Shown: in pieces, positions 1 through 64,000 of the stretch
Layout: the number at the start of each line of letters is the position of its first letter
Numbering within the stretch: the stretch's first letter is position 1
Assembly: GCF_002860325.1 (NCBI RefSeq)
Contig: NZ_PKOJ01000001.1
Coordinates: 806,001-870,000, forward strand
Direction of reading: 5' to 3'
From: Neptunicoccus cionae
Lineage (GTDB): Bacteria; Pseudomonadota; Alphaproteobacteria; Rhodobacterales; Rhodobacteraceae
Length of the DNA stretch: 64,000 bases
Made by a program: the position numbers and the translations under genes
The notes under the pieces: generated by a model
Told to the model about the DNA's origin: nothing
Database searches by the model: none
What the model saw: only the letters and a program-made list of their open reading frames with translations

Positions 1-1
1 G

Positions 2-712
2 GCCTGCGCCACCTCCGGTCCTTTTGCCAGCAAGCTCGGCCTGCCCGCGGTGTCGCCGATGGCTGAACGAATCCAGTTGGAACGGGACATGGCCTTGGTG
101 GAAATGACCGGCGTGCGCTATCACGTTGACCAGCTTTCAACCGCCGTTTCCCTGCCGGTGCTGGAGCGGGCCAAAGCCGCCGGTTTGCGGGTCACGGCGG
201 GGGTGTCCATCCACCACCTGACATTGAACGAACTGGACATTGACGGCTATCGCACCTTTTTCAAGTTGAAGCCGCCCTTACGCCATGAAGATGACCGCAT
301 TGCCATGGCGCAGGCCGTTGCAAGAGGTTTGATCGACGTGATCTGTTCCCAGCACACGCCGCAGGACGAAGAAAGCAAACGCCTGCCGTTCGAGGAAGCT
401 GCCAGCGGGGCGGTCGGGCTGGAAACTATCCTTCCTGCCGCAATGTCGCTGGTTCACGCCGGCCATATGGACCTGCCGACCCTGTGGCGGGCGTTGTCGC
501 TGAACCCTGCCAAGGTGATGGGGCTGGACAGCGGAAGGCTTGCCGCAGGTGCGCCTGCGGATCTGGTATTGTTCGATCCGGACAAACCCTTTGTGATGGA
601 CCGGTTCAAAATGCTGTCCCGCTGCAAGAATACGCCCTATGATGAACGCCGGATGCAGGGGGCCGTTCTGGCGACTTTTGTGGGGGGCGCAAAGGTATAC
701 AACCGCGACTGA
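2..712 (+). CDS. pyrC: Dihydroorotase-like protein (PyrC family), 3' part only
   Basis: C-terminal 236 residues of a class I dihydroorotase-type amidohydrolase; the start and the HxH metal site lie left of the window. Dihydroorotase closes carbamoyl aspartate to dihydroorotate in UMP synthesis. Visible family blocks are SKLGLPAVSPMAERIQLERD, GVSIHHLTLNE, the KRLPFEEA..GAVGLET segment and a closing ADLVLFDPD strand. The position usually reading ATDHAPH is CSQHTPQ, so the catalytic aspartate and second histidine are replaced. Related alphaproteobacterial proteins carry a similar SSHDPQ block, so this may be a subgroup with altered or structural function, as in non-catalytic PyrC partners of aspartate carbamoyltransferase. 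plsY follows 33 bases later. Confidence 0.9.
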   Translation, partial: ACATSGPFASKLGLPAVSPMAERIQLERDMALVEMTGVRYHVDQLSTAVSLPVLERAKAAGLRVTAGVSIHHLTLNELDIDGYRTFFKLKPPLRHEDDRIAMAQAVARGLIDVICSQHTPQDEESKRLPFEEAASGAVGLETILPAAMSLVHAGHMDLPTLWRALSLNPAKVMGLDSGRLAAGAPADLVLFDPDKPFVMDRFKMLSRCKNTPYDERRMQGAVLATFVGGAKVYNRD

Positions 713-745
713 TTGCGGGTACCGGCGCATTTTGAGGAGGCACTG

Positions 746-1351
746 ATGCCCGAACTGACCTTTGATTTTGTAACGCTGCTGCTGGTTGTCGGTGGCTATC
801 TGCTTGGTTCTGTGCCTTTCGGCATGGTGATGGCGCGGGTGATGGGGCTGGGCAACCTGCGAGACATCGGGTCCGGCAATATCGGCGCGACCAATGTTCT
901 GCGCACTGGCAACAAGAAAGCGGCTTTCCTGACTCTGGTATTTGACGCGGGAAAAGGGGCGGTTGCCGTGCTGATCGCCCGTGCTGTGGCGGGCGAGGGG
1001 GCGGCACAACTGGCCGGACTCGCCGCATTTCTGGGGCATCTGTTTCCGGTCTGGCTGGGCTTCAAGGGAGGCAAGGGCGTGGCGACATACCTTGGCCTGC
1101 TGCTGGCATTGTCCTTCCCTGTGGGGCTTGCCGCCTGTGCAAGCTGGCTGGCGGCGGCTGTATTGCTGCGAATTTCTTCGGCCAGTGCACTGGCCAGTGC
1201 GCTCGTCACTCCGGTCTGGGCGCTGATGCTGGGATACGGGCAAGGGATTGTTCTTATTGTCGTGCTCGGCGCGCTGATCTTCTGGGGGCACCGTGCCAAT
1301 ATAAGCCGTCTGCTGGCTGGGACCGAACCGAAAATCGGCAAGAAATCCTGA
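746..1351 (+). CDS. plsY: Glycerol-3-phosphate acyltransferase PlsY
   Basis: Membrane enzyme that moves the acyl group from acyl-phosphate to glycerol 3-phosphate, the first step of phospholipid synthesis. The 201-residue protein has all three cytoplasmic family motifs: SGNIGATNVLR near residue 40, GHLFPVWLGFKGGKGVAT near 105, and a C-terminal GHRANISRLLAGTEPKIG. About five hydrophobic segments are visible. The start is the ATG at 746, eight bases after GAGGAGG (734-740); an in-frame TTG at 713 has no such site. It lies just behind the dihydroorotase gene and is probably co-transcribed with it. Confidence 0.97.
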   Translation: MPELTFDFVTLLLVVGGYLLGSVPFGMVMARVMGLGNLRDIGSGNIGATNVLRTGNKKAAFLTLVFDAGKGAVAVLIARAVAGEGAAQLAGLAAFLGHLFPVWLGFKGGKGVATYLGLLLALSFPVGLAACASWLAAAVLLRISSASALASALVTPVWALMLGYGQGIVLIVVLGALIFWGHRANISRLLAGTEPKIGKKS

Positions 1352-1423
1352 CACTGAAAATTCTTGCGGTGCCCTGCAATACCCCTAAGGTTGAACCTAT
1401 TAAAACCGATAAGGGACAGTGCA

Positions 1424-1780
1424 ATGGATTTTTCAACGGCGGTGAAAACCGTATTCAGTAAATATGTGGATTGGAACGGGCGGGCTCTGCGTTCTGAATT
1501 CTGGTGGTGGACGTTGTTCACCCTGATCATAAGCATCATTACAACCATCATCGACAGCGTACTTGGTATCGTTGCGCTGAACCCGTTGTGGTCGCTTGCA
1601 ACCCTGCTGCCGAGCATTTTTGTCGCGGTGCGTCGTCTGCATGATCATGGCCGCACGGGGTGGTGGTTGCTGCTGGCCCTAACCGGAATCGGGATGCTTG
1701 TTTTGCTCTACTGGTACATCACGGAAGGCGATCAGGAGGCGAACGCCTATGGTCCGCCTCCTTTGCCGCAAGCGGCCTGA
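1424..1780 (+). CDS. DUF805 family membrane protein
   Basis: A 118-residue protein with the DUF805 layout: an N-terminal amphipathic stretch with YVDWNGRALRSEFWWW, then three to four hydrophobic segments, and RRLHDHGRTGWWLLL before the last segments. A short Pro-rich tail (GPPPLPQ) ends it. The family is widespread and of unknown function, probably inner membrane. The ATG at 1424 follows AAGGGAC with good spacing and starts the conserved part; upstream in-frame codons lack a ribosome site. It lies 72 bases after plsY on the same strand. Confidence 0.9.
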   Translation: MDFSTAVKTVFSKYVDWNGRALRSEFWWWTLFTLIISIITTIIDSVLGIVALNPLWSLATLLPSIFVAVRRLHDHGRTGWWLLLALTGIGMLVLLYWYITEGDQEANAYGPPPLPQAA

Positions 1781-1804
1781 TTGCGGCGCATTTGCGAGGA
1801 ATTT

Positions 1805-2614
1805 TTAAGAGGGACACCCGCGCAATTCTACTGCGCGGGGTCCGCCCAATAGTGTGACTTTGACACTGCTGCGCTGCATCATCAAAGGTGTACTGCCATA
1901 AGCGAAGAGATTAGCGCTGGCAGTGAGGGTATTGCCCTCGATCCGGCTGTCTTTCTGCTCGATCCACACATCGGTGCCGGGAAACTCTATCACCGGAAAA
2001 CTGGCCGAAGGCAGAGGCTTGTTGCCCCGTAGCGTGGTGCTGATGCGAAACCCGCCTTTAATCGGGGTGATGTCGCAAGAAACCGGAGCAATCCCGCGGG
2101 ACGCGCCACTGGCCGGTTGTTTGCGCAAGGCCGCCTTTATGACCTTGGTGCTGCCCGCATCGCTGCCAGCCACGTCCATTGAAAATCGTGCCTTCACGGG
2201 AATGCAGACGTCTTCGCACACCCCGAACAGAACCTCTCCTTTCAGAGAGACCGGAGCGCCGGACTGTTGGGGTGTAATGCTGATGGGCAGCACGAGTTCC
2301 TGCTCATAGCCGATGGTCCGCTCGCCATCTTTCATAAAGACGTATGGTTCGGGCCAGTGGAAGGCGACATCCTTGAGGTTTTCAGAGCCGCCCCAGTCAA
2401 AGGCGGGCGGGATTCCGTTGCTGCCCGGTGCGCGCCAGTAGGTCTTCCAGCCCGGAGCAAGCTGGATACGCGCAGCTATCATATGTCCCGACGATGTTTC
2501 ATAGCCGGGCAGGATATCCAGACGGGCCACGCCCTGAATATTATACTCCTGCGCAGAAAGCGCGGCAGGCAGGCCCAGTGCAAGGCCAAGGGCGGTCAGA
2601 CAGCTTCGTATCAT
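1805..2614 (-). CDS. Secreted DsbD-alpha-type protein (DsbD N-terminal domain only)
   Basis: Exported 269-residue protein. Residues 1-20 form a signal peptide ending LSAQ. The rest matches the N-terminal periplasmic domain of DsbD (DsbD_N/alpha): GWKTYWRAPGSNGIPPAFDW near residue 55 and LFGVCEDVCIPV near 130, where the two cysteines (CxxxC) are the redox pair. The membrane and C-terminal thioredoxin domains of full DsbD are missing, so it would be a free periplasmic thiol-exchange protein, perhaps for cytochrome c or copper-site maturation. The start at 2614 puts the signal peptide first; a longer reading from 2659 would add 15 polar residues. Confidence 0.85.
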   Translation of the reverse strand: MIRSCLTALGLALGLPAALSAQEYNIQGVARLDILPGYETSSGHMIAARIQLAPGWKTYWRAPGSNGIPPAFDWGGSENLKDVAFHWPEPYVFMKDGERTIGYEQELVLPISITPQQSGAPVSLKGEVLFGVCEDVCIPVKARFSMDVAGSDAGSTKVIKAALRKQPASGASRGIAPVSCDITPIKGGFRISTTLRGNKPLPSASFPVIEFPGTDVWIEQKDSRIEGNTLTASANLFAYGSTPLMMQRSSVKVTLLGGPRAVELRGCPS

Positions 2615-2864
2615 GGGTTGGTCGGTATCCGTTTTGTTGTGCAAAGAATATGGGGGCAAACTGCAAAGCGAAAGTCACAAATCAGCGAGAGGCTCGTGAC
2701 ATCTCTGCTGGTCAGTCTTGAAACCCCGAACAATCGGGCGCATCTTAAGAGAATGAACAGCACCGGCTGCGGATTGTCTCTTGTGTGGCAATTCACATGC
2801 CGGATCAGAGGCGCGCTGTTCGGCAATGGGGCTGCGCCTGCGAAACACTGGAGAAATAGTCGAA

Positions 2865-3443
2865 ATGGCAGAATATTCATCCGAGGCACGGCATCTGGAC
2901 GGACGGTTGCTGGTGGCGATGCCTTCCATGGGCGACCCCAGATTTGACCGCTCCGTTATCTACATCTGCGCCCATTCCGACAGCGGAGCGATGGGGTTGA
3001 TCGTGAATAAACCCGCTGCGGATCTGAAATTTGCCGACCTTCTGGACCAGCTTGACATCAAGGCAGACCGGCCGATTGAAGGTATTGACGTACATTACGG
3101 CGGTCCCGTTGAACACGGGCGCGGCTTTGTACTGCATTCACGGGATTACGGATCGGAAGACTCGACCCTGACTGTGAACGAAGAATTCGGCATGACCGCG
3201 ACTTTGGATATTCTCGAAGACATCTCCCAAGGTTTCGGACCGCAAAGTTGCCTGCTGGCGCTGGGCTATGCTGGCTGGGGGCCGGGCCAGCTAGAAGGTG
3301 AAATCCGAGAAAACGGCTGGCTGATTTGCGATGCTGATGCGTCGCTGGTGTTTTCCGCGGATCATGAAGGCAAATGGGCCGCAGCAATGAAACGGATTGG
3401 AATTGACCCGCGGGTTCTTTCGATGGAGGGCGGGCGCGCCTGA
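2865..3443 (+). CDS. YqgE/AlgH family protein
   Basis: A 192-residue UPF0301 (YqgE/AlgH) protein. Family blocks are LDGRLLVAMPSMGDPRFDRSVI at residue 10, then GAMGLIVNKP, YYGGPVE-like HYGGPVEHGRGFVLHS, and LLALGYAGWGPGQLEGEI. The biochemical role is not known; AlgH is linked to alginate and redox-related regulation in Pseudomonas. The start is set at 2865 because the family motif begins ten residues later; an in-frame ATG at 2826 would add 13 atypical residues. It is convergent with rpsU, with a shared terminator between. Confidence 0.93.
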   Translation: MAEYSSEARHLDGRLLVAMPSMGDPRFDRSVIYICAHSDSGAMGLIVNKPAADLKFADLLDQLDIKADRPIEGIDVHYGGPVEHGRGFVLHSRDYGSEDSTLTVNEEFGMTATLDILEDISQGFGPQSCLLALGYAGWGPGQLEGEIRENGWLICDADASLVFSADHEGKWAAAMKRIGIDPRVLSMEGGRA

Positions 3444-3535
3444 CACTTGCCGCCATCAGTTTGTGCTGAACTGTCGAAATTTGGATATTTGCAGAAAATG
3501 GACCCGGGCAGCGTTGTGTGCCCTCTAAAAAAGCA

Positions 3536-3561
3536 AAACCCCCGAACGGATCCGGGGGTTT
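3536..3561. terminator. Bidirectional terminator between yqgE and rpsU
   Basis: A 9-bp perfect stem, AAACCCCCG paired with CGGGGGTTT, with an 8-base loop. The minus strand continues into TTTTGCTTTTTT, so it ends rpsU well; on the plus strand a T-rich stretch follows about five bases later and it can also stop yqgE transcripts. Confidence 0.85.
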
Positions 3562-3591
3562 AATGACTTTTTTCGGTCTGAAGCGTAGTGC

Positions 3592-3798
3592 TTAGAGCAT
3601 GCCTTCGCGCTGAAGCTTTTTGCGCGCCAGCTTGCGTGCACGGCGAACTGCCTCGGCCTTTTCACGGGCTTTCTTAACGGAAGGTTTTTCGTAATGCTGC
3701 CGAAGCTTCATCTCACGGAAAACGCCTTCGCGTTGCAGTTTTTTCTTCAGAGCGCGGAGCGCCTGATCGACGTTGTTGTCGCGTACCGATACCTGCAT
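3592..3798 (-). CDS. rpsU: 30S ribosomal protein S21
   Basis: A 68-residue, very basic protein that matches S21 throughout: [23 protein letters not shown] at the N terminus and [29 protein letters not shown] in the middle. S21 helps the 30S subunit start translation. The ATG at 3798 follows AAAGGTGG. It stands alone between yqgE (convergent) and a broken RTX-like gene upstream. Nothing unusual was seen. Confidence 0.98.
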
Positions 3799-3905
3799 GT
3801 GGTGTCACCACCTTTCTAGGTTTGAGTTTGCAGAAGTGCAGGAAGGCGCCTTATAGACGCGGATTCTTGATTTGTCCAGTGCGCGAAGCAGTTTGCCATG
3901 CCCCG

Positions 3906-4291
3906 TCACGCAAGAGAGCAGCAATCTATGTCGTTGATGAGTGCTTCTATGTCTGTGAAGTTCTTGATCCTGATGGTGGAGAGGTGATCAATGACAATGT
4001 CGTCCCCGTCTACATGGGCGTAATCGTTCAAAAAGGCGCGCACTTCCGCGCGGCCTCCGCCTGAGCCGATTGAGAGGATTGCGATTGTGTCCACATCATC
4101 CTCAAAATCCATAGTCGTCTCTTTTTGGTCCGAAAGAAAGAGAACACGTCCGCGCCTTCGCCCCCGACCAGCCTGCCGTCTGCATCCGTGCCGTCCGGTG
4201 ACGGCGCGGCAACCAGTATTGAAATCGGCTGGTCGGGTGGGGCGGTTGTGTATAGTGGCGTATCGAGTTCGAAACTTAGATAATGGGACAT
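3906..4291 (-). pseudogene. RTX-like calcium-binding protein, split by a frameshift
   Basis: Two minus-strand reading frames join into one sensible protein. Frame one starts at ATG 4291 (after AGGAA) and reads MSHYLSFELDTPLYTT... to LVGGEGADVFSF, an RTX-type glycine/aspartate nonapeptide. Near 4140 the sense moves to the next frame, SDQKETTMDFEDDVDTIAILSIGSGG... ending at 3906. 'ADVFxF...DFEDGVDTI' is the normal order in RTX protein C termini. The joint lies in a pyrimidine run (TTCTCTTTCTTTC). Intact length would be about 128 residues. It could be a true pseudogene, an assembly error or, less likely, a programmed frameshift. A second short RTX-like gene lies at 7187-7843. Confidence 0.65.
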
Positions 4292-4430
4292 TGGAAAATT
4301 CCTAAACGCTGAAATAAAATTGTTTTGCCTATTGGGGGCATTCTAGCAGAAATTGCTCAAATACGGGGATAATACGTCGCGCTGGCGATCCGGACTTTGC
4401 TTTCGACGGCGGGCAGCCTATTTGTAAAGT

Positions 4431-5144
4431 ATGACCAAGACACAGAAAACCGAAGCCGACCATATTGCAGAAACCCGCGCCAAACTGTTGGAAGCGGCTG
4501 TTCCCCATGTTGTTTTTGACGGCTGGTCAGATGCTACCTTTGCGGCCGCTGTGGCGGAAAGCGGAGTAGATGCTGGGCTGGCTGCACAGGCCTGCCCGCG
4601 AAAGGGGCTCGATCTGGCGGTGGCCTATCACCGGCAGGGCGACCGTGAGATGCTTGCGGCTATGGACGAGGCCGATCTTGCGGCTATGCGCTACTCGGAG
4701 CGGGTGGCCCTTGCCTTGCGCGCGCGTCTGGATGCCGCCGACCGCGAACTGGTGCGCCGTGGCTCTGCCTTGTTTGCGCTGCCCCATCACGCTGCCGAAG
4801 GGGCCGGACTGATCTGGGAAACCTCCAGCGCGATCTGGGACGCACTTGGCGATTCCTCGCGGGATGTGAACTGGTACAGCAAACGGGCAATGCTCTCGGC
4901 AGTCTATTCCAGTGCGGTTCTGTTCTGGCTTGGTGACACCAGCGAGGAGTCTGCCGCGACCTCGGACTTTATCGACCGGCGCATCGCGGATGTGATGAAG
5001 ATTGAAACAACCAAAGCCAAGCTGCGGGAAAATCCCTTGTCAAAGGCGTTCATGGCTGGGCCGGGTCGTCTTCTCGATCTGGTTAAGGCGCCGGATACCG
5101 CGGTTCAGAGCGACCTGCCCGGATATGTAGCACCCAAGTCCTGA
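4431..5144 (+). CDS. COQ9 family ubiquinone biosynthesis protein
   Basis: A 237-residue COQ9-type protein. COQ9 binds isoprenoid lipid and helps deliver precursors to the flavin hydroxylase step of ubiquinone synthesis at the membrane. The N-terminal half has the TetR-like helical start (AKLLEAAVPHVVFDGWSDATFAAAVAESGVD). The C-terminal COQ9 domain is recognised by the RRGSALFALPHHAAEGAGLIWETSSAIWDALGDSSRDVNWYSKRAMLSAVYSS region. It stands divergent from the RTX-like pseudogene, in the usual rhodobacterial neighbourhood of rpsU. Confidence 0.93.
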   Translation: MTKTQKTEADHIAETRAKLLEAAVPHVVFDGWSDATFAAAVAESGVDAGLAAQACPRKGLDLAVAYHRQGDREMLAAMDEADLAAMRYSERVALALRARLDAADRELVRRGSALFALPHHAAEGAGLIWETSSAIWDALGDSSRDVNWYSKRAMLSAVYSSAVLFWLGDTSEESAATSDFIDRRIADVMKIETTKAKLRENPLSKAFMAGPGRLLDLVKAPDTAVQSDLPGYVAPKS

Positions 5145-5245
5145 CCGGCGCCGCAACGTCGGGGCGTTAAATGGGCCTTGCATCTGCTATCTGATTGCAC
5201 TTCGTTGCCGGAGTATGAAAGACTTTCCCAAAAAGAGGAAAAACA

Positions 5246-6121
5246 ATGGCACTTGGCAAGCGACAGCTGACCTATTTTAACGGAGACTGGCACGAAGGGC
5301 ACACGCCGGTGATTGGCGCAGCAGATCACGGTGCGTGGCAGGGGACAATGGTGTTCGATGGCGCACGTTTCTTTGACGGCGTGACGCCGGATCTGGACCA
5401 CCACGCGGCCCGCGTTGTGACATCAGCCGAAGCGATGGGCATGGAGGCGCCGGTGGACGGCGATACGATCGCGGGGTTGATCCGCGACGGGATCGCCATG
5501 ATGGATACCGAAGAAGCCCTGTATTTGCGCCCGATGATGTGGAGCCGCGAGGCTTCTCCGGCGCTGCTGGATGCCGATCCTGAAAGCACGGCTTTTGCCA
5601 TTTGCCTTGAAACCCTGCCGATGTCCGAACCCGGTGATTTGCCGGTCACGGTCAGCCCGTTCAGGAGGCCCCGACAGGACACCGCTTTGACAGAGGCCAA
5701 GGCGGCCTGTCTTTATCCCAACAATGCCCGTATCCTGACAGAAGCCCGAAAGCGGGGCTTCAAAAACGCCCTCTCGCTTGATCTGGAAGACAATGTTGCG
5801 GAGACTGCATCGACCAACGTGTTCATGCTGCGCGACGGTGTGGTACAGACTCCGCGTCACAACGGCACCTTTCTGAACGGCATTACGCGGCGCCGTGTTA
5901 TCGCGCTGCTGCGTAACGACGGGTATGACGTGCAGGAAGTTTCCCTCACCGTTGACGATTTCCGCGAGGCCGACGAGATTTTCCTGACCGGCAATGCCTC
6001 TAAGGTGATGCCGGTGACACGACTGGATACGCGGGAGTTTGCGACCTCTCCCGTCGCAATGCGCGCCCGAGAACTTTATTGGGATTTTGCCCATTCAAAC
6101 TATGAAAGTATGCCCCTATGA
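5246..6121 (+). CDS. Class IV aminotransferase, branched-chain type
   Basis: PLP-dependent aminotransferase of fold type IV, 291 residues, close to branched-chain amino acid aminotransferases (IlvE) and D-amino-acid aminotransferases. Typical blocks are FDGARFF near residue 38, YLRPMMW near 93, the segment around the PLP lysine (EAKAACLYPNNARILTEAR, lysine near residue 152) and ETASTNVFMLRDGVVQTP. It lacks enough specific residues for me to fix the substrate; branched-chain amino acids are most likely. The ATG at 5246 follows AAAGAGGAAAAA. Its stop overlaps the next start (ATGA), so the pair is translationally coupled. Confidence 0.9.
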   Translation: MALGKRQLTYFNGDWHEGHTPVIGAADHGAWQGTMVFDGARFFDGVTPDLDHHAARVVTSAEAMGMEAPVDGDTIAGLIRDGIAMMDTEEALYLRPMMWSREASPALLDADPESTAFAICLETLPMSEPGDLPVTVSPFRRPRQDTALTEAKAACLYPNNARILTEARKRGFKNALSLDLEDNVAETASTNVFMLRDGVVQTPRHNGTFLNGITRRRVIALLRNDGYDVQEVSLTVDDFREADEIFLTGNASKVMPVTRLDTREFATSPVAMRARELYWDFAHSNYESMPL

Positions 6122-7104
6122 CCCAGATGAACGTTGTCGAAATCACGCAGGCCGGTGCGCCGGAAGTTCTCAAACCGGCAACCCGCGAAGTGCCTGCGCC
6201 GCGCCACGGGGAAATCCTGATTCAGGTGGCCGCTGCTGGTGTGAACCGTCCGGATGCGTTGCAACGGGCTGGCAAATACGCGCCACCTCCCGGAGCGTCA
6301 GATCTGCCGGGGCTGGAGTGTTCCGGCACGGTGGCGGCCGTGGGGGAAGGTGTGACGCGCTGGGCCGTGGGGGATAGTGTTTGTGCCCTTCTGCCCGGTG
6401 GCGGTTATGCGGAATATGTGACCACCCCTGCCGATCACGCACTGCCGGTGCCTGCGGGGCTGGATATGGTACAGGCAGCGGCGCTGTGTGAGACATACTT
6501 CACAGTGTATTCCAACGTCTTCATGCGTGGTGGCCTGAAAGCGGGCGAGGTGTTTCTGGTCCACGGCGGTTCCAGCGGCATAGGCACGACCGCGATCCAG
6601 CTTGCCGTTAAGGCAGGCGCGCGGGTGTTTGCCACAGCCGGTTCTGCCGAGAAATGCGCAAAATGCGTGGAACTCGGCGCGGAGCGGGCGATCAACTACA
6701 AGGAAGAAGACTTCGTCGAGGTGATGAAAGAGGTAACTAACGGCGCTGGCATCGACCTGATCCTTGATATGGTGGGCGGCAGCTATATTCCGCGCAACAT
6801 CAAGGCGCTGGCGCTTGACGGGCGGCTGGTCCAGATCGCGTTTCTGGAAGCACCGGTTTGCGAGTTGAACTTCGCGCAAGTGATGGTGAAGCGCCTGACG
6901 ATCACGGGGTCTACCCTGCGTCCGCAGAGCGACGGGGCAAAGGCGGAAATCGCTCGGGCGTTGGAAGAGAACATCTGGCCGATGCTGACCGCCGGCACAA
7001 TCGCGCCGGTAATGGACAGCACCTATCCGCTGGCCGAAGCTGCCGCCGCGCATGCGCGAATGGAAGGGTCTACCCATATCGGCAAGATCGTCCTGACGGT
7101 CTGA
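6118..7104 (+). CDS. NAD(P)H quinone oxidoreductase, PIG3 type
   Basis: A 328-residue medium-chain dehydrogenase/reductase of the quinone oxidoreductase branch (TP53I3/PIG3-like). It has AGVNRPDALQRAGKYAPPPGASDLPGLECSG near the N terminus, a nucleotide-binding VHGGSSGIGTTAIQLAVKAGARVFATAGS near residue 145, and no zinc-binding cysteine set. It would reduce quinones or enals with NADPH in the cytoplasm. Its ATG overlaps the aminotransferase stop by four bases. A strong terminator follows, so the two genes form a complete operon. Confidence 0.93.
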   Translation: MTQMNVVEITQAGAPEVLKPATREVPAPRHGEILIQVAAAGVNRPDALQRAGKYAPPPGASDLPGLECSGTVAAVGEGVTRWAVGDSVCALLPGGGYAEYVTTPADHALPVPAGLDMVQAAALCETYFTVYSNVFMRGGLKAGEVFLVHGGSSGIGTTAIQLAVKAGARVFATAGSAEKCAKCVELGAERAINYKEEDFVEVMKEVTNGAGIDLILDMVGGSYIPRNIKALALDGRLVQIAFLEAPVCELNFAQVMVKRLTITGSTLRPQSDGAKAEIARALEENIWPMLTAGTIAPVMDSTYPLAEAAAAHARMEGSTHIGKIVLTV

Positions 7105-7126
7105 GACCATTAAACCTTGTAAATGC

Positions 7127-7156
7127 AAAAGCCGGAGGGATTGCCTCCGGCTTTTT
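7127..7156 (+). terminator. Intrinsic terminator after the quinone oxidoreductase gene
   Basis: A 12-bp perfect stem (AAAAGCCGGAGG with CCTCCGGCTTTT) and 5-base loop, with T residues running through the descending arm (TTTTT). It can work in both directions, also serving the convergent gene at 7187. Confidence 0.9.
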
Positions 7157-7186
7157 GTGTTTATGCCAACGGTGGATGCGCCGGTT

Positions 7187-7843
7187 CTAGCGGGCGACCA
7201 GTTGAATATGAGAGGGCGTGATCCCCTGAACACCGGCGAGTTTTGCGACAACCATGTCGTTAATCGCAATATCCGCACTTTGTCCGTCTTTTGAAAGGTT
7301 CACCGAAAGTTCCACCGGAAGTGCTGCGCCGCTTTGCGGATCTGTTATGGCGTCGTATTCGATCTGAAGCTGGTCTTCAGCCGGATCAAAGCCGGCAATC
7401 TCGATGGTCTCAAGGTTGGACAGGGCAGGGGCAAAGTGTTCTGCATCTTCTACTTGATCCTCCGCGCCAAGCAGCAGGATATCATTGTCGGATTTGGCAG
7501 ATAGCGTTTCTGCATCGCTGGAGCCCCACAGCATATCATCGCCGCTGCTGCCATACACGGCGTCGTCATCCGCCAGAGATTCCGCCGCTGGACCCTGCGC
7601 GGTTTCGGCCGGTATCTGGACGGCCTGCGCTTCGATCAACAGTGGTGCCACAGGGGTATTCTGCCGGATCGGGCTGTCGGCGGACAGATCGCTCGGGACC
7701 AGCGCCTTGCTGTCCTGTGCTTCGGGTGCGTTCACAGACGCCGGAGCCTTTGGTGTATCGTCGTTTCCGATGACCAGCGACGCACCGAGCAGGGCTACAA
7801 ACATCAGGGCGTTTGCTACGTGTGCCAATATAAATGCCAGCAT
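7187..7843 (-). CDS. Membrane-anchored protein with degenerate RTX-type segment
   Basis: A 218-residue protein. An N-terminal hydrophobic segment (about residues 2-25) is followed by an Asp/Ala/Pro-rich linker. Around residues 95-125 there are degenerate calcium-binding-like nonapeptides (VYGSSGDDMLWGSSDAETLS). The C-terminal part (EIAGFDPAEDQLQIEYDA..., DIAINDMVVAKLAGVQG) resembles the beta region after RTX repeats in rhodobacterial proteins. Its function is unknown. It could be a secreted or surface calcium-binding protein. It is probably a paralog of the frameshifted gene near 4.1 kb. Confidence 0.75.
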   Translation of the reverse strand: MLAFILAHVANALMFVALLGASLVIGNDDTPKAPASVNAPEAQDSKALVPSDLSADSPIRQNTPVAPLLIEAQAVQIPAETAQGPAAESLADDDAVYGSSGDDMLWGSSDAETLSAKSDNDILLLGAEDQVEDAEHFAPALSNLETIEIAGFDPAEDQLQIEYDAITDPQSGAALPVELSVNLSKDGQSADIAINDMVVAKLAGVQGITPSHIQLVAR

Positions 7844-7961
7844 GTCATCACCGTTTCTGCATGAGTGCGTTAAAGCGTATTCATGGTAAATTATTGGTGA
7901 ATGTGGGCAGCTTTGCGGCTGGATTTGGGGGGTAGTTTGATGATTTGGTGACTGACCTGCC

Positions 7962-8606
7962 TTATCTGATCGGGTTCAGAACCGCCTTTGTGGCGGTGCA
8001 ATCGCGCAAGACATCCACGCCGCAGCGGCGGGGGGTCAAGTCTCGTGTCAGGCAGATACGCACCTCTTGGATATGGTTGCTTTTGCAGGTCACAGTAATC
8101 TGATCGGCCTGCAGTTCGGGGTTGGATTCCAGAAAAGCATCTTCGATCACGCGGGCGGGCAGGGCGATGGTCTTGTCCAGTTTGCGCAGAACTTCGGGAC
8201 GGTTCACACGGCCATAAGCCACTCTGGATAAAGCATAATAATCTTCCGCACTCAGACCCGAGCAGGTGCCGTGTTTCTTCCACTGGTGCCATGCCAGACC
8301 TCCGGTCCCCATGATATCGGCCATGGCACCTGTCATCGCGCGGCTTGGAGCGCGTGAATTTGTGCGGCAGAAGGAGGGCCAGCCCCGCTCTTTTTGAGGC
8401 CAAAGCCCGTGAAGCACCCAGCCGTGTTTTCTTTGTGGCGCACATTGTGGCGAATTGCGGGCATCCCCTTCCAGCTCACACCAGTTTGGCGACCAGGACA
8501 GCGCCATGACATAGTAATCGAAAGCGCCGGGCCGTTCGCCTTCGGCGCGACTCACACCTGCGGTTGATGCGGTGATCGAAAGAAGGGTCAACAGAATACG
8601 GATCAT
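7962..8606 (-). CDS. Secreted ribonuclease T2 family protein
   Basis: A 214-residue RNase T2. A signal peptide covers about residues 1-21 (MIRILLTLLSITASTAGVSRA). Both catalytic segments are present: CAS I as KHGWVLHGLWPQ near residue 60 and CAS II as WHQWKKHGTCSG near 105, each with its histidine. The enzyme cuts RNA through a 2',3'-cyclic phosphate and should act in the periplasm or outside, scavenging nucleotides. Cysteines are frequent, as expected for disulfide bonds. It stands alone, divergent from the DUF1013 gene. Confidence 0.95.
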   Translation of the reverse strand: MIRILLTLLSITASTAGVSRAEGERPGAFDYYVMALSWSPNWCELEGDARNSPQCAPQRKHGWVLHGLWPQKERGWPSFCRTNSRAPSRAMTGAMADIMGTGGLAWHQWKKHGTCSGLSAEDYYALSRVAYGRVNRPEVLRKLDKTIALPARVIEDAFLESNPELQADQITVTCKSNHIQEVRICLTRDLTPRRCGVDVLRDCTATKAVLNPIR

Positions 8607-8738
8607 TTGGCCTTTTCCTTTGTGCTATCCTTGTCTATATAGGCTGGGAATTCCCCACCTGAAACGGCAATTCGCGACGGTCCCGACCCGAGCAACCGAT
8701 TTCTCGGCGCGGGAGAGGTTTATTTGGAGGAAAGAGAT

Positions 8739-9494
8739 ATGGCGCTTCCGATTATGGCTAAGGCCACCGCTGTCTGGCTGGTGGACAATACAACGTTGAG
8801 CTTCAAACAGATCGCGGATTTCTGCGGGCTGCACGAACTTGAGGTGAACGGCATTGCCGACGGGGAAGTGGCCCAGGGCATCAAAGGGTTTGATCCGATT
8901 GCCAACAACCAGTTGACCCAGGCAGAGATTGACATGGCGGAAAACAACCCCCGCCACAAACTGAAGCTAAAGCATAACCCTGCCGCCGACGGTGAGGAAA
9001 AGCGCCGTGGTCCGCGCTATACCCCGCTGTCCAAGCGTCAGGACCGTCCTGCTGCGATCCTCTGGCTGGTGAAGTTTCACCCCGAACTGTCCGACGGGCA
9101 GATCTCCAAACTGGTTGGCACAACCAAGCCGACCATTCAGGCTTTGCGTGACCGGACACACTGGAACATCGCGAATATCGCTCCGATTGATCCGGTGGCT
9201 CTTGGTCTGTGTAAACAGCTCGAACTGGACAAAGCTGTTGCCAAGGCGGCTGCAAAAGCAGCGAAAGACGGTACAGCCATCTCTGATGAAGAGCGTCTGA
9301 AACTGGTGTCCACAGAGCAGTCCTTGCAAATGGATGACGAACCGCGTCTGCCGTCCAATATGTCGGGTCTTGAAACCTTCTCCCTGTCCGGCTCGGACGA
9401 GGACGAAAAGAAAGACGATCCGGTTATGGATGCTGACAGTCTGTTCAACCTGCCCAAAGGTGGTGGTGAGGACGACGACGAAGACGACGCGTAA
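8739..9494 (+). CDS. DUF1013 family cell-cycle transcription factor, TrcR-like
   Basis: A 251-residue DUF1013 protein. In Caulobacter the DUF1013 protein TrcR follows RNA polymerase and controls cell-cycle genes such as ctrA; the same role is inferred here by family. Conserved parts are MAKATAVWLVDNTTLSFKQIADFCGLHELEVNGIADGE (helix-turn-helix-like) and RQDRPAAILWLVKFHPELSDGQISKLVGTTKPTIQALRDRTHWN, also HTH-like. The tail ends in an acidic run (GGGEDDDEDDA). The ATG at 8739 follows GGAGG (8726-8730); a TTG at 8724 overlaps this site and was rejected. A terminator follows. Confidence 0.88.
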   Translation: MALPIMAKATAVWLVDNTTLSFKQIADFCGLHELEVNGIADGEVAQGIKGFDPIANNQLTQAEIDMAENNPRHKLKLKHNPAADGEEKRRGPRYTPLSKRQDRPAAILWLVKFHPELSDGQISKLVGTTKPTIQALRDRTHWNIANIAPIDPVALGLCKQLELDKAVAKAAAKAAKDGTAISDEERLKLVSTEQSLQMDDEPRLPSNMSGLETFSLSGSDEDEKKDDPVMDADSLFNLPKGGGEDDDEDDA

Positions 9495-9519
9495 GTCCTG
9501 TCACATCGTTAAAACAATC

Positions 9520-9545
9520 AACCCGGCCCTGTGCCGGGTTTTTTG
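9520..9545 (+). terminator. Intrinsic terminator after the DUF1013 gene
   Basis: An 8-bp stem (AACCCGGC with GCCGGGTT), a 5-base loop, and a run of T at 9539-9545. Confidence 0.88.
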
Positions 9546-9671
9546 TTTGATGCGGGGCAGGAGATACAACTTATCGTCGAGATTTGCTCTGGCCTTCCGG
9601 ATGTGACCGCCTTAGCGTGCCCCAAACCCGTACTTTCGTCGGGTGTTTCCAAAATCCGGAGTACCGTGCCC

Positions 9672-10634
9672 ATGGAAAGTGCACAGCGCAGTGTAGCGTT
9701 CGGAATCTCTTGCGCCTTGGGCGCGGCGGTTTTCTTTTCCCTGAACGATCTTTCGATAAAATTTCTGAGCGGCGGCTACCCGTTGCACCAGATCGTTTTC
9801 CTGCGTGCAATGGTGGCCCTGCTTTTGACAGTTCTGTTCATTGTACCACTGGACGGCGGCTGGTCTGCGCTGCGGGCCAAACGCCCGTGGATTCACGTGG
9901 TGCGGGGCTTTTGTGTTGTGATCACGAATTCGGCCTTTTTCGCGGGAATTGCAGCAATGCCGCTGGCCGATGCTTCGGCGATCTTCTTCGTAGCCCCCCT
10001 CTTTATCACCGGGCTTTCCGCGCTGTTTTTGGGGGAACCAGTAGGCCTGCGGCGCTGGCTTGCGGTGGCAGTCGGTCTTGCAGGCGTTATGCTGGTCGTA
10101 AAGCCGACAGGTGCGGGATTTACCGTTGTGGCGCTGTTGCCGGTTCTGGCGGCGGCGGCCTATGCCGGTTTGCAGGTGCTTACCCGTTACACAGGCATGT
10201 CAGAGCGGGCTTCAACCATGTCGGTTTACATCCAGCTTACATTTCTGATGGTGTCGGGTGGGCTGGCAATCGGGCTCGGCGACGGGCGGTTTGCAGGCAG
10301 TGACAATGACGCGCTGGAGTTCTTCTTGAGGGCATGGCGCTGGCCGGATTTGAAGGATGGCCTGATCATGCTGGCCCTTGGTGGCATCAGCGCCTGTGCC
10401 GGCTATCTGATTGCGCAAGCCTATCGTGGAACTAACGCAGCGATTGTTGCGCCGTTCGAATATTCCGCCCTGCTGCTGGCCGTTTTCTGGGGGATTGTTA
10501 TCTGGCAGGAATGGCCGACCGGCACCACTTGGGCGGGGATCATTCTGATTGCAGGTTCGGGTGTCTATGTAGCTGTGCGTGAAGGCCGGGTGGGCAGCAG
10601 GCCTTCGGCAAAGCGCGTCGCAGGCCGCAGATAG
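9672..10634 (+). CDS. DMT superfamily transporter (EamA domains)
   Basis: A 320-residue inner-membrane protein with about ten hydrophobic segments arranged as two EamA repeats (roughly residues 10-140 and 155-295). The first repeat has the usual SLNDLSIKFLSGGYPLHQIVFLRAMVA motif and the second PFEYSALLLAVFWGIVIWQEWPTGTTWAGIILI. Family members export amino acids, nucleosides or other metabolites; the substrate cannot be told. The ATG at 9672 starts the conserved part; the longer reading from 9531 begins inside the preceding terminator and is unlikely. Confidence 0.9.
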   Translation: MESAQRSVAFGISCALGAAVFFSLNDLSIKFLSGGYPLHQIVFLRAMVALLLTVLFIVPLDGGWSALRAKRPWIHVVRGFCVVITNSAFFAGIAAMPLADASAIFFVAPLFITGLSALFLGEPVGLRRWLAVAVGLAGVMLVVKPTGAGFTVVALLPVLAAAAYAGLQVLTRYTGMSERASTMSVYIQLTFLMVSGGLAIGLGDGRFAGSDNDALEFFLRAWRWPDLKDGLIMLALGGISACAGYLIAQAYRGTNAAIVAPFEYSALLLAVFWGIVIWQEWPTGTTWAGIILIAGSGVYVAVREGRVGSRPSAKRVAGRR

Positions 10635-10679
10635 CCCTGCGGCAGCCCGAAGACCGCCGCAGGTGCCAGGGGGTTAGTG

Positions 10680-11096
10680 TTATTTGGCGGAAACGACAGA
10701 CATAACCAGTTTGTCGTCCACTTTTACCGGACCGTCTTCCTTGGCGCCGAGCGTGTATTCGAAAACGCCGGTCTTCATGCCGCCATCTTCAGCGTGCAAC
10801 ATAAGCATCAGCTTGTCGCCGCTGTTCACCGGCTCTGTCAGAATGGCGCTAACGTCCATGTTTTCGCCTTCCTTCAGCGGGGCATGACCCACAACCGGAC
10901 CGGGTTTGCCACTGTCATCGGTGCGATGCACCACGAGCCAGCCATTCGCGCCGGCGACGATCTTTTCTGCCGTGACTGTCCCACCGGACACGTCCTGATC
11001 TGAGCCGGCCACCATCAGGCCGCCGTGGGCTTCTGCAAAAGCTGCGCCGGACAAAAGAGTTGCCCCGAATGCCATTGAGATAAGATTGCGTTTCAT
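10680..11096 (-). CDS. Small secreted protein, DUF7282-like
   Basis: A 138-residue exported protein; signal peptide about residues 1-21 (LLSGAAFA). The mature part is one beta-rich domain with the pattern VTAEKIVAGANGWLVVHRTDDSGKPGPVVGHAPLKEGEN...LMLMLHAEDGG...FEY, which I recall from DUF7282 proteins. Function is unknown; no cysteines or obvious catalytic residues are seen. A strong ribosome site (GGAGG, seven bases before ATG 11096) suggests good expression. A GC-rich dyad at 10636-10663 lies between it and the convergent DMT transporter. Confidence 0.75.
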   Translation of the reverse strand: MKRNLISMAFGATLLSGAAFAEAHGGLMVAGSDQDVSGGTVTAEKIVAGANGWLVVHRTDDSGKPGPVVGHAPLKEGENMDVSAILTEPVNSGDKLMLMLHAEDGGMKTGVFEYTLGAKEDGPVKVDDKLVMSVVSAK

Positions 11097-11246
11097 GCGT
11101 AAACCTCCATTTTAGGAGCCGCAGATGTTTGCGGCTCTGTAAGGGGTACGGCGAACGCGCCCATGCAGATCAAATTTAATTCAATCCTGGATGAATTTAA
11201 TTGAAGCTTGGCTTTGTCAAAGCGGTAAACCTGTGGGATTTTTTGC

Positions 11247-12053
11247 CTAATGCGCAGCGGTTTCTAAAGGGTCGATCAGGGAACGGCCCCCGTCGATGGT
11301 TACAATCTGGCCGGTAATGAAGCCTGATGCATCCGTAGACAGGAACTGCGCGGTCTCTGCCACTTCACGGGCTTCGGCTATCCGGCCCAGAGGCGTTGTT
11401 GCAAGGGTCGCACTGCGCATTTCCGGGTCTTGTTTCAGGCGCGCTTGCAGGCTCGCGCTCATGACCGAGCCGATGGCGATAGCGTTCACACGAATGCGCT
11501 GGTCGGCAAAGGACACTGCCAGCGATCGGGTCATCTGGTTGAGCGCGGCACAGGCCACCGAATACCCCAGAAGCCCCGCATGGGTGCGATCCGCCGCGAT
11601 AGAGCTGAGGTTGACCACAGCACCGATGGAATTGGCTTCGGGTTTGTCCTTGGCTTGTGCAATCATCCGTTTTGCCACCGCTTGTGTCACCCGAAGATTG
11701 GCCAGCACGTTTTGTTGGAACAATTCCTCGAAATGGTCTTCGCTTTCATCCAGCGGATTGGAGGGCAGGACCTGACGGCTGGCGTTCACAAGGATGTCGA
11801 TGCTGTCAAACGCGTCGATCGTTGCGGACAGCAGGTTGGCGACGGTCAGCTTTTCACGTAAATCGCCCGAAAAACTGCGCACATTCGCCCCGTCCCCGAC
11901 AATAGATTCCGCTTCGCTGGCAAGCTTTTCCTCGTCCATATCCACCAGCATGACGTTTGCCCCGTGATCGGAAAAGTGCCGTGCTATTTCCAGTCCGATC
12001 CCGTTGGCTGCTCCGGTGATGATCGCGGTCTTTCCCTCAAGCGAAAAACTCAT
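11247..12053 (-). CDS. Short-chain dehydrogenase-like protein lacking the catalytic lysine
   Basis: A 268-residue SDR-fold protein. The dinucleotide-binding motif TGAANGIG is intact near residue 14, with D at 38 after strand two suggesting NAD preference. The NNAG motif reads VNAS. The active-site serine is present in NLSSIAAD, and tyrosine in LGYSVACAALNQMTR, but the YxxxK lysine is cysteine (codons TAT TCG GTG GCC TGT). Substitution of the lysine usually removes normal SDR catalysis, so it may bind ligand only or act differently. It is followed upstream by the RsmC-like gene on the same strand. Confidence 0.88.
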   Translation of the reverse strand: MSFSLEGKTAIITGAANGIGLEIARHFSDHGANVMLVDMDEEKLASEAESIVGDGANVRSFSGDLREKLTVANLLSATIDAFDSIDILVNASRQVLPSNPLDESEDHFEELFQQNVLANLRVTQAVAKRMIAQAKDKPEANSIGAVVNLSSIAADRTHAGLLGYSVACAALNQMTRSLAVSFADQRIRVNAIAIGSVMSASLQARLKQDPEMRSATLATTPLGRIAEAREVAETAQFLSTDASGFITGQIVTIDGGRSLIDPLETAAH

Positions 12054-12110
12054 GTTTCGGACACCTTTTCTTGATTCGACCTTTGCCAGTCTAGCAAAAG
12101 AGCCGGTAGG

Positions 12111-13109
12111 TTACTTGGGTTTTCGGGCGTGAATGATTTTATACCGGCTCGACTGGTTCACAACGTCTACGCGGCCGAAACACTCGTTCAGGGTAGCCTC
12201 GTAAGCCAGTTGCCGGTTCGCCACGAGGTAGAGATGCCCCGCAGGTTTCAGCATGTCACGGGCTGCAGCGATGAAAGCGCGGCCCAGGGCAGGTTCTGCC
12301 TTGCGCCCAGTATGAAAGGGCGGGTTGCTGATCACAGCGTCATAGCTGCGCTTTGCGGTTACTTCCCGTGCATCGCCCCAGACAAACCGCGCGCGGGGAT
12401 CGTTGAGGTTGAGTTCTGCGCAGTGCAACGCCAGATGCTCCGCCTCTATCAGGTCCAGACTTTCAATCGCCGGATTGCTTTCAAGAGCCTGCTGCGCCAG
12501 CCAGCCCCAGCCAGCCCCAAGATCCGCAACACGGCCTTTCAGTTTACCTGCGATGACAGGGGCAAGTTCTGCCGAGCCCTGATCGATGCCTTCCGCAGAA
12601 AACACGCCAGCGGCGGTCATGTAACCGTCCTTGTTCGGGGAAGGGCTGAGTGCGGAGGCCCAGTCAGAGAAAGGATTGTCTTGTGTGGTTTTTGTCAGCC
12701 AGAACACTTTGCCGTGGGCTTTGGACAGTTGCCCTTCTACCGTATGCAGTTTCTTGGCGGCTTTCATCAGGCTCTCGACGCCTTCGGTCTTGGCCCCGTC
12801 CACAACCAGCGTGCCGCCTTCCTCCAGCGCGTCATAGGCCCGCGCCAACAAAGCACGGTTCTCGTCCTTGGCTTTGGTCAGGTGGACGATGGCCATTGCG
12901 GCGGTGTCAGGAATTTCGGTGGTTGTCTGATAGCCAGAGGTCTGAAGGAACTGAAAGGTGGGGTAGAACCCTTGAACGCAGGACAGCCGGTCTTTGGGAA
13001 AATCCCCGTAACCTTCTGTCTTTGCGCGAAGAACGATAATCTGTCCGGATTCGGGCAGGGCGATTGTCCCTTCATCGAAGGGCAGCATAAGGCGGTTGAC
13101 GGTGCTCAT
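12111..13109 (-). CDS. Class I SAM-dependent methyltransferase, RsmC-like
   Basis: A 332-residue protein with the two-domain plan of RsmC (16S rRNA guanine-1207 N2-methyltransferase). The C-terminal domain has the SAM site VADLGAGWGWLAQQAL near residue 193 and the NPPFHTG motif near 265, typical of N-methylation of guanine in RNA. The N-terminal half is a degenerate methyltransferase-like domain. The start is taken at ATG 13109 (MSTVNRLMLP); the longer frame to 13244 runs into the clpS region. Function as an rRNA methylase is a family inference. Confidence 0.85.
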   Translation of the reverse strand: MSTVNRLMLPFDEGTIALPESGQIIVLRAKTEGYGDFPKDRLSCVQGFYPTFQFLQTSGYQTTTEIPDTAAMAIVHLTKAKDENRALLARAYDALEEGGTLVVDGAKTEGVESLMKAAKKLHTVEGQLSKAHGKVFWLTKTTQDNPFSDWASALSPSPNKDGYMTAAGVFSAEGIDQGSAELAPVIAGKLKGRVADLGAGWGWLAQQALESNPAIESLDLIEAEHLALHCAELNLNDPRARFVWGDAREVTAKRSYDAVISNPPFHTGRKAEPALGRAFIAAARDMLKPAGHLYLVANRQLAYEATLNECFGRVDVVNQSSRYKIIHARKPK

Positions 13110-13194
13110 GTGATCCGGCGCGGTGCGCCTGTTCCTTTTCCAAAGCGCGCAGGTCTGCGCGGTAAACGCGGCGTCAAGCGCCAGTCTTTGACAG

Positions 13195-13578
13195 CTATTC
13201 TTTTTCCATTGTGCATTGCAGCGGGTGTTCGTGCTGGCGTGCACATTCCATCACCTGCATCACTTTGGTTTCTGCAATCTCGTGGCTGAACACGCCGACC
13301 ACTGCCAGCCCCTTCTTGTGGACCGTCAGCATAAGTTCGATCGCCCCTGCATGGCCGATTCCGAAGAACCGTTCCAACACATGTACGACGAACTCCATCG
13401 GGGTGTAGTCATCGTTCAGCAGCATCACTTTGTACATCGGTGGACGCGCGGTTTTGGATTTGGGTTTGGTGGCCAGTGCGGTATCGCCGTCCTGATCTCC
13501 GATATCCGAATCAGACCCGTCGTTCTGCGCGCGTATTGTCAGTCTTGAAGTCATGAGATTGGTCTGGGTTGTTTGCAT
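13195..13578 (-). CDS. clpS: ATP-dependent Clp protease adaptor ClpS
   Basis: A 127-residue ClpS. ClpS carries N-degron substrates to the ClpA ring of the ClpAP protease. The adaptor domain begins near residue 45 with [28 protein letters not shown] and continues with [29 protein letters not shown] polar N-terminal extension of about 40 residues precedes it. A later internal start (MTSRL..., residue 9) is also possible. clpA is not in the window; the next gene downstream is the RsmC-like methylase. Confidence 0.96.
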
Positions 13579-13899
13579 TGCTCCCCACTATATAGCGTTT
13601 CGGGCCAAAGAAAAAAGAGCCGAATCCGGAAGGGTGATTCCGCCACGGTTCGGACGCGTTCCAAGTGCGGTTGGTGCGGGTATTTGCAAATAATGCCAAT
13701 GGTGTTTCGACATGCCACTACACCTAGTGGTTGAACTCCCTCTCTTCCCGCCATGTTGTAGACTGTTGCGTTGCAGACACCGCTAAACTACGGAAAAAGA
13801 AAAGGTTTCTCACACGAATGGCTTTGTGCTAGCCTAAATTCAATCAACACGCCGAAAATGGCGACGAGGCAGGCAGCAATACAGGACGTCGGAGAACCG
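13579..13899. other. Intergenic region between divergent clpS and the DD-carboxypeptidase gene
   Basis: 321 bases with no convincing gene. It holds the start regions of both divergent genes and one clear dyad (13715-13730). A reading frame in phase with the carboxypeptidase runs back to 13771 but encodes a polar stretch ahead of the signal peptide and is not credited. Confidence 0.6.
13715..13730. promoter_or_regulatory. Inverted repeat resembling an NrdR box
   Basis: The 16-base dyad CCACTA-CACC-TAGTGG contains CACTA-N4-TAGTG, the same core as the NrdR box consensus. Only one copy was seen, whereas NrdR usually binds pairs. It could equally be the operator of another regulator acting on clpS or the carboxypeptidase gene. 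Confidence 0.4.
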
Positions 13900-15273
13900 A
13901 TGCGAATCGCAGTAGCAGTACGGGCGCTATGTGCCCTCTATTTTCTTATCGTTGTGACCTTTGGTGCAAACGTGGCGCAGGCTGCGCCTTATGCAGCAAT
14001 GGTTGTGGATGCCAGAACCGGAGAGGTTCTGCACTCGCGTAATGCAGATGCAAGATTGCATCCTGCATCGCTCACCAAAATGATGACCCTTTATATTGTG
14101 TTCGACGCGGTGGAGCGGGGTGTGATCAGTCTGGACAAGGAGATCACGATTTCCCGCCATGCCGCCAGCGAACCGCCAAGCAAACTGGGTCTGCGGGCAG
14201 GACAAAAGATTGCCCTGCGTTATCTGATCCGCGCGGCTGCGGTAAAATCAGCGAATGACGCCGCTACGGCCCTTGGAGAGGCCGTTGCCGGATCCGAAGC
14301 GGAATTTGCAAAAATGATGAACCATACCGCCAAAGCCATCGGTATGAAGAACTCTACCTTCAAAAACGCCCATGGTCTGACAGAGTCGGGCCACCTGTCC
14401 ACGGCACGTGACATGACCCTGTTGGGGCGGCGGCTGTTTTATGATTTCCCCCAGTATTACAATCTCTTCTCCCGTCAATCGACCCACGCAGGCATCCGTA
14501 ACGTCCCCAATACGAACCGCAAGTTCCTGAGCGCCTACAAGGGGGCCGACGGAATCAAAACCGGTTTCACAAATGCAGCGGGTTTCAACCTTGTGGCCTC
14601 TGCCGAGCGGGGCAACAAACGGGTGATCGCCACTGTGTTTGGCGGGCGCACGACAGCCTGGCGCAATGCCCGCGTGGCTGAGCTGCTTGATATGGGGTTC
14701 AAACGCTCCAAAGAACGCGTTGCAGTGCGTAAACCGCCAAAAGTGGATCTGGGTGTCCAAGCCAAACGTATCCGTGTGGCAAACTCCGGTGCGGTAACAA
14801 CCAGCCCGCGGCCCAAGCTGCGCACAGCGCCCACGACAACCACCACAACACTGGTGGCCGAAGCACAGCTGGAAGCGATCGAAGCAGCCGTCAAGGCAGC
14901 AAACCGAGAGGCACAGGCCAATGGCGTTGTGAAAGCCAGCAGCGGCAAGCTTACCTCTATTGCAGCGGCAGCGCAGGCCGAGCAACCCTTGCGGGTTGTC
15001 AGCCGTGTCTCAACGGCCGGAAACCATTATTGGGGTGTGCAGGTCGGGGCCTTCTCTTCCCGCCATCAGGCTGAAAAGGCCCTTTTGCAAACCGCCCTGC
15101 GGGAATTGCAGTCGCTTGACGGGTCCGAACGGCGGATCGACTACGCGACGGTCAATGGCTACAAGAAGTACCGCGCCCGTTTTGTCGGGTTGAATCAGGC
15201 CGAAGCCAATCTTGCTTGTGCAAGATTGCGGGCCCGCAACCAGACCTGTCTGCCGATTGCGCCGGGTTCCTGA
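13900..15273 (+). CDS. D-alanyl-D-alanine carboxypeptidase (peptidase S11) with SPOR domain
   Basis: A 457-residue periplasmic penicillin-binding protein that trims D-Ala from peptidoglycan stem peptides. A signal peptide covers residues 1-28. The catalytic motifs are all present: SLTK at 57-60, SAN at 117-119 and KTG at 220-222. After residue 310 there is a Pro/Thr/Ala linker with a Thr run, then a C-terminal SPOR domain (about 378-455, YWGVQVGAFSSRHQAEKALL...) that binds denuded glycan at division sites. The ATG at 13900 follows GGAGA and starts the signal peptide; the longer frame from 13771 would hide it. Confidence 0.95.
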   Translation: MRIAVAVRALCALYFLIVVTFGANVAQAAPYAAMVVDARTGEVLHSRNADARLHPASLTKMMTLYIVFDAVERGVISLDKEITISRHAASEPPSKLGLRAGQKIALRYLIRAAAVKSANDAATALGEAVAGSEAEFAKMMNHTAKAIGMKNSTFKNAHGLTESGHLSTARDMTLLGRRLFYDFPQYYNLFSRQSTHAGIRNVPNTNRKFLSAYKGADGIKTGFTNAAGFNLVASAERGNKRVIATVFGGRTTAWRNARVAELLDMGFKRSKERVAVRKPPKVDLGVQAKRIRVANSGAVTTSPRPKLRTAPTTTTTTLVAEAQLEAIEAAVKAANREAQANGVVKASSGKLTSIAAAAQAEQPLRVVSRVSTAGNHYWGVQVGAFSSRHQAEKALLQTALRELQSLDGSERRIDYATVNGYKKYRARFVGLNQAEANLACARLRARNQTCLPIAPGS

Positions 15274-15292
15274 AGCACGTAGCGAACTGAAA

Positions 15293-15334
15293 AAAGAAAA
15301 CCCCTGCGGACCCAAGTCCGGAGGGGTTTTCTTT
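15293..15334 (+). terminator. Intrinsic terminator after the DD-carboxypeptidase gene
   Basis: A long stem with AAAGAAAACCCCT on the left and AGGGGTTTTCTTT on the right, continued inside by GGAC/GTCC pairs around a CCAA loop. The right arm supplies a T-rich tail. Confidence 0.88.
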
Positions 15335-15479
15335 GTGCGCACAGCAAAGGCCGACAAGGCCAAGAAGGCTGCATAAATCTGCTATCGCGGCAGAGTGTCG
15401 TGTATCCGGAGTGATAACGCCGGCCAGGTGCCATTTGAGCCGTCAGGCGCTGTAATAAGCGCCTCGTCCTTGCTAGGCT

Positions 15480-16055
15480 TTAGTTGCGGCCTTCGTCAGT
15501 CTCATAGACTTTCGTGGTTGTCACACCGGGCAATTCTGCAAAATTGCGCATCAGCTTGGCTGGGAAATAGGTGCGCCGGATTGCTTCGAATCCTTCAAGC
15601 TGCATCAGCAGTCCCGAGACATTCAGCGTACATTGCGCATCAAGAGAGGGACCGGCAGCTTTGGCCAGAGTAAAGGCTTTCTCGGCCACTGCGCGGCTGA
15701 CATAGATTTTCTGGTTCACAACATGATGCGTCACGCGGGCGTGCCAGTTGTCGTAATTCTCTTCCAGTTCGGGGAACATGCCGTAAACAACGTCATTGCG
15801 TTCCGGCCCCAGCGGATGGGACCAGCGGCCCGCCGGATCATACATCACTGTTTCGCTGGCATTAATAACCAATGCCGCATGACCGCCAGAACCGGTGCGG
15901 TTGTTGATCATGGTCTTCAGCATCAGATAGGGATCATCCGGGCTGACATAGCGGCGTTTTTCCACTTCGGCGTCAGGCGCCCAAACGGATTTCCCGCCAC
16001 AAGCGGAAACAGTGATCGACAGTAAAACGAGAAGGAGGACGCGGAAAAAGTTCAT
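15480..16055 (-). CDS. Predicted lipoprotein with GGHAAL segment
   Basis: A 191-residue predicted lipoprotein: a hydrophobic N terminus ending in the lipobox VSAC with the cysteine at residue 19. The mature part has GSGGHAALVINASETVMYDPAGRWSHP near residue 57 and later ALD-type C in LDAQCTLNVSGLLMQL. A histidine followed some 80 residues later by a cysteine is the order found in permuted papain-like (NlpC/LRAT-type) proteins, so a cysteine hydrolase fold is possible; I do not claim activity. It lies upstream of the small oxidase subunit on the same strand, 42 bases away. Confidence 0.7.
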   Translation of the reverse strand: MNFFRVLLLVLLSITVSACGGKSVWAPDAEVEKRRYVSPDDPYLMLKTMINNRTGSGGHAALVINASETVMYDPAGRWSHPLGPERNDVVYGMFPELEENYDNWHARVTHHVVNQKIYVSRAVAEKAFTLAKAAGPSLDAQCTLNVSGLLMQLEGFEAIRRTYFPAKLMRNFAELPGVTTTKVYETDEGRN

Positions 16056-16097
16056 TAAACCTGTTTGGCGGTCCGGCTTTTCCGGCGCCCCTTGAAA

Positions 16098-16232
16098 TTA
16101 GGAATTAAAAAGCGCGAGGAAAATCAGAACGCCGATGGAAAAAACCGACACGCGGATGCTCCAGCGAATAAAGCCTTCAAAGGCTGCTTCCTGCGCTTCG
16201 ATGTTCATTTTACCATGTTCGTGGTTGGCCAT
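16098..16232 (-). CDS. aa3-type cytochrome c oxidase subunit IV (small alphaproteobacterial type)
   Basis: A 44-residue protein, MANHEHGKMNIEAQEAAFEGFIRWSIRVSVFSIGVLIFLALFNS, given here only by its parts: a polar start with MANHEHG, an EAQEAAFEGFIRW segment and one C-terminal membrane helix (16 or so residues before FNS). This is the bacterial aa3 oxidase subunit IV family. It would sit in the inner membrane with the aa3 oxidase, whose large subunits are not in the window. The ATG at 16232 follows AAAGGG; a longer frame to 16295 is not credited. Confidence 0.85.
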   Translation of the reverse strand: MANHEHGKMNIEAQEAAFEGFIRWSIRVSVFSIGVLIFLALFNS

Positions 16233-16318
16233 GATGGTGCCCTTTCTAATCCCGTGGTTGGCAGAGGTTTTGACCGAAAATTCCTGACAATGCAATTGTC
16301 AGTTTGCCGCGTTTACGC

Positions 16319-16798
16319 TCAGAGAACGGGTTCGTCCCATTTTTCGTTCAGTTTTGCCGCCAGACGGAAGCCGATCCGTTGCGGTTCGGCCTGTTCGTCC
16401 TCTTTCGGGGCGGCCACAAGCATGACATTCAACTGGCTGACGTGCTGAACCAGTTGGGTTTTGGACCCGTTCGGTGCTGCTCCGTAAAAGGTGATCAGGT
16501 CAGGGGCGAAGAATCCCATGCCCTGAATGCGCAATGTGCCTACATCGCCACCGACAAAGCCCATGCCAACTTCCTGATCTGAATCGAGCGTTTCCTCGAA
16601 TTTCTGGATATACATGACGATGCGCTCATAGGCCCATTCGGCTTCGGATTTGGGGCGGGACTTCTGCCCGCCTTCACCGCTGGAAACGACCTGATTTTCG
16701 GTTTTGGTCTGCCCGTCCCGATCCACTTGTGCGGAATAAAGCTCCCACAGGGCGGAGCTTTCCAGCGCCTCTGCGGTGGTTTTGATCTTATTGTCCAT
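16319..16798 (-). CDS. DUF6173 family protein
   Basis: A 159-residue soluble protein. The C-terminal two thirds fit DUF6173: AYERIVMYIQKFEETLDSDQEVGMGFVGGDVGTLRIQGMGFFAPDLITFYGAAPNGSKTQLVQHVSQLNVMLVAAPK. No catalytic motif is evident and the function is unknown. Its start is nine bases after the stop of the metallo-hydrolase gene (16808), on the same strand, so it is the last gene of the acyl-CoA dehydrogenase/hydrolase operon. Confidence 0.8.
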   Translation of the reverse strand: MDNKIKTTAEALESSALWELYSAQVDRDGQTKTENQVVSSGEGGQKSRPKSEAEWAYERIVMYIQKFEETLDSDQEVGMGFVGGDVGTLRIQGMGFFAPDLITFYGAAPNGSKTQLVQHVSQLNVMLVAAPKEDEQAEPQRIGFRLAAKLNEKWDEPVL

Positions 16799-16807
16799 AT
16801 GCCCCCC

Positions 16808-17836
16808 TCAGGCAGCCTGATAAACCCATGCGCCGGCGGTATTGCGGGTGCGGGTAATTTTGCCTTGCTGATGAAGATGGTTCAAATGGGCAATAGATTC
16901 AACCAGCGCCAGCCCGTATTCGCCATCACCGATCTTGCGTTTGAACAAGGGAAGGAAACATTGGGACGCAGTGGCGGGGGTTTCAAGGTGCTTGACGAGC
17001 CGTTCAAGCGCGTGATGGTGGTTGTCAATCAACTGGCGCATACGTGCGGGCAGACCGGTAAACGGCAGCTTGTGGCCGGGGAGCACGAAATGATCCTCGC
17101 TGGCAATTTCAGCGAATCTTTCACAAGCCTCCAGCCAGCCCTGCACCGGATCAGCTTCCGGCTCTGTGGCATAGACGCCAAGGTTGGGGGAAATACCCGG
17201 CAGGATCTGGTCGCCGGCAATGACGATATTGTCGTCGCGGGACCAGAGAGTTGCGTGCTCCGGTGCGTGGCCGTTACCAACCCGCACATCAAAGGTGCGC
17301 GTGCCAATCGTCAGCGTGTCGCCTTCCTGAATGCGCCGGAAGCCGAGCGGCATCGGGTGAACGATGTCCGCATAGTTGAACGGTTTCTGGGTCCGGCGCT
17401 CTTCAAGCAGGCGCGGTTCCATATCCGCGCTTTCGTAAAATGCTATGGTTTCAGGGGGCGGCGTGTCCTGCGCATCCAGCAAGAGCATCCGTGCGAACAG
17501 CCAGCTGGTGCGGGTAGAGATCAGTTCGGCCTGATGATGGGTTTGCAGCCAGCCCGCCATGCCTACGTGATCGGGATGGTGGTGCGTTATCAAGACGCGG
17601 GTAACCGGTTTGTCGCCAAGCGTCTCCGACACGATTTTTTCCCATGTGGACACCATCCGTTTGGAATAAAAGCCGGTGTCGACAATGCACCAGCCGTCAC
17701 CATCGTCCAGCGCGTAGACATTGACGTGATCCAGTTTCATCGGCAGCGGCAGGCGCAGCCATTTGATGCCGGGCGCAATGTCTATCGCTTCGCCTTCAGC
17801 GGGCGGGGTTTCAAAGGGAAAGTGGATATTTTTCAA
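16808..17836 (-). CDS. Metallo-beta-lactamase-fold hydrolase
   Basis: A 342-residue MBL-fold protein. The zinc motif HHHPDH (THHHPDHVG) sits near residue 87, with further ligands in GHAPEHATLW (H near 192), IAGDQILPG (D near 211) and LPGHKLPF (H near 257). A C-terminal winged-helix-like extension (about residues 275-342, ending LNHLHQQGKITRTRN) is typical of the LACTB2/rhodobacterial subgroup. The substrate is unknown; an acyl-CoA thioester or related ester is suggested by the acyl-CoA dehydrogenase four bases upstream on the same strand. Confidence 0.88.
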   Translation of the reverse strand: MKNIHFPFETPPAEGEAIDIAPGIKWLRLPLPMKLDHVNVYALDDGDGWCIVDTGFYSKRMVSTWEKIVSETLGDKPVTRVLITHHHPDHVGMAGWLQTHHQAELISTRTSWLFARMLLLDAQDTPPPETIAFYESADMEPRLLEERRTQKPFNYADIVHPMPLGFRRIQEGDTLTIGTRTFDVRVGNGHAPEHATLWSRDDNIVIAGDQILPGISPNLGVYATEPEADPVQGWLEACERFAEIASEDHFVLPGHKLPFTGLPARMRQLIDNHHHALERLVKHLETPATASQCFLPLFKRKIGDGEYGLALVESIAHLNHLHQQGKITRTRNTAGAWVYQAA

Positions 17837-17840
17837 AAGA

Positions 17841-19520
17841 TTAACCCGCCAATGCGTCTGTGTCTAAAGCGTAAAGCAGTGCATCACCCGCGGTGGCTGC
17901 CGCGCAGAGCGCGTCGACCTGTGGCAGGAAATGGGCGGTGTAGAAGGCGTTAAGCGCACGGCGGTTTTCCGTGTCCGCTCCCCGTGTCAGGTAGTGGCCG
18001 CCTAGGGTAATGGCAAAGGCCCGCAGGAAGGACGTTGCCCCCGCAAAGCGTGCGTTTATATCTGATGCAAGCAGCGCCTTGGTGGTTTCGCGCAGGGTGG
18101 TCTCTGCTTTGGCGAGCGCCTCGTTCCCTTTCGCAGTTGCTGCGATTTCGTCTAACATGGCAAATGCAGCGTCACCCCCGTCCATCAGCTTGCGGCCCAC
18201 CAGATCCATTGCCTGAATGCCGTTGGTGCCTTCGTAGATGCGGGTCACACGGACATCGCGGGAAAATTGTGCCGCGCCGGTTTCCTCGACAAAGCCCATG
18301 CCGCCGTGCACCTGAATGCCAAGGTCCGCAACCTCTGATCCCGTATCCGTGCCAAAGGCTTTGGCAATTGGGGTCAGGAAGGCAGCGCGGGCCTTGAAGC
18401 TCGCGTCTTGTGTGGCGTTGAACAGATCAGTGCTTATGGCGGTATCAAGGATGATCGCACGGGCCACAGCTGTTTGCGCCTTCATGGTCAGCAGCATCCG
18501 GCGCACATCTGCATGATCCGCAATGGTGCCTGTGCCGCCGTCCACAGGGGTCTTGCCCTGTTTGCGTTCCAGCGCGAATTCCAGAGCCTTCTGATAGGCC
18601 GCTTCTGCTACGCCGAGCCCTTCGGTCCCGACCCCCAGACGCGCGTTGTTCATCATTGTGAACATCGCGGCCATACCACCGTGGGGCGGTCCGACCATCC
18701 AGCCGGTAGCGCCATCAAATTCCATCACAGCGGTAGGGGAGCCGTGCAGCCCGAGCTTGTGCTCCAATGACACAACCCGCAGGCTGTTGGCCTCGCCCAG
18801 ATTGCCGTCTGCATCGGGGATGAATTTAGGAACGATGAACAGGGAAATTCCTTTGGTGCCGGGAACGCCGTCGGGCAGGCGGGCCAGTACAAGGTGGCAG
18901 ACATTGCCGCCGAAATCGTGATCGCCCCAGCTGATGTAAATCTTCTGGCCGCTGATGGCGAAGGTGCCATCGCCGTTATCCACCGCCTTGGAGCGTAACG
19001 CCCCCACATCCGAACCGGCCTGCGGTTCGGTCAGGTTCATCGTGCCGGTCCACTCACCGGAAATCAGTTTGGGCAGGTAAAGCGCCTTGATCGCATCAGA
19101 GCCATGCGCCTCCAGCGCTTCGATCTGGCCTTGGGTCATCAGCGGGTTCAGCGACAGCGACAGACAGGCAGAGGCCATCATTTCACCGACCAGTGTGGTG
19201 ATCGTCAGCGGCAAGCCCATGCCGCCGTGTTCGGGATCTGCCGCCGCACCGACCCAGCCGCCCTCGGCAATCGCCTTGTAGCCATCGTGGAAACCGGGCG
19301 CGGTGCGCACCACGCCGTTTTCCAGATGGGCCGGTTCCAGATCGCCGGGCCGTTGCAGTGGCGCAAGCACATCCTGCGCCATTTTGCCAGCCTCGGACAG
19401 AATCGCCGCAATCATGTCGTCGCCGGCATCCTCGAACTTCTCGGTGCTGCTGATGCGGTCATACCCGAGCACATTGCGCAAGAGGTGGAGGTGTTCGTCT
19501 GTCGGGGCGGTGTAGGGCAT
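17841..19520 (-). CDS. Acyl-CoA dehydrogenase with extended C-terminal domain, DmdC-like
   Basis: A 559-residue flavin acyl-CoA dehydrogenase. It has the NLTEPQAGSDVGAL and ISGQKIYISWGDHD blocks of the FAD-binding core, and RIYEGTNGIQAMDLVGRKL with the likely catalytic glutamate. After residue 450 it carries the extra C-terminal helical domain found in DmdC-type enzymes. DmdC oxidises methylmercaptopropionyl-CoA in DMSP breakdown; several paralogs exist in this group, so fatty acyl-CoA oxidation is equally possible. It begins an operon with the MBL-fold hydrolase. Confidence 0.9.
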   Translation of the reverse strand: MPYTAPTDEHLHLLRNVLGYDRISSTEKFEDAGDDMIAAILSEAGKMAQDVLAPLQRPGDLEPAHLENGVVRTAPGFHDGYKAIAEGGWVGAAADPEHGGMGLPLTITTLVGEMMASACLSLSLNPLMTQGQIEALEAHGSDAIKALYLPKLISGEWTGTMNLTEPQAGSDVGALRSKAVDNGDGTFAISGQKIYISWGDHDFGGNVCHLVLARLPDGVPGTKGISLFIVPKFIPDADGNLGEANSLRVVSLEHKLGLHGSPTAVMEFDGATGWMVGPPHGGMAAMFTMMNNARLGVGTEGLGVAEAAYQKALEFALERKQGKTPVDGGTGTIADHADVRRMLLTMKAQTAVARAIILDTAISTDLFNATQDASFKARAAFLTPIAKAFGTDTGSEVADLGIQVHGGMGFVEETGAAQFSRDVRVTRIYEGTNGIQAMDLVGRKLMDGGDAAFAMLDEIAATAKGNEALAKAETTLRETTKALLASDINARFAGATSFLRAFAITLGGHYLTRGADTENRRALNAFYTAHFLPQVDALCAAATAGDALLYALDTDALAG

Positions 19521-19683
19521 ATGGTCTTGTCCTTTGCGGCGCAGGCTGGCATTACGAAGTCATTCGGGTAAACGCACGGTAACGGCGGTTTCGGGGCAAC
19601 CTAAACTGCCCTTTGCGTCACGACAACTGGAACACAACGTCATTGTGGGGCCTTTCAAAGGCCGGAGCAGGATGAGAACAGGT

Positions 19684-20631
19684 ATGCAGACAGAGCGTTT
19701 CGAGAGCCACCAAGTTGAACAGGCCGCCGGTATCCTGCGGCGCGGCGGGTTGCTGGCCTTTGCAACAGAGACCGTCTACGGCCTTGGCGCGGATGCCTGT
19801 AACGGAACTGCCGTTGCAGGGGTCTATGCAGCAAAAGGACGGCCGTCCTTCAATCCGCTGATTATCCACCTTCCCGATCTCGCCGCGGCAGAGCGGTTTG
19901 GCGTATTCTCCCCTCTTGCGCGCAAACTGGCAGAGGCCTTCTGGCCCGGTCCGCTCAGCCTTGTTGTCCCCGTGCGCGAAGGGGCGGGATTGTCGTCTCT
20001 GGTGACTGCTGGACTTGATACCGTGGCAATCCGTGTGCCTGCCCATGAAGGGGCGCGGGCGCTGCTGGCCGCCTTTGGCGGACCGGTGGCAGCCCCTTCG
20101 GCGAACCCGTCCGGCGGGATCAGCCCGACGCGGATGTCTCATGTGCTCGACGGTCTGGAAGGAAAAATCGACGGAGTGCTAGAGGGCGGCGACTGTGATG
20201 TGGGGCTGGAGTCCACCATCCTTTATGTGGGCGAGGAGGTCGCGCTGTTGCGGGCGGGCGGCGTGACTTTAGAGGATATCGAGGCGGTACTGGGCCAGAC
20301 CGTGGCCCGTCCCGAAGACCCTGATACGCCGAAGTCTCCCGGCCAGTTGGCATCCCACTATGCGCCGGATGCGAAGGTCCGGATCAACGCAACAGAGCAT
20401 CGGGCGGATGAGGTGCTCATCGGTTTTGGCAACGGGGCAGGGGCTGATCTGAATCTGTCCGAAGCGGGTGATCTGGCAGAAGCGGCGGCCAATCTGTTTG
20501 ATATGTTGCGTCAGGCGGACGGGCTGGCGCGACAAAACGGGCGTAGCATCGCGGTGGCTCCGGTGCCGCTGAAGGGTCTGGGTCTGGCGATCAATGACCG
20601 TTTGACCCGCGCTGCGGCCGAACGGGGCTGA
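19684..20631 (+). CDS. L-threonylcarbamoyladenylate synthase (Sua5 type)
   Basis: A 315-residue Sua5 protein, which makes threonylcarbamoyl-AMP from threonine, bicarbonate and ATP for the t6A37 modification of ANN-decoding tRNAs. The YrdC domain covers about residues 10-195 with KGRPSFNPLIIH, AFWPGPLSLVVP and PSANPSG. A Sua5-specific C-terminal domain follows after SPGQLASHYAPDAKV, which separates it from the short TsaC. The ATG at 19684 begins the conserved part; ATG 19672, four codons earlier, overlaps GGAGCAGG and is an alternative. It is divergent from the acyl-CoA dehydrogenase. Confidence 0.93.
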   Translation: MQTERFESHQVEQAAGILRRGGLLAFATETVYGLGADACNGTAVAGVYAAKGRPSFNPLIIHLPDLAAAERFGVFSPLARKLAEAFWPGPLSLVVPVREGAGLSSLVTAGLDTVAIRVPAHEGARALLAAFGGPVAAPSANPSGGISPTRMSHVLDGLEGKIDGVLEGGDCDVGLESTILYVGEEVALLRAGGVTLEDIEAVLGQTVARPEDPDTPKSPGQLASHYAPDAKVRINATEHRADEVLIGFGNGAGADLNLSEAGDLAEAAANLFDMLRQADGLARQNGRSIAVAPVPLKGLGLAINDRLTRAAAERG

Positions 20632-20674
20632 AGCGGGTTAATTTCCTAACAAATGGTTAATCTTGAAGCTTCAT

Positions 20675-20704
20675 ATATGAAGCGTCTTGTATGACGCTTC
20701 ATAT
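20675..20704. terminator. Hairpin between convergent genes, probable weak bidirectional terminator
   Basis: A 12-bp perfect stem, ATATGAAGCGTC with GACGCTTCATAT, and a 6-base loop. A second dyad, CTTCATATATGAAG, overlaps its left arm, so two folds compete. There is no strong T run on either side. Confidence 0.5.
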
Positions 20705-20776
20705 TTGCAGGGTGATAATTCGGAAATCCTAAATCTATCAATAGGATAGGTTTTTCGGAAATACAGGTTTCCCCGT

Positions 20777-21574
20777 TCAGCGCTGGTAGATGACCGGAAA
20801 CCAGTCTTCCCGCAATTTTTGTCCCGCTGTCATGTCATGCCCCGGAAATGGCGGAGAAGTCGGCCCAGGGCGCTCCACATAACGCGCATCATCGCCCACC
20901 AGCCGCAGGGAAAACGCGCGGCGGCGCCGGTCGGACACATTGGCCCGCGCCCCGTGCAGGATGCCGTAGTTGAATGCCACCGCATCACCCGGTTCCATTG
21001 CCCATTCGGTGATCTTCATTCCTTCAGCATCCGGATCAGGGACGGGCATGTAAGCATCACTGTCGGGGTAGAAGTTATCTTCGTTCAGCCAACGTGTCGG
21101 CAGAACCTGCTTTTCCCATAGATGGCTTCCGGCAACACACCGCAGCGAAGCATCGGTTACGGGATCAAGCGGCGACCAGAAGCTGATGGTTTGCTGGCCT
21201 TCGACAAAATAATAGGGTGCATCCTGATGCCAGGGTGTCGGCTTGGAAGTACCGGGCTCTTTCACCAGAACGTGGTCGTGGAAGACCTGCACAGAATCCG
21301 ATTGCATCAAATCCGCCGCCACCGCTGCCGCAGAGGAATTGCGGATCACCTCTTCAAATTGGGGGATTCGCGTCCAGTTGCAGTAATCGTCAAAAAACCG
21401 GCCGGTGTCCCCGTCTTTCAGGTTTTCGGCAGCATAAGGTCCGGGCTCTTTCATGTTCACCTCAACCCCGTCGCGCAGGGTTTCAACGTGATCGGCAAAC
21501 AGTCCTTTGATCAGGACCACGCCGTCCCGTTGGTAGGTGTCGATATGGTCTTGGGTAATCAGGGGATGGGGCAT
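20777..21574 (-). CDS. Phytanoyl-CoA dioxygenase family protein
   Basis: A 265-residue Fe(II)/2-oxoglutarate dioxygenase of the PhyH family. The iron ligands are the HxD pair in TPWHQDAPYYF near residue 128 and the distal histidine in YGILHGARAN near 212, followed by the 2-oxoglutarate arginine region RRRRAFSLRL. The substrate is unknown; these enzymes hydroxylate small molecules as well as acyl-CoA. The ATG at 21574 follows AAGGAG; the frame to 21613 is longer without support. It is divergent from a LysR gene that probably controls it. Confidence 0.88.
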   Translation of the reverse strand: MPHPLITQDHIDTYQRDGVVLIKGLFADHVETLRDGVEVNMKEPGPYAAENLKDGDTGRFFDDYCNWTRIPQFEEVIRNSSAAAVAADLMQSDSVQVFHDHVLVKEPGTSKPTPWHQDAPYYFVEGQQTISFWSPLDPVTDASLRCVAGSHLWEKQVLPTRWLNEDNFYPDSDAYMPVPDPDAEGMKITEWAMEPGDAVAFNYGILHGARANVSDRRRRAFSLRLVGDDARYVERPGPTSPPFPGHDMTAGQKLREDWFPVIYQR

Positions 21575-21656
21575 TTTTGTCTCCTTGTTTGATGACAGGG
21601 ATGGCCTTTTCATGGCATAGTTTCAAATCATAATTACCTAATTTACATATAGGCCA

Positions 21657-22574
21657 ATGTTATACCTCACGCTTAGACAGTATGAATATGTGGTTGCCGT
21701 CTCAAAAGCCGGCAGCATGAGCGCGGCGGCCCAGATGCTGAATATTTCCCAGCCTGCCCTGTCCGTTGCGGTATCCACGGTCGAGACGCACCTTGGCAGG
21801 GCGTTGTTCATCCGGCGCAAGGGTGCTCCGATCCGTCCCACCGGTTTTGCGAAAGGTTTTCTGGCAGAGGCAGAAGCGTTACTCACCCGCGCAGCGCAGC
21901 TTGAAAACCCCCGAGCGGATTTTAGCAAACCACCTCAAAAGCTGCGGATCGGGTGCTTTTCCGATCTCGCACCGGTCTGGCTGGCTCCCGCCCTGAAACG
22001 CTTGCGGGCAGAGTTCAGGGATGTCGAATTTCATCCACTCGTGGCGGATTTCGAAACACTGGCCGCAGGTATGGCCGAAGGACAGCTGGATCTTGCGATT
22101 ACCTATGACCTCGGGCTTGATGCCCGGTTCACCCGCCACAAGCTTTCCACCGTTGCCCCCGGCGCTTTTGTGGCTGCGGACGATCCGCTTGCGGCGCAGG
22201 AATCCGTGTCGTTGAAACAACTCGCAAAGCGGGATCTGATCCTGTTTGATGAAGGCCTTTCGGTGCGTCATATGCTTGCGCTTTTTGCACAGGAAGGCGT
22301 GCGGCCCCGCGTGGCCCACAGGGTCGCCTCGCTTGAAGTTATGCGTTCTTTCGCTGCCAATGGGGAAGGTGTGGGGATAAGCTATACTGCGCCCCTGTCG
22401 GATCACAGCTATGACGGTTTGCCTTTGAAACGGGTCGAGATCCGCGATTCCTTTGCGCAGGAAAACATAGTGGCTGCCTATCGTAACGATATGGCCGAAG
22501 TACTGGCGCTGCCGCGCACCCTGAAGGCGCTGATGGCTGAAACCGCTAGAGATTGCGATCCCGACGGGCAGTGA
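21657..22574 (+). CDS. LysR family transcriptional regulator
   Basis: A 305-residue LysR regulator. The N-terminal winged HTH is clear: LRQYEYVVAVSKAGSMSAAAQMLNISQPALSVAVSTVETHLGRALFIRR. The effector domain follows from about residue 92. It shares an 82-base AT-rich gap (21575-21656) with the divergent dioxygenase gene; LysR proteins usually act from such a position. The sugar-acid genes at 22641-25248 lie downstream on its own strand, so it could control both sides. Confidence 0.93.
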   Translation: MLYLTLRQYEYVVAVSKAGSMSAAAQMLNISQPALSVAVSTVETHLGRALFIRRKGAPIRPTGFAKGFLAEAEALLTRAAQLENPRADFSKPPQKLRIGCFSDLAPVWLAPALKRLRAEFRDVEFHPLVADFETLAAGMAEGQLDLAITYDLGLDARFTRHKLSTVAPGAFVAADDPLAAQESVSLKQLAKRDLILFDEGLSVRHMLALFAQEGVRPRVAHRVASLEVMRSFAANGEGVGISYTAPLSDHSYDGLPLKRVEIRDSFAQENIVAAYRNDMAEVLALPRTLKALMAETARDCDPDGQ

Positions 22575-22640
22575 CTAAAGAGAGTAAACAGAATTTCAGA
22601 AGGGCCGAGCTGTCGGCCCCGGACACTGAAGGAGCCCCCA

Positions 22641-23411
22641 ATGAGCGATACTGTCACATTCCATGACCTGAAAGACAAAAGCGTTTTCATCACCGGCGGC
22701 GGGTCAGGTATCGGTGCAAGCCTGACAGAAGGCTTTTTGCAACAAGGGGCAAAGGTTGCTTTTGTACAGCGCTCGGACGCCAGCGAATTTGCTGCGAAAA
22801 TGGGATCGAAATACGGCAGCAAACCCGTATTCATCCAGTGCGACATCACCAATATTCCGGCGCTGAAAGAGGCAATGGCACAGGCAGCCAGTGTGAACGG
22901 CGCGTTTGATGTCGTGGTGAACAATGCGGCCAACGACAACCGCCACCATTTGGCCGACATTACGCCGGAAAGCTGGGACATGGGGCAGTCGGTGAACCTG
23001 CGCCCCCATGTGTTCACTGCGCAGGCTGCCGTAGAAGGCATGAAAGACGCCGGCGGCGGGTCAATCATCAACTTTTCCTCTGTGTCCTACATGATGGGGA
23101 ACGGGGATTATCCGGGTTACGTGGCCGCAAAGGCGGGGATTACCGGTCTGACCCGCGGACTGGCGCGCGAACTCGGCCCGCACAACATCCGCGTAAATGC
23201 GCTGATGCCCGGTTGGGTTCTGACAGACAGGCAGATGGAACTTTGGGCCACACCCGAAGGGCTGGCGGCGCATCTGGAAAAGCAATGCCTGAAAGAACAT
23301 CTCGTGGCCGATGACATTGTGGACGCCACGCTGTTTCTGGCCTCCAAAGCCAGCCGGATGATGACGGGTCAGGCGCTGGTGGTGGACGGCGGCGTGGTGG
23401 TGACAGGCTGA
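22641..23411 (+). CDS. SDR family sugar dehydrogenase (galactose/arabinose 1-dehydrogenase-like)
   Basis: A 256-residue short-chain dehydrogenase with all key residues: TGGGSGIG near 20, VNNAAN near 93, active serine in NFSSVSYMMG, and YVAAK (Y160, K164 region). It resembles dehydrogenases that oxidise aldoses such as galactose, fucose or arabinose at C1 to the lactone. That fits the neighbours: a KDGal kinase overlapping by one base (TGATG) and a sugar lactonase. GAAGGAG stands before the ATG. The substrate is an inference from context. Confidence 0.85.
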   Translation: MSDTVTFHDLKDKSVFITGGGSGIGASLTEGFLQQGAKVAFVQRSDASEFAAKMGSKYGSKPVFIQCDITNIPALKEAMAQAASVNGAFDVVVNNAANDNRHHLADITPESWDMGQSVNLRPHVFTAQAAVEGMKDAGGGSIINFSSVSYMMGNGDYPGYVAAKAGITGLTRGLARELGPHNIRVNALMPGWVLTDRQMELWATPEGLAAHLEKQCLKEHLVADDIVDATLFLASKASRMMTGQALVVDGGVVVTG

Positions 23412-24334
23412 TGTCCTTGCAGGAAAAGACCGAATGGATCGCAGTTGACTGGGGGCTGACCAACCTGCGGGTCTGGGTGTTGGGGGCGGGGGGAAACCTG
23501 CTGGCAGAGCGCAGTGCCGATCAGGGAATGGAAAAGTTGACGCGCGAAGGGTTTGAACCAACCCTGCTCGCCATGATCGAGGATTTTTTAAGTGATGCAA
23601 AAACCACGCCGGTTCTCTGCTCCGGCATGGTCGGCACTGCCGGTGGATGGGCGGAAGCTCCGTTTCAGGCTGTCCCCTGCGCCCCGCAATCGGCTGAAGC
23701 CTTTGTAAGCGCGAAGACCAATGATCCCCGCATCAGGGTCACCATTGTGCCGGGTTTAAGCCAGACCAGCCCTGCGCCGGATCTCATGCGGGGCGAGGAA
23801 ACACAAATCGCAGGGTTCCTGCAATCCAACCCAAAGTTCGACGGCGTTCTGGTCATGCCCGGCACCCATTCCAAATGGGTCCATATCAGCGCAGAGGAAG
23901 TGGTTTCTTTCCAGACCTTCCTGACCGGAGAACTCTACGCTTTATTGGCCAGACAGTCGATCTTGCGGAATGCTGTCGCGATTGGCGGCTGGGATGATTC
24001 CGCCTTTGAAAACGGGGTCAGCGAAGCTATTTCACGCCCTGAATCCGTGGCCGCCAAACTCTTCAGCCTGCAAGCGGAGGCGCAACTTTCAAGTGGCTCT
24101 CCGGAAGCCGCCCGCGCACGCCTGTCCGGTTTGCTGATTGGCATGGAGCTTGCTGCAACCCGCCCATACTGGCTGGGGCAGAACCTCACTATACTGGCGG
24201 CACCGGACATCGGGAGGATTTACGCCCGCGCCCTGTCTTTGCAAGGTTTGCAAGCGCCGGTGCTTGATGCGGCCCCGCTCGTTCGTGAAGGGTTGCTGGC
24301 TGCTTATGAGGCACTGACCGCCACAAAAGACTAG
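23411..24334 (+). CDS. dgoK: 2-dehydro-3-deoxygalactonokinase
   Basis: A 307-residue DgoK, which phosphorylates 2-keto-3-deoxygalactonate in the De Ley-Doudoroff galactose route. Family blocks: AVDWGLTNLRVWVL at residue 11, CSGMVGTAGGWAEAPF near 74, RGEETQIAGFL near 128, VMPGTHSKWVHI near 148 with the catalytic region, and TGELYALL near 172. Its start overlaps the dehydrogenase stop (TGATG). The aldolase DgoA is not next to it. Confidence 0.93.
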   Translation: MSLQEKTEWIAVDWGLTNLRVWVLGAGGNLLAERSADQGMEKLTREGFEPTLLAMIEDFLSDAKTTPVLCSGMVGTAGGWAEAPFQAVPCAPQSAEAFVSAKTNDPRIRVTIVPGLSQTSPAPDLMRGEETQIAGFLQSNPKFDGVLVMPGTHSKWVHISAEEVVSFQTFLTGELYALLARQSILRNAVAIGGWDDSAFENGVSEAISRPESVAAKLFSLQAEAQLSSGSPEAARARLSGLLIGMELAATRPYWLGQNLTILAAPDIGRIYARALSLQGLQAPVLDAAPLVREGLLAAYEALTATKD

Positions 24335-24414
24335 CCGAGGCAGCCTTAAATTCCCCCGTTGACGCAGATGTGTGTGCAGGCAACAGTAAGGCGGCTAAAG
24401 ACAGGAGCCAGCCC

Positions 24415-25248
24415 ATGCCCGTAACACTCCATGATTCCCGCCAATGTATTCTGGGCGAGGGCCCGCTATGGCATCCGTTGCGCAAGCAATTGTTCTGGTT
24501 CGATATCCTCGGACAGAAACTGCTTTGTGACAGTGGAGAGGAGTGGTCCTTCAGCGGCCATGTCTCGGCTGCGGGTTGGGTGGATGCGGACACTTTGTTC
24601 GTAGCGGGGGAAACGGCCCTGTTCACTTTCGACCTTAACACGCAGGCCGTCACGGATATCGTCGGGCTGGAGGCAGACAACCCTTTGACACGTTCCAATG
24701 ACGGTCGGGCGGATCCGCAGGGTGGCTTCTGGATCGGGACCATGGGTAAAAAAGCCCAGAGCTACGCCGGTGCGATCTATCGGTATTATCGCGGAGAATT
24801 GCGCCAGTTGTTTGACAGGATCACCATCAGCAATTCCATCTGCTTCGCCCCGAGCGGAGATCGTGCCTATTTTACCGATACGCGCGGCCGGCGTATCATG
24901 CAGGTTGCGCTCGACGCACAGGGCTGGCCGGTCGGCGCGCCGGAGCTGTTTCTCGATTTGCGTGCGGATGAGCTTAATCCTGACGGTTCCGTGGTGGATG
25001 GCGAGGGCTGCTTGTGGAACGCTCAATGGGGCGCGCACCGCGTGGCCCGTTATGATGCCAACGGGAAATTTATGGAATCGGTAGAGTTTCCGGCTGCGCA
25101 AATATCCTGCCCTGCCTTTGGTGGCGACGACCTTAAAACGCTGTTTGTGACCTCTGCGGCTGACGGATTGGACGGACCCTCGGAAGGGCAGACCTTCGCC
25201 ATCCCATCGGCAGTAGCCGGGCAGCAGGAGCACCGCGTCATCCTGTAG
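24415..25248 (+). CDS. SMP-30/gluconolactonase family sugar lactonase
   Basis: A 277-residue six-bladed beta-propeller lactonase. Metal-binding positions are visible: the glutamate in LGEGPLW near residue 14, asparagine in RSNDGRADPQGGFWIGTMG near 102, asparagine in SNSICFAPSGDRAYFTDT, and aspartate in NPDGSVVDGEGCLWNAQWG near 200. It would open the sugar lactone made by the upstream dehydrogenase to the free acid. The ATG at 24415 follows ACAGGAG. It is the last gene before a terminator. Confidence 0.92.
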   Translation: MPVTLHDSRQCILGEGPLWHPLRKQLFWFDILGQKLLCDSGEEWSFSGHVSAAGWVDADTLFVAGETALFTFDLNTQAVTDIVGLEADNPLTRSNDGRADPQGGFWIGTMGKKAQSYAGAIYRYYRGELRQLFDRITISNSICFAPSGDRAYFTDTRGRRIMQVALDAQGWPVGAPELFLDLRADELNPDGSVVDGEGCLWNAQWGAHRVARYDANGKFMESVEFPAAQISCPAFGGDDLKTLFVTSAADGLDGPSEGQTFAIPSAVAGQQEHRVIL

Positions 25249-25260
25249 AAAGCTTCCACG

Positions 25261-25297
25261 GTTTTATTGAGGTTTATCGCCTCATAAAACTATTTTT
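25261..25297 (+). terminator. Intrinsic terminator after the lactonase gene
   Basis: An imperfect stem, GTTTTA-TTGAGG with CCTCA-TAAAAC (one bulged T), followed by TATTTTT. Confidence 0.8.
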
Positions 25298-25353
25298 CCA
25301 ATGGGAAGTCCCGCCGTAGTCTTTTTCCAAACAGCCAGATCGGGACCCTCTTT

Positions 25354-26997
25354 ATGTCACAGACCACAATTTATTCCGCACGCAAGATTATTACCATGAA
25401 TCCGAACCAGCCCGAGGTAAGCCACGTCGCTGTCCGCGAAGGGCGGGTGCTCGGGGCGGGCAGCCTGGAGGAACTGGCGGTCTGGGGCGATTACACTCTG
25501 GACGAAAGGTTCGCGGACAAAGTGCTGATGCCCGGCTTTGTAGAAGGGCACGCCCACACGATGGAAGGCACCATGTGGCGCAATGTTTATTGCGGCTTCT
25601 TTGACCGGATGGATCCGAACGGCAAGGTCTGGGAAGGTGTGAAGACAATTGATGCCATGCTGGAACGCTTCAAAGAGGCCGAAGCCAAACTGGAAGATCC
25701 GGATACACCGCTGCCGGGCTGGCAACTTGACCCGATCTATATGGATAACGCACTGGTCAGCCGTGCCGATCTGGATTCTGTTTCTTCGACTCGCGCGATT
25801 GGCGTTCTCCATGCGTCCGGACACATCATGAACGTGAACACAAAGGGGCTGGAACTTGCCGGACTGATGAAAACCGGCATCAACCATCCGGGCATTCCGC
25901 TTGGGCCTGACGGCTATCCGACGGGGGAGTTGCGCGGGCCGGATGCCTATATGCCTGTGGGCGAACATGTTGGCTTTGACCGTGAAGTACTGGGCTGTGA
26001 TGCAGAAGGCCTGCGGGACTTTGGCAAACTGTGCGTGCGCACCGGAACGACCACAATCACCGATCTTGCTGCCCGTCTGAATGATGAATCCGTCGAGATG
26101 ATGCTGGATGTGACATCCGAACCAGACTTCCCGAGCCGTATCGTCCCGCTGCGCCATTTCATGGGATCAACGCCCGAGGAACTGATTGCCCATGCAAAAG
26201 AACTTAAAGGGAAATCAACCGATCAGTTGCGGATGGGGATGATCAAGGTTGTGGCGGACGGGTCCATTCAGGGGTTCTCCGCCCGTCTGCGCTGGCCCGG
26301 CTATCACAACGGGGCGGACAACGGATTGTGGTACATCACGCCCGACCACCTGTCGCAAATCCTGAACCTTGCGCTGGAAAACGACCTGCACATCCATACC
26401 CATACAAACGGGGATCAGGCCACCGAACTGGTTCTGGAAACCATGGAAGAAGCGCTGCGCAACCATCCATCGCCGGATCATCGCTATACTTTGCAACATT
26501 GCCAGCTTGCGGATGCCGCGCAGTTTCGCAAGATGAAGCAGCTTGGCATGTGCGTGAATCTGTTTGCCAACCACCATTTTTACTGGGGTGACGAACACTA
26601 TAACCTGACCGTCGGACCGGAACGTGCGCTGCGCATGAATGCCTGCCGCACCGCGCTGGATACCGGCGTTCCAATGGCGATCCATTCGGATGCGCCGGTG
26701 ACGCCACTTGGCCCGCTGTTCACGGCTTGGTGTGCGGTGAACCGGCTGACAGCATCCGGCAGGGTGCAGGGCGAGGGGGAGAAAATCTCTGTTGCGGAAG
26801 CGCTTTATGCGATCACCATCGGCGCGGCCTATACGCTGAAGCTGGATGGTGAGGTCGGTTCCATCGAGATTGGCAAGAAGGCGGATTTCGCTGTGCTGGA
26901 AGATGATCCCACAGCAGTTGATCCGGCGGAACTGAAAGATGTGAAAGTCTGGGGCACTGTACAGGGCGGACGCGTCTTTGCGGCGGCGGACCTGTGA
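25354..26997 (+). CDS. Amidohydrolase family 3 (YtcJ-like)
   Basis: A 547-residue metal-dependent hydrolase. The first metal motif is GFVEGHAHT near residue 60; LHIHTHTNGDQA near 345, TLQHCQLADAA near 378 and MAIHSDAPVTPLGPLF near 447 supply the later histidines and the catalytic aspartate. A composite beta domain is made from both ends (IITMNPNQP... and ADFAVLEDDP). Relatives act on amides and N-acyl groups; the substrate cannot be named. Its last codons overlap the start of the CobW-type GTPase (GTGA), so the GTPase may load its metal. Confidence 0.9.
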   Translation: MSQTTIYSARKIITMNPNQPEVSHVAVREGRVLGAGSLEELAVWGDYTLDERFADKVLMPGFVEGHAHTMEGTMWRNVYCGFFDRMDPNGKVWEGVKTIDAMLERFKEAEAKLEDPDTPLPGWQLDPIYMDNALVSRADLDSVSSTRAIGVLHASGHIMNVNTKGLELAGLMKTGINHPGIPLGPDGYPTGELRGPDAYMPVGEHVGFDREVLGCDAEGLRDFGKLCVRTGTTTITDLAARLNDESVEMMLDVTSEPDFPSRIVPLRHFMGSTPEELIAHAKELKGKSTDQLRMGMIKVVADGSIQGFSARLRWPGYHNGADNGLWYITPDHLSQILNLALENDLHIHTHTNGDQATELVLETMEEALRNHPSPDHRYTLQHCQLADAAQFRKMKQLGMCVNLFANHHFYWGDEHYNLTVGPERALRMNACRTALDTGVPMAIHSDAPVTPLGPLFTAWCAVNRLTASGRVQGEGEKISVAEALYAITIGAAYTLKLDGEVGSIEIGKKADFAVLEDDPTAVDPAELKDVKVWGTVQGGRVFAAADL

Positions 26998-27896
26998 TAA
27001 AGCCGCTTCCGGTAACAGTGATCGGCGGCTATCTGGGGGCGGGGAAAACCTCGCTCGTCAATCATCTGCTGCGCAATGCGGACGGGCTACGGCTGGCGGT
27101 GTTGGTCAATGAGTTCGGCGCGCTGCCGATCGACGAAGACCTGATCGTTGCACAGGAAGACGACATTATTTCCATCGCGGGGGGCTGTGTCTGCTGTTCC
27201 TATGGCTCGGATATGGCGGCGGCCCTGACCGACCTGCGCAAGCTGGATCCTGCACCGGTTCATGTGATCCTGGAGGCGTCTGGCGTGGCGCTGCCCGGTG
27301 CGATTGCGGGGTCTGTCGGGTTGATGCAGGGCTATAGCATGGACGGTGTCGTGATCGTGGCGGACGCAGAGACCCTGCGGGCCAATGCCAACCATAAATA
27401 CATGGGCGATACCGTGACACGGCAGCTTGCCGATGCGGATATTGTGGTGCTGAACAAGGTGGATCTGGTCAACGACAAAACCCGCGCAGACAGCGCGTCT
27501 TTCGCGCGGTCCTACGCCAAAGACGCGCAGCTTTTGATGGCAGAGCATGGTGCCTTGCCGCCGGAAGTTCTGTTGCAAAGCTTTGTCGGGCGCAACCGCG
27601 ACAGCGGCGCACGGCATGACACCAGCGGTTTTGACTCTGTCAGTTTGCCAATGGATCGCCCGTGTGATCCGGCAGCGCTGGGCCATCTTCTCGCATCAGA
27701 GGAATTGGATCTGGTACGTGCAAAAGGCTTTGTGCGGGACGCAGACGGGGCCATCCACGCGGTGCAATCCGTATCACGCCGCTGGAGCAGTGAAGCTGCG
27801 CCCGAAGACTCCCCCATCGGACTGGTCTGCATCGGGTTGAAACCGGGGTTTGACGGGGATGCTGTGGCGCGGAAAATTGCGGATTTGATTGGCTAG
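26994..27896 (+). CDS. CobW/COG0523 family metallochaperone GTPase
   Basis: A 300-residue G3E GTPase of the COG0523 group. Motifs: Walker A GGYLGAGKTS near residue 12, the metal site GGCVCC (CxCC type) near 64, Walker B-like VHVILEASGVA near 91, and base-recognition NKVD near 155. Such proteins insert zinc, cobalt or other metals into partner enzymes. The start is GTG at 26994, overlapping the amidohydrolase stop by four bases, which points to that enzyme as the client; this is an inference. The C-terminal CobW domain is short. Confidence 0.92.
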   Translation: MIKPLPVTVIGGYLGAGKTSLVNHLLRNADGLRLAVLVNEFGALPIDEDLIVAQEDDIISIAGGCVCCSYGSDMAAALTDLRKLDPAPVHVILEASGVALPGAIAGSVGLMQGYSMDGVVIVADAETLRANANHKYMGDTVTRQLADADIVVLNKVDLVNDKTRADSASFARSYAKDAQLLMAEHGALPPEVLLQSFVGRNRDSGARHDTSGFDSVSLPMDRPCDPAALGHLLASEELDLVRAKGFVRDADGAIHAVQSVSRRWSSEAAPEDSPIGLVCIGLKPGFDGDAVARKIADLIG

Positions 27897-27902
27897 GTCA
27901 GG

Positions 27903-28340
27903 CTATTTTTCCAGCCAGATCGTCACCGGACCGTCGTTGACCAGAGCCACCTGCATATCGGCCCCGAACCGCCCTTTGCCAACGGTGATCCCCATATCCG
28001 AAAGTGTGGTGCACAGCAGTTCATACAGCCGTTCGCCCTGATCGGGCGGGGCGGCTGCGGAAAAACCGGGACGGTTGCCGCTTTTGGTGTCCGCGGCAAG
28101 TGTGAACTGGCTGACGACCAGAACGCTGCCTCCGGTATCCAGAAGGGAGCGGTTCATCCGGCCCTCATCATCCTTGAAGATGCGCAAGGCACCGATTTTC
28201 TTGGCCATCCCGTGCACGTTGGCTTCGGTATCCCCCTGCATCGCGCAGGCAAGGATCACAAGGCCCGGTCCGGTTTCCCCGATAACCTCACCGTCTACCG
28301 AAACCGAGCCCTTCCGGACCCGTTGCAACAAACAACGCAT
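27903..28340 (-). CDS. dtd: D-aminoacyl-tRNA deacylase
   Basis: A 145-residue DTD, which removes D-amino acids and glycine from mischarged tRNAs. Signature motifs are present: [23 protein letters not shown] near residue 77 (with SQxxL) and the C-terminal [11 protein letters not shown] (NxGPVT type; the cross-subunit Gly-Pro). The full family length is kept. It follows ytoQ with only one base between, so the two are one operon. Confidence 0.96.
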
Positions 28341-28341
28341 A

Positions 28342-28794
28342 TCAGCCGAGCTTGCCTGTCAGGACGTAGGACAGGCATTTCGCCACCTGTGACGGGGTGG
28401 AACAGACAGCTTGCGCGGCGGCATCAACTTCCTTCAGTGCGTGCTGGTGTTCGTCCATTTGCAGCACAATCAGGGATTTGCCGAGCGCATGGGCAAAACC
28501 TGCATCAAAGGCAGCGTTCCACTGGCGGTATTTTTCACCAAAGCGCACAACAACCACATCCGCATCCTTGATCGCCTTGCGGGTGCGGATGGAATTCAGG
28601 TTCGCGCCCTTGCTGTCGTGCCAGAACTTGTTTTCTTCCGCACCCAGAATTTCAACGCCGCAATCATCCGATGCACCGTGGTCTGTGACCGGTGCAGTAA
28701 AGGTGATGTCCAGCTTCTGGGCTGCACATTCGGCAATGATTTCTTCACGCCAGGACGTGTGAATTTCGCCGGCAAGGTATACGTTCAGTTTCAT
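28342..28794 (-). CDS. ytoQ: YtoQ family protein
   Basis: A 150-residue YtoQ-type protein: [18 protein letters not shown] at the start, [20 protein letters not shown] near residue 32, and [40 protein letters not shown]. The fold is expected to be related to nucleoside 2-deoxyribosyltransferases, but the function is unknown. It is followed by dtd and preceded ten bases away by phaR on the same strand. Confidence 0.9.
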
Positions 28795-28803
28795 GGGAGG
28801 GTC

Positions 28804-29364
28804 TTAAAGTCCTTCAACTTTTTTCATCAGCTCTGCCAGTTGTTGTTTCACAGCAGAAAGTTCTTCGTCCGCTTCGGTTTTCGGATCGGGTTTGGCCTCG
28901 GCTTCTTTTTGCGATGCAGCGGTGCTGTTTTGCAGTTGCGGCATCCATGCGGCCATCATGGATTGCATCAATTCCGCCTGCTGCTTCTGCCAGTTGGTGC
29001 CAGAGCCGATACCGGAACCGATGCCAGGAATCCGTTCCATCATGGCGGCCTGCTGTTCGGAAAACATCTCATAGGATTTGGACAGGAAATCCGGTAGTAC
29101 GCCTTGGGCGGCTGTGCTGTAAGAGCGCACAAGGCCAGTCAACACATTGACAGGTAGGACATTTTCGCCCTTGCTTTCTTGTTCGGTGATGATCTGCAGC
29201 AAAAACTGACGGGTCAGATCCTCGCCTGTTTTGCGATCCTTGATCTCGACATCGTTGCCCTGTTTGATCAGTTCCGCGATTTCATCAAGCGTCACATATT
29301 CGCTGGTCTGCGTGTTATACAGCCGGCGGCTTGCATAGCGATTGATCAAAATCGTGTTGGTCAT
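28804..29364 (-). CDS. phaR: Polyhydroxyalkanoate synthesis repressor PhaR
   Basis: A 186-residue PhaR. The N-terminal DNA- and polymer-binding domain is clear: LINRYASRRLYNTQTSEYVTLDEIAELIKQGNDVEIKDRKTGEDLTRQFLLQIITEQE. The C-terminal part is a Gln/Glu-rich helix with coiled-coil character. PhaR represses phaP (and often itself) and is released when it binds PHA granules. It lies just downstream of phaP and phaC, and a PhaR-type operator is seen before phaP. Confidence 0.96.
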   Translation of the reverse strand: MTNTILINRYASRRLYNTQTSEYVTLDEIAELIKQGNDVEIKDRKTGEDLTRQFLLQIITEQESKGENVLPVNVLTGLVRSYSTAAQGVLPDFLSKSYEMFSEQQAAMMERIPGIGSGIGSGTNWQKQQAELMQSMMAAWMPQLQNSTAASQKEAEAKPDPKTEADEELSAVKQQLAELMKKVEGL

Positions 29365-29439
29365 GGTTTCCCCGAAATGCGCGGTAATGCTGCACCGTAG
29401 CGCAGTTCATTGCGTATTCAAAGGGGGAAACCAAACGTA

Positions 29440-29469
29440 AAAAAGGGGCACCGGCAGACGGTACCCCTT
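29440..29469 (-). terminator. Intrinsic terminator after the phasin gene
   Basis: On the minus strand, AAGGGGTACC pairs with GGTGCCCCTT (one G-T wobble) around a 7-base loop, followed by TTTTTTA. It separates phaP from phaR. Confidence 0.85.
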
Positions 29470-29511
29470 ATTGTGCAGTTTCCGTGGGAGGTCGGAACCC
29501 GCGGTAAAAGC

Positions 29512-29937
29512 TTAGGCAGCTTTCGCTTTGGCTGTGACGTCTTTGGTCGCAGCAGCAACTTCAGCCTGAATGTCTTTGCCAGCGGCAACGAACAGTTCAA
29601 CAGCTTCCAGTTGGGCAGCTTTTGCAACTTCAGCGTAAGCAGCCAGTTTCTCTGGCAGGGACTGTGCCTGAGCAGATGCGAAATCAGAAGCAACAGTCGT
29701 GTATGCGGAAGGGTCTTTTTGAACCTTGTTCGCAGCTTCGAAAGATTTCAGTGTTTCGGCTGTCCATGTGTTGGTCAGTTCTGCATTTTTCTTAGCAGCT
29801 GCCAGCGCAATCTTGCCCATTTTTACGTTGAATTCGGCAACATTCTTAGTCGCGTCGTCAAACGTTTTTGTGTCAATTTTGAAAGCAGCGAAGAATTCTT
29901 CAGTTGCTTTTGCGAAGTCGAAGTCTTGGTTTGCCAT
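29512..29937 (-). CDS. phaP: Phasin (PHA granule-associated protein)
   Basis: A 141-residue phasin. It is helical, Ala/Lys-rich and without cysteine: DFDFAKATEEFFAAFKIDTKTFDDATKNVAEFNVKMGKIALAAAKKNAELTNTWTAETLKSFE, then an SLPEKLAAYAEVAKAAQLEAVELFVAAGKDIQ segment. It coats polyhydroxyalkanoate granules. The ATG at 29937 follows AAAGGA; the longer frame to 30018 overlaps the promoter. Its own promoter (29995-30023), operator and terminator make it a single-gene unit, fitting high expression when PHA builds up. Confidence 0.93.
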   Translation of the reverse strand: MANQDFDFAKATEEFFAAFKIDTKTFDDATKNVAEFNVKMGKIALAAAKKNAELTNTWTAETLKSFEAANKVQKDPSAYTTVASDFASAQAQSLPEKLAAYAEVAKAAQLEAVELFVAAGKDIQAEVAAATKDVTAKAKAA

Positions 29938-29994
29938 CGGGTTTGATCCTTTGATCGGAATTTCGGAGCCAGCATGATCGCTGCCTGTGAGAAA

Positions 29995-30044
29995 GATATA
30001 GATGCTGCGCTGCGGCATTTCAACAAAATAATGCTGCAGTGCAG
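29995..30044 (-). promoter_or_regulatory. phaP promoter with PhaR-type operator
   Basis: On the minus strand: -35 TTGAAA (30023-30018), a 17-base spacer and -10 TATATC (30000-29995). Ten bases upstream of the -35 lies CTGCACTGCAG (30044-30034), which fits CTGC-N3-GCAG, the PhaR operator form I recall from Rhodobacter. A further TGC-rich segment, GCCGCAGCGCAGC, lies inside the spacer. Confidence 0.65.
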
Positions 30045-30054
30045 AATAAATCTC

Positions 30055-31833
30055 TTAAATCCCTGGTTTCAGGACATAACTTCCGGGTGCAGGTTCGATT
30101 TCAGGGTTATTTTTATTGCCCAGCTTACGGGCCGGTGTGGTTTTTTCTTCGTCTTTTGCCAGCCACTCGGACCAGCGGTGCCACCATGATTCCTTTACGT
30201 AAGTCGCATTCTCCAGCCAGAACTCCGGATCGCGGGGGGGATCAGGGTTGTACCAGTGTCCGTATTTATCTTTGGACGCGGGATTAACGATTCCGGCAAT
30301 ATGCCCGCTTTCGGACAGGAGAAAGGTGCGTTCCCCGCCCGTTTTGGTAAGACCGCGAAATGTGCTCGCCCAAGGCGCGATGTGATCCTGAATCGTAGAC
30401 ACTGCAAAAATCGGCCGTTTGATCTGGGCCAGACGGATCTTTTCCCCCAGCAGTTCGAATTTTCCTTCGACAAGCTCGTTATCAACATAAAGCTTTTGCA
30501 GATACTCCACCGCCATACGCCCGGGCAGGTTGGTGCTGTCGGCATTCCATTGCAGCAGATCAAAGGCGGGTGGGGCCTCTCCCATCATGTAAGAACGTAC
30601 AGCAGGGGCATAGACCAGATCACGCGCCCGCAGGAAACTGAAGGCGCGGGACATGAAATAACTTTCCAGATAGCCGGTTTCCTCGACCTGCGCCTGTATC
30701 CCTTTCAGAAAGCCGGGTTCCAGAAAGTTTCCCAACTCGCCAGGGTTCTTGAAATCCGTCATTGTGGTAAAGAACGTGGCCTTGTTGACCTTTTGATCCT
30801 CACCAATGGCTGTCAGATAGGCCATTGCACAGGCGAGGAGGGTGCCGCCGATGCAATATCCCGCCACATTCGCAGTTTTCTGTCTGGTGATCTCCAGTAC
30901 CTTGTCGAGCGCGACCAGCAGGCCTTCTTCGAGATAGGTGTCAAATCCGCAATCCGCGTAGCTGGCATCCGGATTGACCCATGAAACAACAAAAACAGTA
31001 TGGCCCTGATCAACTGCATATTTGATCAGGCTGTTTTCGGGTCGCAGATCGAGGATATAGTACTTGTTAATCCACGGCGGCAGGATCAGAAGGGGCTTCT
31101 TGTAAACCTTGGTGGTGCTCGGGCTGTATTGTATCAGCTGGAACATGCGGTTCTGGAATACCACGGAACCCGGTGTTGTGGCGATATCCTTGCCCACGAC
31201 AAAGGCGTCCGGATCGGCCAGACGCACGGCGATCCCCTGCTGGTTGCTTTCCAGATCGGCAACAAAGTTCTGCAATCCGTCTACAAGAGACTGGCCGTTG
31301 GTTTCCATCGCCCGCTCCAGTGCATCCGGATTGGAGGCCAGAAAATTGGTGGGCGCGAACATGTCCACCACCTGTTTGGCAAAGAAATTAACCTTCTCGC
31401 GCTCCCGTTCCGGCAGATGGGACATGTCCTTGGTGATGGTTTCAATGGTTTTGGAAGACAGCAGATACTGTTGCTTGATCATCTTGAAATAGGGGTTCTT
31501 TTCCCAATTCTCGTGCTTGAAGCGCTTGTCCTTCGTAGGTTCGCTGTCCTTTTCTTCGACATTCCCGGCCATTTGTTGCTGAATCTCTGACCAATTCTTC
31601 AAACTCTCGGTCCAATAGCCGACTTGCGCCTCTATGATACGGCTCGGATCGCTCATCATTTCAGCAAAATAGGCTGCTGCAGCCTTAGCATAGAACTGGT
31701 GATCGGGGGTTTCGAGGTTTGGACTGTGACTTTTTCGATCCGCTAGCGCAGCCATCATTCTCTTGGTTAAGTCGTTAATTTTGTTTAAATTCTGCTCTAA
31801 AATCTCTGCGTCAGGTGACGTTTGGTCAGTCAT
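30055..31833 (-). CDS. phaC: Class I polyhydroxyalkanoate synthase
   Basis: A 592-residue PhaC, which polymerises (R)-3-hydroxyacyl-CoA. The catalytic triad is visible: cysteine 327 in the lipase-like box GYCIGG, aspartate 483 in STIQDHIAPW and histidine 511 in SESGHIAG. The N-terminal domain of about 190 residues is typical for class I. The ATG at 31833 follows GGAGG; a frame to 31872 was rejected. It is divergent from phaZ, and the 56 bases between must hold both start signals. Confidence 0.97.
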   Translation of the reverse strand: MTDQTSPDAEILEQNLNKINDLTKRMMAALADRKSHSPNLETPDHQFYAKAAAAYFAEMMSDPSRIIEAQVGYWTESLKNWSEIQQQMAGNVEEKDSEPTKDKRFKHENWEKNPYFKMIKQQYLLSSKTIETITKDMSHLPEREREKVNFFAKQVVDMFAPTNFLASNPDALERAMETNGQSLVDGLQNFVADLESNQQGIAVRLADPDAFVVGKDIATTPGSVVFQNRMFQLIQYSPSTTKVYKKPLLILPPWINKYYILDLRPENSLIKYAVDQGHTVFVVSWVNPDASYADCGFDTYLEEGLLVALDKVLEITRQKTANVAGYCIGGTLLACAMAYLTAIGEDQKVNKATFFTTMTDFKNPGELGNFLEPGFLKGIQAQVEETGYLESYFMSRAFSFLRARDLVYAPAVRSYMMGEAPPAFDLLQWNADSTNLPGRMAVEYLQKLYVDNELVEGKFELLGEKIRLAQIKRPIFAVSTIQDHIAPWASTFRGLTKTGGERTFLLSESGHIAGIVNPASKDKYGHWYNPDPPRDPEFWLENATYVKESWWHRWSEWLAKDEEKTTPARKLGNKNNPEIEPAPGSYVLKPGI

Positions 31834-31889
31834 AATTAAACCTCCATTAGTGAGGATTGCACTAGTATTCACTCATCACTTTACGCAAC

Positions 31890-33263
31890 ATGCAGGCAAA
31901 GAGACAACAAAAGGTTCAGACTGTGACCATTTATGACATGAGCGAAAGCATGCGCCAAAGCAGTGCTTGGGTGGGTGCAACGACCAAGGCCTTCTGGCAG
32001 AATCCTGCCTTCTCCGTAACCATGAGTCCGCTTCCCGCGCTTTTCTCCGCATGGGGCGAAGTCACGGAACGCACCTTTGAGAAGGTGGCAACAAAACCGT
32101 CCTGGGGGATCGACAGCGTTGTGTCGGCGGATTCCGACTATCCTGTGACAAAGCAGATCGAACTTGAACTGCCGTTCTGCAACCTGATCCACTTTACCGC
32201 CGAACGGGATCGCCCGGTAAACCGCCGCGTGCTTCTGGTAGCACCGATGTCAGGGCATTATGCAACTTTGTGCCGCAAAACAGTGGCCAGCCTGCTGCCA
32301 AACTGTGATGTCTATGTCACGGAATGGAAGAACGCGCGGGATGTACCCCTGTCAGCCGGAAAATTTGACGTAGAGGATTACACCAAATACGTGGTAAAAA
32401 TGCTGCGGCATCTGGGCGAGAACATTCATGTTATCGCTGTTTGCCAGCCGGTCCCCCTGACTTTGGTAGCAACTGCGATGCTGGCCGAAGACGAAACCGC
32501 CCCGCAGCCCCGCACCCTGACTCTGATCGGTGGGCCGGTTGATCCGGATGCCAACCCGACAGAGGTGACGGATTTTGGCAACCGCGTGACAATGGGGCAG
32601 TTGGAACACAGCGTTATTACACCTGTCGGCTTTGCTTTTGCCGGTGTCGGGCGCAAGGTTTATCCGGGTGCTGTACAGCTTTCCTCTTTCATTGCGATGA
32701 ACGCGCAAACCCACGCCAAAGCCTTTGCAGACCAGATCGGCGCTGTGGCCCGTGGAGAAGCTGCAGATCTGGATCGTCACAACAAGTTCTATGATGAATA
32801 TCTGGCCGTGATGGATATGCCTGCGGAATTCTATCTGTCGACTGTAGATCGCATCTTCAAACGCCGCGAAGTGGCGCGGAATGTGTTCAAGGTGGACGGC
32901 AAGCTTGTGGACATAAGCAAGATCACAAAAACTGCCGTGAAGATTGTCGAAGGTGGGCGCGATGATATTTCTGCTCCGGGACAATGCCTCGCGGCGTTGG
33001 ATCTGCTGCCGGATCTTCCAGAGGACATGCAGGAGACATTCCTAGCACCTGATGCCGGTCACTACGGTATCTTCAGCGGCAGCGCGTGGCGCAATGACAT
33101 CCGCCCTGCGGTGCTGAACTTTATCGACAAGCACAACGATGTGCCCGAAGCGCCGGCCAAAGCCGCGCAGGCCCCCAAAGCAGAGGCAGCAGCGAAACCG
33201 GCGAAGAAAATGCCCGAAAAACTGGGTAAGACTGACGCCGCGAAACCTACAAAGAAGGCTTAA
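31890..33263 (+). CDS. phaZ: Intracellular polyhydroxyalkanoate depolymerase
   Basis: A 457-residue PhaZ of the intracellular type, which degrades stored polymer. The alpha/beta hydrolase core has VLLVAPMSGHYATLCRKT near residue 113, the nucleophile elbow AVCQP (catalytic cysteine near 183), and APDAGHYGIFSG near 395 with the histidine. From residue 418 there is an Ala/Lys/Pro-rich tail with repeated PAK/AAK units, unusual for the enzyme core. The start may be GTG 31923, which follows AAGG and gives the more usual beginning TIYDMSESMRQSSAW; ATG 31890 has no visible ribosome site. Confidence 0.94.
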   Translation: MQAKRQQKVQTVTIYDMSESMRQSSAWVGATTKAFWQNPAFSVTMSPLPALFSAWGEVTERTFEKVATKPSWGIDSVVSADSDYPVTKQIELELPFCNLIHFTAERDRPVNRRVLLVAPMSGHYATLCRKTVASLLPNCDVYVTEWKNARDVPLSAGKFDVEDYTKYVVKMLRHLGENIHVIAVCQPVPLTLVATAMLAEDETAPQPRTLTLIGGPVDPDANPTEVTDFGNRVTMGQLEHSVITPVGFAFAGVGRKVYPGAVQLSSFIAMNAQTHAKAFADQIGAVARGEAADLDRHNKFYDEYLAVMDMPAEFYLSTVDRIFKRREVARNVFKVDGKLVDISKITKTAVKIVEGGRDDISAPGQCLAALDLLPDLPEDMQETFLAPDAGHYGIFSGSAWRNDIRPAVLNFIDKHNDVPEAPAKAAQAPKAEAAAKPAKKMPEKLGKTDAAKPTKKA

Positions 33264-33284
33264 CAGGCCTTCTTCCAGCGTGCA

Positions 33285-33315
33285 GGGTAAGGCATCCACA
33301 GGAGGAGCCTTACCC
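33285..33315 (+). promoter_or_regulatory. Hairpin carrying the ribosome binding site of the DUF2855 gene in its loop
   Basis: A perfect 9-bp stem, GGGTAAGGC (33285-33293) with GCCTTACCC (33307-33315), encloses a 13-base loop containing AGGAGGA (33300-33306). The right arm touches the start codon ATG at 33316. The loop shows the ribosome site while the stem blocks its spacer; there is no T run, so it is not a terminator. Confidence 0.75.
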
Positions 33316-34389
33316 ATGCCCGCAGTCACCCGTGTTCTGACCGACCAGAGAGCCATTACCCGACAAAAGCAGGACCAATGCGCAGCCGCACCGCTCGACG
33401 AAGGGCAGGTGCGTCTTGCGATCGAGAGTTTTGCGCTGACCGCCAACAACGTGACCTATGCGGCCACGGGCTTTGAAATCGGTTACTGGAAATTCTTTCC
33501 GGTTGAGCAGGACGGGCAGGGGCTGGTTCCGGTCTGGGGCTTTGCCCGCGTCGTTAAGAGCCGATCGGATGTTCTGCAAGTTGGCGAACGGTTGTACGGG
33601 TTTTATCCGATGGCAACCGAACTGGTGATTGATCCTGTCGCCCACGGGCGCAGTGCGGTGCGGGACGCGGCGCCCCATCGGGACGGTTTGCCGGAGGTAT
33701 ACAATCTTTATTCCCGCGTGGGCCCGGCGGCATCCTCCGATGCTTATCAGGCGCTGATGCAGCCCCTGATTGCCACCTCCTATCTGTTGTTTGACTGGTT
33801 GTCGGATAACGAATGGTTCGGCGCGCAACAGATCATTGTCGGCTCGGCCTCCTCTAAGACCGGTCTCGGGCTTTGCGCCTTTCTGGCGGAACAGGCTGGC
33901 CGGCCTTACAAAGTGGTTGGACTGACCGGTTCAGGCAATGCAAAATTCGTAAGCGAACTTGGATTCTGCGACGAAGTCTTGACCTACGACGAGGTCGGCC
34001 AGCTGGAACGGGTGGCTTCCGTCTACGTGGATATGGCGGGCAACGCGACGGTCAAACAGGCACTGCATGCGCGGCTTGACGGGGTGCTGAAACATTCCAG
34101 CGCCGTTGGGCTGAGCCACTGGGACCAGTTTGCAAAACCCGAAGGGTTGGCTGGCCCCAAACCTCAATTCTTCTTTGCGCCTGCCCAGATCGCCAAGCGC
34201 AAGGCGGATTGGGGCAAGGGCGTGATTGAGAGTAAGATTACAGAAGCCACCGCGCAAATAGTGGTTGATGCAGCGCGTTGGTTGACGCTGGAGACCCATG
34301 AAGGTCTGGAGGCTGCCTTGCAGCCTTTTGCCGATCTGGCCGAAGGGCGCGCCGACCCGAAGACAGGGCATATCGTGCGGGTCGGGTAG
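33316..34389 (+). CDS. DUF2855 family protein
   Basis: A 357-residue DUF2855 protein, distantly like quinone oxidoreductases but without a clear NADPH motif. Typical blocks: ESFALTANNVTYAATGFEIGYWKFFP near residue 37, GLVPVWGFARVV near 70, GERLYGFYPMATELVI, and IVGSASSKTGLGLCAF near 175. Its function is unknown. It follows phaZ by 52 bases and may share its transcript, so a link to PHA turnover is possible. Translation probably depends on the hairpin at 33285-33315. Confidence 0.88.
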   Translation: MPAVTRVLTDQRAITRQKQDQCAAAPLDEGQVRLAIESFALTANNVTYAATGFEIGYWKFFPVEQDGQGLVPVWGFARVVKSRSDVLQVGERLYGFYPMATELVIDPVAHGRSAVRDAAPHRDGLPEVYNLYSRVGPAASSDAYQALMQPLIATSYLLFDWLSDNEWFGAQQIIVGSASSKTGLGLCAFLAEQAGRPYKVVGLTGSGNAKFVSELGFCDEVLTYDEVGQLERVASVYVDMAGNATVKQALHARLDGVLKHSSAVGLSHWDQFAKPEGLAGPKPQFFFAPAQIAKRKADWGKGVIESKITEATAQIVVDAARWLTLETHEGLEAALQPFADLAEGRADPKTGHIVRVG

Positions 34390-34426
34390 GATTGCCTGCG
34401 GCGCGGATATTTTCAGAAAATGGAGC

Positions 34427-36850
34427 TCATCCGCGCATTCTGGCCATTTCGGGATCGAACAACTGTGTAGTGATCCGTTTCGCGGGGCGCATCTGGCCGA
34501 GGATTTCAATTTCCACCTGAAGGTCGTCTGTGATCCTGTCACTTGGCACAAAACCGAAGGCGACGGATTTCTGCGCATGGTGGGAATAACCGCCCGAGGT
34601 GCAAAAGCCGACGACTTCCCCGTCGAGCCAGATCGGCTCGTAGGCGTTTACATCCGCATCCAGTGCGTCCACCTCAAAGGTGCAGGGTTTGCGAGCGGGA
34701 CCGGCTGCACGTTCGGCCAGTGCTGCCTGTTTGCCAATGAAATCTGTGGCTTTGTCATAGCTGACAAAACGGTCCATGCCGGTTTCGGCGGGGGTGTAGT
34801 CTGGCGAAAATTCCGCGTTCCACGAGCCGAAAAAGCGGTCCAGTCGCAGAGACATCATCGCCCGCATCCCAAAGGGTTTCAGCCCGAGGTCTGCGCCAGC
34901 GGCTGCAAGGGTTTGGTAAAGCGCGCGCTGGTTCTCTGCGTCCACATAAATTTCATACCCAAGGTCTCCGGTATAGCTGACCCTTTGCACTAGCGCATCG
35001 CAGAGGCCAACGGAGAGGTGTTTTGCATCCATGAAACGGAACGCCGTGTTCGAGACATCCTCGCGGGTGCAGCGGGCCAGCAGGTCCCGCGCGTTCGGAC
35101 CGGCGATCTGGAAACCGATCCGGCGGGTCGAGACGTTTTCGACTCGCACATCGCCCGAAAGATGTTGCAGGAACCAGCGCATGTGAATGGATTGCATTCC
35201 GAAGCTCGCCGTCAGTTGAAAGCGGGTTTCCGACAGGCAGGTTACGGTAAAATCCCCGAGCAATTTGCCTTTGTGAGACAGCATCGGCGTCAGGGCGATG
35301 CGCCCCTGTTTCGGGATGCGCCCTGCCATGATCCGGTCAAGCCAGCGGCGGGCATCCTTGCCGGACACGATGTATTTGCCGAAGTTATGGATTTCGTTAA
35401 TGCCAACCGCCTCGCGCACGGCTTTTACCTCTGCGGCGGTGGCATCCCATGCGTTGGATCGCCGGAAGCTTGGCGTTTCAAAACGCGGTTCGCCTTCGGG
35501 CGCGAAGTAGTTGACGACTTCCATCCCGAATTGCGCCCCGAAAACGGCGTTTTGCTGATCCCAGATACCATAGGCTGGCGTGGTCTGGAACGGCCGCCCC
35601 GCGGGAAGTTCTTCGTTCGGGTAGGACACGGAAAAGCGTTTCTGGTAGTTTTCAACCACTTTGGGCCTTGTGTATCCCGGTGTGATCCAGTCCCCGAAGC
35701 GGGCAACGTCCATGGCGTAAACGTCCCTTTCGGTTTCACCCTCCACCATCCATTGCGCCAGCATCAGGCCGACACCGCCGCCTTGGGAAAACCCGGCCAT
35801 AACACCGCAGGCGGACCAGTAGTTGCGCAGTTTAGTGATCGGGCCAACCAGCGGGTTGCCGTCAGGGGCAAAGGTGAAAGGGCCGTGGATCACCGATTTG
35901 ACGCCAGCGGTTTCCAGCACCGGAAAGCGTTTATAGGCAAAGGCGATGCTGTCCTCGATCTTGTCGAAATCATCGGGCAGCAGTTCATGACCGAAATCCC
36001 AGGATGTTCCGTCGACGGCCCAGGGACGGCAGGGTTGTTCGTAAAAGCCGATACACAGGCCACGGCCTTCCTGCCGCAGATAGCTTTCGCCGGAGGGATC
36101 CATCACATGGGGATGCTCTGCGCCGCTGTCGATTATGTCCGAGATCATCGGGATTGTTTCGGTCACAAGATACTGGTGTTCCATCGGGTGCAGCGGCAGA
36201 TAGACCCCTGCCATCGCGCCCACTTCCCGCGCCCAGAGACCGGCGGCATTGACGATATGTTCGGCGTGGATGGTGCCCTTATCCGTCACTACATCCCACG
36301 TTCCGTCGGCCCGTTGGTTGGTTTCGCGCACCATACAATGGGTCTCAATCGTTGCGCCGCCCATGCGTGCAGCTTTGGCGTAAGCGTGTGTAGTGCCTGA
36401 AGGATCAAGATGTCCGTCAAGCGGATCATAGAGCCCGCCGATCACGCCTTTGGTGTTGGTTACAGGGGCAATGCGGGCGATTTCGTCCGGTGTGACGATT
36501 TCGGTTTCAAGCCCCATGTAGCGGTGCTTTGCCCGCTCTGCCAGCAGCATATCCATCCGCTCCGGCGTGTCGGCCAGTGTCACGCCACCTACGTGGTGCA
36601 ACCCGCAGGACATGCCGGTCAACGCCTCCAGTTCCTTGTAAAGCCGGATGGTATAGCCTTGCAGCGCCGCCATATTGGTATCGCCGTTCAGCGTATGAAA
36701 ACCGCCTGCCGCATGCCACGTAGAGCCGGAAGTGAGTTCCGAGCGTTCCAGAAGCATCACATCGGACCAGCCAAGTTTGGTGAGATGATAGAGCACCGAG
36801 CAGCCGACAACGCCGCCGCCGATAACACAGACCCGAGTGGTGGTTTTCAT
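34427..36850 (-). CDS. FAD-dependent demethylating oxidoreductase with GcvT domain (dimethylglycine dehydrogenase-like)
   Basis: An 807-residue fusion. Residues 1-390 are a DAO-type FAD domain: GGGVVG at 11-16 and SGSTWHAAGG with histidine 46 at the place where FAD is covalently bound in dimethylglycine dehydrogenase. A linker (FAO-type) leads to a C-terminal folate-binding GcvT domain (about 430-800), where IHNFGKYIVSGKDARRWLDRI and YTGDLGYEIYVD are typical. It would remove an N-methyl group from dimethylglycine, sarcosine or a relative and pass formaldehyde to tetrahydrofolate. The liv-type transporter upstream on the same strand may import the substrate. Confidence 0.9.
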   Translation of the reverse strand: MKTTTRVCVIGGGVVGCSVLYHLTKLGWSDVMLLERSELTSGSTWHAAGGFHTLNGDTNMAALQGYTIRLYKELEALTGMSCGLHHVGGVTLADTPERMDMLLAERAKHRYMGLETEIVTPDEIARIAPVTNTKGVIGGLYDPLDGHLDPSGTTHAYAKAARMGGATIETHCMVRETNQRADGTWDVVTDKGTIHAEHIVNAAGLWAREVGAMAGVYLPLHPMEHQYLVTETIPMISDIIDSGAEHPHVMDPSGESYLRQEGRGLCIGFYEQPCRPWAVDGTSWDFGHELLPDDFDKIEDSIAFAYKRFPVLETAGVKSVIHGPFTFAPDGNPLVGPITKLRNYWSACGVMAGFSQGGGVGLMLAQWMVEGETERDVYAMDVARFGDWITPGYTRPKVVENYQKRFSVSYPNEELPAGRPFQTTPAYGIWDQQNAVFGAQFGMEVVNYFAPEGEPRFETPSFRRSNAWDATAAEVKAVREAVGINEIHNFGKYIVSGKDARRWLDRIMAGRIPKQGRIALTPMLSHKGKLLGDFTVTCLSETRFQLTASFGMQSIHMRWFLQHLSGDVRVENVSTRRIGFQIAGPNARDLLARCTREDVSNTAFRFMDAKHLSVGLCDALVQRVSYTGDLGYEIYVDAENQRALYQTLAAAGADLGLKPFGMRAMMSLRLDRFFGSWNAEFSPDYTPAETGMDRFVSYDKATDFIGKQAALAERAAGPARKPCTFEVDALDADVNAYEPIWLDGEVVGFCTSGGYSHHAQKSVAFGFVPSDRITDDLQVEIEILGQMRPAKRITTQLFDPEMARMRG

Positions 36851-36990
36851 AATGTGATTCCCGCGCATTGGACGGGATCAGGCTGGACGGGTTTGTCGTA
36901 TTTCGCAAACCGGTTTGCGACAGGTTTTGTCGTGATCGCCAGCGGTGTGCCAGAGGGCCGTGACAGCCCTCTGGCGGCAGGGTATGCCGT

Positions 36991-38376
36991 TTACTTTTCG
37001 GGGATCAACCCGCGCGGGCTGAACCGCAGGACCAGAAGCAGGATAAGCCCCATGGTCATCAGGCGCATATGGGCTGTGGAGTTCAGCAGGTGGATCCGCA
37101 AGGCGCTGTCTTCGGCCATGCCTGATGTGATCGTTTCCATCAGCCACGATCCGATCGGTTCTGCCTGAATCCAGAAGAACCAGACCACAAAACCACCCAG
37201 AACCGCGCCCCAGTTGTTTCCGGAACCGCCTAGGATCACCATGACCCAGATCAGGAAGGTAAAGCGCAGCGGCTGGTAGGCACCGGGGGTCAGTTGCCCG
37301 TCGAGCGTGGTCAGCATCGCGCCTGCAATCCCCACAACGATAGAGCCGAGCACAAATACCTGAAGGTGGCGTGCCACCACGTCCTTGCCCATCGCATTGG
37401 CCGAGACTTCGTTGTCACGGATCGCCCGCATCATGCGTCCCCACGGGGAGTTAAGCGCCCGCTCCGAGAGCCAAAGCACCGCCAACAGTACGATTGTAAA
37501 CAGGACCGCATAGCAGAGTTTGACAAAGACCGAAGAAGACAGCGCCGGATCCTGCCCCAGACGGGTGGCCAGATCCACAAACCATTGGGACTGTTGCAGG
37601 TCGATCTCGTAAGGCACGGGTCGTGGCAGGCCGGAAACGTTTTTGACGCCCCGAGTCAGCCAGTCTTCATGCTTGATGATCGCTACGATGATTTCGGCAA
37701 TGCCAAGCGTTGCAATCGCCAGATAATCCGAGCGCAAGCCAAGGGCTGTTTTGCCGATCACCCATGCGGCTAGTCCGGCAAAGATGCCCCCGACGGGCCA
37801 CGCCAGAATAATCGGCAGTCCCAGCCCGCCGAGATAACCTTCGGAGGCAGGGTTCACATCTTCAATCGCGTCACGGGCCGGACCAAAGAAATAGCGGATC
37901 ACGATCAGACCGATGACGATAATAGCAAACAGAGCCAGATTGCGGGCCATGGACGGGGCCATATTGCGGTAGGTGTATATCGCGGCCATGACCGTGACCA
38001 CGGCCAGAACAAACGACACGAAAATCCCCAAGGCTCCGGCGGCCCAAGCGTCGGCCACAGGATCGGCAGAGATCAGAACGGCAGCAACCCCGCCAAGGGC
38101 GGCAAACCCCATAATCCCCACGTTAAGAAGGCCGGCATAGCCCCACTGGATATTCACCCCGAGCGCCATGATCGAAGAGATCAGGCAAAGGTTCAGCAAC
38201 GCCAGCGCGACGTTCCAGCTCTGGATCATGCCGACAATGACGATCAACAGCGCCATGATCGCAAACAGCGATACATTCCTGATCCGGTCCGGCAGCGGTG
38301 CCATCCCCACCAGACGGGGGGTAAGGGAGACCACCAGAAGAGCAAAACAGGCGAGTCCGAGAAGAGTAACAATCAT
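36991..38376 (-). CDS. livM: Branched-chain amino acid-type ABC transporter permease LivM
   Basis: A 461-residue LivM-type permease with ten or more hydrophobic segments. The core motif NIQWGYAGLLNVGIMGFAALGGVAA is near residue 75, and the EAA-like region is RSDYLAIATLGIAEIIVAIIKHEDW. It ends with the usual LILLLVLRFSPRGLIPEK. It is longer than E. coli LivM because of an internal stretch near residues 130-190. The start overlaps the livH stop by four bases. It is paired with LivH in the inner membrane. Confidence 0.94.
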   Translation of the reverse strand: MIVTLLGLACFALLVVSLTPRLVGMAPLPDRIRNVSLFAIMALLIVIVGMIQSWNVALALLNLCLISSIMALGVNIQWGYAGLLNVGIMGFAALGGVAAVLISADPVADAWAAGALGIFVSFVLAVVTVMAAIYTYRNMAPSMARNLALFAIIVIGLIVIRYFFGPARDAIEDVNPASEGYLGGLGLPIILAWPVGGIFAGLAAWVIGKTALGLRSDYLAIATLGIAEIIVAIIKHEDWLTRGVKNVSGLPRPVPYEIDLQQSQWFVDLATRLGQDPALSSSVFVKLCYAVLFTIVLLAVLWLSERALNSPWGRMMRAIRDNEVSANAMGKDVVARHLQVFVLGSIVVGIAGAMLTTLDGQLTPGAYQPLRFTFLIWVMVILGGSGNNWGAVLGGFVVWFFWIQAEPIGSWLMETITSGMAEDSALRIHLLNSTAHMRLMTMGLILLLVLRFSPRGLIPEK

Positions 38377-39383
38377 ACCGATTTCCCCGCAAAAATACCT
38401 GTGGGACGGAACAGCAGCACCAGCAGAAGGATCATGAAGCTGACCGCGAATTTGTAGTCCGTGGACAATAGTTGCACCAGCGTATCAGGCTCCCAGCTTT
38501 CGGGGACCAGATAGGCGATGAATTTTTTGTAGGCATAGGTGACCATTATTTCCGAAAAGGCGATCACAAATCCCCCTGCAATCGCGCCGATCGGCGAGCC
38601 AAGTCCGCCGACAATCGCCGCTGCAAAGATCGGCAGCAGCAGTTGTAGATAGGTGAAGGGCTTGAAGGATTTATCCAGCCCGTAAAGCGTACCGGCGATG
38701 GTGGCCAGCGTTGCCGCGATGATCCACGCGACCATAACCACCTTGTCAGGGTTGATGCCTGACAGCAGCGCCAGATCTTCGTTATCGGAATAGGCGCGCA
38801 TGGATTTGCCGGTGCGGGTCCGGTTCAGGAACCAGAACAGCGCGATCACCACCAGAATGGCGGTTACGACGGTTATCCCCTGAGAGACTTTGAAGGACAG
38901 GCCTTCTTCCAATCCGGTCATCTGTTTGAAGGTGCGGGCCTTGACGATGAACCGCTCGCCGTCGGCGAACTGCTGGTCGTTCGGGCCGATGATAAACCGG
39001 ACAATGCCGTTGGTTACGAACATCACACCCATAGAGGCGATCAGGAAGATAACCGGCGCGGCCTTTTGACGGCGGTAGAAGCGATAGACGATCCGGTCTG
39101 TTGCCAGTACGAAGCCGATGCAGAACAGGATGCCGAAAGGCAGGGCCAGTAGGGCGGTCGGCAGTGGATCAATGCTGATCCCCATGGACTGGAACCACCA
39201 TGTAAACAGGATCGTGACCATGGCACCAAAGGCCATTGTGTCGCCGTGGGCGAAGTTGGAAAAGCGCAGGATACCGTAAATCAGCGTGACCCCGAGCGCT
39301 CCGAGCGCAAGTTGGGAGCCATAGGCGATTGCGGGCACCAGCACGAAATTCGACAATAGGATAAAGGCGTTCAGGAGTTCCAT
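38373..39383 (-). CDS. livH: Branched-chain amino acid-type ABC transporter permease LivH
   Basis: A 336-residue LivH-type permease. It has LGALGVTLIYGILRFSNFAHGDTMAFGAMVT near residue 27 and GLGSPIGAIAGGFVIAFSEIMV near the C terminus. The start is ATG 39383 (MELLNAFILL), which gives the usual LivH beginning; the frame to 39518 adds an unlikely polar 45 residues. A 97-base gap separates it from livF upstream, and it overlaps livM downstream. Confidence 0.94.
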   Translation of the reverse strand: MELLNAFILLSNFVLVPAIAYGSQLALGALGVTLIYGILRFSNFAHGDTMAFGAMVTILFTWWFQSMGISIDPLPTALLALPFGILFCIGFVLATDRIVYRFYRRQKAAPVIFLIASMGVMFVTNGIVRFIIGPNDQQFADGERFIVKARTFKQMTGLEEGLSFKVSQGITVVTAILVVIALFWFLNRTRTGKSMRAYSDNEDLALLSGINPDKVVMVAWIIAATLATIAGTLYGLDKSFKPFTYLQLLLPIFAAAIVGGLGSPIGAIAGGFVIAFSEIMVTYAYKKFIAYLVPESWEPDTLVQLLSTDYKFAVSFMILLLVLLFRPTGIFAGKSV

Positions 39384-39480
39384 AACAAGGCTTTCTGATG
39401 GCTGGCGGAAGGAACGGGCGTCACCGTGGTTCCGGAAAAGAGAGGGCGATCCGCAGGGCGGGGCGGGAAAGTGCTTTGCA

Positions 39481-40188
39481 TCATCCCCCCAAAAAGCTCT
39501 TGCGGACTTCGGGATCATTCATCAGCGCCTCGCCGGTGTCGGTAAACCGGTTGCGACCCTGAACCAGAACATACCCTTTGTCGGCGATGTTCAGTGCCTG
39601 ACGGGCATTTTGTTCCACCATCAGGATTGAAATTCCGGTGCGGGCTACTTCGATGATACGGTCGAACAATTCGTCCATCACAATCGGAGAGACCCCCGCA
39701 GTGGGTTCATCCAGCATCAGCAGTTTGGGCTGGGTCATCAGGGCACGGCCCACGGCGACCTGCTGGCGTTGCCCGCCGGACAGTTCGCCGGCGTTCTGGC
39801 GGCGCTTTTCCTTCAGGATGGGAAACAGTTCGTAGACTTGTTCCATCGTGCCGTTGATATTGTCACGGCGCAGGAAAGCCCCCATTTCGAGGTTCTCTTC
39901 CACGCTCATGGACGGAAACACGTTGGAGGTCTGGGGCACAAAGGCCATGCCTTTGGCCACACGGTCCTGCGGTGTCAGATGGGTAATATCCTCACCATCC
40001 AGTGTAACGCTGCCTTCACGCAGGTTCAGCATTCCGAAGACGGCTTTCATCGCGGTGGATTTGCCCGCACCGTTGGGTCCGACGATGACGGCGATTTCGC
40101 CCTCTGCGGCCTCAATTGTGCAATCGTGCAGGATGTCCGCGCCGCGGCCATAGCCGCCGGTCATGTTGCTGGCTGAAAGATAGCTCAT
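39481..40188 (-). CDS. livF: ABC transporter ATP-binding protein LivF
   Basis: A 235-residue ATPase of the LivF type: Walker A GPNGAGKST near residue 38, signature LSGGQRQQVAVGRALM near 135, Walker B LLMLDEP near 156, and switch histidine replaced by the usual Q in MVEQNARQAL. It powers the LivH-LivM permease from the cytoplasm. It overlaps the livG stop by four bases, so translation is coupled. Confidence 0.95.
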   Translation of the reverse strand: MSYLSASNMTGGYGRGADILHDCTIEAAEGEIAVIVGPNGAGKSTAMKAVFGMLNLREGSVTLDGEDITHLTPQDRVAKGMAFVPQTSNVFPSMSVEENLEMGAFLRRDNINGTMEQVYELFPILKEKRRQNAGELSGGQRQQVAVGRALMTQPKLLMLDEPTAGVSPIVMDELFDRIIEVARTGISILMVEQNARQALNIADKGYVLVQGRNRFTDTGEALMNDPEVRKSFLGG

Positions 40189-40967
40189 GCGCTCACCTGC
40201 GGCTTGTTCTTCAGGCCGGTGCCGAGATAGGCTTCTATCACCTGCTCGTTGGCCTTGATTTCGTCAATAGTACCTTCGGCGAGCACGGTGCCTTCGGCCA
40301 TAACGATCACCGGATCACACAGGCGACCGATGAAATCCATGTCATGTTCGATCATACAGAAGGTATACCCCCGCTCCTTGTTCAGGCGCAGGATGGCATC
40401 CCCAATGGTGTTGAGCAGTGTACGGTTCACACCGGCGCCCACTTCATCCAGAAAAACGATCTTGGCATCGACCATCATGGTCCGGCCCAGTTCCAGCAGC
40501 TTCTTCTGACCACCTGACAGATTGCCCGCCAGTTCGTCTGCCACATGGGAAATTTCCAGAAATTCGATAACCTCATCCGCTTTCTTGCGGATTTCGGCTT
40601 CCTGACTGCGCACAAGGCCCGGCTTGAACCATGCGTCCCAAAGACGTTCGCCCGCCTGATCGGGGGGAACCATCATCAGGTTCTCGCGCACGGTCATGGT
40701 GGAAAACTCATGGGCGATCTGGAAGGTGCGCAGCAGGCCGCGGTCGAACAGGGAGTGAGGGGGGAGTCCTGTGATGTCCTCTCCGTCCAGCAGAACCCGT
40801 CCGGCGCTGGGTTTGTGAACCCCTGCAATCACGTTAAAGAGTGTGGTTTTGCCCGCGCCATTCGGGCCGATCAGCCCCGTGATGGAGCCTTTGGCGATTT
40901 CGAGCGAGGCGCCGTTTACGGCATAAAAACCGCCAAACCGCTTCGCCAGATTTTCAACTTTGATCAT
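40185..40967 (-). CDS. livG: ABC transporter ATP-binding protein LivG
   Basis: A 260-residue ATPase of the LivG type: Walker A GPNGAGKTT near residue 33, the LivG-specific FQIAHEFSTMTVRENLM near 83, signature LSGGQKKLLELGRTMM near 149, Walker B KIVFLDEVGAGVN near 170, and H-loop MIEHDMDFIGRLCD. It is the first gene after the hairpin that separates it from livK, and is coupled to livF. Confidence 0.95.
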   Translation of the reverse strand: MIKVENLAKRFGGFYAVNGASLEIAKGSITGLIGPNGAGKTTLFNVIAGVHKPSAGRVLLDGEDITGLPPHSLFDRGLLRTFQIAHEFSTMTVRENLMMVPPDQAGERLWDAWFKPGLVRSQEAEIRKKADEVIEFLEISHVADELAGNLSGGQKKLLELGRTMMVDAKIVFLDEVGAGVNRTLLNTIGDAILRLNKERGYTFCMIEHDMDFIGRLCDPVIVMAEGTVLAEGTIDEIKANEQVIEAYLGTGLKNKPQVSA

Positions 40968-40983
40968 GGTGTGTGAGCCGATC

Positions 40984-41020
40984 TAAAAAAAGCAGCCCGC
41001 AAGTGGATTGCGGGCTGCTT
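40984..41020 (-). terminator. Intercistronic terminator or attenuator between livK and livG
   Basis: A 13-bp perfect stem, AAGCAGCCCGCAA with TTGCGGGCTGCTT, and a GTGGA loop. On the minus strand it is followed by TTTTTT. It stands between the binding-protein gene and the rest of the transporter operon, so it should end most transcripts and let some pass. Confidence 0.85.
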
Positions 41021-41038
41021 AAACGTGTCAATGAGCGA

Positions 41039-42226
41039 TTAGCGGAAGCCGACCGTGGACAGTGCGCCGTCCTTGATCTCGATCTCGCGGTAGCTGCCAG
41101 CGCTTTCGCCTGCGCCGATCAGTTCCACGTTGGAACCGCCGACATAGTCAACATCGCCACCGTTTGCGATGATTTCCAGCGCCTTGCCCAGTTCACCCGG
41201 CATGATTTTTTCGCCCGGTGCGTTAGCAACGTCCATGATCTTTTCTTTGTAAACAGAAGGATCGGTGGAATCTGCGGCTTGCATTGCCAGTGCGATCAGG
41301 GCTGCGGCGTCATAGGATTCCGCAACATATGGCGCGGATGCGTCCACATCGGCCATCAGATCGTTCAGCATTGCAGCACCTTCGCTGTCTGTACCCGGAG
41401 CCTGACCGAAAGAGCCGTTCAGGTCTGAGCCGATGGCTTGTGGCAGGCTGTCGCCAACCATACCGTCGGACAGAACGAATGTGTCAAAGGCACCGGAGTC
41501 AAGCGAGCCTTCGATCACGCCTTTACCACCTTGGTCGAGGTAGCCGACAACAACCAGAACATCACCACCGGCAGCCGCAAGCGCGCCAACCTCGGCGGAA
41601 TAGTCAGCCTTGCCGTCTTCGTGCGCGGCAGAGATGGTTACAGTGCCGCCAGCTGCTTCAAAGGAAGACTGGAATGCATCGGCAAGACCTTTGCCGTAGT
41701 CGTTGTTGGTGTAGGTGATCGCAACGGATTTGATATCGCGGTCCATGATCACTTCTGTCATCACCTGACCCTGACGGGCGTCAGACGGGGAAGTGCGGAA
41801 GAAAAGACCGTTGTCTTCAACGTCGGACAGCGCCGGAGATGTCGCGGACGGAGAAATCATGACCATGCCGTTTGCAACAGCAACGTTGGTCAGGATCGCT
41901 GTGGTCACACCGGAACAGTCTGCACCGACAATGCCGGACACACCGTCAGATGTGATCAAGCGTTCTGCGGCTGCACTGGCAGCGGCAGAGTCAACGCAGG
42001 TGCTGTCTGCACGGACCGGCGTGATGGACTTGCCGCCCATGAACTTGCCGGATTCGGACACTTCGGACATCGCCTGTTCCGCACCGGCAGCCATTGCGGG
42101 TGTGAGCGATTCAATCGGGCCGGTGAAGCCGAGGATTACGCCCAGTTTGACGTCCCCGTGGGCTTCGGCGAAGGCGGATCCGGCCAGCGCAACTGTGGCG
42201 GCGGATGCGAGCAGTAGTTTTTTCAT
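41039..42226 (-). CDS. livK: ABC transporter periplasmic substrate-binding protein (LivK family)
   Basis: A 395-residue periplasmic binding protein of the Leu/Ile/Val family. A signal peptide ends at about residue 20 (LAGSAFAEA). The mature protein has VKLGVILGFTGPIESLTPAMAAGAEQA and GVSGIVGADCSGVTTAILTNVAVANGMVMISPSATSPALSD, typical of the ligand cleft. The ligand cannot be read; context (demethylating oxidase, GlxA regulator) favours a methylated amine or betaine as well as amino acids. The ATG at 42226 follows GGGAGAG. It is the first gene of the liv operon. Confidence 0.93.
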   Translation of the reverse strand: MKKLLLASAATVALAGSAFAEAHGDVKLGVILGFTGPIESLTPAMAAGAEQAMSEVSESGKFMGGKSITPVRADSTCVDSAAASAAAERLITSDGVSGIVGADCSGVTTAILTNVAVANGMVMISPSATSPALSDVEDNGLFFRTSPSDARQGQVMTEVIMDRDIKSVAITYTNNDYGKGLADAFQSSFEAAGGTVTISAAHEDGKADYSAEVGALAAAGGDVLVVVGYLDQGGKGVIEGSLDSGAFDTFVLSDGMVGDSLPQAIGSDLNGSFGQAPGTDSEGAAMLNDLMADVDASAPYVAESYDAAALIALAMQAADSTDPSVYKEKIMDVANAPGEKIMPGELGKALEIIANGGDVDYVGGSNVELIGAGESAGSYREIEIKDGALSTVGFR

Positions 42227-42381
42227 GTGTTCTCTCCCTGCATGAATAATAGGCACGAACACTAGTGGCTACGGTGCCAAATGCAAGGGTATCCTTGCTG
42301 TACCAACGGTCAAATGGCACCCTTGTCCCACGCCGATTCTGCCGTAAGTAATATAGTGAAAGCCGAAAAGGGATTTTTGTA

Positions 42382-43482
42382 ATGAAAATGATGTTAATGG
42401 CCGTAATGCTTTGCTTTTCTTCCACTGGTGCGCTGGCGCAAACAGTGGAATCCTCGCTTGGTTCCTTGCAGGTGACACAGCTTGCCAAAGGGTTGGACGA
42501 GCCTTGGGCAGTGGCGATTCTTCCTGACGGGCAGTTTCTGGTGACAGAGCGTAAGGGACGGCTTTGGCTGTTCGACGCGAATGGGGGCAAAACCCGCGTT
42601 TCAGGTGTTCCGAAAGTCTATGCCAAAGGGCAGGGCGGGTTGCTGGACGTGGTGCTTGCACGGGATTTTGAAGACAGCAAAGAGCTGTTTCTGACCTATG
42701 CGAAATCCCAGTCAGGCGGGGCAGGCACCGCGCTGGCGGTGGCGCAATTTGATGCGCAAGCCGCAAAACTTTCAAACTTGCGGGAGTTGTTTGAAATGAA
42801 ACCGGGGAACCGTGGGGGGCGGCATTTTGGATCGCGCGTGGTCGAAGCTGACGATGGTTCACTCTTCGTCACAGTCGGAGAGCGGGGTAACCGTCCGCTG
42901 GCACAGGATCTCTCGATGCACAACGGTTCTGTCATTCGTGTTGCCCGCAGTGGTGGTGTGCCGAAATCAAACCCGTTCACTGGCACCAGCGGGGCCCTGC
43001 CGGAAATCTGGTCCTATGGCCACCGCAATGCACAGGGTGCCGCGCTCGACAGTTCGGGGCAGCTTTGGGTAGTGGAACATGGCGCAAAAGGCGGGGATGA
43101 GGTCAACCGGGTCAAAAAAGGCGCCAATTACGGATGGCCGGTGATTTCCTACGGAGAACATTATTCCGGCGGCAAGATCGGCGAGGGCACCGCAAAGGCA
43201 GGGATGGAGCAACCGGCGTTTTATTGGGACCCATCCATCGCGCCATCGGGAATGATGATCTATTCGGGGCAGATGTTTCCGGAATGGAAAGGCGATATAT
43301 TTGTTGGATCGCTCAAGTTTGACCATATAGCGCGGCTGGACCGCTCCGGCGCGAAACTTTCTGCCGGTGAACAGCTACAGTCCCGCGAAACCGGTCGGGT
43401 GCGGGATATCCGTCAGGCGCCCGACGGATCGATCTGGTTTCTGAGCGTGGATCGCGGCGGGTTGTTCCGGATCAGTCGATAG
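42382..43482 (+). CDS. Secreted PQQ-type sugar dehydrogenase (glucose/sorbosone family)
   Basis: A 366-residue soluble beta-propeller dehydrogenase of the GDH-B/YliI type. The signal peptide is MKMMLMAVMLCFSSTGALA. Conserved parts are GLDEPWAVAILPDGQFLVTERKGRLWL near residue 40, GGRHFGSRV near 135 (with the catalytic histidine region), GHRNAQGAALDSSGQLWVVEHGAKGGDEVN near 210 and NYGWPVISYGEHYSG. It would oxidise aldoses in the periplasm with PQQ. AAAAGGG precedes the ATG. Its 3' end overlaps the convergent regulator gene by 11 bases. Confidence 0.92.
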   Translation: MKMMLMAVMLCFSSTGALAQTVESSLGSLQVTQLAKGLDEPWAVAILPDGQFLVTERKGRLWLFDANGGKTRVSGVPKVYAKGQGGLLDVVLARDFEDSKELFLTYAKSQSGGAGTALAVAQFDAQAAKLSNLRELFEMKPGNRGGRHFGSRVVEADDGSLFVTVGERGNRPLAQDLSMHNGSVIRVARSGGVPKSNPFTGTSGALPEIWSYGHRNAQGAALDSSGQLWVVEHGAKGGDEVNRVKKGANYGWPVISYGEHYSGGKIGEGTAKAGMEQPAFYWDPSIAPSGMMIYSGQMFPEWKGDIFVGSLKFDHIARLDRSGAKLSAGEQLQSRETGRVRDIRQAPDGSIWFLSVDRGGLFRISR

Positions 43483-44479
43483 GTTTTAGATCCGGATTGC
43501 GCGACGCCTGCGAGCCGCGTTCGCGATAGGGCGTGGTATCATATTGCGCACGGTAGCATTTTGAAAAATGCGACGGCGATGCAAAGCCGCAGGCCAGTGC
43601 CACGTTGATGACCGACATTTCTGTCTGCATCAGCAGGTTGCGCGCCTTTTGCAGCCGCAATTCCATATAGTACCGTTTGGGCGAGCGGCTAAGGTAGCGG
43701 CTGAACAGACGCTCCAGCTGGCGAGTGGACATGCCCACATCCTGCGCGAGAACGGAAGGGCTGACCGGCTCTTCTATGTTGCTTTCCATCATCTGGATCA
43801 CGGTGGACAGTTTTGGATGACGCACGCCGATGCGGGTCGGGATCGACAGGCGCTGTTCGTCCCTTTCGCTGCGGATGTTCGTGTGCAGACACTGGTCGGC
43901 CACCCAATTCGCGATATCCTCGCCGTCGCGGGTTGCCATCAGCTTTAACATCAGGTCGAGCGAAGATGTTCCGCCGGCAGATGTGAACCGGTTGCCGTCG
44001 ATCATATAGACCGATTTGAACAGCTCTACCTCGTCAAACTCCTCTGTGAAACTATCATAGTTTTCCCAGTGGATCGTGCACTTCTTCCCGTCAAGCAATC
44101 CGGCCTTCGCCATCGTATGCGCTCCGGTGCACAGCCCGCCAATGGACACGCCCTTGCGCGCCTCACGCCGTAGCCAGTTCATGACCGGTTTAGTGGACGT
44201 CCGGTCGATCTCCAGCCCGCCGCAAATCATCACGGTATCTTCCCGCGCTATGTCTTCCAATCCGGAATCCGGCATTATCCTAGTGCCGTTGGAACAGGCA
44301 ACAGGCCCGCCATCCTCTGTCATGATACGCCAGCTGTAGCGCAGGCGTTTGTCAAACCGGTTGGCGATGCGCAGGGAATCCAACGCCGTGGAAAACGGCA
44401 CCAGCGAGAATTTGTCGAGCAGCAGAAAGACGTATTTGCGGGTTTTGGTTTCGGCTGGGGGTGGTTTGGCAGAGGGCAT
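43472..44479 (-). CDS. GlxA family transcriptional regulator (DJ-1/PfpI domain plus AraC HTH)
   Basis: A 335-residue AraC-type activator. Residues 15-190 form a DJ-1/PfpI-like domain with the elbow GGLCTGAHTMAKAGLLDG. The C-terminal AraC domain (about 225-320) has PSVLAQDVGMSTRQLERLFSRYLSRSPKRYYMELRLQKARNLL and VALACGFASPSHFSKCYRAQYDTTP. GbdR and CdhR, which control betaine and carnitine breakdown, belong here. The nearby dimethylglycine dehydrogenase-like gene and ABC transporter make a betaine-related role plausible, but not shown. Confidence 0.92.
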   Translation of the reverse strand: MPSAKPPPAETKTRKYVFLLLDKFSLVPFSTALDSLRIANRFDKRLRYSWRIMTEDGGPVACSNGTRIMPDSGLEDIAREDTVMICGGLEIDRTSTKPVMNWLRREARKGVSIGGLCTGAHTMAKAGLLDGKKCTIHWENYDSFTEEFDEVELFKSVYMIDGNRFTSAGGTSSLDLMLKLMATRDGEDIANWVADQCLHTNIRSERDEQRLSIPTRIGVRHPKLSTVIQMMESNIEEPVSPSVLAQDVGMSTRQLERLFSRYLSRSPKRYYMELRLQKARNLLMQTEMSVINVALACGFASPSHFSKCYRAQYDTTPYRERGSQASRNPDLKPID

Positions 44480-44557
44480 GGCAGCAACGTTTGATGGGCC
44501 GAATCACTCGGGCAGTTAGTGTCGGGGTCAACTTGTAGGTTTTTGCAGATTTGTCAC

Positions 44558-44589
44558 AAGGGGTTAACGTTATCGTTGTAACCCTTTTT
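44558..44589. promoter_or_regulatory. Dyad with T run upstream of DAHP synthase: possible attenuator or operator
   Basis: GGGTTA pairs with TAACCC, extended inside by ACG/CGT, and the plus strand continues TTTTTC. It lies 110 bases before the DAHP synthase start and 79 bases before the divergent GlxA-type gene. It looks like a leader terminator for the first, or an operator for either gene. Confidence 0.45.
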
Positions 44590-44699
44590 CAGACCGTCAA
44601 AAAGCGCCAATCACGGCTGATACCGCAGATGGAGTTCTGGCCAAAGGGGGGGCGCTGCTGTATGACCGGACTCCCGATACCCCACCAAGGAGAGACCCG

Positions 44700-46070
44700 A
44701 TGACTTCGGCTTGGAAAAAATCTGACTGGCGTTCCAAAGAGCGGATTCAGATGCCGGACTATACCGACGCGGCTGCACTGCAAGCAGTGGAGACCCGGTT
44801 GTCCAGCTATCCGCCGCTGGTTTTTGCGGGTGAAGCCCGTGCGCTGAAAGCGAAGCTGGCGGCCGTTTCCCGCGGCGAAGCGTTTCTGCTGCAAGGGGGC
44901 GACTGCGCCGAAAGCTTTGCGGAATTCAACGCCGACATGTTGCGCGACACTTACAAAGTCATGCTGCAAATGGCGGTGGTGCTGACCTATGGTGCCAAGG
45001 TTCCGGTTGTCAAAGTGGGCCGCGTTGCCGGCCAGTTTGCGAAGCCCCGTTCTGCGGGTACGGAAACCATTAACGGCGTAGAACTGCCTTCCTACCGTGG
45101 TGACATCATCAACGATATTGATTTCACAGCGGAAGCCCGTATTCCGAATCCGGACCGTATGTTGCAAGCCTACACACAGGCTGCTGCGTCATTGAACCTG
45201 CTGCGCGCGTTTTCCATGGGCGGTTTCGCGGATATCCACCGTGTGCACGAATGGAACCTCGGCTTCGCCAATGCGGCAGGGGCGGCCGAAAAATACACAC
45301 AACTCGCCAACCGGATTTCCGACAGTCTGGATTTCATGACAGCGGCAGGTGTGACATCTGACAATACATCTTCGCTGCATACGGTGAATTTCTACACCAG
45401 CCACGAAGCGCTGTTGCTGGAATACGAAGAAGCGTTGTGCCGGATTGATTCCACCAGCGGCCTGCCCGTGGCAGGTTCCGGTCACATGATCTGGATCGGC
45501 GACAGGACCCGTCAGCCGGATGGCGCTCATGTGGAATTCTGCCGGGGCGTGCAAAACCCCATTGGCCTGAAATGCGGTCCGACAACAACGGCTGAGGATC
45601 TGAAGGTCCTTATGGCCAAGTTGAACCCAGAAAACGAAGCAGGGCGTTTGACCCTGATTGCCCGTTTCGGCGCCGGTTCTGTAGGGGATCACCTGCCTCG
45701 CTTGATTAAGACAGTACGTGAGGAGGGAGCCAATGTGGTTTGGTCCTGTGATCCGATGCACGGCAATACGATCAAATCGTCTTCCGGCTATAAGACCCGT
45801 CCGTTCGATAGTATCCTGCGCGAAGTGCAGGAGTTCTTCGGCATTCATAAAGCCGAAGGATCGGTTCCGGGTGGTGTGCATTTTGAAATGACTGGTAAGG
45901 ATGTTACCGAATGCACCGGTGGCGTGCGCGCGGTAACTGACGAGGATCTGTCCGACCGCTACCACACTGCATGCGATCCACGACTGAACGCATCACAAGC
46001 GCTGGAACTGGCGTTTCTGGTTGCAGGAGAGCTGGAACAGCGTGTCGAGGCGCAGCGTCAGGCCGTCTGA
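44700..46070 (+). CDS. aroG: Class II 3-deoxy-7-phosphoheptulonate synthase
   Basis: A 456-residue class II (plant type) DAHP synthase, joining PEP and erythrose 4-phosphate at the start of the shikimate pathway. Key blocks are [13 protein letters not shown] near residue 62, [14 protein letters not shown] near 106, [18 protein letters not shown] near 168, [31 protein letters not shown] near 265 and [10 protein letters not shown] near 345. It lacks the N-terminal regulatory extension of the mycobacterial enzyme. AAGGAGAG precedes the ATG. A 13-codon reading frame (44662-44703) overlaps its start by four bases. Confidence 0.95.
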
Positions 46071-46096
46071 TACAGCACTCTTCAGAAAGAACAGAG

Positions 46097-46127
46097 AAAC
46101 GCGGCGCTTCGGTGCCGCGTTTTTATT
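46097..46127 (+). terminator. Intrinsic terminator after DAHP synthase
   Basis: A 9-bp stem, AAACGCGGC with GCCGCGTTT, an 8-base loop and TTTTTATTTT tail. Confidence 0.9.
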
Positions 46128-46155
46128 TTGAGACAGGGTTGGTGCAACAAGCTGC

Positions 46156-46902
46156 TTACGTGTCCTTGACCAGATACAGGCTGGGTTTTCCTGCCACAGG
46201 TCGGCAGGTGACAGCCTTGCCGCCTGCTTTGGGCCGGTAAAGGCCTTTGAACCGGAGGGCTGGTTCTTGCAGTTCGTGCAATCTGCCGGACCCTGAAGGG
46301 GCGGTGCCGGTGCGGTTGCGCAGGTGTGGTTGCGCCGGGGGCATCGCACTTACAATGCGGGTCGTCCTTATTGCGGCAATGTCGAACCGCACCGGAGCCT
46401 GAAGCGGTGGATCGTCGGACACGAGACAACCCAAAATCCGTGAATATTGTCTTTTCCCCGCTTGCATGGGCAATAAAAGCATGCGGGCATTCAAAACCGG
46501 CGTCTTGTGGGGTTGGGTTTTCAAAACCAGCTCGATGATTTTAGGGGTAGTGACCATATCATCGAGCACTCGGCCCAACTCGTCGCGGTGGCCGATGTTG
46601 AACAGGGCCCGTGCAGGCATACCCCGGAGTTCCATGCCAAGCATGTTGCACAAGTCCATGCCGGCAAGCCGGAACCTGATATCCAGCGGGTTTTCATATT
46701 CCAGCACAAAGATCTGATCGATAACATTGCATAGCTTTTGCGGATCAAGTTCCGAACGTAGCGGGGCAAGGCGACCCCGCCGCAATCCTTCCCAGTAGTT
46801 GAAGACTTCGCGAATGACCGGATGGCACAAATCTGCGGATTTTCGGGTCAGGTGCACCACGTCCGCTTCGCCCCTTTCACCCTTCGAAAAATGGTATCGC
46901 AT
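46156..46902 (-). CDS. PAS domain protein (PAS_5 family)
   Basis: A 248-residue cytoplasmic protein. Residues 20-165 match the alphaproteobacterial PAS_5 domain: HPVIREVFNYWEGLRRGRLAPLRSELDPQKLCNVIDQIFVLEYENPLDIRFRLAGMDLCNMLGMELRGM and VLNARMLLLPM. The C-terminal 70 residues are basic and Pro/Arg-rich without known motif. Such proteins are small sensory or regulatory proteins of unknown ligand. No output domain is seen. It stands alone between DAHP synthase and yicC. Confidence 0.85.
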   Translation of the reverse strand: MRYHFSKGERGEADVVHLTRKSADLCHPVIREVFNYWEGLRRGRLAPLRSELDPQKLCNVIDQIFVLEYENPLDIRFRLAGMDLCNMLGMELRGMPARALFNIGHRDELGRVLDDMVTTPKIIELVLKTQPHKTPVLNARMLLLPMQAGKRQYSRILGCLVSDDPPLQAPVRFDIAAIRTTRIVSAMPPAQPHLRNRTGTAPSGSGRLHELQEPALRFKGLYRPKAGGKAVTCRPVAGKPSLYLVKDT

Positions 46903-47030
46903 ACGTCACTCCGGCGCAGTTGCCATGCATTTGTTGAGAACCCTAGTGTATTTTGATAAGGATTTTTTAACAGTCCCTTCGCCGACTATCTGGCACACAA
47001 TCGATTCAAAAGTGAGGCAAATTTTCTTAT

Positions 47031-47915
47031 ATGGTTAATTCTATGACGGCCTTCGCATCGGCCAATGGCAGTAGTGGCGCAGTTTCCTGGGCGTGGGAAA
47101 TTCGCAGTGTAAACGGGCGGGGGCTGGACGTGCGGATGCGGCTTGCCGAGGGTTTTGACGGACTTGAAGCACTCGCCCGAAAACAGATTGCCGCGATTTG
47201 CAAGCGCGGTACGATAACCGTGGGGCTGCGGGTGAAACGCAACAGTTCCGCCCGCGTTGCACAGCTGAATGCGGAAGGGTTGGAGCGAGCTCTTGAAGCT
47301 GCCAGAATTGCAACTCACGAAGCCAAAGTAGAGGTCGCGCCGCTTGATATTGCAGCGGTTCTTGCGTTGCCTGGTGTTTTTGGCGCCCTAGAGGCCGAGG
47401 CCGATCCTCTCAGTACACTTAATGATCCGGTGAAAAAGGATTTTGAATCTGCCTTGTCAGATTTTGCAAAGGCGCGGGCCGCTGAAGGCGAGGCTCTGGC
47501 AGAAGTGCTGGCCCAGCAGATTGAACAGATAGACGGCCTGTGCGCTCAGGCTGCTGAAGTGCTCGACGGGCGGCGGGATCACGTGGCGGAAACCATGCGA
47601 ATGAACCTCGCCCGTGTTCTGGGCACCACGGATGCAGTGGATGAACAGCGTCTGGAACAGGAGCTCGCCTTGCTTGCCGTGAAAGCCGATGTTTCAGAGG
47701 AACTGGACCGGTTGCAGGCCCATGTATCTGCGGCGCGCGAATTGCTGGCGCAGCAAGGTCCCATCGGGCGTAAATTCGATTTCCTGACGCAGGAATTCAA
47801 CCGCGAAGCCAATACCCTGTGTTCAAAGGCCAATTACACCGATCTGACGGGGATCGGGCTTGACCTGAAAGCTGTAATCGACCAGATGCGCGAGCAGGTG
47901 CAAAATGTGGAGTAA
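47031..47915 (+). CDS. yicC: YicC family endoribonuclease
   Basis: A 294-residue YicC/YloC protein; E. coli YicC is an endoribonuclease that helps degrade some small RNAs. The start [34 protein letters not shown] and the C-terminal [52 protein letters not shown] (DUF1732) are highly typical. A second ATG two codons in (MTAFA) is possible. gmk follows after two bases, the usual pair. Confidence 0.96.
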
Positions 47916-47917
47916 CC

Positions 47918-48565
47918 ATGTCTGAACAGATACGATCCGGGCTTTTGATCATCATCTCATCGCCGTCGGGCGCGGGTAAATCCACTCTGGCCAAACGGCT
48001 TCTGGCCAAGGACCCGGCGATTGACTTTTCGGTCTCTGCCACCACCCGCCCGATGCGTCCGCAAGAGGTGGAAGGAAAGGATTACTATTTCAAATCCAAA
48101 GAGGAATTCCTGCGCATGGTCGCCGATGGCGAAATGCTGGAACACGCCGAGGTTTTCGGCAATCACTACGGCTCTCCGCTTGCCCCTGTCGCGGCGGCAG
48201 TTGCGATGGGTCAGGATGTGTTGTTCGACGTGGACTGGCAGGGTGGCCAGCAGATTCGCGCCTCCAGCCTGCGGGACAATGTGGTGTCTATCTTCCTGCT
48301 GCCCCCTTCTATCGCAGAGCTGGAAAGCCGCCTGAATTCGCGCGGGCAGGACAGTGCGGAAGTGGTTAACAACCGGATGGCGAAAGCACGGGACGAGATC
48401 AGCCACTGGCCGGAATACGATTACGTGCTGGTGAATGAGGATCTGGAAGCCTGCGAGACCCAGTTGCGCTCTATTGTGACGGCGGAACGGTTGCGGCGGG
48501 ACCGACAACCTGGCCTGGTAGAGCGGGTGCGCAAGTTGAATGCAGAATGCGAGGCAATGTTATGA
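47918..48565 (+). CDS. gmk: Guanylate kinase
   Basis: A 215-residue guanylate kinase, GMP + ATP to GDP + ADP. The P-loop [10 protein letters not shown] is near residue 12; GMP-binding residues lie in [21 protein letters not shown] and [26 protein letters not shown] near 105 is also diagnostic. It is linked to yicC upstream (two-base gap) and to the carbonic anhydrase-like gene downstream (ATGA overlap). Confidence 0.98.
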
Positions 48566-49095
48566 TTTACGAATTGGACGGAATCGCACCGGAGCTGGCG
48601 CCGGACGGAGACTACTGGATCGCGCCAAGCGCCCAGTTGATGGGCCGTGTCCGAATTGAAACCGGCGCATCAGTTTGGTTCGGGGCTGTGTTACGCGGTG
48701 ACAATGAACTAATTCTGTTGGGCGAAGGTTCCAACATTCAGGAAAATTCGGTCCTGCATACGGATATCGGCTATCCTCTGACAATCGGTAAAAACTGCAC
48801 CATCGGGCACAAGGCGATGCTGCACGGATGTACCATCGGGGACAACTCCCTGATCGGTATGGGGGCGACTGTTTTGAACGGTGCAGTGATCGGCAAGAAC
48901 TGCCTGATCGGTGCCAATGCGCTGATTACAGAAAATAAAGTCATTCCGGACAATTCTTTGGTTATGGGTGCGCCGGGAAAGATCGTGCGGGAACTGGATG
49001 CCGCTGCCCAAGCAATGCTGACCAAATCCGCCGAAGGCTATCAGGCGAACATGCGTCGTTTCCGCAAAGGGTTGGTGCTGGTCGAGGTCGGGTGA
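48562..49095 (+). CDS. Gamma carbonic anhydrase-like protein
   Basis: A 177-residue left-handed beta-helix (hexapeptide repeat) protein of the gamma carbonic anhydrase family. Repeats run from [32 protein letters not shown] to [29 protein letters not shown]. The three zinc histidines are in [16 protein letters not shown] (H and H five residues apart). Homologs may be active carbonic anhydrases or acetyltransferase-like. The ATG at 48562 overlaps the gmk stop. Confidence 0.92.
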
Positions 49096-49108
49096 TCTGT
49101 CAGCGGTA

Positions 49109-49717
49109 CTACTGAATGGTCATGTCCAGTGTGGTGTCGCTGAACCGCACGCGAACGTCCCGCCCGAGTTTGGCAGCCTGTAGACGGGCCAGTTCGAAGT
49201 GCACCAATGCGGATGTCAGTGCCGGACGCGCTGCATCGGTGGTAAAACAGGCCCAAAGGTCCGGTTCGTGCCGGACCTCCTTAGCGTTGGTATGCAGGTC
49301 ATAGACATCCCCTCTCCGGTGAAGCTGGATTTCCCCCCCGTAGGGTAGGGCGGTTTCGCAGCATTGCAGCAGTAAAAACAACAGTTTGGCGAGTGGTTTG
49401 GGGATGTCCTGAGAAACCCGCCATTGAATGTTTATCTTGCGGTCGGCAAAATTTCCCGAAAGCAGTTGTTGGGCCTGTGACGGTGCCATCAAAGAACGGC
49501 TGTTGGCAAAACCATATGCCACACGGATGAAAGCCATCCGCGCTGTGGCGCAATTTACACTATCGGCGAGAAGGACAGCTTCGGGAATTTCAGCCACCCC
49601 AGAAAGCTCGAGAAGTTCCACACCATTGGCAATCGCACCAAGCGGGCTGGCAAGATCGTGGCAGATTCTGGCGCTGATTAGGGCTGTAATGTCATCGGAA
49701 GTATCATACATAGGCAT
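49109..49717 (-). CDS. chpT: Histidine phosphotransferase ChpT
   Basis: A 202-residue ChpT, which passes phosphate from the kinase CckA to the response regulators CtrA and CpdR in the alphaproteobacterial cell-cycle relay. The phosphorylated histidine is in SARICHDLASPLGAIANGVELLE near residue 19; the second half is a degenerate kinase-like ATPase domain without ATP motifs. ATG 49717 or 49711 both fit; a longer frame to 49762 would run across the start of the divergent DUF3553 gene. Confidence 0.9.
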   Translation of the reverse strand: MPMYDTSDDITALISARICHDLASPLGAIANGVELLELSGVAEIPEAVLLADSVNCATARMAFIRVAYGFANSRSLMAPSQAQQLLSGNFADRKINIQWRVSQDIPKPLAKLLFLLLQCCETALPYGGEIQLHRRGDVYDLHTNAKEVRHEPDLWACFTTDAARPALTSALVHFELARLQAAKLGRDVRVRFSDTTLDMTIQ

Positions 49718-49745
49718 CACCAACAGGCTTAACAAAAGGCTTTCC

Positions 49746-49910
49746 ATGATTGAATTTCTCACACCCGGACAGTTGGTGCGCAGCCCGGAGCATCCCGAAT
49801 GGGGGCTGGGGCAGGTTCAATCTGTTATAGACGGCAAAATAACCGTCAACTTCGAAGAGGTCGGCAAAATTGTAGTTAATGGCGACCATGTGGCCCTGGA
49901 GCCAGTGTAG
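49746..49910 (+). CDS. DUF3553 family small protein
   Basis: A 54-residue protein: MIEFLTPGQLVRSPEHPEWG followed by LGQVQSVIDGKITVNFEEVGKIVV and a short tail. It fits the DUF3553 family, a single small beta-barrel-like (Tudor/SH3-type) domain similar to the CarD/UvrD-tail class. AAAAGG precedes the ATG. It is divergent from chpT, 28 bases apart. Its function is unknown; an interaction with RNA polymerase or helicases is only a thought from the fold. Confidence 0.85.
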   Translation: MIEFLTPGQLVRSPEHPEWGLGQVQSVIDGKITVNFEEVGKIVVNGDHVALEPV

Positions 49911-50038
49911 CTGGCGTGCTGTAAAATAAGTATGCTACTTTTAGTTGAGTTTTCAAGTTTTATTCCTGAGTTGCAGTCTGATTGGAAATAATATGCCGGA
50001 TTGGTTAACAGTTTCCTAACCGGTAGGGAGAGCCACGG

Positions 50039-50815
50039 ATGATCGTGAATACCTCACAATTTACGTTGAAACTGGCAGAGACAGAACAGGAGCTCGCAGC
50101 GGCGCAACGTCTGCGCTATCGTGTGTTTGTGGAGGAAATGGGCGCCCGTCCGGCTTTCAGCGGCGATACCGTAAACCGCGAGGCTGACGCCTTTGATCCG
50201 TATTTCGACCACCTTCTTCTGATCGACACCCGCATCGAGGATCACGACAACAATGTGGTCGGAGCTTACCGTCTGATGCGCAGCGAAACAGCAGAGCGAG
50301 GGCAAGGGTTCTACGGGGCGCAGGAATATGATCTCGGCCCGATCATCCGCTCCGGACGCCCTGCTGTGGAACTGGGACGCAGTTGTATCGATCCGGTCTA
50401 CCGCAATGGTATTGCCCTGCATCTTCTGTGGCAGGGGGTGGCGGATTATGTGATTGGGAACCGGATTGAACTGTTGTTTGGCGTGGCGTCCTTTGTCGGT
50501 ACAGATCCGGAAGTTTACAAGGACGGTCTATCCTATCTTCACCACACCCACCTTGCACCGCCGGAGTTGCGGGTGACCGCAAAGGCGCAGTCCCGCGTGA
50601 AGATGAACTTGAAGGCGGCCACGGAAATAGACCGTGTGGCTGCCGTGCGCCAGATACCGGCCCTGATCAAAAGCTATATCCGGCTGGGCGGCTGGGTCGG
50701 AGAAGGGGCCTATGTGGATCGGGATTTCAACACAATTGACGTTTGTCTTGTACTCGATCAGCAGAATATTCCCGCCAAACAACGGGCTCAACTATTGCAA
50801 GGGCGGGCGGCATGA
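50039..50815 (+). CDS. olsB: L-ornithine N(alpha)-acyltransferase OlsB
   Basis: A 258-residue GNAT-like acyltransferase that puts a 3-hydroxy fatty acid on ornithine, giving lyso-ornithine lipid. Blocks: AQRLRYRVFVEEMGA near residue 22, DHLLLIDTR, VGAYRLMR, VELGRSCIDPVYRNG near 105, and LFGVASFVGTDPEVYKDGLSYLHHTHLAP near 145. The next gene, olsA, overlaps its stop (ATGA), so both enzymes of ornithine lipid synthesis are made together. Confidence 0.95.
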   Translation: MIVNTSQFTLKLAETEQELAAAQRLRYRVFVEEMGARPAFSGDTVNREADAFDPYFDHLLLIDTRIEDHDNNVVGAYRLMRSETAERGQGFYGAQEYDLGPIIRSGRPAVELGRSCIDPVYRNGIALHLLWQGVADYVIGNRIELLFGVASFVGTDPEVYKDGLSYLHHTHLAPPELRVTAKAQSRVKMNLKAATEIDRVAAVRQIPALIKSYIRLGGWVGEGAYVDRDFNTIDVCLVLDQQNIPAKQRAQLLQGRAA

Positions 50816-51615
50816 CCACTTGGGATGACGGCAGTCGCCCTCTTGTAAAGCCTTTCGGGGTTATGGGCTGGCTGCGCTGCATTTTGCGGGTTTCGGCGAT
50901 GGCGGTGATTATCTTCGGTTTGATGGGACCGATGGTTCTGCTGCGCGTGCTTGGATTTGCCTCTGCTGCACAGGGTATTGTCCGGTTCGCCTGTCGGGCG
51001 GTATTGCGGGTAATCGGCTTGCCGGTGATCTGTACCGGCACGCCAATGCCGTACGGGGGCGCGGTGGTTGCAAACCATTGTTCATGGCTTGATATCTTCA
51101 CGTTGAACGCTGTGCAGGAGGTGCTGTTCGTGGCCAAGGCCGAGGTGCAGCACTGGCCGCTGATCGGTGTTATTGCCCGTTCGGTCGGCACAATTTTCAT
51201 TGAACGCCGCACGAGCCATGCGGCAAGGCACCGGAGCCTGGTGCTGGACTATATCGCGCAGGGACACCGGTTGTTGTTCTTCCCGGAAGGCACCAGCACG
51301 GACGGCCAAAGGGTGTTGCCGTTCCGCTCCACCCTGTTTGCGGCCTTTATGGAACCGGACTTGAGAGAGCGGCTCTGGGTGCAGCCTGTTACGCTGAACT
51401 ATATCGCGCCAAAAGGGGAGGATCCCCGATTTTACGGCTGGTGGGGTGATACAGCCTTTGCACCGGACCTGTTTCGCATACTGGCGCAAAAGCATCAGGG
51501 GCGGATTGAAGTTGTATTCCACGCGCCGGTACAGGCGGCTTCCGTGGATTGTCGCAAGGATCTGGCACGGCGTTGTGAGGCAGCCGTGCGCAGCGGCTTA
51601 CAGGATCCGCTCTAG
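50812..51615 (+). CDS. olsA: Lyso-ornithine lipid O-acyltransferase OlsA
   Basis: A 267-residue membrane 1-acyl-glycerol-phosphate acyltransferase-type enzyme. It has the HX4D motif in VANHCSWLD near residue 84 and the FPEGTSTDG motif near 156; hydrophobic segments lie before the catalytic part. It adds the second acyl chain to lyso-ornithine lipid. The ATG at 50812 overlaps the olsB stop; its own 3' end overlaps the convergent ThiE-like gene by 18 bases. Confidence 0.95.
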   Translation: MTTWDDGSRPLVKPFGVMGWLRCILRVSAMAVIIFGLMGPMVLLRVLGFASAAQGIVRFACRAVLRVIGLPVICTGTPMPYGGAVVANHCSWLDIFTLNAVQEVLFVAKAEVQHWPLIGVIARSVGTIFIERRTSHAARHRSLVLDYIAQGHRLLFFPEGTSTDGQRVLPFRSTLFAAFMEPDLRERLWVQPVTLNYIAPKGEDPRFYGWWGDTAFAPDLFRILAQKHQGRIEVVFHAPVQAASVDCRKDLARRCEAAVRSGLQDPL

Positions 51616-52221
51616 ATAGGCTTTGAGTGCGGTATCCGGCCTGTCCTTCGCGGTCCAGAGTTCGGGGCCGAAGGCAAAGAAATCCGTGACCGGAGCCAGC
51701 TTTGCAGCCATTTCCAGAGAAATCGCTCCTTCGGCAACAACGGGCAGTTCGATCATTTCAGACCACCACTCGAAGGTATCCAAATCCACCGGGTCGGATA
51801 CAGACAGCGGGTTTTCAGCCAGTGGGCCAAAGGAAATATAATCCGCGCCAGCCTCGCCGGCGGCCATGCCGGTGTGACGGGAGTTTTCGCAGAAACTGCC
51901 GACAATCGCGTCGTCGCCGAGCAATTTGCGCATGTCGCGGACCTGCCTTGGACCATCGGTCAGATGCACCCCGTCCAAACCGTGAACGGAAGCAATCTTA
52001 CCGTGATTTTCGACTACCAGCGGCACATCACGGGCATGGCACACCTCTCGCAGGTTATCAGCCGCGCGGCCGATATCCTCTGCCGCTTCGGAGGCACAGC
52101 GCAGACGCACGCAGGCAATCTCGAAACCGTCAAGCATCCGGCTCAGTTCTGCCGAGAAGGCGGAAAGCTCGAACTGCGGGGGGGTGATAAGGTAAATCTG
52201 GGGATGTTCTGGATCGGCCAT
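51598..52221 (-). CDS. Thiamine phosphate synthase-like protein, divergent
   Basis: A 207-residue TIM-barrel protein of the ThiE/TenI family. It keeps IYLITPP at the start, GVHLTDGPRQVRDMRKLLG near residue 80 and AGADYISFGPLAENPL near 128. The usual substrate lysine stretch LREK is RLRCAS here, and the phosphate-binding end reads VVAEGAISLEMAAKLAPVTDFFAFGPELW in place of the glycine-rich IxxGGI..N. It may be a paralog with changed function, and the name should be held loosely. Confidence 0.75.
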   Translation of the reverse strand: MADPEHPQIYLITPPQFELSAFSAELSRMLDGFEIACVRLRCASEAAEDIGRAADNLREVCHARDVPLVVENHGKIASVHGLDGVHLTDGPRQVRDMRKLLGDDAIVGSFCENSRHTGMAAGEAGADYISFGPLAENPLSVSDPVDLDTFEWWSEMIELPVVAEGAISLEMAAKLAPVTDFFAFGPELWTAKDRPDTALKAYLERIL

Positions 52222-52373
52222 GACTGCACCTTTGGACTTGTGACGGGTGTCTTATCGCCTGCGTAGCCTGTCGTCCAGCAATTTAGCAAGAGCCGCAGTG
52301 CCCAAGCGCGGTTCCGAGACCAAAATGGCACATTTCCAGCGCCGGATTGCCGAAGAAGCAGACCCCGCGTCGT

Positions 52374-52405
52374 AAAAAAACCGGACGCACGCGCCCGGTT
52401 CTTTC
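52374..52405 (-). terminator. Intrinsic terminator after enolase
   Basis: On the minus strand AACCGG pairs with CCGGTT around a GC-rich 10-base loop that can pair further, followed by TTTTTTT. Confidence 0.8.
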
Positions 52406-52426
52406 TGTTTGCAATAGGGGAGAGGC

Positions 52427-53719
<1,293 letters not shown>

Positions 53720-53749
53720 TCAGTTCGTTCGGTTAACAGGGCATGTGGC

Positions 53750-54676
53750 TTATGCCGCTACGGTTTCAGGGGGAATAGTGTGTGCCAGCCTGCGTTCACG
53801 CAGCCAGACATAGAGTCCGGCTGCCACGATAACAGCGGCACCAAACAGGGTTTGAAGGGTCAGTACCTCGTCAAAGACGATAACTGAGAGGGCGAAGGCA
53901 AAGATGATACGGGAATAGCGGAACGGTGCCACAGCAGAGATATCCCCGATGCGCATGGCCGAGGTGATCGCGAAGTAACCGATCCCCGAGAAAGCGATCA
54001 GGCCGCAGACATAGCCCGAAGTCAGCAGATCCGGCACTTGCCAGGGTGCACCGAATAGCGACAGGATCACTCCGGCAATTACCACAGTGAAGAAGCCCCA
54101 TGTCGAGGCTTGCAGGTTAGGCACATCCTTCGGGATAAATCGCGTGGACAGATCGCGCCCAGCTAGGCCGAACACACCGATAATCGCAAGAAGGGAGCCC
54201 GTGGAGAACAGGGCAGGGTGCGCTTCAGTTGTTTCTGCGAAGGGATTGAGAATGATCAGAACGCCGCTCATCCCCACGAGGATCGCGCTCCAGCGCCGCC
54301 AGCTTACAGATTCCCGCAGGAACAGGGCCGCGCCAAGCGTGACCAGCAGCGGGGTGACTTGCAGGATGGAAGAAGCGGTAGAGAACGGCAGGATGGTAAG
54401 TGCCATCAGAAAACCGCAGGCCGCAACGATTTCCGCTACGCCGCGACTGAGGATCGCCGGATGCAGGATACGCCGAGACAGAACCGGCGTGCCGCTGGCC
54501 TTTGTCAGTAATCCGAACAGCAACGTGCCGCCGATCCCCATTAAAAACATCACCTGAGACGGGGGGAGCGTGACAGAGGACAGTTTGACAAACATATCCG
54601 TCGCAGCAAAGGCCGCCATCGACAGGATCATCATCAGGATTGCGCGCAACGTGTCGCTATGGGGGGCGGAAATCAC
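53750..54676 (-). CDS. DMT superfamily transporter (EamA domains)
   Basis: A 308-residue ten-helix transporter with two EamA repeats: AAFAATDMFVKLSSVTLPPSQVMFLMGIGGTLLFG at the N-terminal repeat and SAVAPFRYSRIIFAFALSVIVFDEVLTLQTLFGAAVIVAAGLYVWLRERR at the end. It starts with GTG at 54676, overlapping the stop of the Fur-type regulator gene by four bases (GTGA). The substrate is unknown; coupling to a metal regulator hints at a link with metal or stress response. Confidence 0.9.
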   Translation of the reverse strand: MISAPHSDTLRAILMMILSMAAFAATDMFVKLSSVTLPPSQVMFLMGIGGTLLFGLLTKASGTPVLSRRILHPAILSRGVAEIVAACGFLMALTILPFSTASSILQVTPLLVTLGAALFLRESVSWRRWSAILVGMSGVLIILNPFAETTEAHPALFSTGSLLAIIGVFGLAGRDLSTRFIPKDVPNLQASTWGFFTVVIAGVILSLFGAPWQVPDLLTSGYVCGLIAFSGIGYFAITSAMRIGDISAVAPFRYSRIIFAFALSVIVFDEVLTLQTLFGAAVIVAAGLYVWLRERRLAHTIPPETVAA

Positions 54677-55107
54677 TTTTTCGACCGCTCTTTCCCAGTA
54701 TCGCGGGGGACGCCGTAAAGTTCCATTTTGTGGCCGCGCAGATCATAGCCGAGCTTGGCTGCAATCCGCTCCTGCAGTTCTTCGATCTCCGGATCTACAA
54801 ACTCTATCACCTCACCGGAATGCAGGTCGATCAGATGGTCGTGGTGGTCCCGTTCTGCATCCTCATAGCGGGCACGTCCATCACCGAATTCCAGCCGCTC
54901 CAGTATGCCCGATTCCTCGAACAGTTTTACGGTGCGGTAAACGGTTGCGATAGAAATCCCGCCATCCACAGCAGAGGCGCGGGCATAGAGTTCTTCCACA
55001 TCGGGATGGTCTTCGCTGTTTTGCAAGACACGGGCAATCACACGGCGCTGCTCCGTCATGCGCAGGCCTGCAGCCTCGCAACGCTGAATGATTGTGGGTG
55101 GTGTCAT
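54673..55107 (-). CDS. Fur family metal-responsive regulator (Mur/Fur type)
   Basis: A 144-residue Fur protein. The HTH lies in GLRMTEQRRVIARVLQNSEDHPDVEELYARASAVDGGISIATVYRTVKLFEESGILERLEF; the metal site follows in RARYEDAERDHHDHLIDLHSGEVIEFVDPEIEELQERIAAKLGY. In alphaproteobacteria this form is often Mur, a manganese-sensing regulator. The divergent gene is mntP, a manganese exporter, which supports that. The ATG at 55107 follows AGAGGGA; a frame to 55146 was not chosen. It is coupled to the downstream DMT transporter. Confidence 0.92.
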   Translation of the reverse strand: MTPPTIIQRCEAAGLRMTEQRRVIARVLQNSEDHPDVEELYARASAVDGGISIATVYRTVKLFEESGILERLEFGDGRARYEDAERDHHDHLIDLHSGEVIEFVDPEIEELQERIAAKLGYDLRGHKMELYGVPRDTGKERSKK

Positions 55108-55325
55108 GGCCGAGTCCCTCTTGTTGTGTGGCGTTTTAGCGGCCATGGCGTTTGGTGCAACCCTGTTAACGTTCGCAGCAGCTTAAAAAAGGGCGGGTTT
55201 CGCACATCCGGCGAAAGCCGGACAGGCCAGATGTAGTTGCGTTTCATTCTCATATGCAATTGATATTGTTGACAAAAAAATAGAATCCCTCCATTGGGGC
55301 TGCCTGAGCCAATTCGGAGCTATCC

Positions 55326-55892
55326 ATGACACCTTTTGCACTGGGATTACTGGCTGTCGGCCTTTCGATAGATGCTTTTGTGGTTTCGCTCGGACAGGGG
55401 GCTGCTGCGAACCGGCGCGGTTTCGCTGCGGCTGTGCAGACAGGCATGATCTTCGGGCTGGTGGAAATGGCGACACCGTTGATCGGTTGGGTCATAGGAT
55501 TGGCGGCGGTCAGCTATGTCGCGGCGATCGATCACTGGGTTGCCTTCGTGCTGCTGGGTGGTGTTGGCGCGCGTATGGCTTTCCAGTCGTGGTATCCGAC
55601 TGCTTGCGATGGTTCGGTAACGGATTTGCCGCGCAGCCGCGGGGCAGTGGTGCTGTCTGCGATTGGCACGTCACTGGATGCAATGGTGGTCGGGATTACG
55701 CTTGCGCTGTTGAACGTCAATATTGTGCTGGTCGCCATTGCAATCGGTCTTACAACGACTGTTGCATCAACAGCAGGTGTTATGCTGGGCCATTTACTGG
55801 GGAAACGGTTCGGCCGCGCCGCCGGCACCTGTGCCGGCGTGGCGCTAATCCTTATGGGCGCGTCTATTCTTGTGTCGCATATCGCTGCCTGA
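55326..55892 (+). CDS. mntP: Manganese efflux pump MntP
   Basis: A 188-residue six-helix membrane protein of the MntP family, which exports Mn2+. The two half-repeats each carry the conserved acidic motif: GLSIDAFVVSLGQG near residue 12 and GTSLDAMVVGITLA near 116. It is divergent from the Fur/Mur gene across 218 AT-rich bases (55108-55325). I looked there for a yybP-ykoY manganese riboswitch and did not find a convincing one. Confidence 0.93.
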   Translation: MTPFALGLLAVGLSIDAFVVSLGQGAAANRRGFAAAVQTGMIFGLVEMATPLIGWVIGLAAVSYVAAIDHWVAFVLLGGVGARMAFQSWYPTACDGSVTDLPRSRGAVVLSAIGTSLDAMVVGITLALLNVNIVLVAIAIGLTTTVASTAGVMLGHLLGKRFGRAAGTCAGVALILMGASILVSHIAA

Positions 55893-55904
55893 CAGCGCTC
55901 CGGT

Positions 55905-57155
55905 TTACAGAAGCTCCGGTGTGCGGCCCAGACGACGGGCCAATGGTGCGATTGTCAGGCCTTGAATGATGATACTAAACAGCACCACCATATATGTCAT
56001 CGACAGCAGCAGCGGCTTCCATTCCGTATCCGGTAGTGTCAGCACCAACGCCACGGAAATCCCGCCTTTCAGTCCGCCCCATGTCATAATCGGGATCACA
56101 TCGCGGGGGAAGGTCTTGAACGGTTTAAGCATCAGGACCGGTACGGAGACAGCCACCAGCCGCGCAACCAGAGCGACACAAATGGCAAGCAAACCGGCCC
56201 AGAGCGCATCCATATTGAACGCAACAGCAAAGACCTCGACACCGATCAGAAGGAACAGGATTGCGTTCAGGATTTCGTCGATCAAGGACCAGAAGGCATC
56301 GAGATACTTGCGGGTCTCTTCGCTCATTCCGTATTTGACGCCGACATCCCCGATAAACAGCCCGGCGACAACTGCGAAAATCGGGCCGGAGAGATGGAAG
56401 TAGGTTGCCAGTTGATAGCCGCCAAAGGCCAACCCGAGAGAGAGCAGAACCTCCAACGGGTAATCGTCAATCCGGCGCATCACTGCAAAGGTCAGATAGC
56501 CGAGTATGCCGCCAAGTGCTGCACCGCCAAAGGCTTCCTGCCCAAACAGCATGAAGGCTCCGGTGAAGCTGGCCGCATGGGTGTCATGGCCGCTTGGAAA
56601 GGCCAGACCGACAAGGATCAGAAAAACCACATAAGCCACACCATCGTTGAACAGGCTTTCTCCGGCGATTTTGGTTTCCAGTTCCTTACGCAGGTTGGCG
56701 GCGCGCAACACGCCCAAAACCGCCACCGGATCAGTGGGGGAAATCAGCGCGCCAAACACCAGCGCGATCATCAAAGGCACCCCGAGCGCCAACGTAACGG
56801 CTCCTCCGACAATCGCTGTGGACAGGCCGACGCCGATGGTTGCCATCAACACAACCACCCAAGCCTGCTGCCGCAAGTCGCCGATCTTGACATGAAGCGC
56901 GCCAGCAAAGAGCAGCAGACCCAGCATGCCCTCAAGCAGCGCTGTGGAAAACTCCAGATCGATCACAAAGCTGCGCACCGTGTCGCGGATTTCCAGCGCA
57001 GGATAGATCGCGTCCACTCCCATAATCGCAAGAGACGCCAGCAGGGCGACGATCATGATGCCAATGGCCGACGGAAGTTTGAAGAACAGATAGTTTATGG
57101 CGCCGAACACCCCTGCAAGGACGATCAGCAAGGATGCAATCTGAAGTTCGTTCAT
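55905..57155 (-). CDS. Sodium:proton antiporter (CPA1 family)
   Basis: A 416-residue membrane antiporter with about twelve hydrophobic segments. CPA1 motifs: FGALISPTDPVAVLGVLRAANL near residue 135 and ESLFNDGVAYVVFLILVGLA near 165 with the transport acidic residue; WGGLKGGISVALVLTLP near 360 is also typical. It would exchange Na+ (or K+) for H+ in pH and salt balance. The ATG at 57155 is chosen because conserved sequence starts there; a frame to 57239 adds 28 polar residues. The sRNA array lies directly upstream on the same strand. Confidence 0.92.
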   Translation of the reverse strand: MNELQIASLLIVLAGVFGAINYLFFKLPSAIGIMIVALLASLAIMGVDAIYPALEIRDTVRSFVIDLEFSTALLEGMLGLLLFAGALHVKIGDLRQQAWVVVLMATIGVGLSTAIVGGAVTLALGVPLMIALVFGALISPTDPVAVLGVLRAANLRKELETKIAGESLFNDGVAYVVFLILVGLAFPSGHDTHAASFTGAFMLFGQEAFGGAALGGILGYLTFAVMRRIDDYPLEVLLSLGLAFGGYQLATYFHLSGPIFAVVAGLFIGDVGVKYGMSEETRKYLDAFWSLIDEILNAILFLLIGVEVFAVAFNMDALWAGLLAICVALVARLVAVSVPVLMLKPFKTFPRDVIPIMTWGGLKGGISVALVLTLPDTEWKPLLLSMTYMVVLFSIIIQGLTIAPLARRLGRTPELL

Positions 57156-57260
57156 GGCGCCTGTTCCCGTTGTTTGTGTGAATGCATGTAGCATCGCTGG
57201 TGCGCTGGCGAAAGATATTAACGCAACGGTCCGGGACAACGAAAAAAGAAGGTGGGAGGT

Positions 57261-57337
57261 GACGCCGGCCCCTCTGGGAGGAGGATAGAGGGACCGGCAT
57301 CTTTACCAAACGGGATCTGGGAGGAACGACCGCCGGG
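57261..57337 (-). ncRNA. CcsR-like (cuckoo) sRNA, copy 6 (last)
   Basis: Identical to copies 3-5. It is followed on the transcript by CACCUCCCACC and a U-rich stretch, so its main hairpin may double as the terminator of the operon. Confidence 0.78.
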
Positions 57338-57354
57338 TATTCGGTTGTATTTTT

Positions 57355-57431
57355 GACGCCGGCCCCTCTGGGAGGAGGATAGAGGGACCGGCATCTTTAC
57401 CAAACGGGATCTGGGAGGAACGACCGCCGGG
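57355..57431 (-). ncRNA. CcsR-like (cuckoo) sRNA, copy 5
   Basis: Identical to copies 3 and 4. Confidence 0.8.
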
Positions 57432-57448
57432 TATTCGGTTGTATTTTT

Positions 57449-57525
57449 GACGCCGGCCCCTCTGGGAGGAGGATAGAGGGACCGGCATCTTTACCAAACG
57501 GGATCTGGGAGGAACGACCGCCGGG
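57449..57525 (-). ncRNA. CcsR-like (cuckoo) sRNA, copy 4
   Basis: Identical to copy 3 over the full 94-base unit. Confidence 0.8.
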
Positions 57526-57542
57526 TATTCGGTTGTATTTTT

Positions 57543-57619
57543 GACGCCGGCCCCTCTGGGAGGAGGATAGAGGGACCGGCATCTTTACCAAACGGGATCT
57601 GGGAGGAACGACCGCCGGG
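57543..57619 (-). ncRNA. CcsR-like (cuckoo) sRNA, copy 3
   Basis: Consensus copy. The main stem is 12 bp, GCCGGUCCCUCU with AGAGGGGCCGGC including one U-G wobble, around the loop AUCCUCCUCCC. The second, weaker hairpin pairs GGUC with GAUC around GUUCCUCCCA. Confidence 0.8.
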
Positions 57620-57636
57620 TATTCGGTTGTATTTTT

Positions 57637-57713
57637 GACGCCGGCCCCTCTGGGAGGAGGATAGAGGGACCGGCATCTTTACCTAACGGGATCTGGGAGG
57701 AACGACCGCCGGG
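57637..57713 (-). ncRNA. CcsR-like (cuckoo) sRNA, copy 2
   Basis: Same two hairpins as the consensus copy. One substitution lies in the linker (TTAGG in place of TTTGG on the transcribed strand), and the following spacer is one base shorter. Confidence 0.78.
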
Positions 57714-57729
57714 TATTCGGTTGTATTTT

Positions 57730-57800
57730 GACGCCGGCCCCTCTGGGAGGAGGATAGAGGGACCGGTGTCTTTACGAAACGGGATCTGGGAGGAACGACC
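57730..57800 (-). ncRNA. CcsR-like (cuckoo) sRNA, copy 1 (promoter-proximal)
   Basis: First copy on the transcript, 30 bases after the second DUF1127 stop codon. Both CCUCCC-type loops are present. It differs from the rest in the linker (CGTTTCGTAAAGACACC side), which removes the lowest base pair of the main stem. Confidence 0.75.
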
Positions 57801-57830
57801 GTTTTGTATCATGCACCTGAAAGGCAGGTA

Positions 57831-58079
57831 TTAGTTCTCTTCTACAACCAACTGGTGTGCGTAGGCTGGAATGTCAGCGCGTTTCACGCCGATTTGTTCC
57901 AGTTGCTCGTTGCTCATGCCTTGAAGGGCAGAGATCATCCGGGCAGTTTGTACGCTTTGCAGGGACGCGGATGCCCGCGCTTTCAGAACGCTGAAACCGG
58001 AAGCGATTGCTTCAAAGGCGCGTGTCCGTACGGCTGCAAGGCCGGATTCAGAGATGTTTTCGTATGTGATCGTTTTCAT
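57831..58079 (-). CDS. DUF1127 family small protein (second gene of the sRNA operon)
   Basis: An 82-residue protein. Its C-terminal half has the DUF1127 pattern QTARMISALQGMSNEQLEQIGVKRADIPAYAHQLV; the N-terminal half (MKTITYENISESGLAAVRTRAFEAIASGF) is helical. In R. sphaeroides the DUF1127 protein CcaF1 is an RNA-binding protein that helps mature the CcsR RNAs made on the same transcript. Position directly ahead of the array makes this the closest positional counterpart. It starts four bases after the first DUF1127 stop. Confidence 0.85.
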   Translation of the reverse strand: MKTITYENISESGLAAVRTRAFEAIASGFSVLKARASASLQSVQTARMISALQGMSNEQLEQIGVKRADIPAYAHQLVVEEN

Positions 58080-58083
58080 TGTT

Positions 58084-58314
58084 TTATACCATTTCTGCCG
58101 CTTCGCGAGCGACCCGTCTGATGTCACCACGGGAAAACCCGAGGTCTGCGAGATCGCGGGCAGAGAGGCCTGCAAGCTCGGCAAAAGTTGTTGCGTACGC
58201 CTGACGTTTGCGGCGGTACGTGTTCCAGCTCTCGGCGGTTTTTTGAAACGCAGAGGCGAACTTAATTTTCAGGTCGCCGAGTGCTGTGCCATTGTGTGTG
58301 CTAGAGATCGACAT
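58084..58314 (-). CDS. DUF1127 family small protein (first gene of the sRNA operon)
   Basis: A 76-residue basic protein, with the classic DUF1127 ending YRRKRQAYATTFAELAGLSARDLADLGFSRGDIRRVAREAA. The Arg-rich helices suit RNA binding. AAGGAAAG precedes the ATG at 58314; the frame to 58398 has no ribosome site. It is the first gene of the unit that runs through the second DUF1127 gene into the six sRNA copies. Confidence 0.88.
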   Translation of the reverse strand: MSISSTHNGTALGDLKIKFASAFQKTAESWNTYRRKRQAYATTFAELAGLSARDLADLGFSRGDIRRVAREAAEMV

Positions 58315-58682
58315 TTCGACTTTCCTTCGTTTTGCTGCAGCGCAGAATTTCTTGCTGCAATGCAACAATATGAATTCCCCCACTTGGATACAACGCATCT
58401 CTGCGCAAAGGGGGTATGCACAAATGGAAAGGCACTTTTCCTTGAAAATAAGGCTGTTGGACTATGATTGCGCCGCCACGGTGCAAACCTGAACTGCTCT
58501 GCCAGTTATTTGCGCAAGGTTTGCACGAAGGGCCTGGGGTTTTGTGATCACAGTAAGTGACGGGACGTTTTCACCCGTAACGGGCTCTTGAAAAAGATTC
58601 GTGTCCTTTGCGAATTGCCAAGCGACTCAGAGCGTGATGAGGTGCCTCCTGACGCGAGGGATTTATCGCGGGGAGGGTTCAC
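58315..58682. other. Intergenic region between the divergent DUF1127 operon and a DMT transporter gene
   Basis: 368 bases with no credible gene. The half next to the DUF1127 genes is AT-rich with repeated TGCTGCA/TTGCTGCAATGCAA words and a candidate promoter (58367-58393). The half near 58550-58680 leads to the GTG start at 58683 and shows GGGAGG as ribosome site. Confidence 0.6.
58367..58393 (-). promoter_or_regulatory. Candidate promoter of the DUF1127-sRNA operon
   Basis: On the minus strand TTGTAT (58393-58388), 15 bases, then CATATT (58372-58367), 53 bases before the first start codon. TTG-N-CATAT spacing is near what RpoH-type sigma factors use in this group, where the R. sphaeroides locus is RpoH-dependent. 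The match is weak. Confidence 0.35.
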
Positions 58683-59576
58683 GTGGAAAAGAAAGATCGT
58701 GTCGATGCACTCGGCGCCAGCCTGCTGGTCGGCGTCTCGCTGTTGCTCGGGCTCAATCAGGTGCTGGTCAAGATCGTTGCGCAAGGAATGCACCCCGCGC
58801 TGCAGGCCGGATTGCGCAGCGCAATGGCGGTGCTTCCGGTCCTTATACTCGCATTGTTGCTGCGCCGCAGGCTTAGCCTTCGGGATGGAAGCTTTGGTTG
58901 GGGGATATTCACCGGTATTCTGTTCGCACTGGAATTCCTGATGCTGTTCCTTGCGCTGGACTATTCCTCTGTCGCGCGGGTGTCCGTTCTCTTTTACACC
59001 ATGCCGGTCTGGATGACCCTCGGCGCCCATTTCATGATCCGCGAAGAAAGCCTGACCCGCAACAAGGTCATCGGGCTTGTGGTGGCGGTCAGCGGTGTGG
59101 TTGTGGCAATGTGGGGACGTGAAGGCGGCGAGAACGAGCTGCTCGGTGATATATTCTGCATTGCAGGGGCGATGATCTGGGCCTGTATCGGGATTGTTGC
59201 CCGCGTCACCCCGCTCAACCGCTCTGTGCCAGAGATGCAGCTGCTCTACCAGCTTGTGGTTTCGGCCATTGTATTGATCCCTGCCGCCTTCCTGATCGGG
59301 GACCAGATCCGTGACCTGCAACCGCTTCACTGGGGCGTGCTGGCATTCCAGTCGGTTGTAGTGGTGGGATTCGGCTTTTCCACATGGTTCTGGGTGCTGT
59401 CGAAATACCCCGCGTCTGAAATGGCCAGTTTCGGTTTTCTCGCGCCGCTCTTTGGCGTTTTGCTGGGATGGTTGATGCTGGGAGAAACGATCACGATCTG
59501 GATCGTGGCCGCTCTTGTTCTGGTGAGCGCGGGAATTGTGTTGATCAACCATAAACCGCGCAAACAGTCGTTCTGA
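58683..59576 (+). CDS. DMT superfamily transporter (EamA domains)
   Basis: A 297-residue ten-helix transporter with two EamA repeats: SLLLGLNQVLVKIVAQGMHPALQAGLRSAMAV in the first and YPASEMASFGFLAPLFGVLLGWLMLGETITIWIVAALVLVSAGIVLINHKPR in the second. The start is GTG at 58683 after GGGAGG. The substrate is unknown. It is divergent from the DUF1127-sRNA operon and is the third EamA protein in the window; it is not closely alike to the other two. Confidence 0.9.
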   Translation: MEKKDRVDALGASLLVGVSLLLGLNQVLVKIVAQGMHPALQAGLRSAMAVLPVLILALLLRRRLSLRDGSFGWGIFTGILFALEFLMLFLALDYSSVARVSVLFYTMPVWMTLGAHFMIREESLTRNKVIGLVVAVSGVVVAMWGREGGENELLGDIFCIAGAMIWACIGIVARVTPLNRSVPEMQLLYQLVVSAIVLIPAAFLIGDQIRDLQPLHWGVLAFQSVVVVGFGFSTWFWVLSKYPASEMASFGFLAPLFGVLLGWLMLGETITIWIVAALVLVSAGIVLINHKPRKQSF

Positions 59577-59604
59577 GCAGGCGCTCCCTGCTCAGAACCT
59601 GTAA

Positions 59605-60534
59605 TCAGAGCGTGCCGATCCGTTCGACAAGCAGTTCAAAAAAACCGTCGGCGTCTACATCTTTTACGTAGTTCACATTTGCCGGACGGTCGGTTACCCG
59701 CCACCAGTCCGCAACAATAGCCCCGAGGGTCAGTTTAGAAATGGTTTCCACCTCGACATTGATCAGGCGGCTGTGAAACAGATCAGGGCGCAGAAGATAG
59801 GCGATCACGCATGGATCATGCAGCGGTGCACCGTCTGAGCCGTATTTCTCCTTGTCGTAACGCTCGAAGAAATCTGTCAGCTCCGCCACGACAGGGCCGG
59901 CGCGGTTGGGCAAGGCGCGAAAGGCTGCAACGCGCGGCGCGGTCGTTAACGCCTGATGAGTGCAGTCAAGCGGCAGCATTGTAACCGGAACGCCGGAGCG
60001 CAGTACAATATCGGCCGCGGTCGGGTCCACATAGATGTTGAATTCTGCAGCAGGCGTGATGTTGCCCCCTTCAAAGAAGCCGCCCCCCATCAAAACGATC
60101 TCGCGGATGTTGTCTTTGATCTCGGGCGCCTGCGTCAGGGCGGCTGCGATATTTGTCAGCGGTCCCAGCGGACAGAGCGTGACCTCTTTTGTGCCCCGCA
60201 AGGTATCGATGATGAAATCCACCCCGTGTTTGTCCTGCAAGGGGATCTGGGGCTCGGGCAGGGTCGGCCCGTCCAGCCCTGTGCGCCCGTGGACATGCTC
60301 GGCAGTGACCAGCGGACGGTCCAGCGGTGCATCGCAACCTGCAAACACCGGAATATCGGGTCGTCCGGCCAGTTCCACGATTTTGCGTGTATTGAGTTCG
60401 GTCAGCGCAAGAGGAACATTCCCTGCCACTGCTGTGATCCCCAGAACTTCCAGCTCGGGACTGGCGAGCGCGAGCAGGATGGCAACCGCATCATCCTGTC
60501 CCGGGTCTGTGTCAATTATGATTTTACGTGTCAT
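59605..60534 (-). CDS. Inosine-uridine-type nucleoside hydrolase
   Basis: A 309-residue nucleoside N-ribohydrolase. The calcium-binding N terminus IIIDTDPGQDDAVAILLALASPELEVLGITAVAGN is classic; AGCDAPLDRP near residue 62, LCPLGPLTNIAAAL near 120, EIVLMGGGF near 145 and AEFNIYVDPTAAD near 165 follow, with DPCVIAYLL near 237 giving the last metal ligand. It splits nucleosides into base and ribose for salvage. It is a single gene. Confidence 0.95.
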   Translation of the reverse strand: MTRKIIIDTDPGQDDAVAILLALASPELEVLGITAVAGNVPLALTELNTRKIVELAGRPDIPVFAGCDAPLDRPLVTAEHVHGRTGLDGPTLPEPQIPLQDKHGVDFIIDTLRGTKEVTLCPLGPLTNIAAALTQAPEIKDNIREIVLMGGGFFEGGNITPAAEFNIYVDPTAADIVLRSGVPVTMLPLDCTHQALTTAPRVAAFRALPNRAGPVVAELTDFFERYDKEKYGSDGAPLHDPCVIAYLLRPDLFHSRLINVEVETISKLTLGAIVADWWRVTDRPANVNYVKDVDADGFFELLVERIGTL

Positions 60535-60566
60535 GCCATAGCTTTAGAGCAGCCACCCGAAAAGAA

Positions 60567-60633
60567 AAAGCGCCCCTTTACGAAAAACGATACAGTTAGG
60601 AAATCCCTCGTCGATTTCGCGGCAGGGCGCTTT
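60567..60633 (-). terminator. Probable terminator after the His-rich secreted protein gene
   Basis: AAAGCGCCC and GGGCGCTTT form a 9-bp stem across a 49-base interior; on the minus strand TTTTTCTTTT follows. The long loop lowers confidence. Confidence 0.45.
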
Positions 60634-60648
60634 CAGGCGTGCTGGCGA

Positions 60649-61242
60649 TCAAGGATTATGGGCGTTTTGACCCAATGCCAGCATCAGGTGATGGGCGCGA
60701 TGGTGATCCTGACTTGCCATCAGCCCGAAGAAGCCGAGCCCTTTGATCCGTGCAATGGTAGCGGGATGATCGGCTGTCACGCGCAATTCGATACCATCAT
60801 TCCCTTGATCCACCGTGATCGACCATCGGTCGTCTCGGGCAAGCTCTGCCGCGTGGGCGGGCACCATGCGCCGGAGCGCGGCGATCGTTTCTGCATTACC
60901 CGTTGCAGAGGCGTGAATCCCATCCTCCAAACTGGTTTCTGTAACAATGGCTTCAGAGATCAACCGGTCCATATCGACCAAATGTGCCCTGACGCCTGCC
61001 AGATCAACTTTGGACCAGTCGGTATCCGGATCAGACTCCAGAACGCGCACAATCTCAGAGAGAGCTGCAAAGGCGCCCTGTCCGGGCTCGGATAATTGTG
61101 TGCGGGTGTTGGGGCTGCTGTCTGTACTCAAAGAATGGTTCATATCACCGGTATGACCGGAATGATCTGTCTGCGCCAAAGTGAATGTAGCGCCGCCGAC
61201 CCACGCAATTGTTGCAAGTATCATTTTCATCCGCATGTTCAC
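60649..61242 (-). CDS. Secreted His-rich protein of unknown function
   Basis: A 197-residue exported protein with a signal peptide (residues 1-23, ending FTLAQ). A His/Asp/Ser-rich stretch, TDHSGHTGDMNHS, comes next and could bind metal. The middle is helical (GAFAALSEIVRVLESDPDTDWSKVDLAGVRAHLVDMDRLI) and the end has a conserved-looking RIKGLGFFGLMASQDHHRAHHLMLA. I do not recognise the family. It is divergent from a Crp/Fnr-type regulator 64 bases away, which probably controls it. Confidence 0.75.
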   Translation of the reverse strand: MNMRMKMILATIAWVGGATFTLAQTDHSGHTGDMNHSLSTDSSPNTRTQLSEPGQGAFAALSEIVRVLESDPDTDWSKVDLAGVRAHLVDMDRLISEAIVTETSLEDGIHASATGNAETIAALRRMVPAHAAELARDDRWSITVDQGNDGIELRVTADHPATIARIKGLGFFGLMASQDHHRAHHLMLALGQNAHNP

Positions 61243-61295
61243 TTTCCTCGCGTAGTTGCCCCAGCAGTCTATCCGAACTGCGTGAATTACCTGTA

Positions 61296-61307
61296 TGATC
61301 TATATCA
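61296..61307. promoter_or_regulatory. FNR/CRP-type box overlapping the regulator start codon
   Basis: TGAT-CTAT-ATCA, the core of an FNR-like site (TTGAT-N4-ATCAA). Its last base is the A of the ATG at 61307. It would suit autoregulation, and lies 54 bases from the divergent secreted-protein gene. Confidence 0.55.
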
Positions 61308-61843
61308 TGTCTGAATGGATGCATCTTTTTGAAGGCGCCCCCCTGCGTGATATGGCCCGCGGGGCAGTGGTTTTCCGTCGCGATGACCCTGTTCAGAATA
61401 TGTATCTGGTTCGGTCAGGCACTGTAGCCCTTGAACGTTCGACGGCCGACGGCGGCTTTCTTACCCTCCATACGGCCACTGGTGGTATGGCGCTCGCAGA
61501 GGCATCGTTGTTTTCTGACAAATATCATTGTGATGCAGTTGTGCGATCCGACGCGACTGTCGCCTGTGTGAAGCGTAGTGATTTTTTGACTTCGCTAGGT
61601 GACAGCCGCGCAATCGCACTGAGCCTGATCGAAACACATGCGAGAGAAGTGCAGGTCTTGCGGGCAAGGATTGAAATCCTGCGGCTGCGCCGTGTTGCAG
61701 ACCGGCTGGACGCATGGCTGGGTTTTTACGGTGAACCATCCAAAGGGGAGTGGATCACAGTGGCGGAGCAGATCGGTGTTTCACCTCCTGCGCTATACCG
61801 CGAGCTTGCCCGCAGGCGCGGAAAAAGAAAAAGCGCCCCTTAA
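61307..61843 (+). CDS. Crp/Fnr family transcriptional regulator
   Basis: A 178-residue short Crp/Fnr protein. The cyclic-nucleotide-binding-type domain runs from ARGAVVFRRDDPVQNMYLVRSGTVALERST to about residue 100. The C-terminal HTH is VAEQIGVSPPALYRELARRRGK. It lacks the N-terminal cysteine cluster of FNR and the nitrogen/oxygen-sensing haem features, so its signal is unknown. ATG 61307 or 61319 may be the true start; a site at 61296-61307 covers the former. Confidence 0.88.
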   Translation: MSEWMHLFEGAPLRDMARGAVVFRRDDPVQNMYLVRSGTVALERSTADGGFLTLHTATGGMALAEASLFSDKYHCDAVVRSDATVACVKRSDFLTSLGDSRAIALSLIETHAREVQVLRARIEILRLRRVADRLDAWLGFYGEPSKGEWITVAEQIGVSPPALYRELARRRGKRKSAP

Positions 61844-61859
61844 TAAAAAGGGACGCTTT
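61830..61859 (-). terminator. Intrinsic terminator of the iron-binding protein gene, inside the 3' end of the Crp/Fnr gene
   Basis: AAAGCGCCCCTT and AAGGGACGCTTT pair (one mismatch). On the minus strand TTTTTCTTTTTCC follows, so it stops the gene at 61886. It covers the last codons and stop of the convergent regulator gene. Confidence 0.8.
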
Positions 61860-61885
61860 CCAACTGTTGTCGGTATCGTGCGGGC

Positions 61886-62890
61886 TTAGCCGTCGAAATC
61901 AACCGTTTCGACCAACTTCAAAGAAGTCGGACGCAGCTTTGCGATTTCGTCCAGCGGTTTGTCGTCCGGAGTGAAGCTGCCCCAGCTTTTCACCAGATCG
62001 GAAGCTTCAGTACCCTCTTTCAACGGGTATTCCCCGTTCACTTGGGCGTAGATTTCCTGTGCTGTGTCAGAAGAAAGCCATTCCATCAGCTTGATTGCTT
62101 CTTCCTTGTTCGGAGCTGCTTTGGTCAGCGCGACACCGGACAGGTTCACGTGAGTACCACCGTCTTCAAATTTCGGGAAAACGATGCGCACGGATTCGGC
62201 CCATGCTTTTTGCTCGGGCTCTTCCAGCATCTTCTGCATGTAATAGGTGTTGCCGAGCGAAATATCACATTCACCGGCGTGGATCGCTTTTACCTGACCG
62301 CGGTCATTGCCCGAAGGTTTGCGCGCCAGATTGGATTTGATGCCTTCCAGCCATGTTTTGGTCTCTTCTTCACCGTGATGGGCAATCATCGCAGAGATCA
62401 GCGCAAGGTTATAGGCGTTGGTGCCGGAGCGGATACAGATTCGGCCTTCCCATTTGTCGGAGGCCAGATCTTCGTAAGTGGTGATTTCACCGTCTTTTAC
62501 CCGATCCTTGGAGGCATAGACGATCCGCGCACGGGATGTCAGGCCGAACCATTCGCCGTTCGCGTGGCGGAATTCTGCAGGGATGTTCGCATCCAGCGTG
62601 TCCGAGTGGACCGGCTGTGTCACGCCTGCATCTACCAGCGCTTGCAGACGAGAAATATCAACAGTCATCACCAGATCTGCAGGAGAGCGGTCGCCCTCAG
62701 CTTGCAGTTTTTCGATCATACCTTTGTTCAGGAACACGAGGTTCGTCTCAACACCGGTTTCCTTGGTGAACGCGTCCAGCAGAGGCGAAACCAGTTCAGG
62801 CTGGCGATAAGAATAGACGGTAACGTCGGCGAATGCGGGGGCGCTTGTCAAAGTGGCAGCGGCGGCTGCGATGGCGCTGATAAATCTCAT
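61886..62890 (-). CDS. Fe(3+) ABC transporter substrate-binding protein
   Basis: A 334-residue periplasmic binding protein of the FbpA/FutA/AfuA type. A signal peptide ends SAPAFA near residue 21. The mature protein begins VTVYSYRQPELVSPLLDAFTKETGVE, with GEWFGLTSRARIVYAS, GRICIRSGTNAYNLAL and the iron tyrosines in ISLGNTYYMQKML near 217. It would carry ferric iron across the periplasm; permease and ATPase genes are not next to it. A palindrome in its promoter suggests iron-dependent control. Confidence 0.93.
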   Translation of the reverse strand: MRFISAIAAAAATLTSAPAFADVTVYSYRQPELVSPLLDAFTKETGVETNLVFLNKGMIEKLQAEGDRSPADLVMTVDISRLQALVDAGVTQPVHSDTLDANIPAEFRHANGEWFGLTSRARIVYASKDRVKDGEITTYEDLASDKWEGRICIRSGTNAYNLALISAMIAHHGEEETKTWLEGIKSNLARKPSGNDRGQVKAIHAGECDISLGNTYYMQKMLEEPEQKAWAESVRIVFPKFEDGGTHVNLSGVALTKAAPNKEEAIKLMEWLSSDTAQEIYAQVNGEYPLKEGTEASDLVKSWGSFTPDDKPLDEIAKLRPTSLKLVETVDFDG

Positions 62891-62924
62891 AGGTGCGAAT
62901 CCTGTGTAAGTTTCGGTCGCCCTC

Positions 62925-62953
62925 TCTTAATACGACTAAAATAGTCGGGTCAA
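62925..62953 (-). promoter_or_regulatory. Promoter of the ferric iron-binding protein gene with an embedded palindrome
   Basis: On the minus strand -35 TTGACC (62953-62948), a 17-base spacer and -10 TTAAGA (62930-62925). The spacer holds CGACTA-TTT-TAGTCG (62947-62933). A dyad of this kind between the promoter boxes is where an iron-responsive repressor would bind; it recalls the IscR-linked 'iron-Rhodo' boxes of Rhodobacterales. Confidence 0.6.
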
Positions 62954-63054
62954 TGGGTGACTGAATTGGTCAGAATTTATTTGCCGCACCTGTACTGCAC
63001 AATTTTGAGGCAATTTTTGTGGTGCGCTGCCTGATTTGGGGCTAAGCATGCGCC

Positions 63055-63801
63055 ATGACTGATTATATCCTCCTTATCATTGCAGCCTTCGGGGCTGGCG
63101 TCCTGAACACCATAGCCGGTGGTGGCACATTTCTGACGTTTCCGGCACTGGCCTTTACCGGCGTTCCTCCTGTTGTTGCCAATGCAACTTCAGCGGTGGC
63201 GGTGTTTCCGGGGTATCTGGCAGGTGCAGTTGGCTTCAAGGATGAGTTAAAGGCATTTAACCGGCGTCAGATGGTACGGTTGACGGTGATCACACTGGCT
63301 GGTGGCTTGGTCGGGGCGCTGCTGCTGGTGGTTTCCTCAAACGAGGCTTTCGCCGTTGTTGTGCCCTTCCTGCTGCTTGTTGCGACGCTGGCTTTCTGGT
63401 TCGGGGATGCCATCCGCGACTGGGCCGCCCGCAAGGCCCGCGCGGTGACACCTTTCGGTGCGGCAGGACTGTTTCTGGTCAGCATCTATGGCGGATATTT
63501 CAACGGCGGTCTGGGGATTGTGCTGCTGGCGTTATTCTCGCTTTGGGGGATGACCAACATTCACGAGATGAACGGGCTGAAAAACGGACTGTCTTTTGCA
63601 CTTTCCGCAATCTCGGTGGCTGCCTTTGCGATCAGCGGGCTGGTAGAGTGGCCCCAAGCCATTGTGATGATGGTGGCGGCGACTATCGGGGGATATGCCG
63701 GTGCGCCGGTCGCGCGAATCCTGCCCAAAGCCGTGGTGCGCGCCATTGTCATTCTTGTCGGCCTCAGCATGAGCGCGGTGTTCTTTGCGCGGCTGTTCTA
63801 A
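63055..63801 (+). CDS. TSUP family permease (TauE/SafE)
   Basis: A 248-residue membrane protein with eight or so hydrophobic segments. The two TSUP half-motifs are present: GAGVLNTIAGGGTFLTFPALAFTGVPPVVANATSAVAVFPG near residue 13 and YGGYFNGGLGIVLLALFSLWG near 145. Members export or import sulfite, sulfonates or organic acids; the substrate is not clear. Its stop overlaps the convergent mazG stop by four bases. Confidence 0.92.
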   Translation: MTDYILLIIAAFGAGVLNTIAGGGTFLTFPALAFTGVPPVVANATSAVAVFPGYLAGAVGFKDELKAFNRRQMVRLTVITLAGGLVGALLLVVSSNEAFAVVVPFLLLVATLAFWFGDAIRDWAARKARAVTPFGAAGLFLVSIYGGYFNGGLGIVLLALFSLWGMTNIHEMNGLKNGLSFALSAISVAAFAISGLVEWPQAIVMMVAATIGGYAGAPVARILPKAVVRAIVILVGLSMSAVFFARLF

Positions 63802-64000
63802 GTTCCTGCGCGCTCTGCTGCCTTGGCCGCATTCCACAGTCCGTCCATTTCATCCAGATCAGAGTCCTGTGGCGTCTTGCCTGCGTCTTCCAGCGCGTCC
63901 TCGATATATTCGAACCGGCGGGTGAACTTGCGGTTGGCGCTGCGCAGCGCCTCTTCGGGATCAATTTGCAGGTGCCGCGCCAGATTGGCCATGACGAACA
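63798..64000 (-). CDS. mazG: Nucleoside triphosphate pyrophosphohydrolase MazG, C-terminal part
   Basis: The last 67 codons of mazG; the rest is to the right of the window. FVMANLARHLQIDPEEALRSANRKFTRRFEYIEDALEDAGKTPQ is the usual C-terminal MazG pattern, with the EEALR and KFTRRF blocks. MazG hydrolyses non-standard NTPs and lowers (p)ppGpp in starvation. Nothing more can be said from this fragment. Confidence 0.9.
   Translation of the reverse strand, partial: FVMANLARHLQIDPEEALRSANRKFTRRFEYIEDALEDAGKTPQDSDLDEMDGLWNAAKAAERAGT

Follow-up and report, generated by a model that had tools for sequence, protein, structure and literature searches.

A six-unit cuckoo/CcsR-type sRNA array of Neptunicoccus cionae with a predicted PhaR-type operator pair upstream of its DUF1127 gene

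The closest described relatives of the locus reported here are the CcsR1-4 sRNAs of Rhodobacter sphaeroides and the NfeR1 sRNAs of Rhizobiales. Linkage of such RNAs to a DUF1127 gene is the CIN1 arrangement, as named in PMC10253847, and the linked protein CcaF1 aids sRNA maturation (PMC10253847, PMC8625941). The NfeR1 sRNA that has been studied is activated by LsrB and repressed by NtrC (PMC7143759, PMC10746234); nitrogen stress induces NfeR1, which silences ntrB through its loops, and the LsrB site at nfeR1 is TGCA-N6-GCAT (PMC10746234). A motif of the LysR-type regulator VtlR, CAATGCAGCCATGCA, has been described in Brucella (PMC12595884). The PhaR protein of R. sphaeroides binds CTGCNNNGCAG, and the S. 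meliloti phaP1 and phaP2 promoters contain two PhaR sites each, flanking the -35 element (PMC12542648).

The window analyzed here is a stretch of 64,000 nucleotides from the N. cionae genome (4.29 Mb, 17 contigs). It encodes both PhaC and PhaR, a repressor that senses the carbon-storage plastic PHB. The features discussed below are collected in Table 1.

Table 1. Features of the array locus and of the pha region in the window
Feature	Position	Strand	Details
Six-unit cuckoo/CcsR-type sRNA array	57260..57801	minus	six strong CCUCCUCCC-loop hairpins alternating with six weaker UUCCUCCC-loop hairpins
Strong hairpin, unit 1	57730..57770	minus	coordinates from motif positions; recurs five times, last at 57261-57301
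82-aa DUF1127-like small protein	57831..58079	minus	Pfam DUF1127 17.1 bits, E 0.0046, under cut-off
76-aa DUF1127 protein, CcaF1 position	58084..58314	minus	Pfam DUF1127 43.2 bits, cut-off 23.3
PhaR-type operator 2 (predicted)	58335..58345	minus	CTGCGCTGCAG on minus strand
PhaR-type operator 1 (predicted)	58355..58365	minus	TTGCATTGCAG on minus strand; operators 20 bp apart
Candidate promoter TTGTAT-N15-CATATT, loosely RpoH-like	58367..58393	minus	by inspection; weak evidence
phaR gene, proposed regulator	28804..29364	minus	PF07879 91.1 bits, PF05233 44.3 bits
PhaR-type operator pair, promoter of phasin-like gene (phaP position)	30005..30044	minus	in-window calibration

Tandem Repeats Finder reported the array as a repeat of period 94 with 5.8 copies, 98% match and a score of 1049. 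Six CCTCCTCCC motifs are present on the minus strand of the window, all within the array and spaced by 93, 94, 94, 94 and 94 bases; the motif is absent from the plus strand of the array, and there are no further copies elsewhere in the 64 kb. Dinucleotide-shuffled versions of the window contained on average 0.44 motifs of this type, with at least six, spacing disregarded, in one of 100 shuffles. The repeat search and the motifs thus bear out the six tandem minus-strand units of the initial annotation; its unit length of 94 bp holds for four of the five spacings, the fifth being 93. The count of six is that of one assembly. No second array was found elsewhere in the 4.29-Mb genome by DNA search.

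Each unit is predicted to fold into two hairpins. In all six strong hairpins CCUCCUCCC is unpaired in the loop, which holds AUCCUCCUCCC in the array units. The alternate weaker hairpins have UUCCUCCC only, and one was seen in every unit, as had been noted before. The strong hairpin had been described with the same loop and a 12-bp stem; the loop is as described, but the stem is mostly longer: unit 1 has 11 + 3 bp flanking a mismatch, and the other five units have 15 bp. A structure alignment covered three species, N. cionae and its two nearest relatives (one of them N. sediminis); of their twelve units ten were used, without two window units that duplicate another. In this alignment 94.5% of stem cells were paired, compared with 38-50% in slid controls, and none of 500 shuffles equaled the paired percentage or the covariation score of the stems. 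The number of cells changed on both sides was reached by seven of 500 shuffles and that of further pair types by 17 of 500, and the three pairs changed on both sides, matched by 56 of 500, are an unremarkable measure of covariation. Since the sequences are few and related, conservation of the stems supports, but does not prove, the predicted structures.

Units 3-5 show no differences across the 78 bases compared, and in an aligned comparison mean unit identity is 96% in the window array versus 82% and 78% in the two kin, whose arrays contain three more diverged units each. Unit 1 of the window shares 91% identity with its N. sediminis counterpart. Given the three diverged copies in each of the kin, the simplest reading is that the distal units of the window array were recently expanded or homogenized. 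An exact scan of named genomes with a 20-base piece of the unit returned two records, Neptunicoccus sediminis CY02 and a Rhodobacteraceae MAG. On the plus strand at 57332-57721, five spacers read as weak terminator-like hairpins (six in the region, 2.0 expected); no terminator was called on the minus strand of the locus.

On the minus strand the gene order is DUF1127, DUF1127-like, array and a sodium/proton-exchanger gene, and it is kept in both kin. The reported linkage to DUF1127 is confirmed, with a short DUF1127 gene directly upstream of the array on the same strand. Two such genes had been proposed; the 76-aa protein passes the Pfam cut-off, and the 82-aa protein is DUF1127-like only below the curated one. 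It has an 82-aa counterpart in each of the kin (E 0.0012 and 0.0011). NCBIfam provided no name for either neighbor.

The initial annotation had assigned the array to the cuckoo/CcsR kind and proposed a covariance-model search as a check. At the Rfam gathering score all copies are rejected, and there is no match anywhere in the window. Below it, the best match of the array is ar14 (44.4 bits, E 1.6e-6; gathering score 58.8), and CcsR1 matches all six copies at 22.3-26.2 bits (gathering score 65.3). These sub-threshold matches, together with the loops, support the assignment. The CcsR1 threshold looks too strict, since five CcsR1 matches in another locus (L043), at 56.0-59.4 bits, also fall below it; because of these scores we take the L043 array to be R. 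sphaeroides-like. Among ten loci searched at the gathering score a single match was obtained, to ar14, in L043. A covariance model built from ten units of the Neptunicoccus clade found hairpins, one or more per locus, in all 20 other loci given to it (23 sources; best E among other loci 1.1e-5, weakest 0.055). It also recovered 12 clade units, ten of them by construction, and produced two matches with E of about 0.01 on the opposite strand of the kin arrays. We file the array as of the cuckoo/CcsR kind in the CIN1 arrangement, below the Rfam threshold and with no claim to Rfam membership.

Loci for comparison were obtained by a pattern search for close motif pairs, which are present in 268 of 345 family genomes; they come from the first listed of these genomes and do not sample the family at random. 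Eighty genomes, in a list picked by eye, have at least six motif pairs on one strand; part of these pair counts is due to composition, as the high control counts of G332 and G373 show. The set consisted of 36 loci including the window (L090 was omitted as a duplicate of L117). Seven with no DUF1127 motif in reach were dropped (L042, L085, L087, L088, L091, L101 and L105), leaving three clade loci and 26 others for the promoter comparisons.

Six copies had been considered noteworthy as more than the four of R. sphaeroides, a view that the family does not sustain. Exact motifs were counted in 24 of the 26 other loci, those with an array behind the gene, stopping at gaps above 150 bases; the resulting lower bounds are 2, 2, 2, 2, 3, 3, 4, 4, 4, 4, 5, 5, 6, 7, 8, 8, 8, 8, 9, 10, 10, 12, 12 and 26. 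Eleven of these exceed six, so six copies are ordinary; what stands out in the window array is the evenness of its units. Six as a record was rejected, since G201 has 26 motifs in one array. That array (L117, G201:C1:334000-337500, minus strand), the largest among the loci read, follows a DUF1127 gene and consists mostly of a repeated 140-bp three-hairpin unit with 26 CCTCCTCCC motifs. In a congener (L039, G009:C2, minus strand, ~1680-1780) a cuckoo locus may survive in reduced form: a DUF1127-like frame precedes two UCCUCCCAG stretches, and full CCUCCUCCC is absent.

Upstream of the DUF1127 gene, a block with two predicted sites fitting the palindromic YGCRNYGCR / CTGCNNNGCAG operator of the PhaR regulon is identical in N. 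cionae and both kin. Only site 2 is an exact CTGCNNNGCAG match. Exact matches alone are not telling, since the window contains six, with 2.1 expected, and five of 100 shuffles reach this number. A matrix was built, with no input from the window genome, from the S. meliloti sites of PMC12542648, using 15 that the accessible portion of its table marks as 'Efficient'; these training sites score 16.2-27.6. In the window, the highest score (26.9) belongs to a site in the phaP promoter, and the array sites rank second and third (24.5 and 23.4). The next window site scores 15.8, and the best site in 20 random 64-kb sequences 19.1. Four exoH sites, initially omitted, were later added: the three scores became 26.4, 24.7 and 23.0 in the same order, the random best 20.3, and the next window score, 16.2, was that of the second phaP site (13.4, rank 6, with the 15-site matrix). 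The gene called phaP is small and lies between phaC and phaR; its Pfam phasin score, 15.8 of 24.9 bits, is below the cut-off. Two PhaR-type sites flank TTGAAA in its promoter in all three species.

The predicted array operators are located between the candidate -10 element and the start codon. A sigma-70 scan called no promoter at the locus, and the candidate hexamers are weak.

Most other DUF1127-cuckoo loci have a different kind of promoter. The VtlR motif is present at 12 or more of 15 bases in 22 of the 26 other loci, compared with three of 400 random window stretches; N. cionae and both kin reach 10 of 15. A TGCR-N6-GCAT box occurs in 24 of 26, in 23 of them together with the core TTGTGCR-N2-YGCAG, and neither box nor core is found in the three clade loci (0/3). 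The VtlR motif is the sharper test, because the TGCR-N6-GCAT box is also common in random stretches of the same loci (217 of 1,300, either strand). Conversely, the PhaR pair is present in all three clade loci and in none of the 26 others, where matrix scores do not exceed 18.1 for the best site and 11.6 for the next, as against 24.5 and 23.4 in the clade, with equal scores in both kin. High scores in the other loci mostly come from the VtlR-type box itself, and these boxes reach 18.1, within the range of the training sites, which shows the similarity of VtlR-type and PhaR-type sites. PhaR as a family-wide regulator of cuckoo loci was dropped: most other loci have the VtlR/LsrB-like box, though this box is itself PhaR-like.

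In 22 of the 26 other loci (L080, L089 and L098, for example) the VtlR-type box lies ~35-40 bases upstream of the TTGTGC core, which itself often fits TGCA-N6-GCAT. Box and core together suggest putative tandem LysR-type sites in these loci.

The N. cionae genome also contains a solo cuckoo-type gene, found by pattern on contig C10 (L036, ~2560-2720, minus strand), with two motifs and a T-rich tail after the last hairpin; it is present in both kin. Unlinked to the array, it has a PhaR-type operator pair of its own with lower matrix scores (19.6 and 16.0). A relaxed tandem PhaR-type pattern has six hits in the genome (1.1 expected), two of them at the cuckoo loci and four elsewhere. With fixed spacing, the pair was found in five of 345 family genomes; the window genome is one of these and has it at two places, both cuckoo loci. 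Within the genus it was found in three of 33 genomes, at two places each, all cuckoo loci; since the three species are close kin, this conservation is not independent.

Elsewhere, G228 has the fixed pair between two phasin genes (Pfam 73.8 and 86.2 bits), upstream of the second (L110, G228:C99), and two further strong PhaR-type sites lie in the same locus at 2169-2208. In G230 it stands just upstream of a frame named by eye as ParA-like (L108, G230:C5). G336 and G062 have it at one place each, with no PHB link seen nearby.

The array kind and the CIN1 arrangement are already known, and the new element is the promoter. Judging from the operator sequences, we think it likely that PhaR represses the cuckoo/DUF1127 operon until PHB accumulates. 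The DUF1127 gene, the DUF1127-like gene and the array as the 3' part would be transcribed as one operon. PhaR would sit just downstream of the candidate -10 element and block it, and binding to PHB would free PhaR from both the operon and the solo cuckoo gene. The transcript may then be cut into sRNAs, by analogy with ccaF1-CcsR1-4, with RNase E as the probable enzyme and the AU-rich spacers as its sites. By the same analogy, these sRNAs would silence mRNAs by base pairing of their CCUCCUCCC loops to Shine-Dalgarno regions. With six near-identical units, each transcript would deliver a higher dose, and the DUF1127 proteins perhaps help sRNA maturation, as CcaF1 does.

We also lean, with somewhat more reserve, towards a change of regulator in the Neptunicoccus clade, in which PhaR repression replaced LysR-type (VtlR/LsrB) activation at both cuckoo loci. 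Such a swap would be easy, because the two operator types differ little, the core half-site spacing being two bases in one and one in the other. PHB accumulates under nitrogen shortage when carbon is to spare. As nitrogen stress induces NfeR1, the swap may have kept the physiological input and changed the sensor.

The initial annotation had pointed to stress as the input, and an ordinary CcsR-type stress locus is the reading to be weighed against PhaR control. The operon would then be driven by an RpoH-type sigma factor and/or a diverged LysR-type (VtlR/LsrB) regulator, the PhaR-like pair being an altered LysR-type site. The R. sphaeroides ccaF1-CcsR locus has an RpoHI/RpoHII promoter (PMC10253847), and a TTGNNN-N15-NNTATT candidate, present in all three species, loosely resembles the S. 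meliloti RpoH1 consensus CTTGAA-N16-CCTATAT (PMC8844928). Operator 1 is in register with the family core ATTGTGCANNYGCAGCA, with a different half-site spacing, and the PhaR-matrix scores of VtlR-type boxes make a diverged LysR-type site conceivable. Yet the VtlR match of the clade is no better than that of random stretches, its promoters have no TGCR-N6-GCAT box, and the unlinked cuckoo gene likewise has two full PhaR-type sites with the fixed spacing, so we hold this reading to be rather unlikely. A PHB/carbon-storage input appears the better prediction than stress, because the promoter is without the common family box and has the PhaR-type operators.

Two further readings concern the array itself. 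Its many identical loops, and a copy number that varies from 2 to 26 between loci, would suit a decoy whose main role is to titrate an RNA-binding protein or purine-rich RNA in a dose set by the number of copies; this is improbable, given that the related NfeR1 silences ntrB by pairing via these same motifs (PMC10746234). Least credible is a neutral minisatellite or a repeat-encoded peptide with no RNA function. The identity of units 3-5 is what recent slippage or unequal recombination would leave, and repeated frames of 61-75 aa are present in the array; but with a unit of 94 bp the reading frame changes from copy to copy, the stems are largely kept across three species, and the loops and the DUF1127 linkage recur across the family.

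If PhaR control is correct, silencing through anti-Shine-Dalgarno loops would be a direct read-out of PHB storage, and a widespread, poorly understood sRNA/small-protein system would be tied to a defined metabolite signal. The locus is a testable case of regulator replacement. The comparison also predicts that the VtlR/LsrB-type control of DUF1127 genes known in Rhizobiales is common at Rhodobacteraceae cuckoo loci, which bears on Rhodobacter CcsR. Among the open-licence PubMed Central papers listed on CcsR, DUF1127, CcaF1, VtlR or LsrB we found no report linking PhaR to cuckoo RNAs; one paper names PhaR and DUF1127, in unrelated passages of its accessible text. We found no paper there that joins Neptunicoccus and polyhydroxybutyrate.

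Among described systems, CcsR1-4 with CcaF1 of R. sphaeroides (Rfam RF02791; CIN1) has the same layout, a short DUF1127 gene followed by tandem CCUCCUCCC-loop hairpins on one strand. The window locus differs in having six units, CcsR having four, with a shortened UUCCUCCC loop in every second hairpin, an additional DUF1127-like gene, a predicted PhaR-type operator pair in its promoter, and units that score under the CcsR1 gathering cut-off. The ar14/NfeR1 RNAs of Rhizobiales (Rfam RF02344), the best Rfam match of the array, resemble it in their hairpins, whose loops carry the same anti-Shine-Dalgarno sequence. Each NfeR1 sRNA comprises three hairpins, whereas in the window a tandem array follows DUF1127, with PhaR-type sites in the promoter. 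MmgR of S. meliloti is likewise an sRNA gene with a PhaR site in its promoter (PMC12542648). It is, however, a 77-nt RNA of the ar8 family with no cuckoo array (PMC7143759), and the accessible text of these two papers mentions no DUF1127 partner, unlike the locus described here. In Brucella and Agrobacterium, DUF1127 small proteins and AbcR sRNAs share the regulator VtlR/LsrB (PMC12595884, PMC7486931; the accessible part of the latter speaks of small proteins, not of DUF1127). A box like that of this system precedes 22 of the 26 other family loci, and the Neptunicoccus clade is without it.
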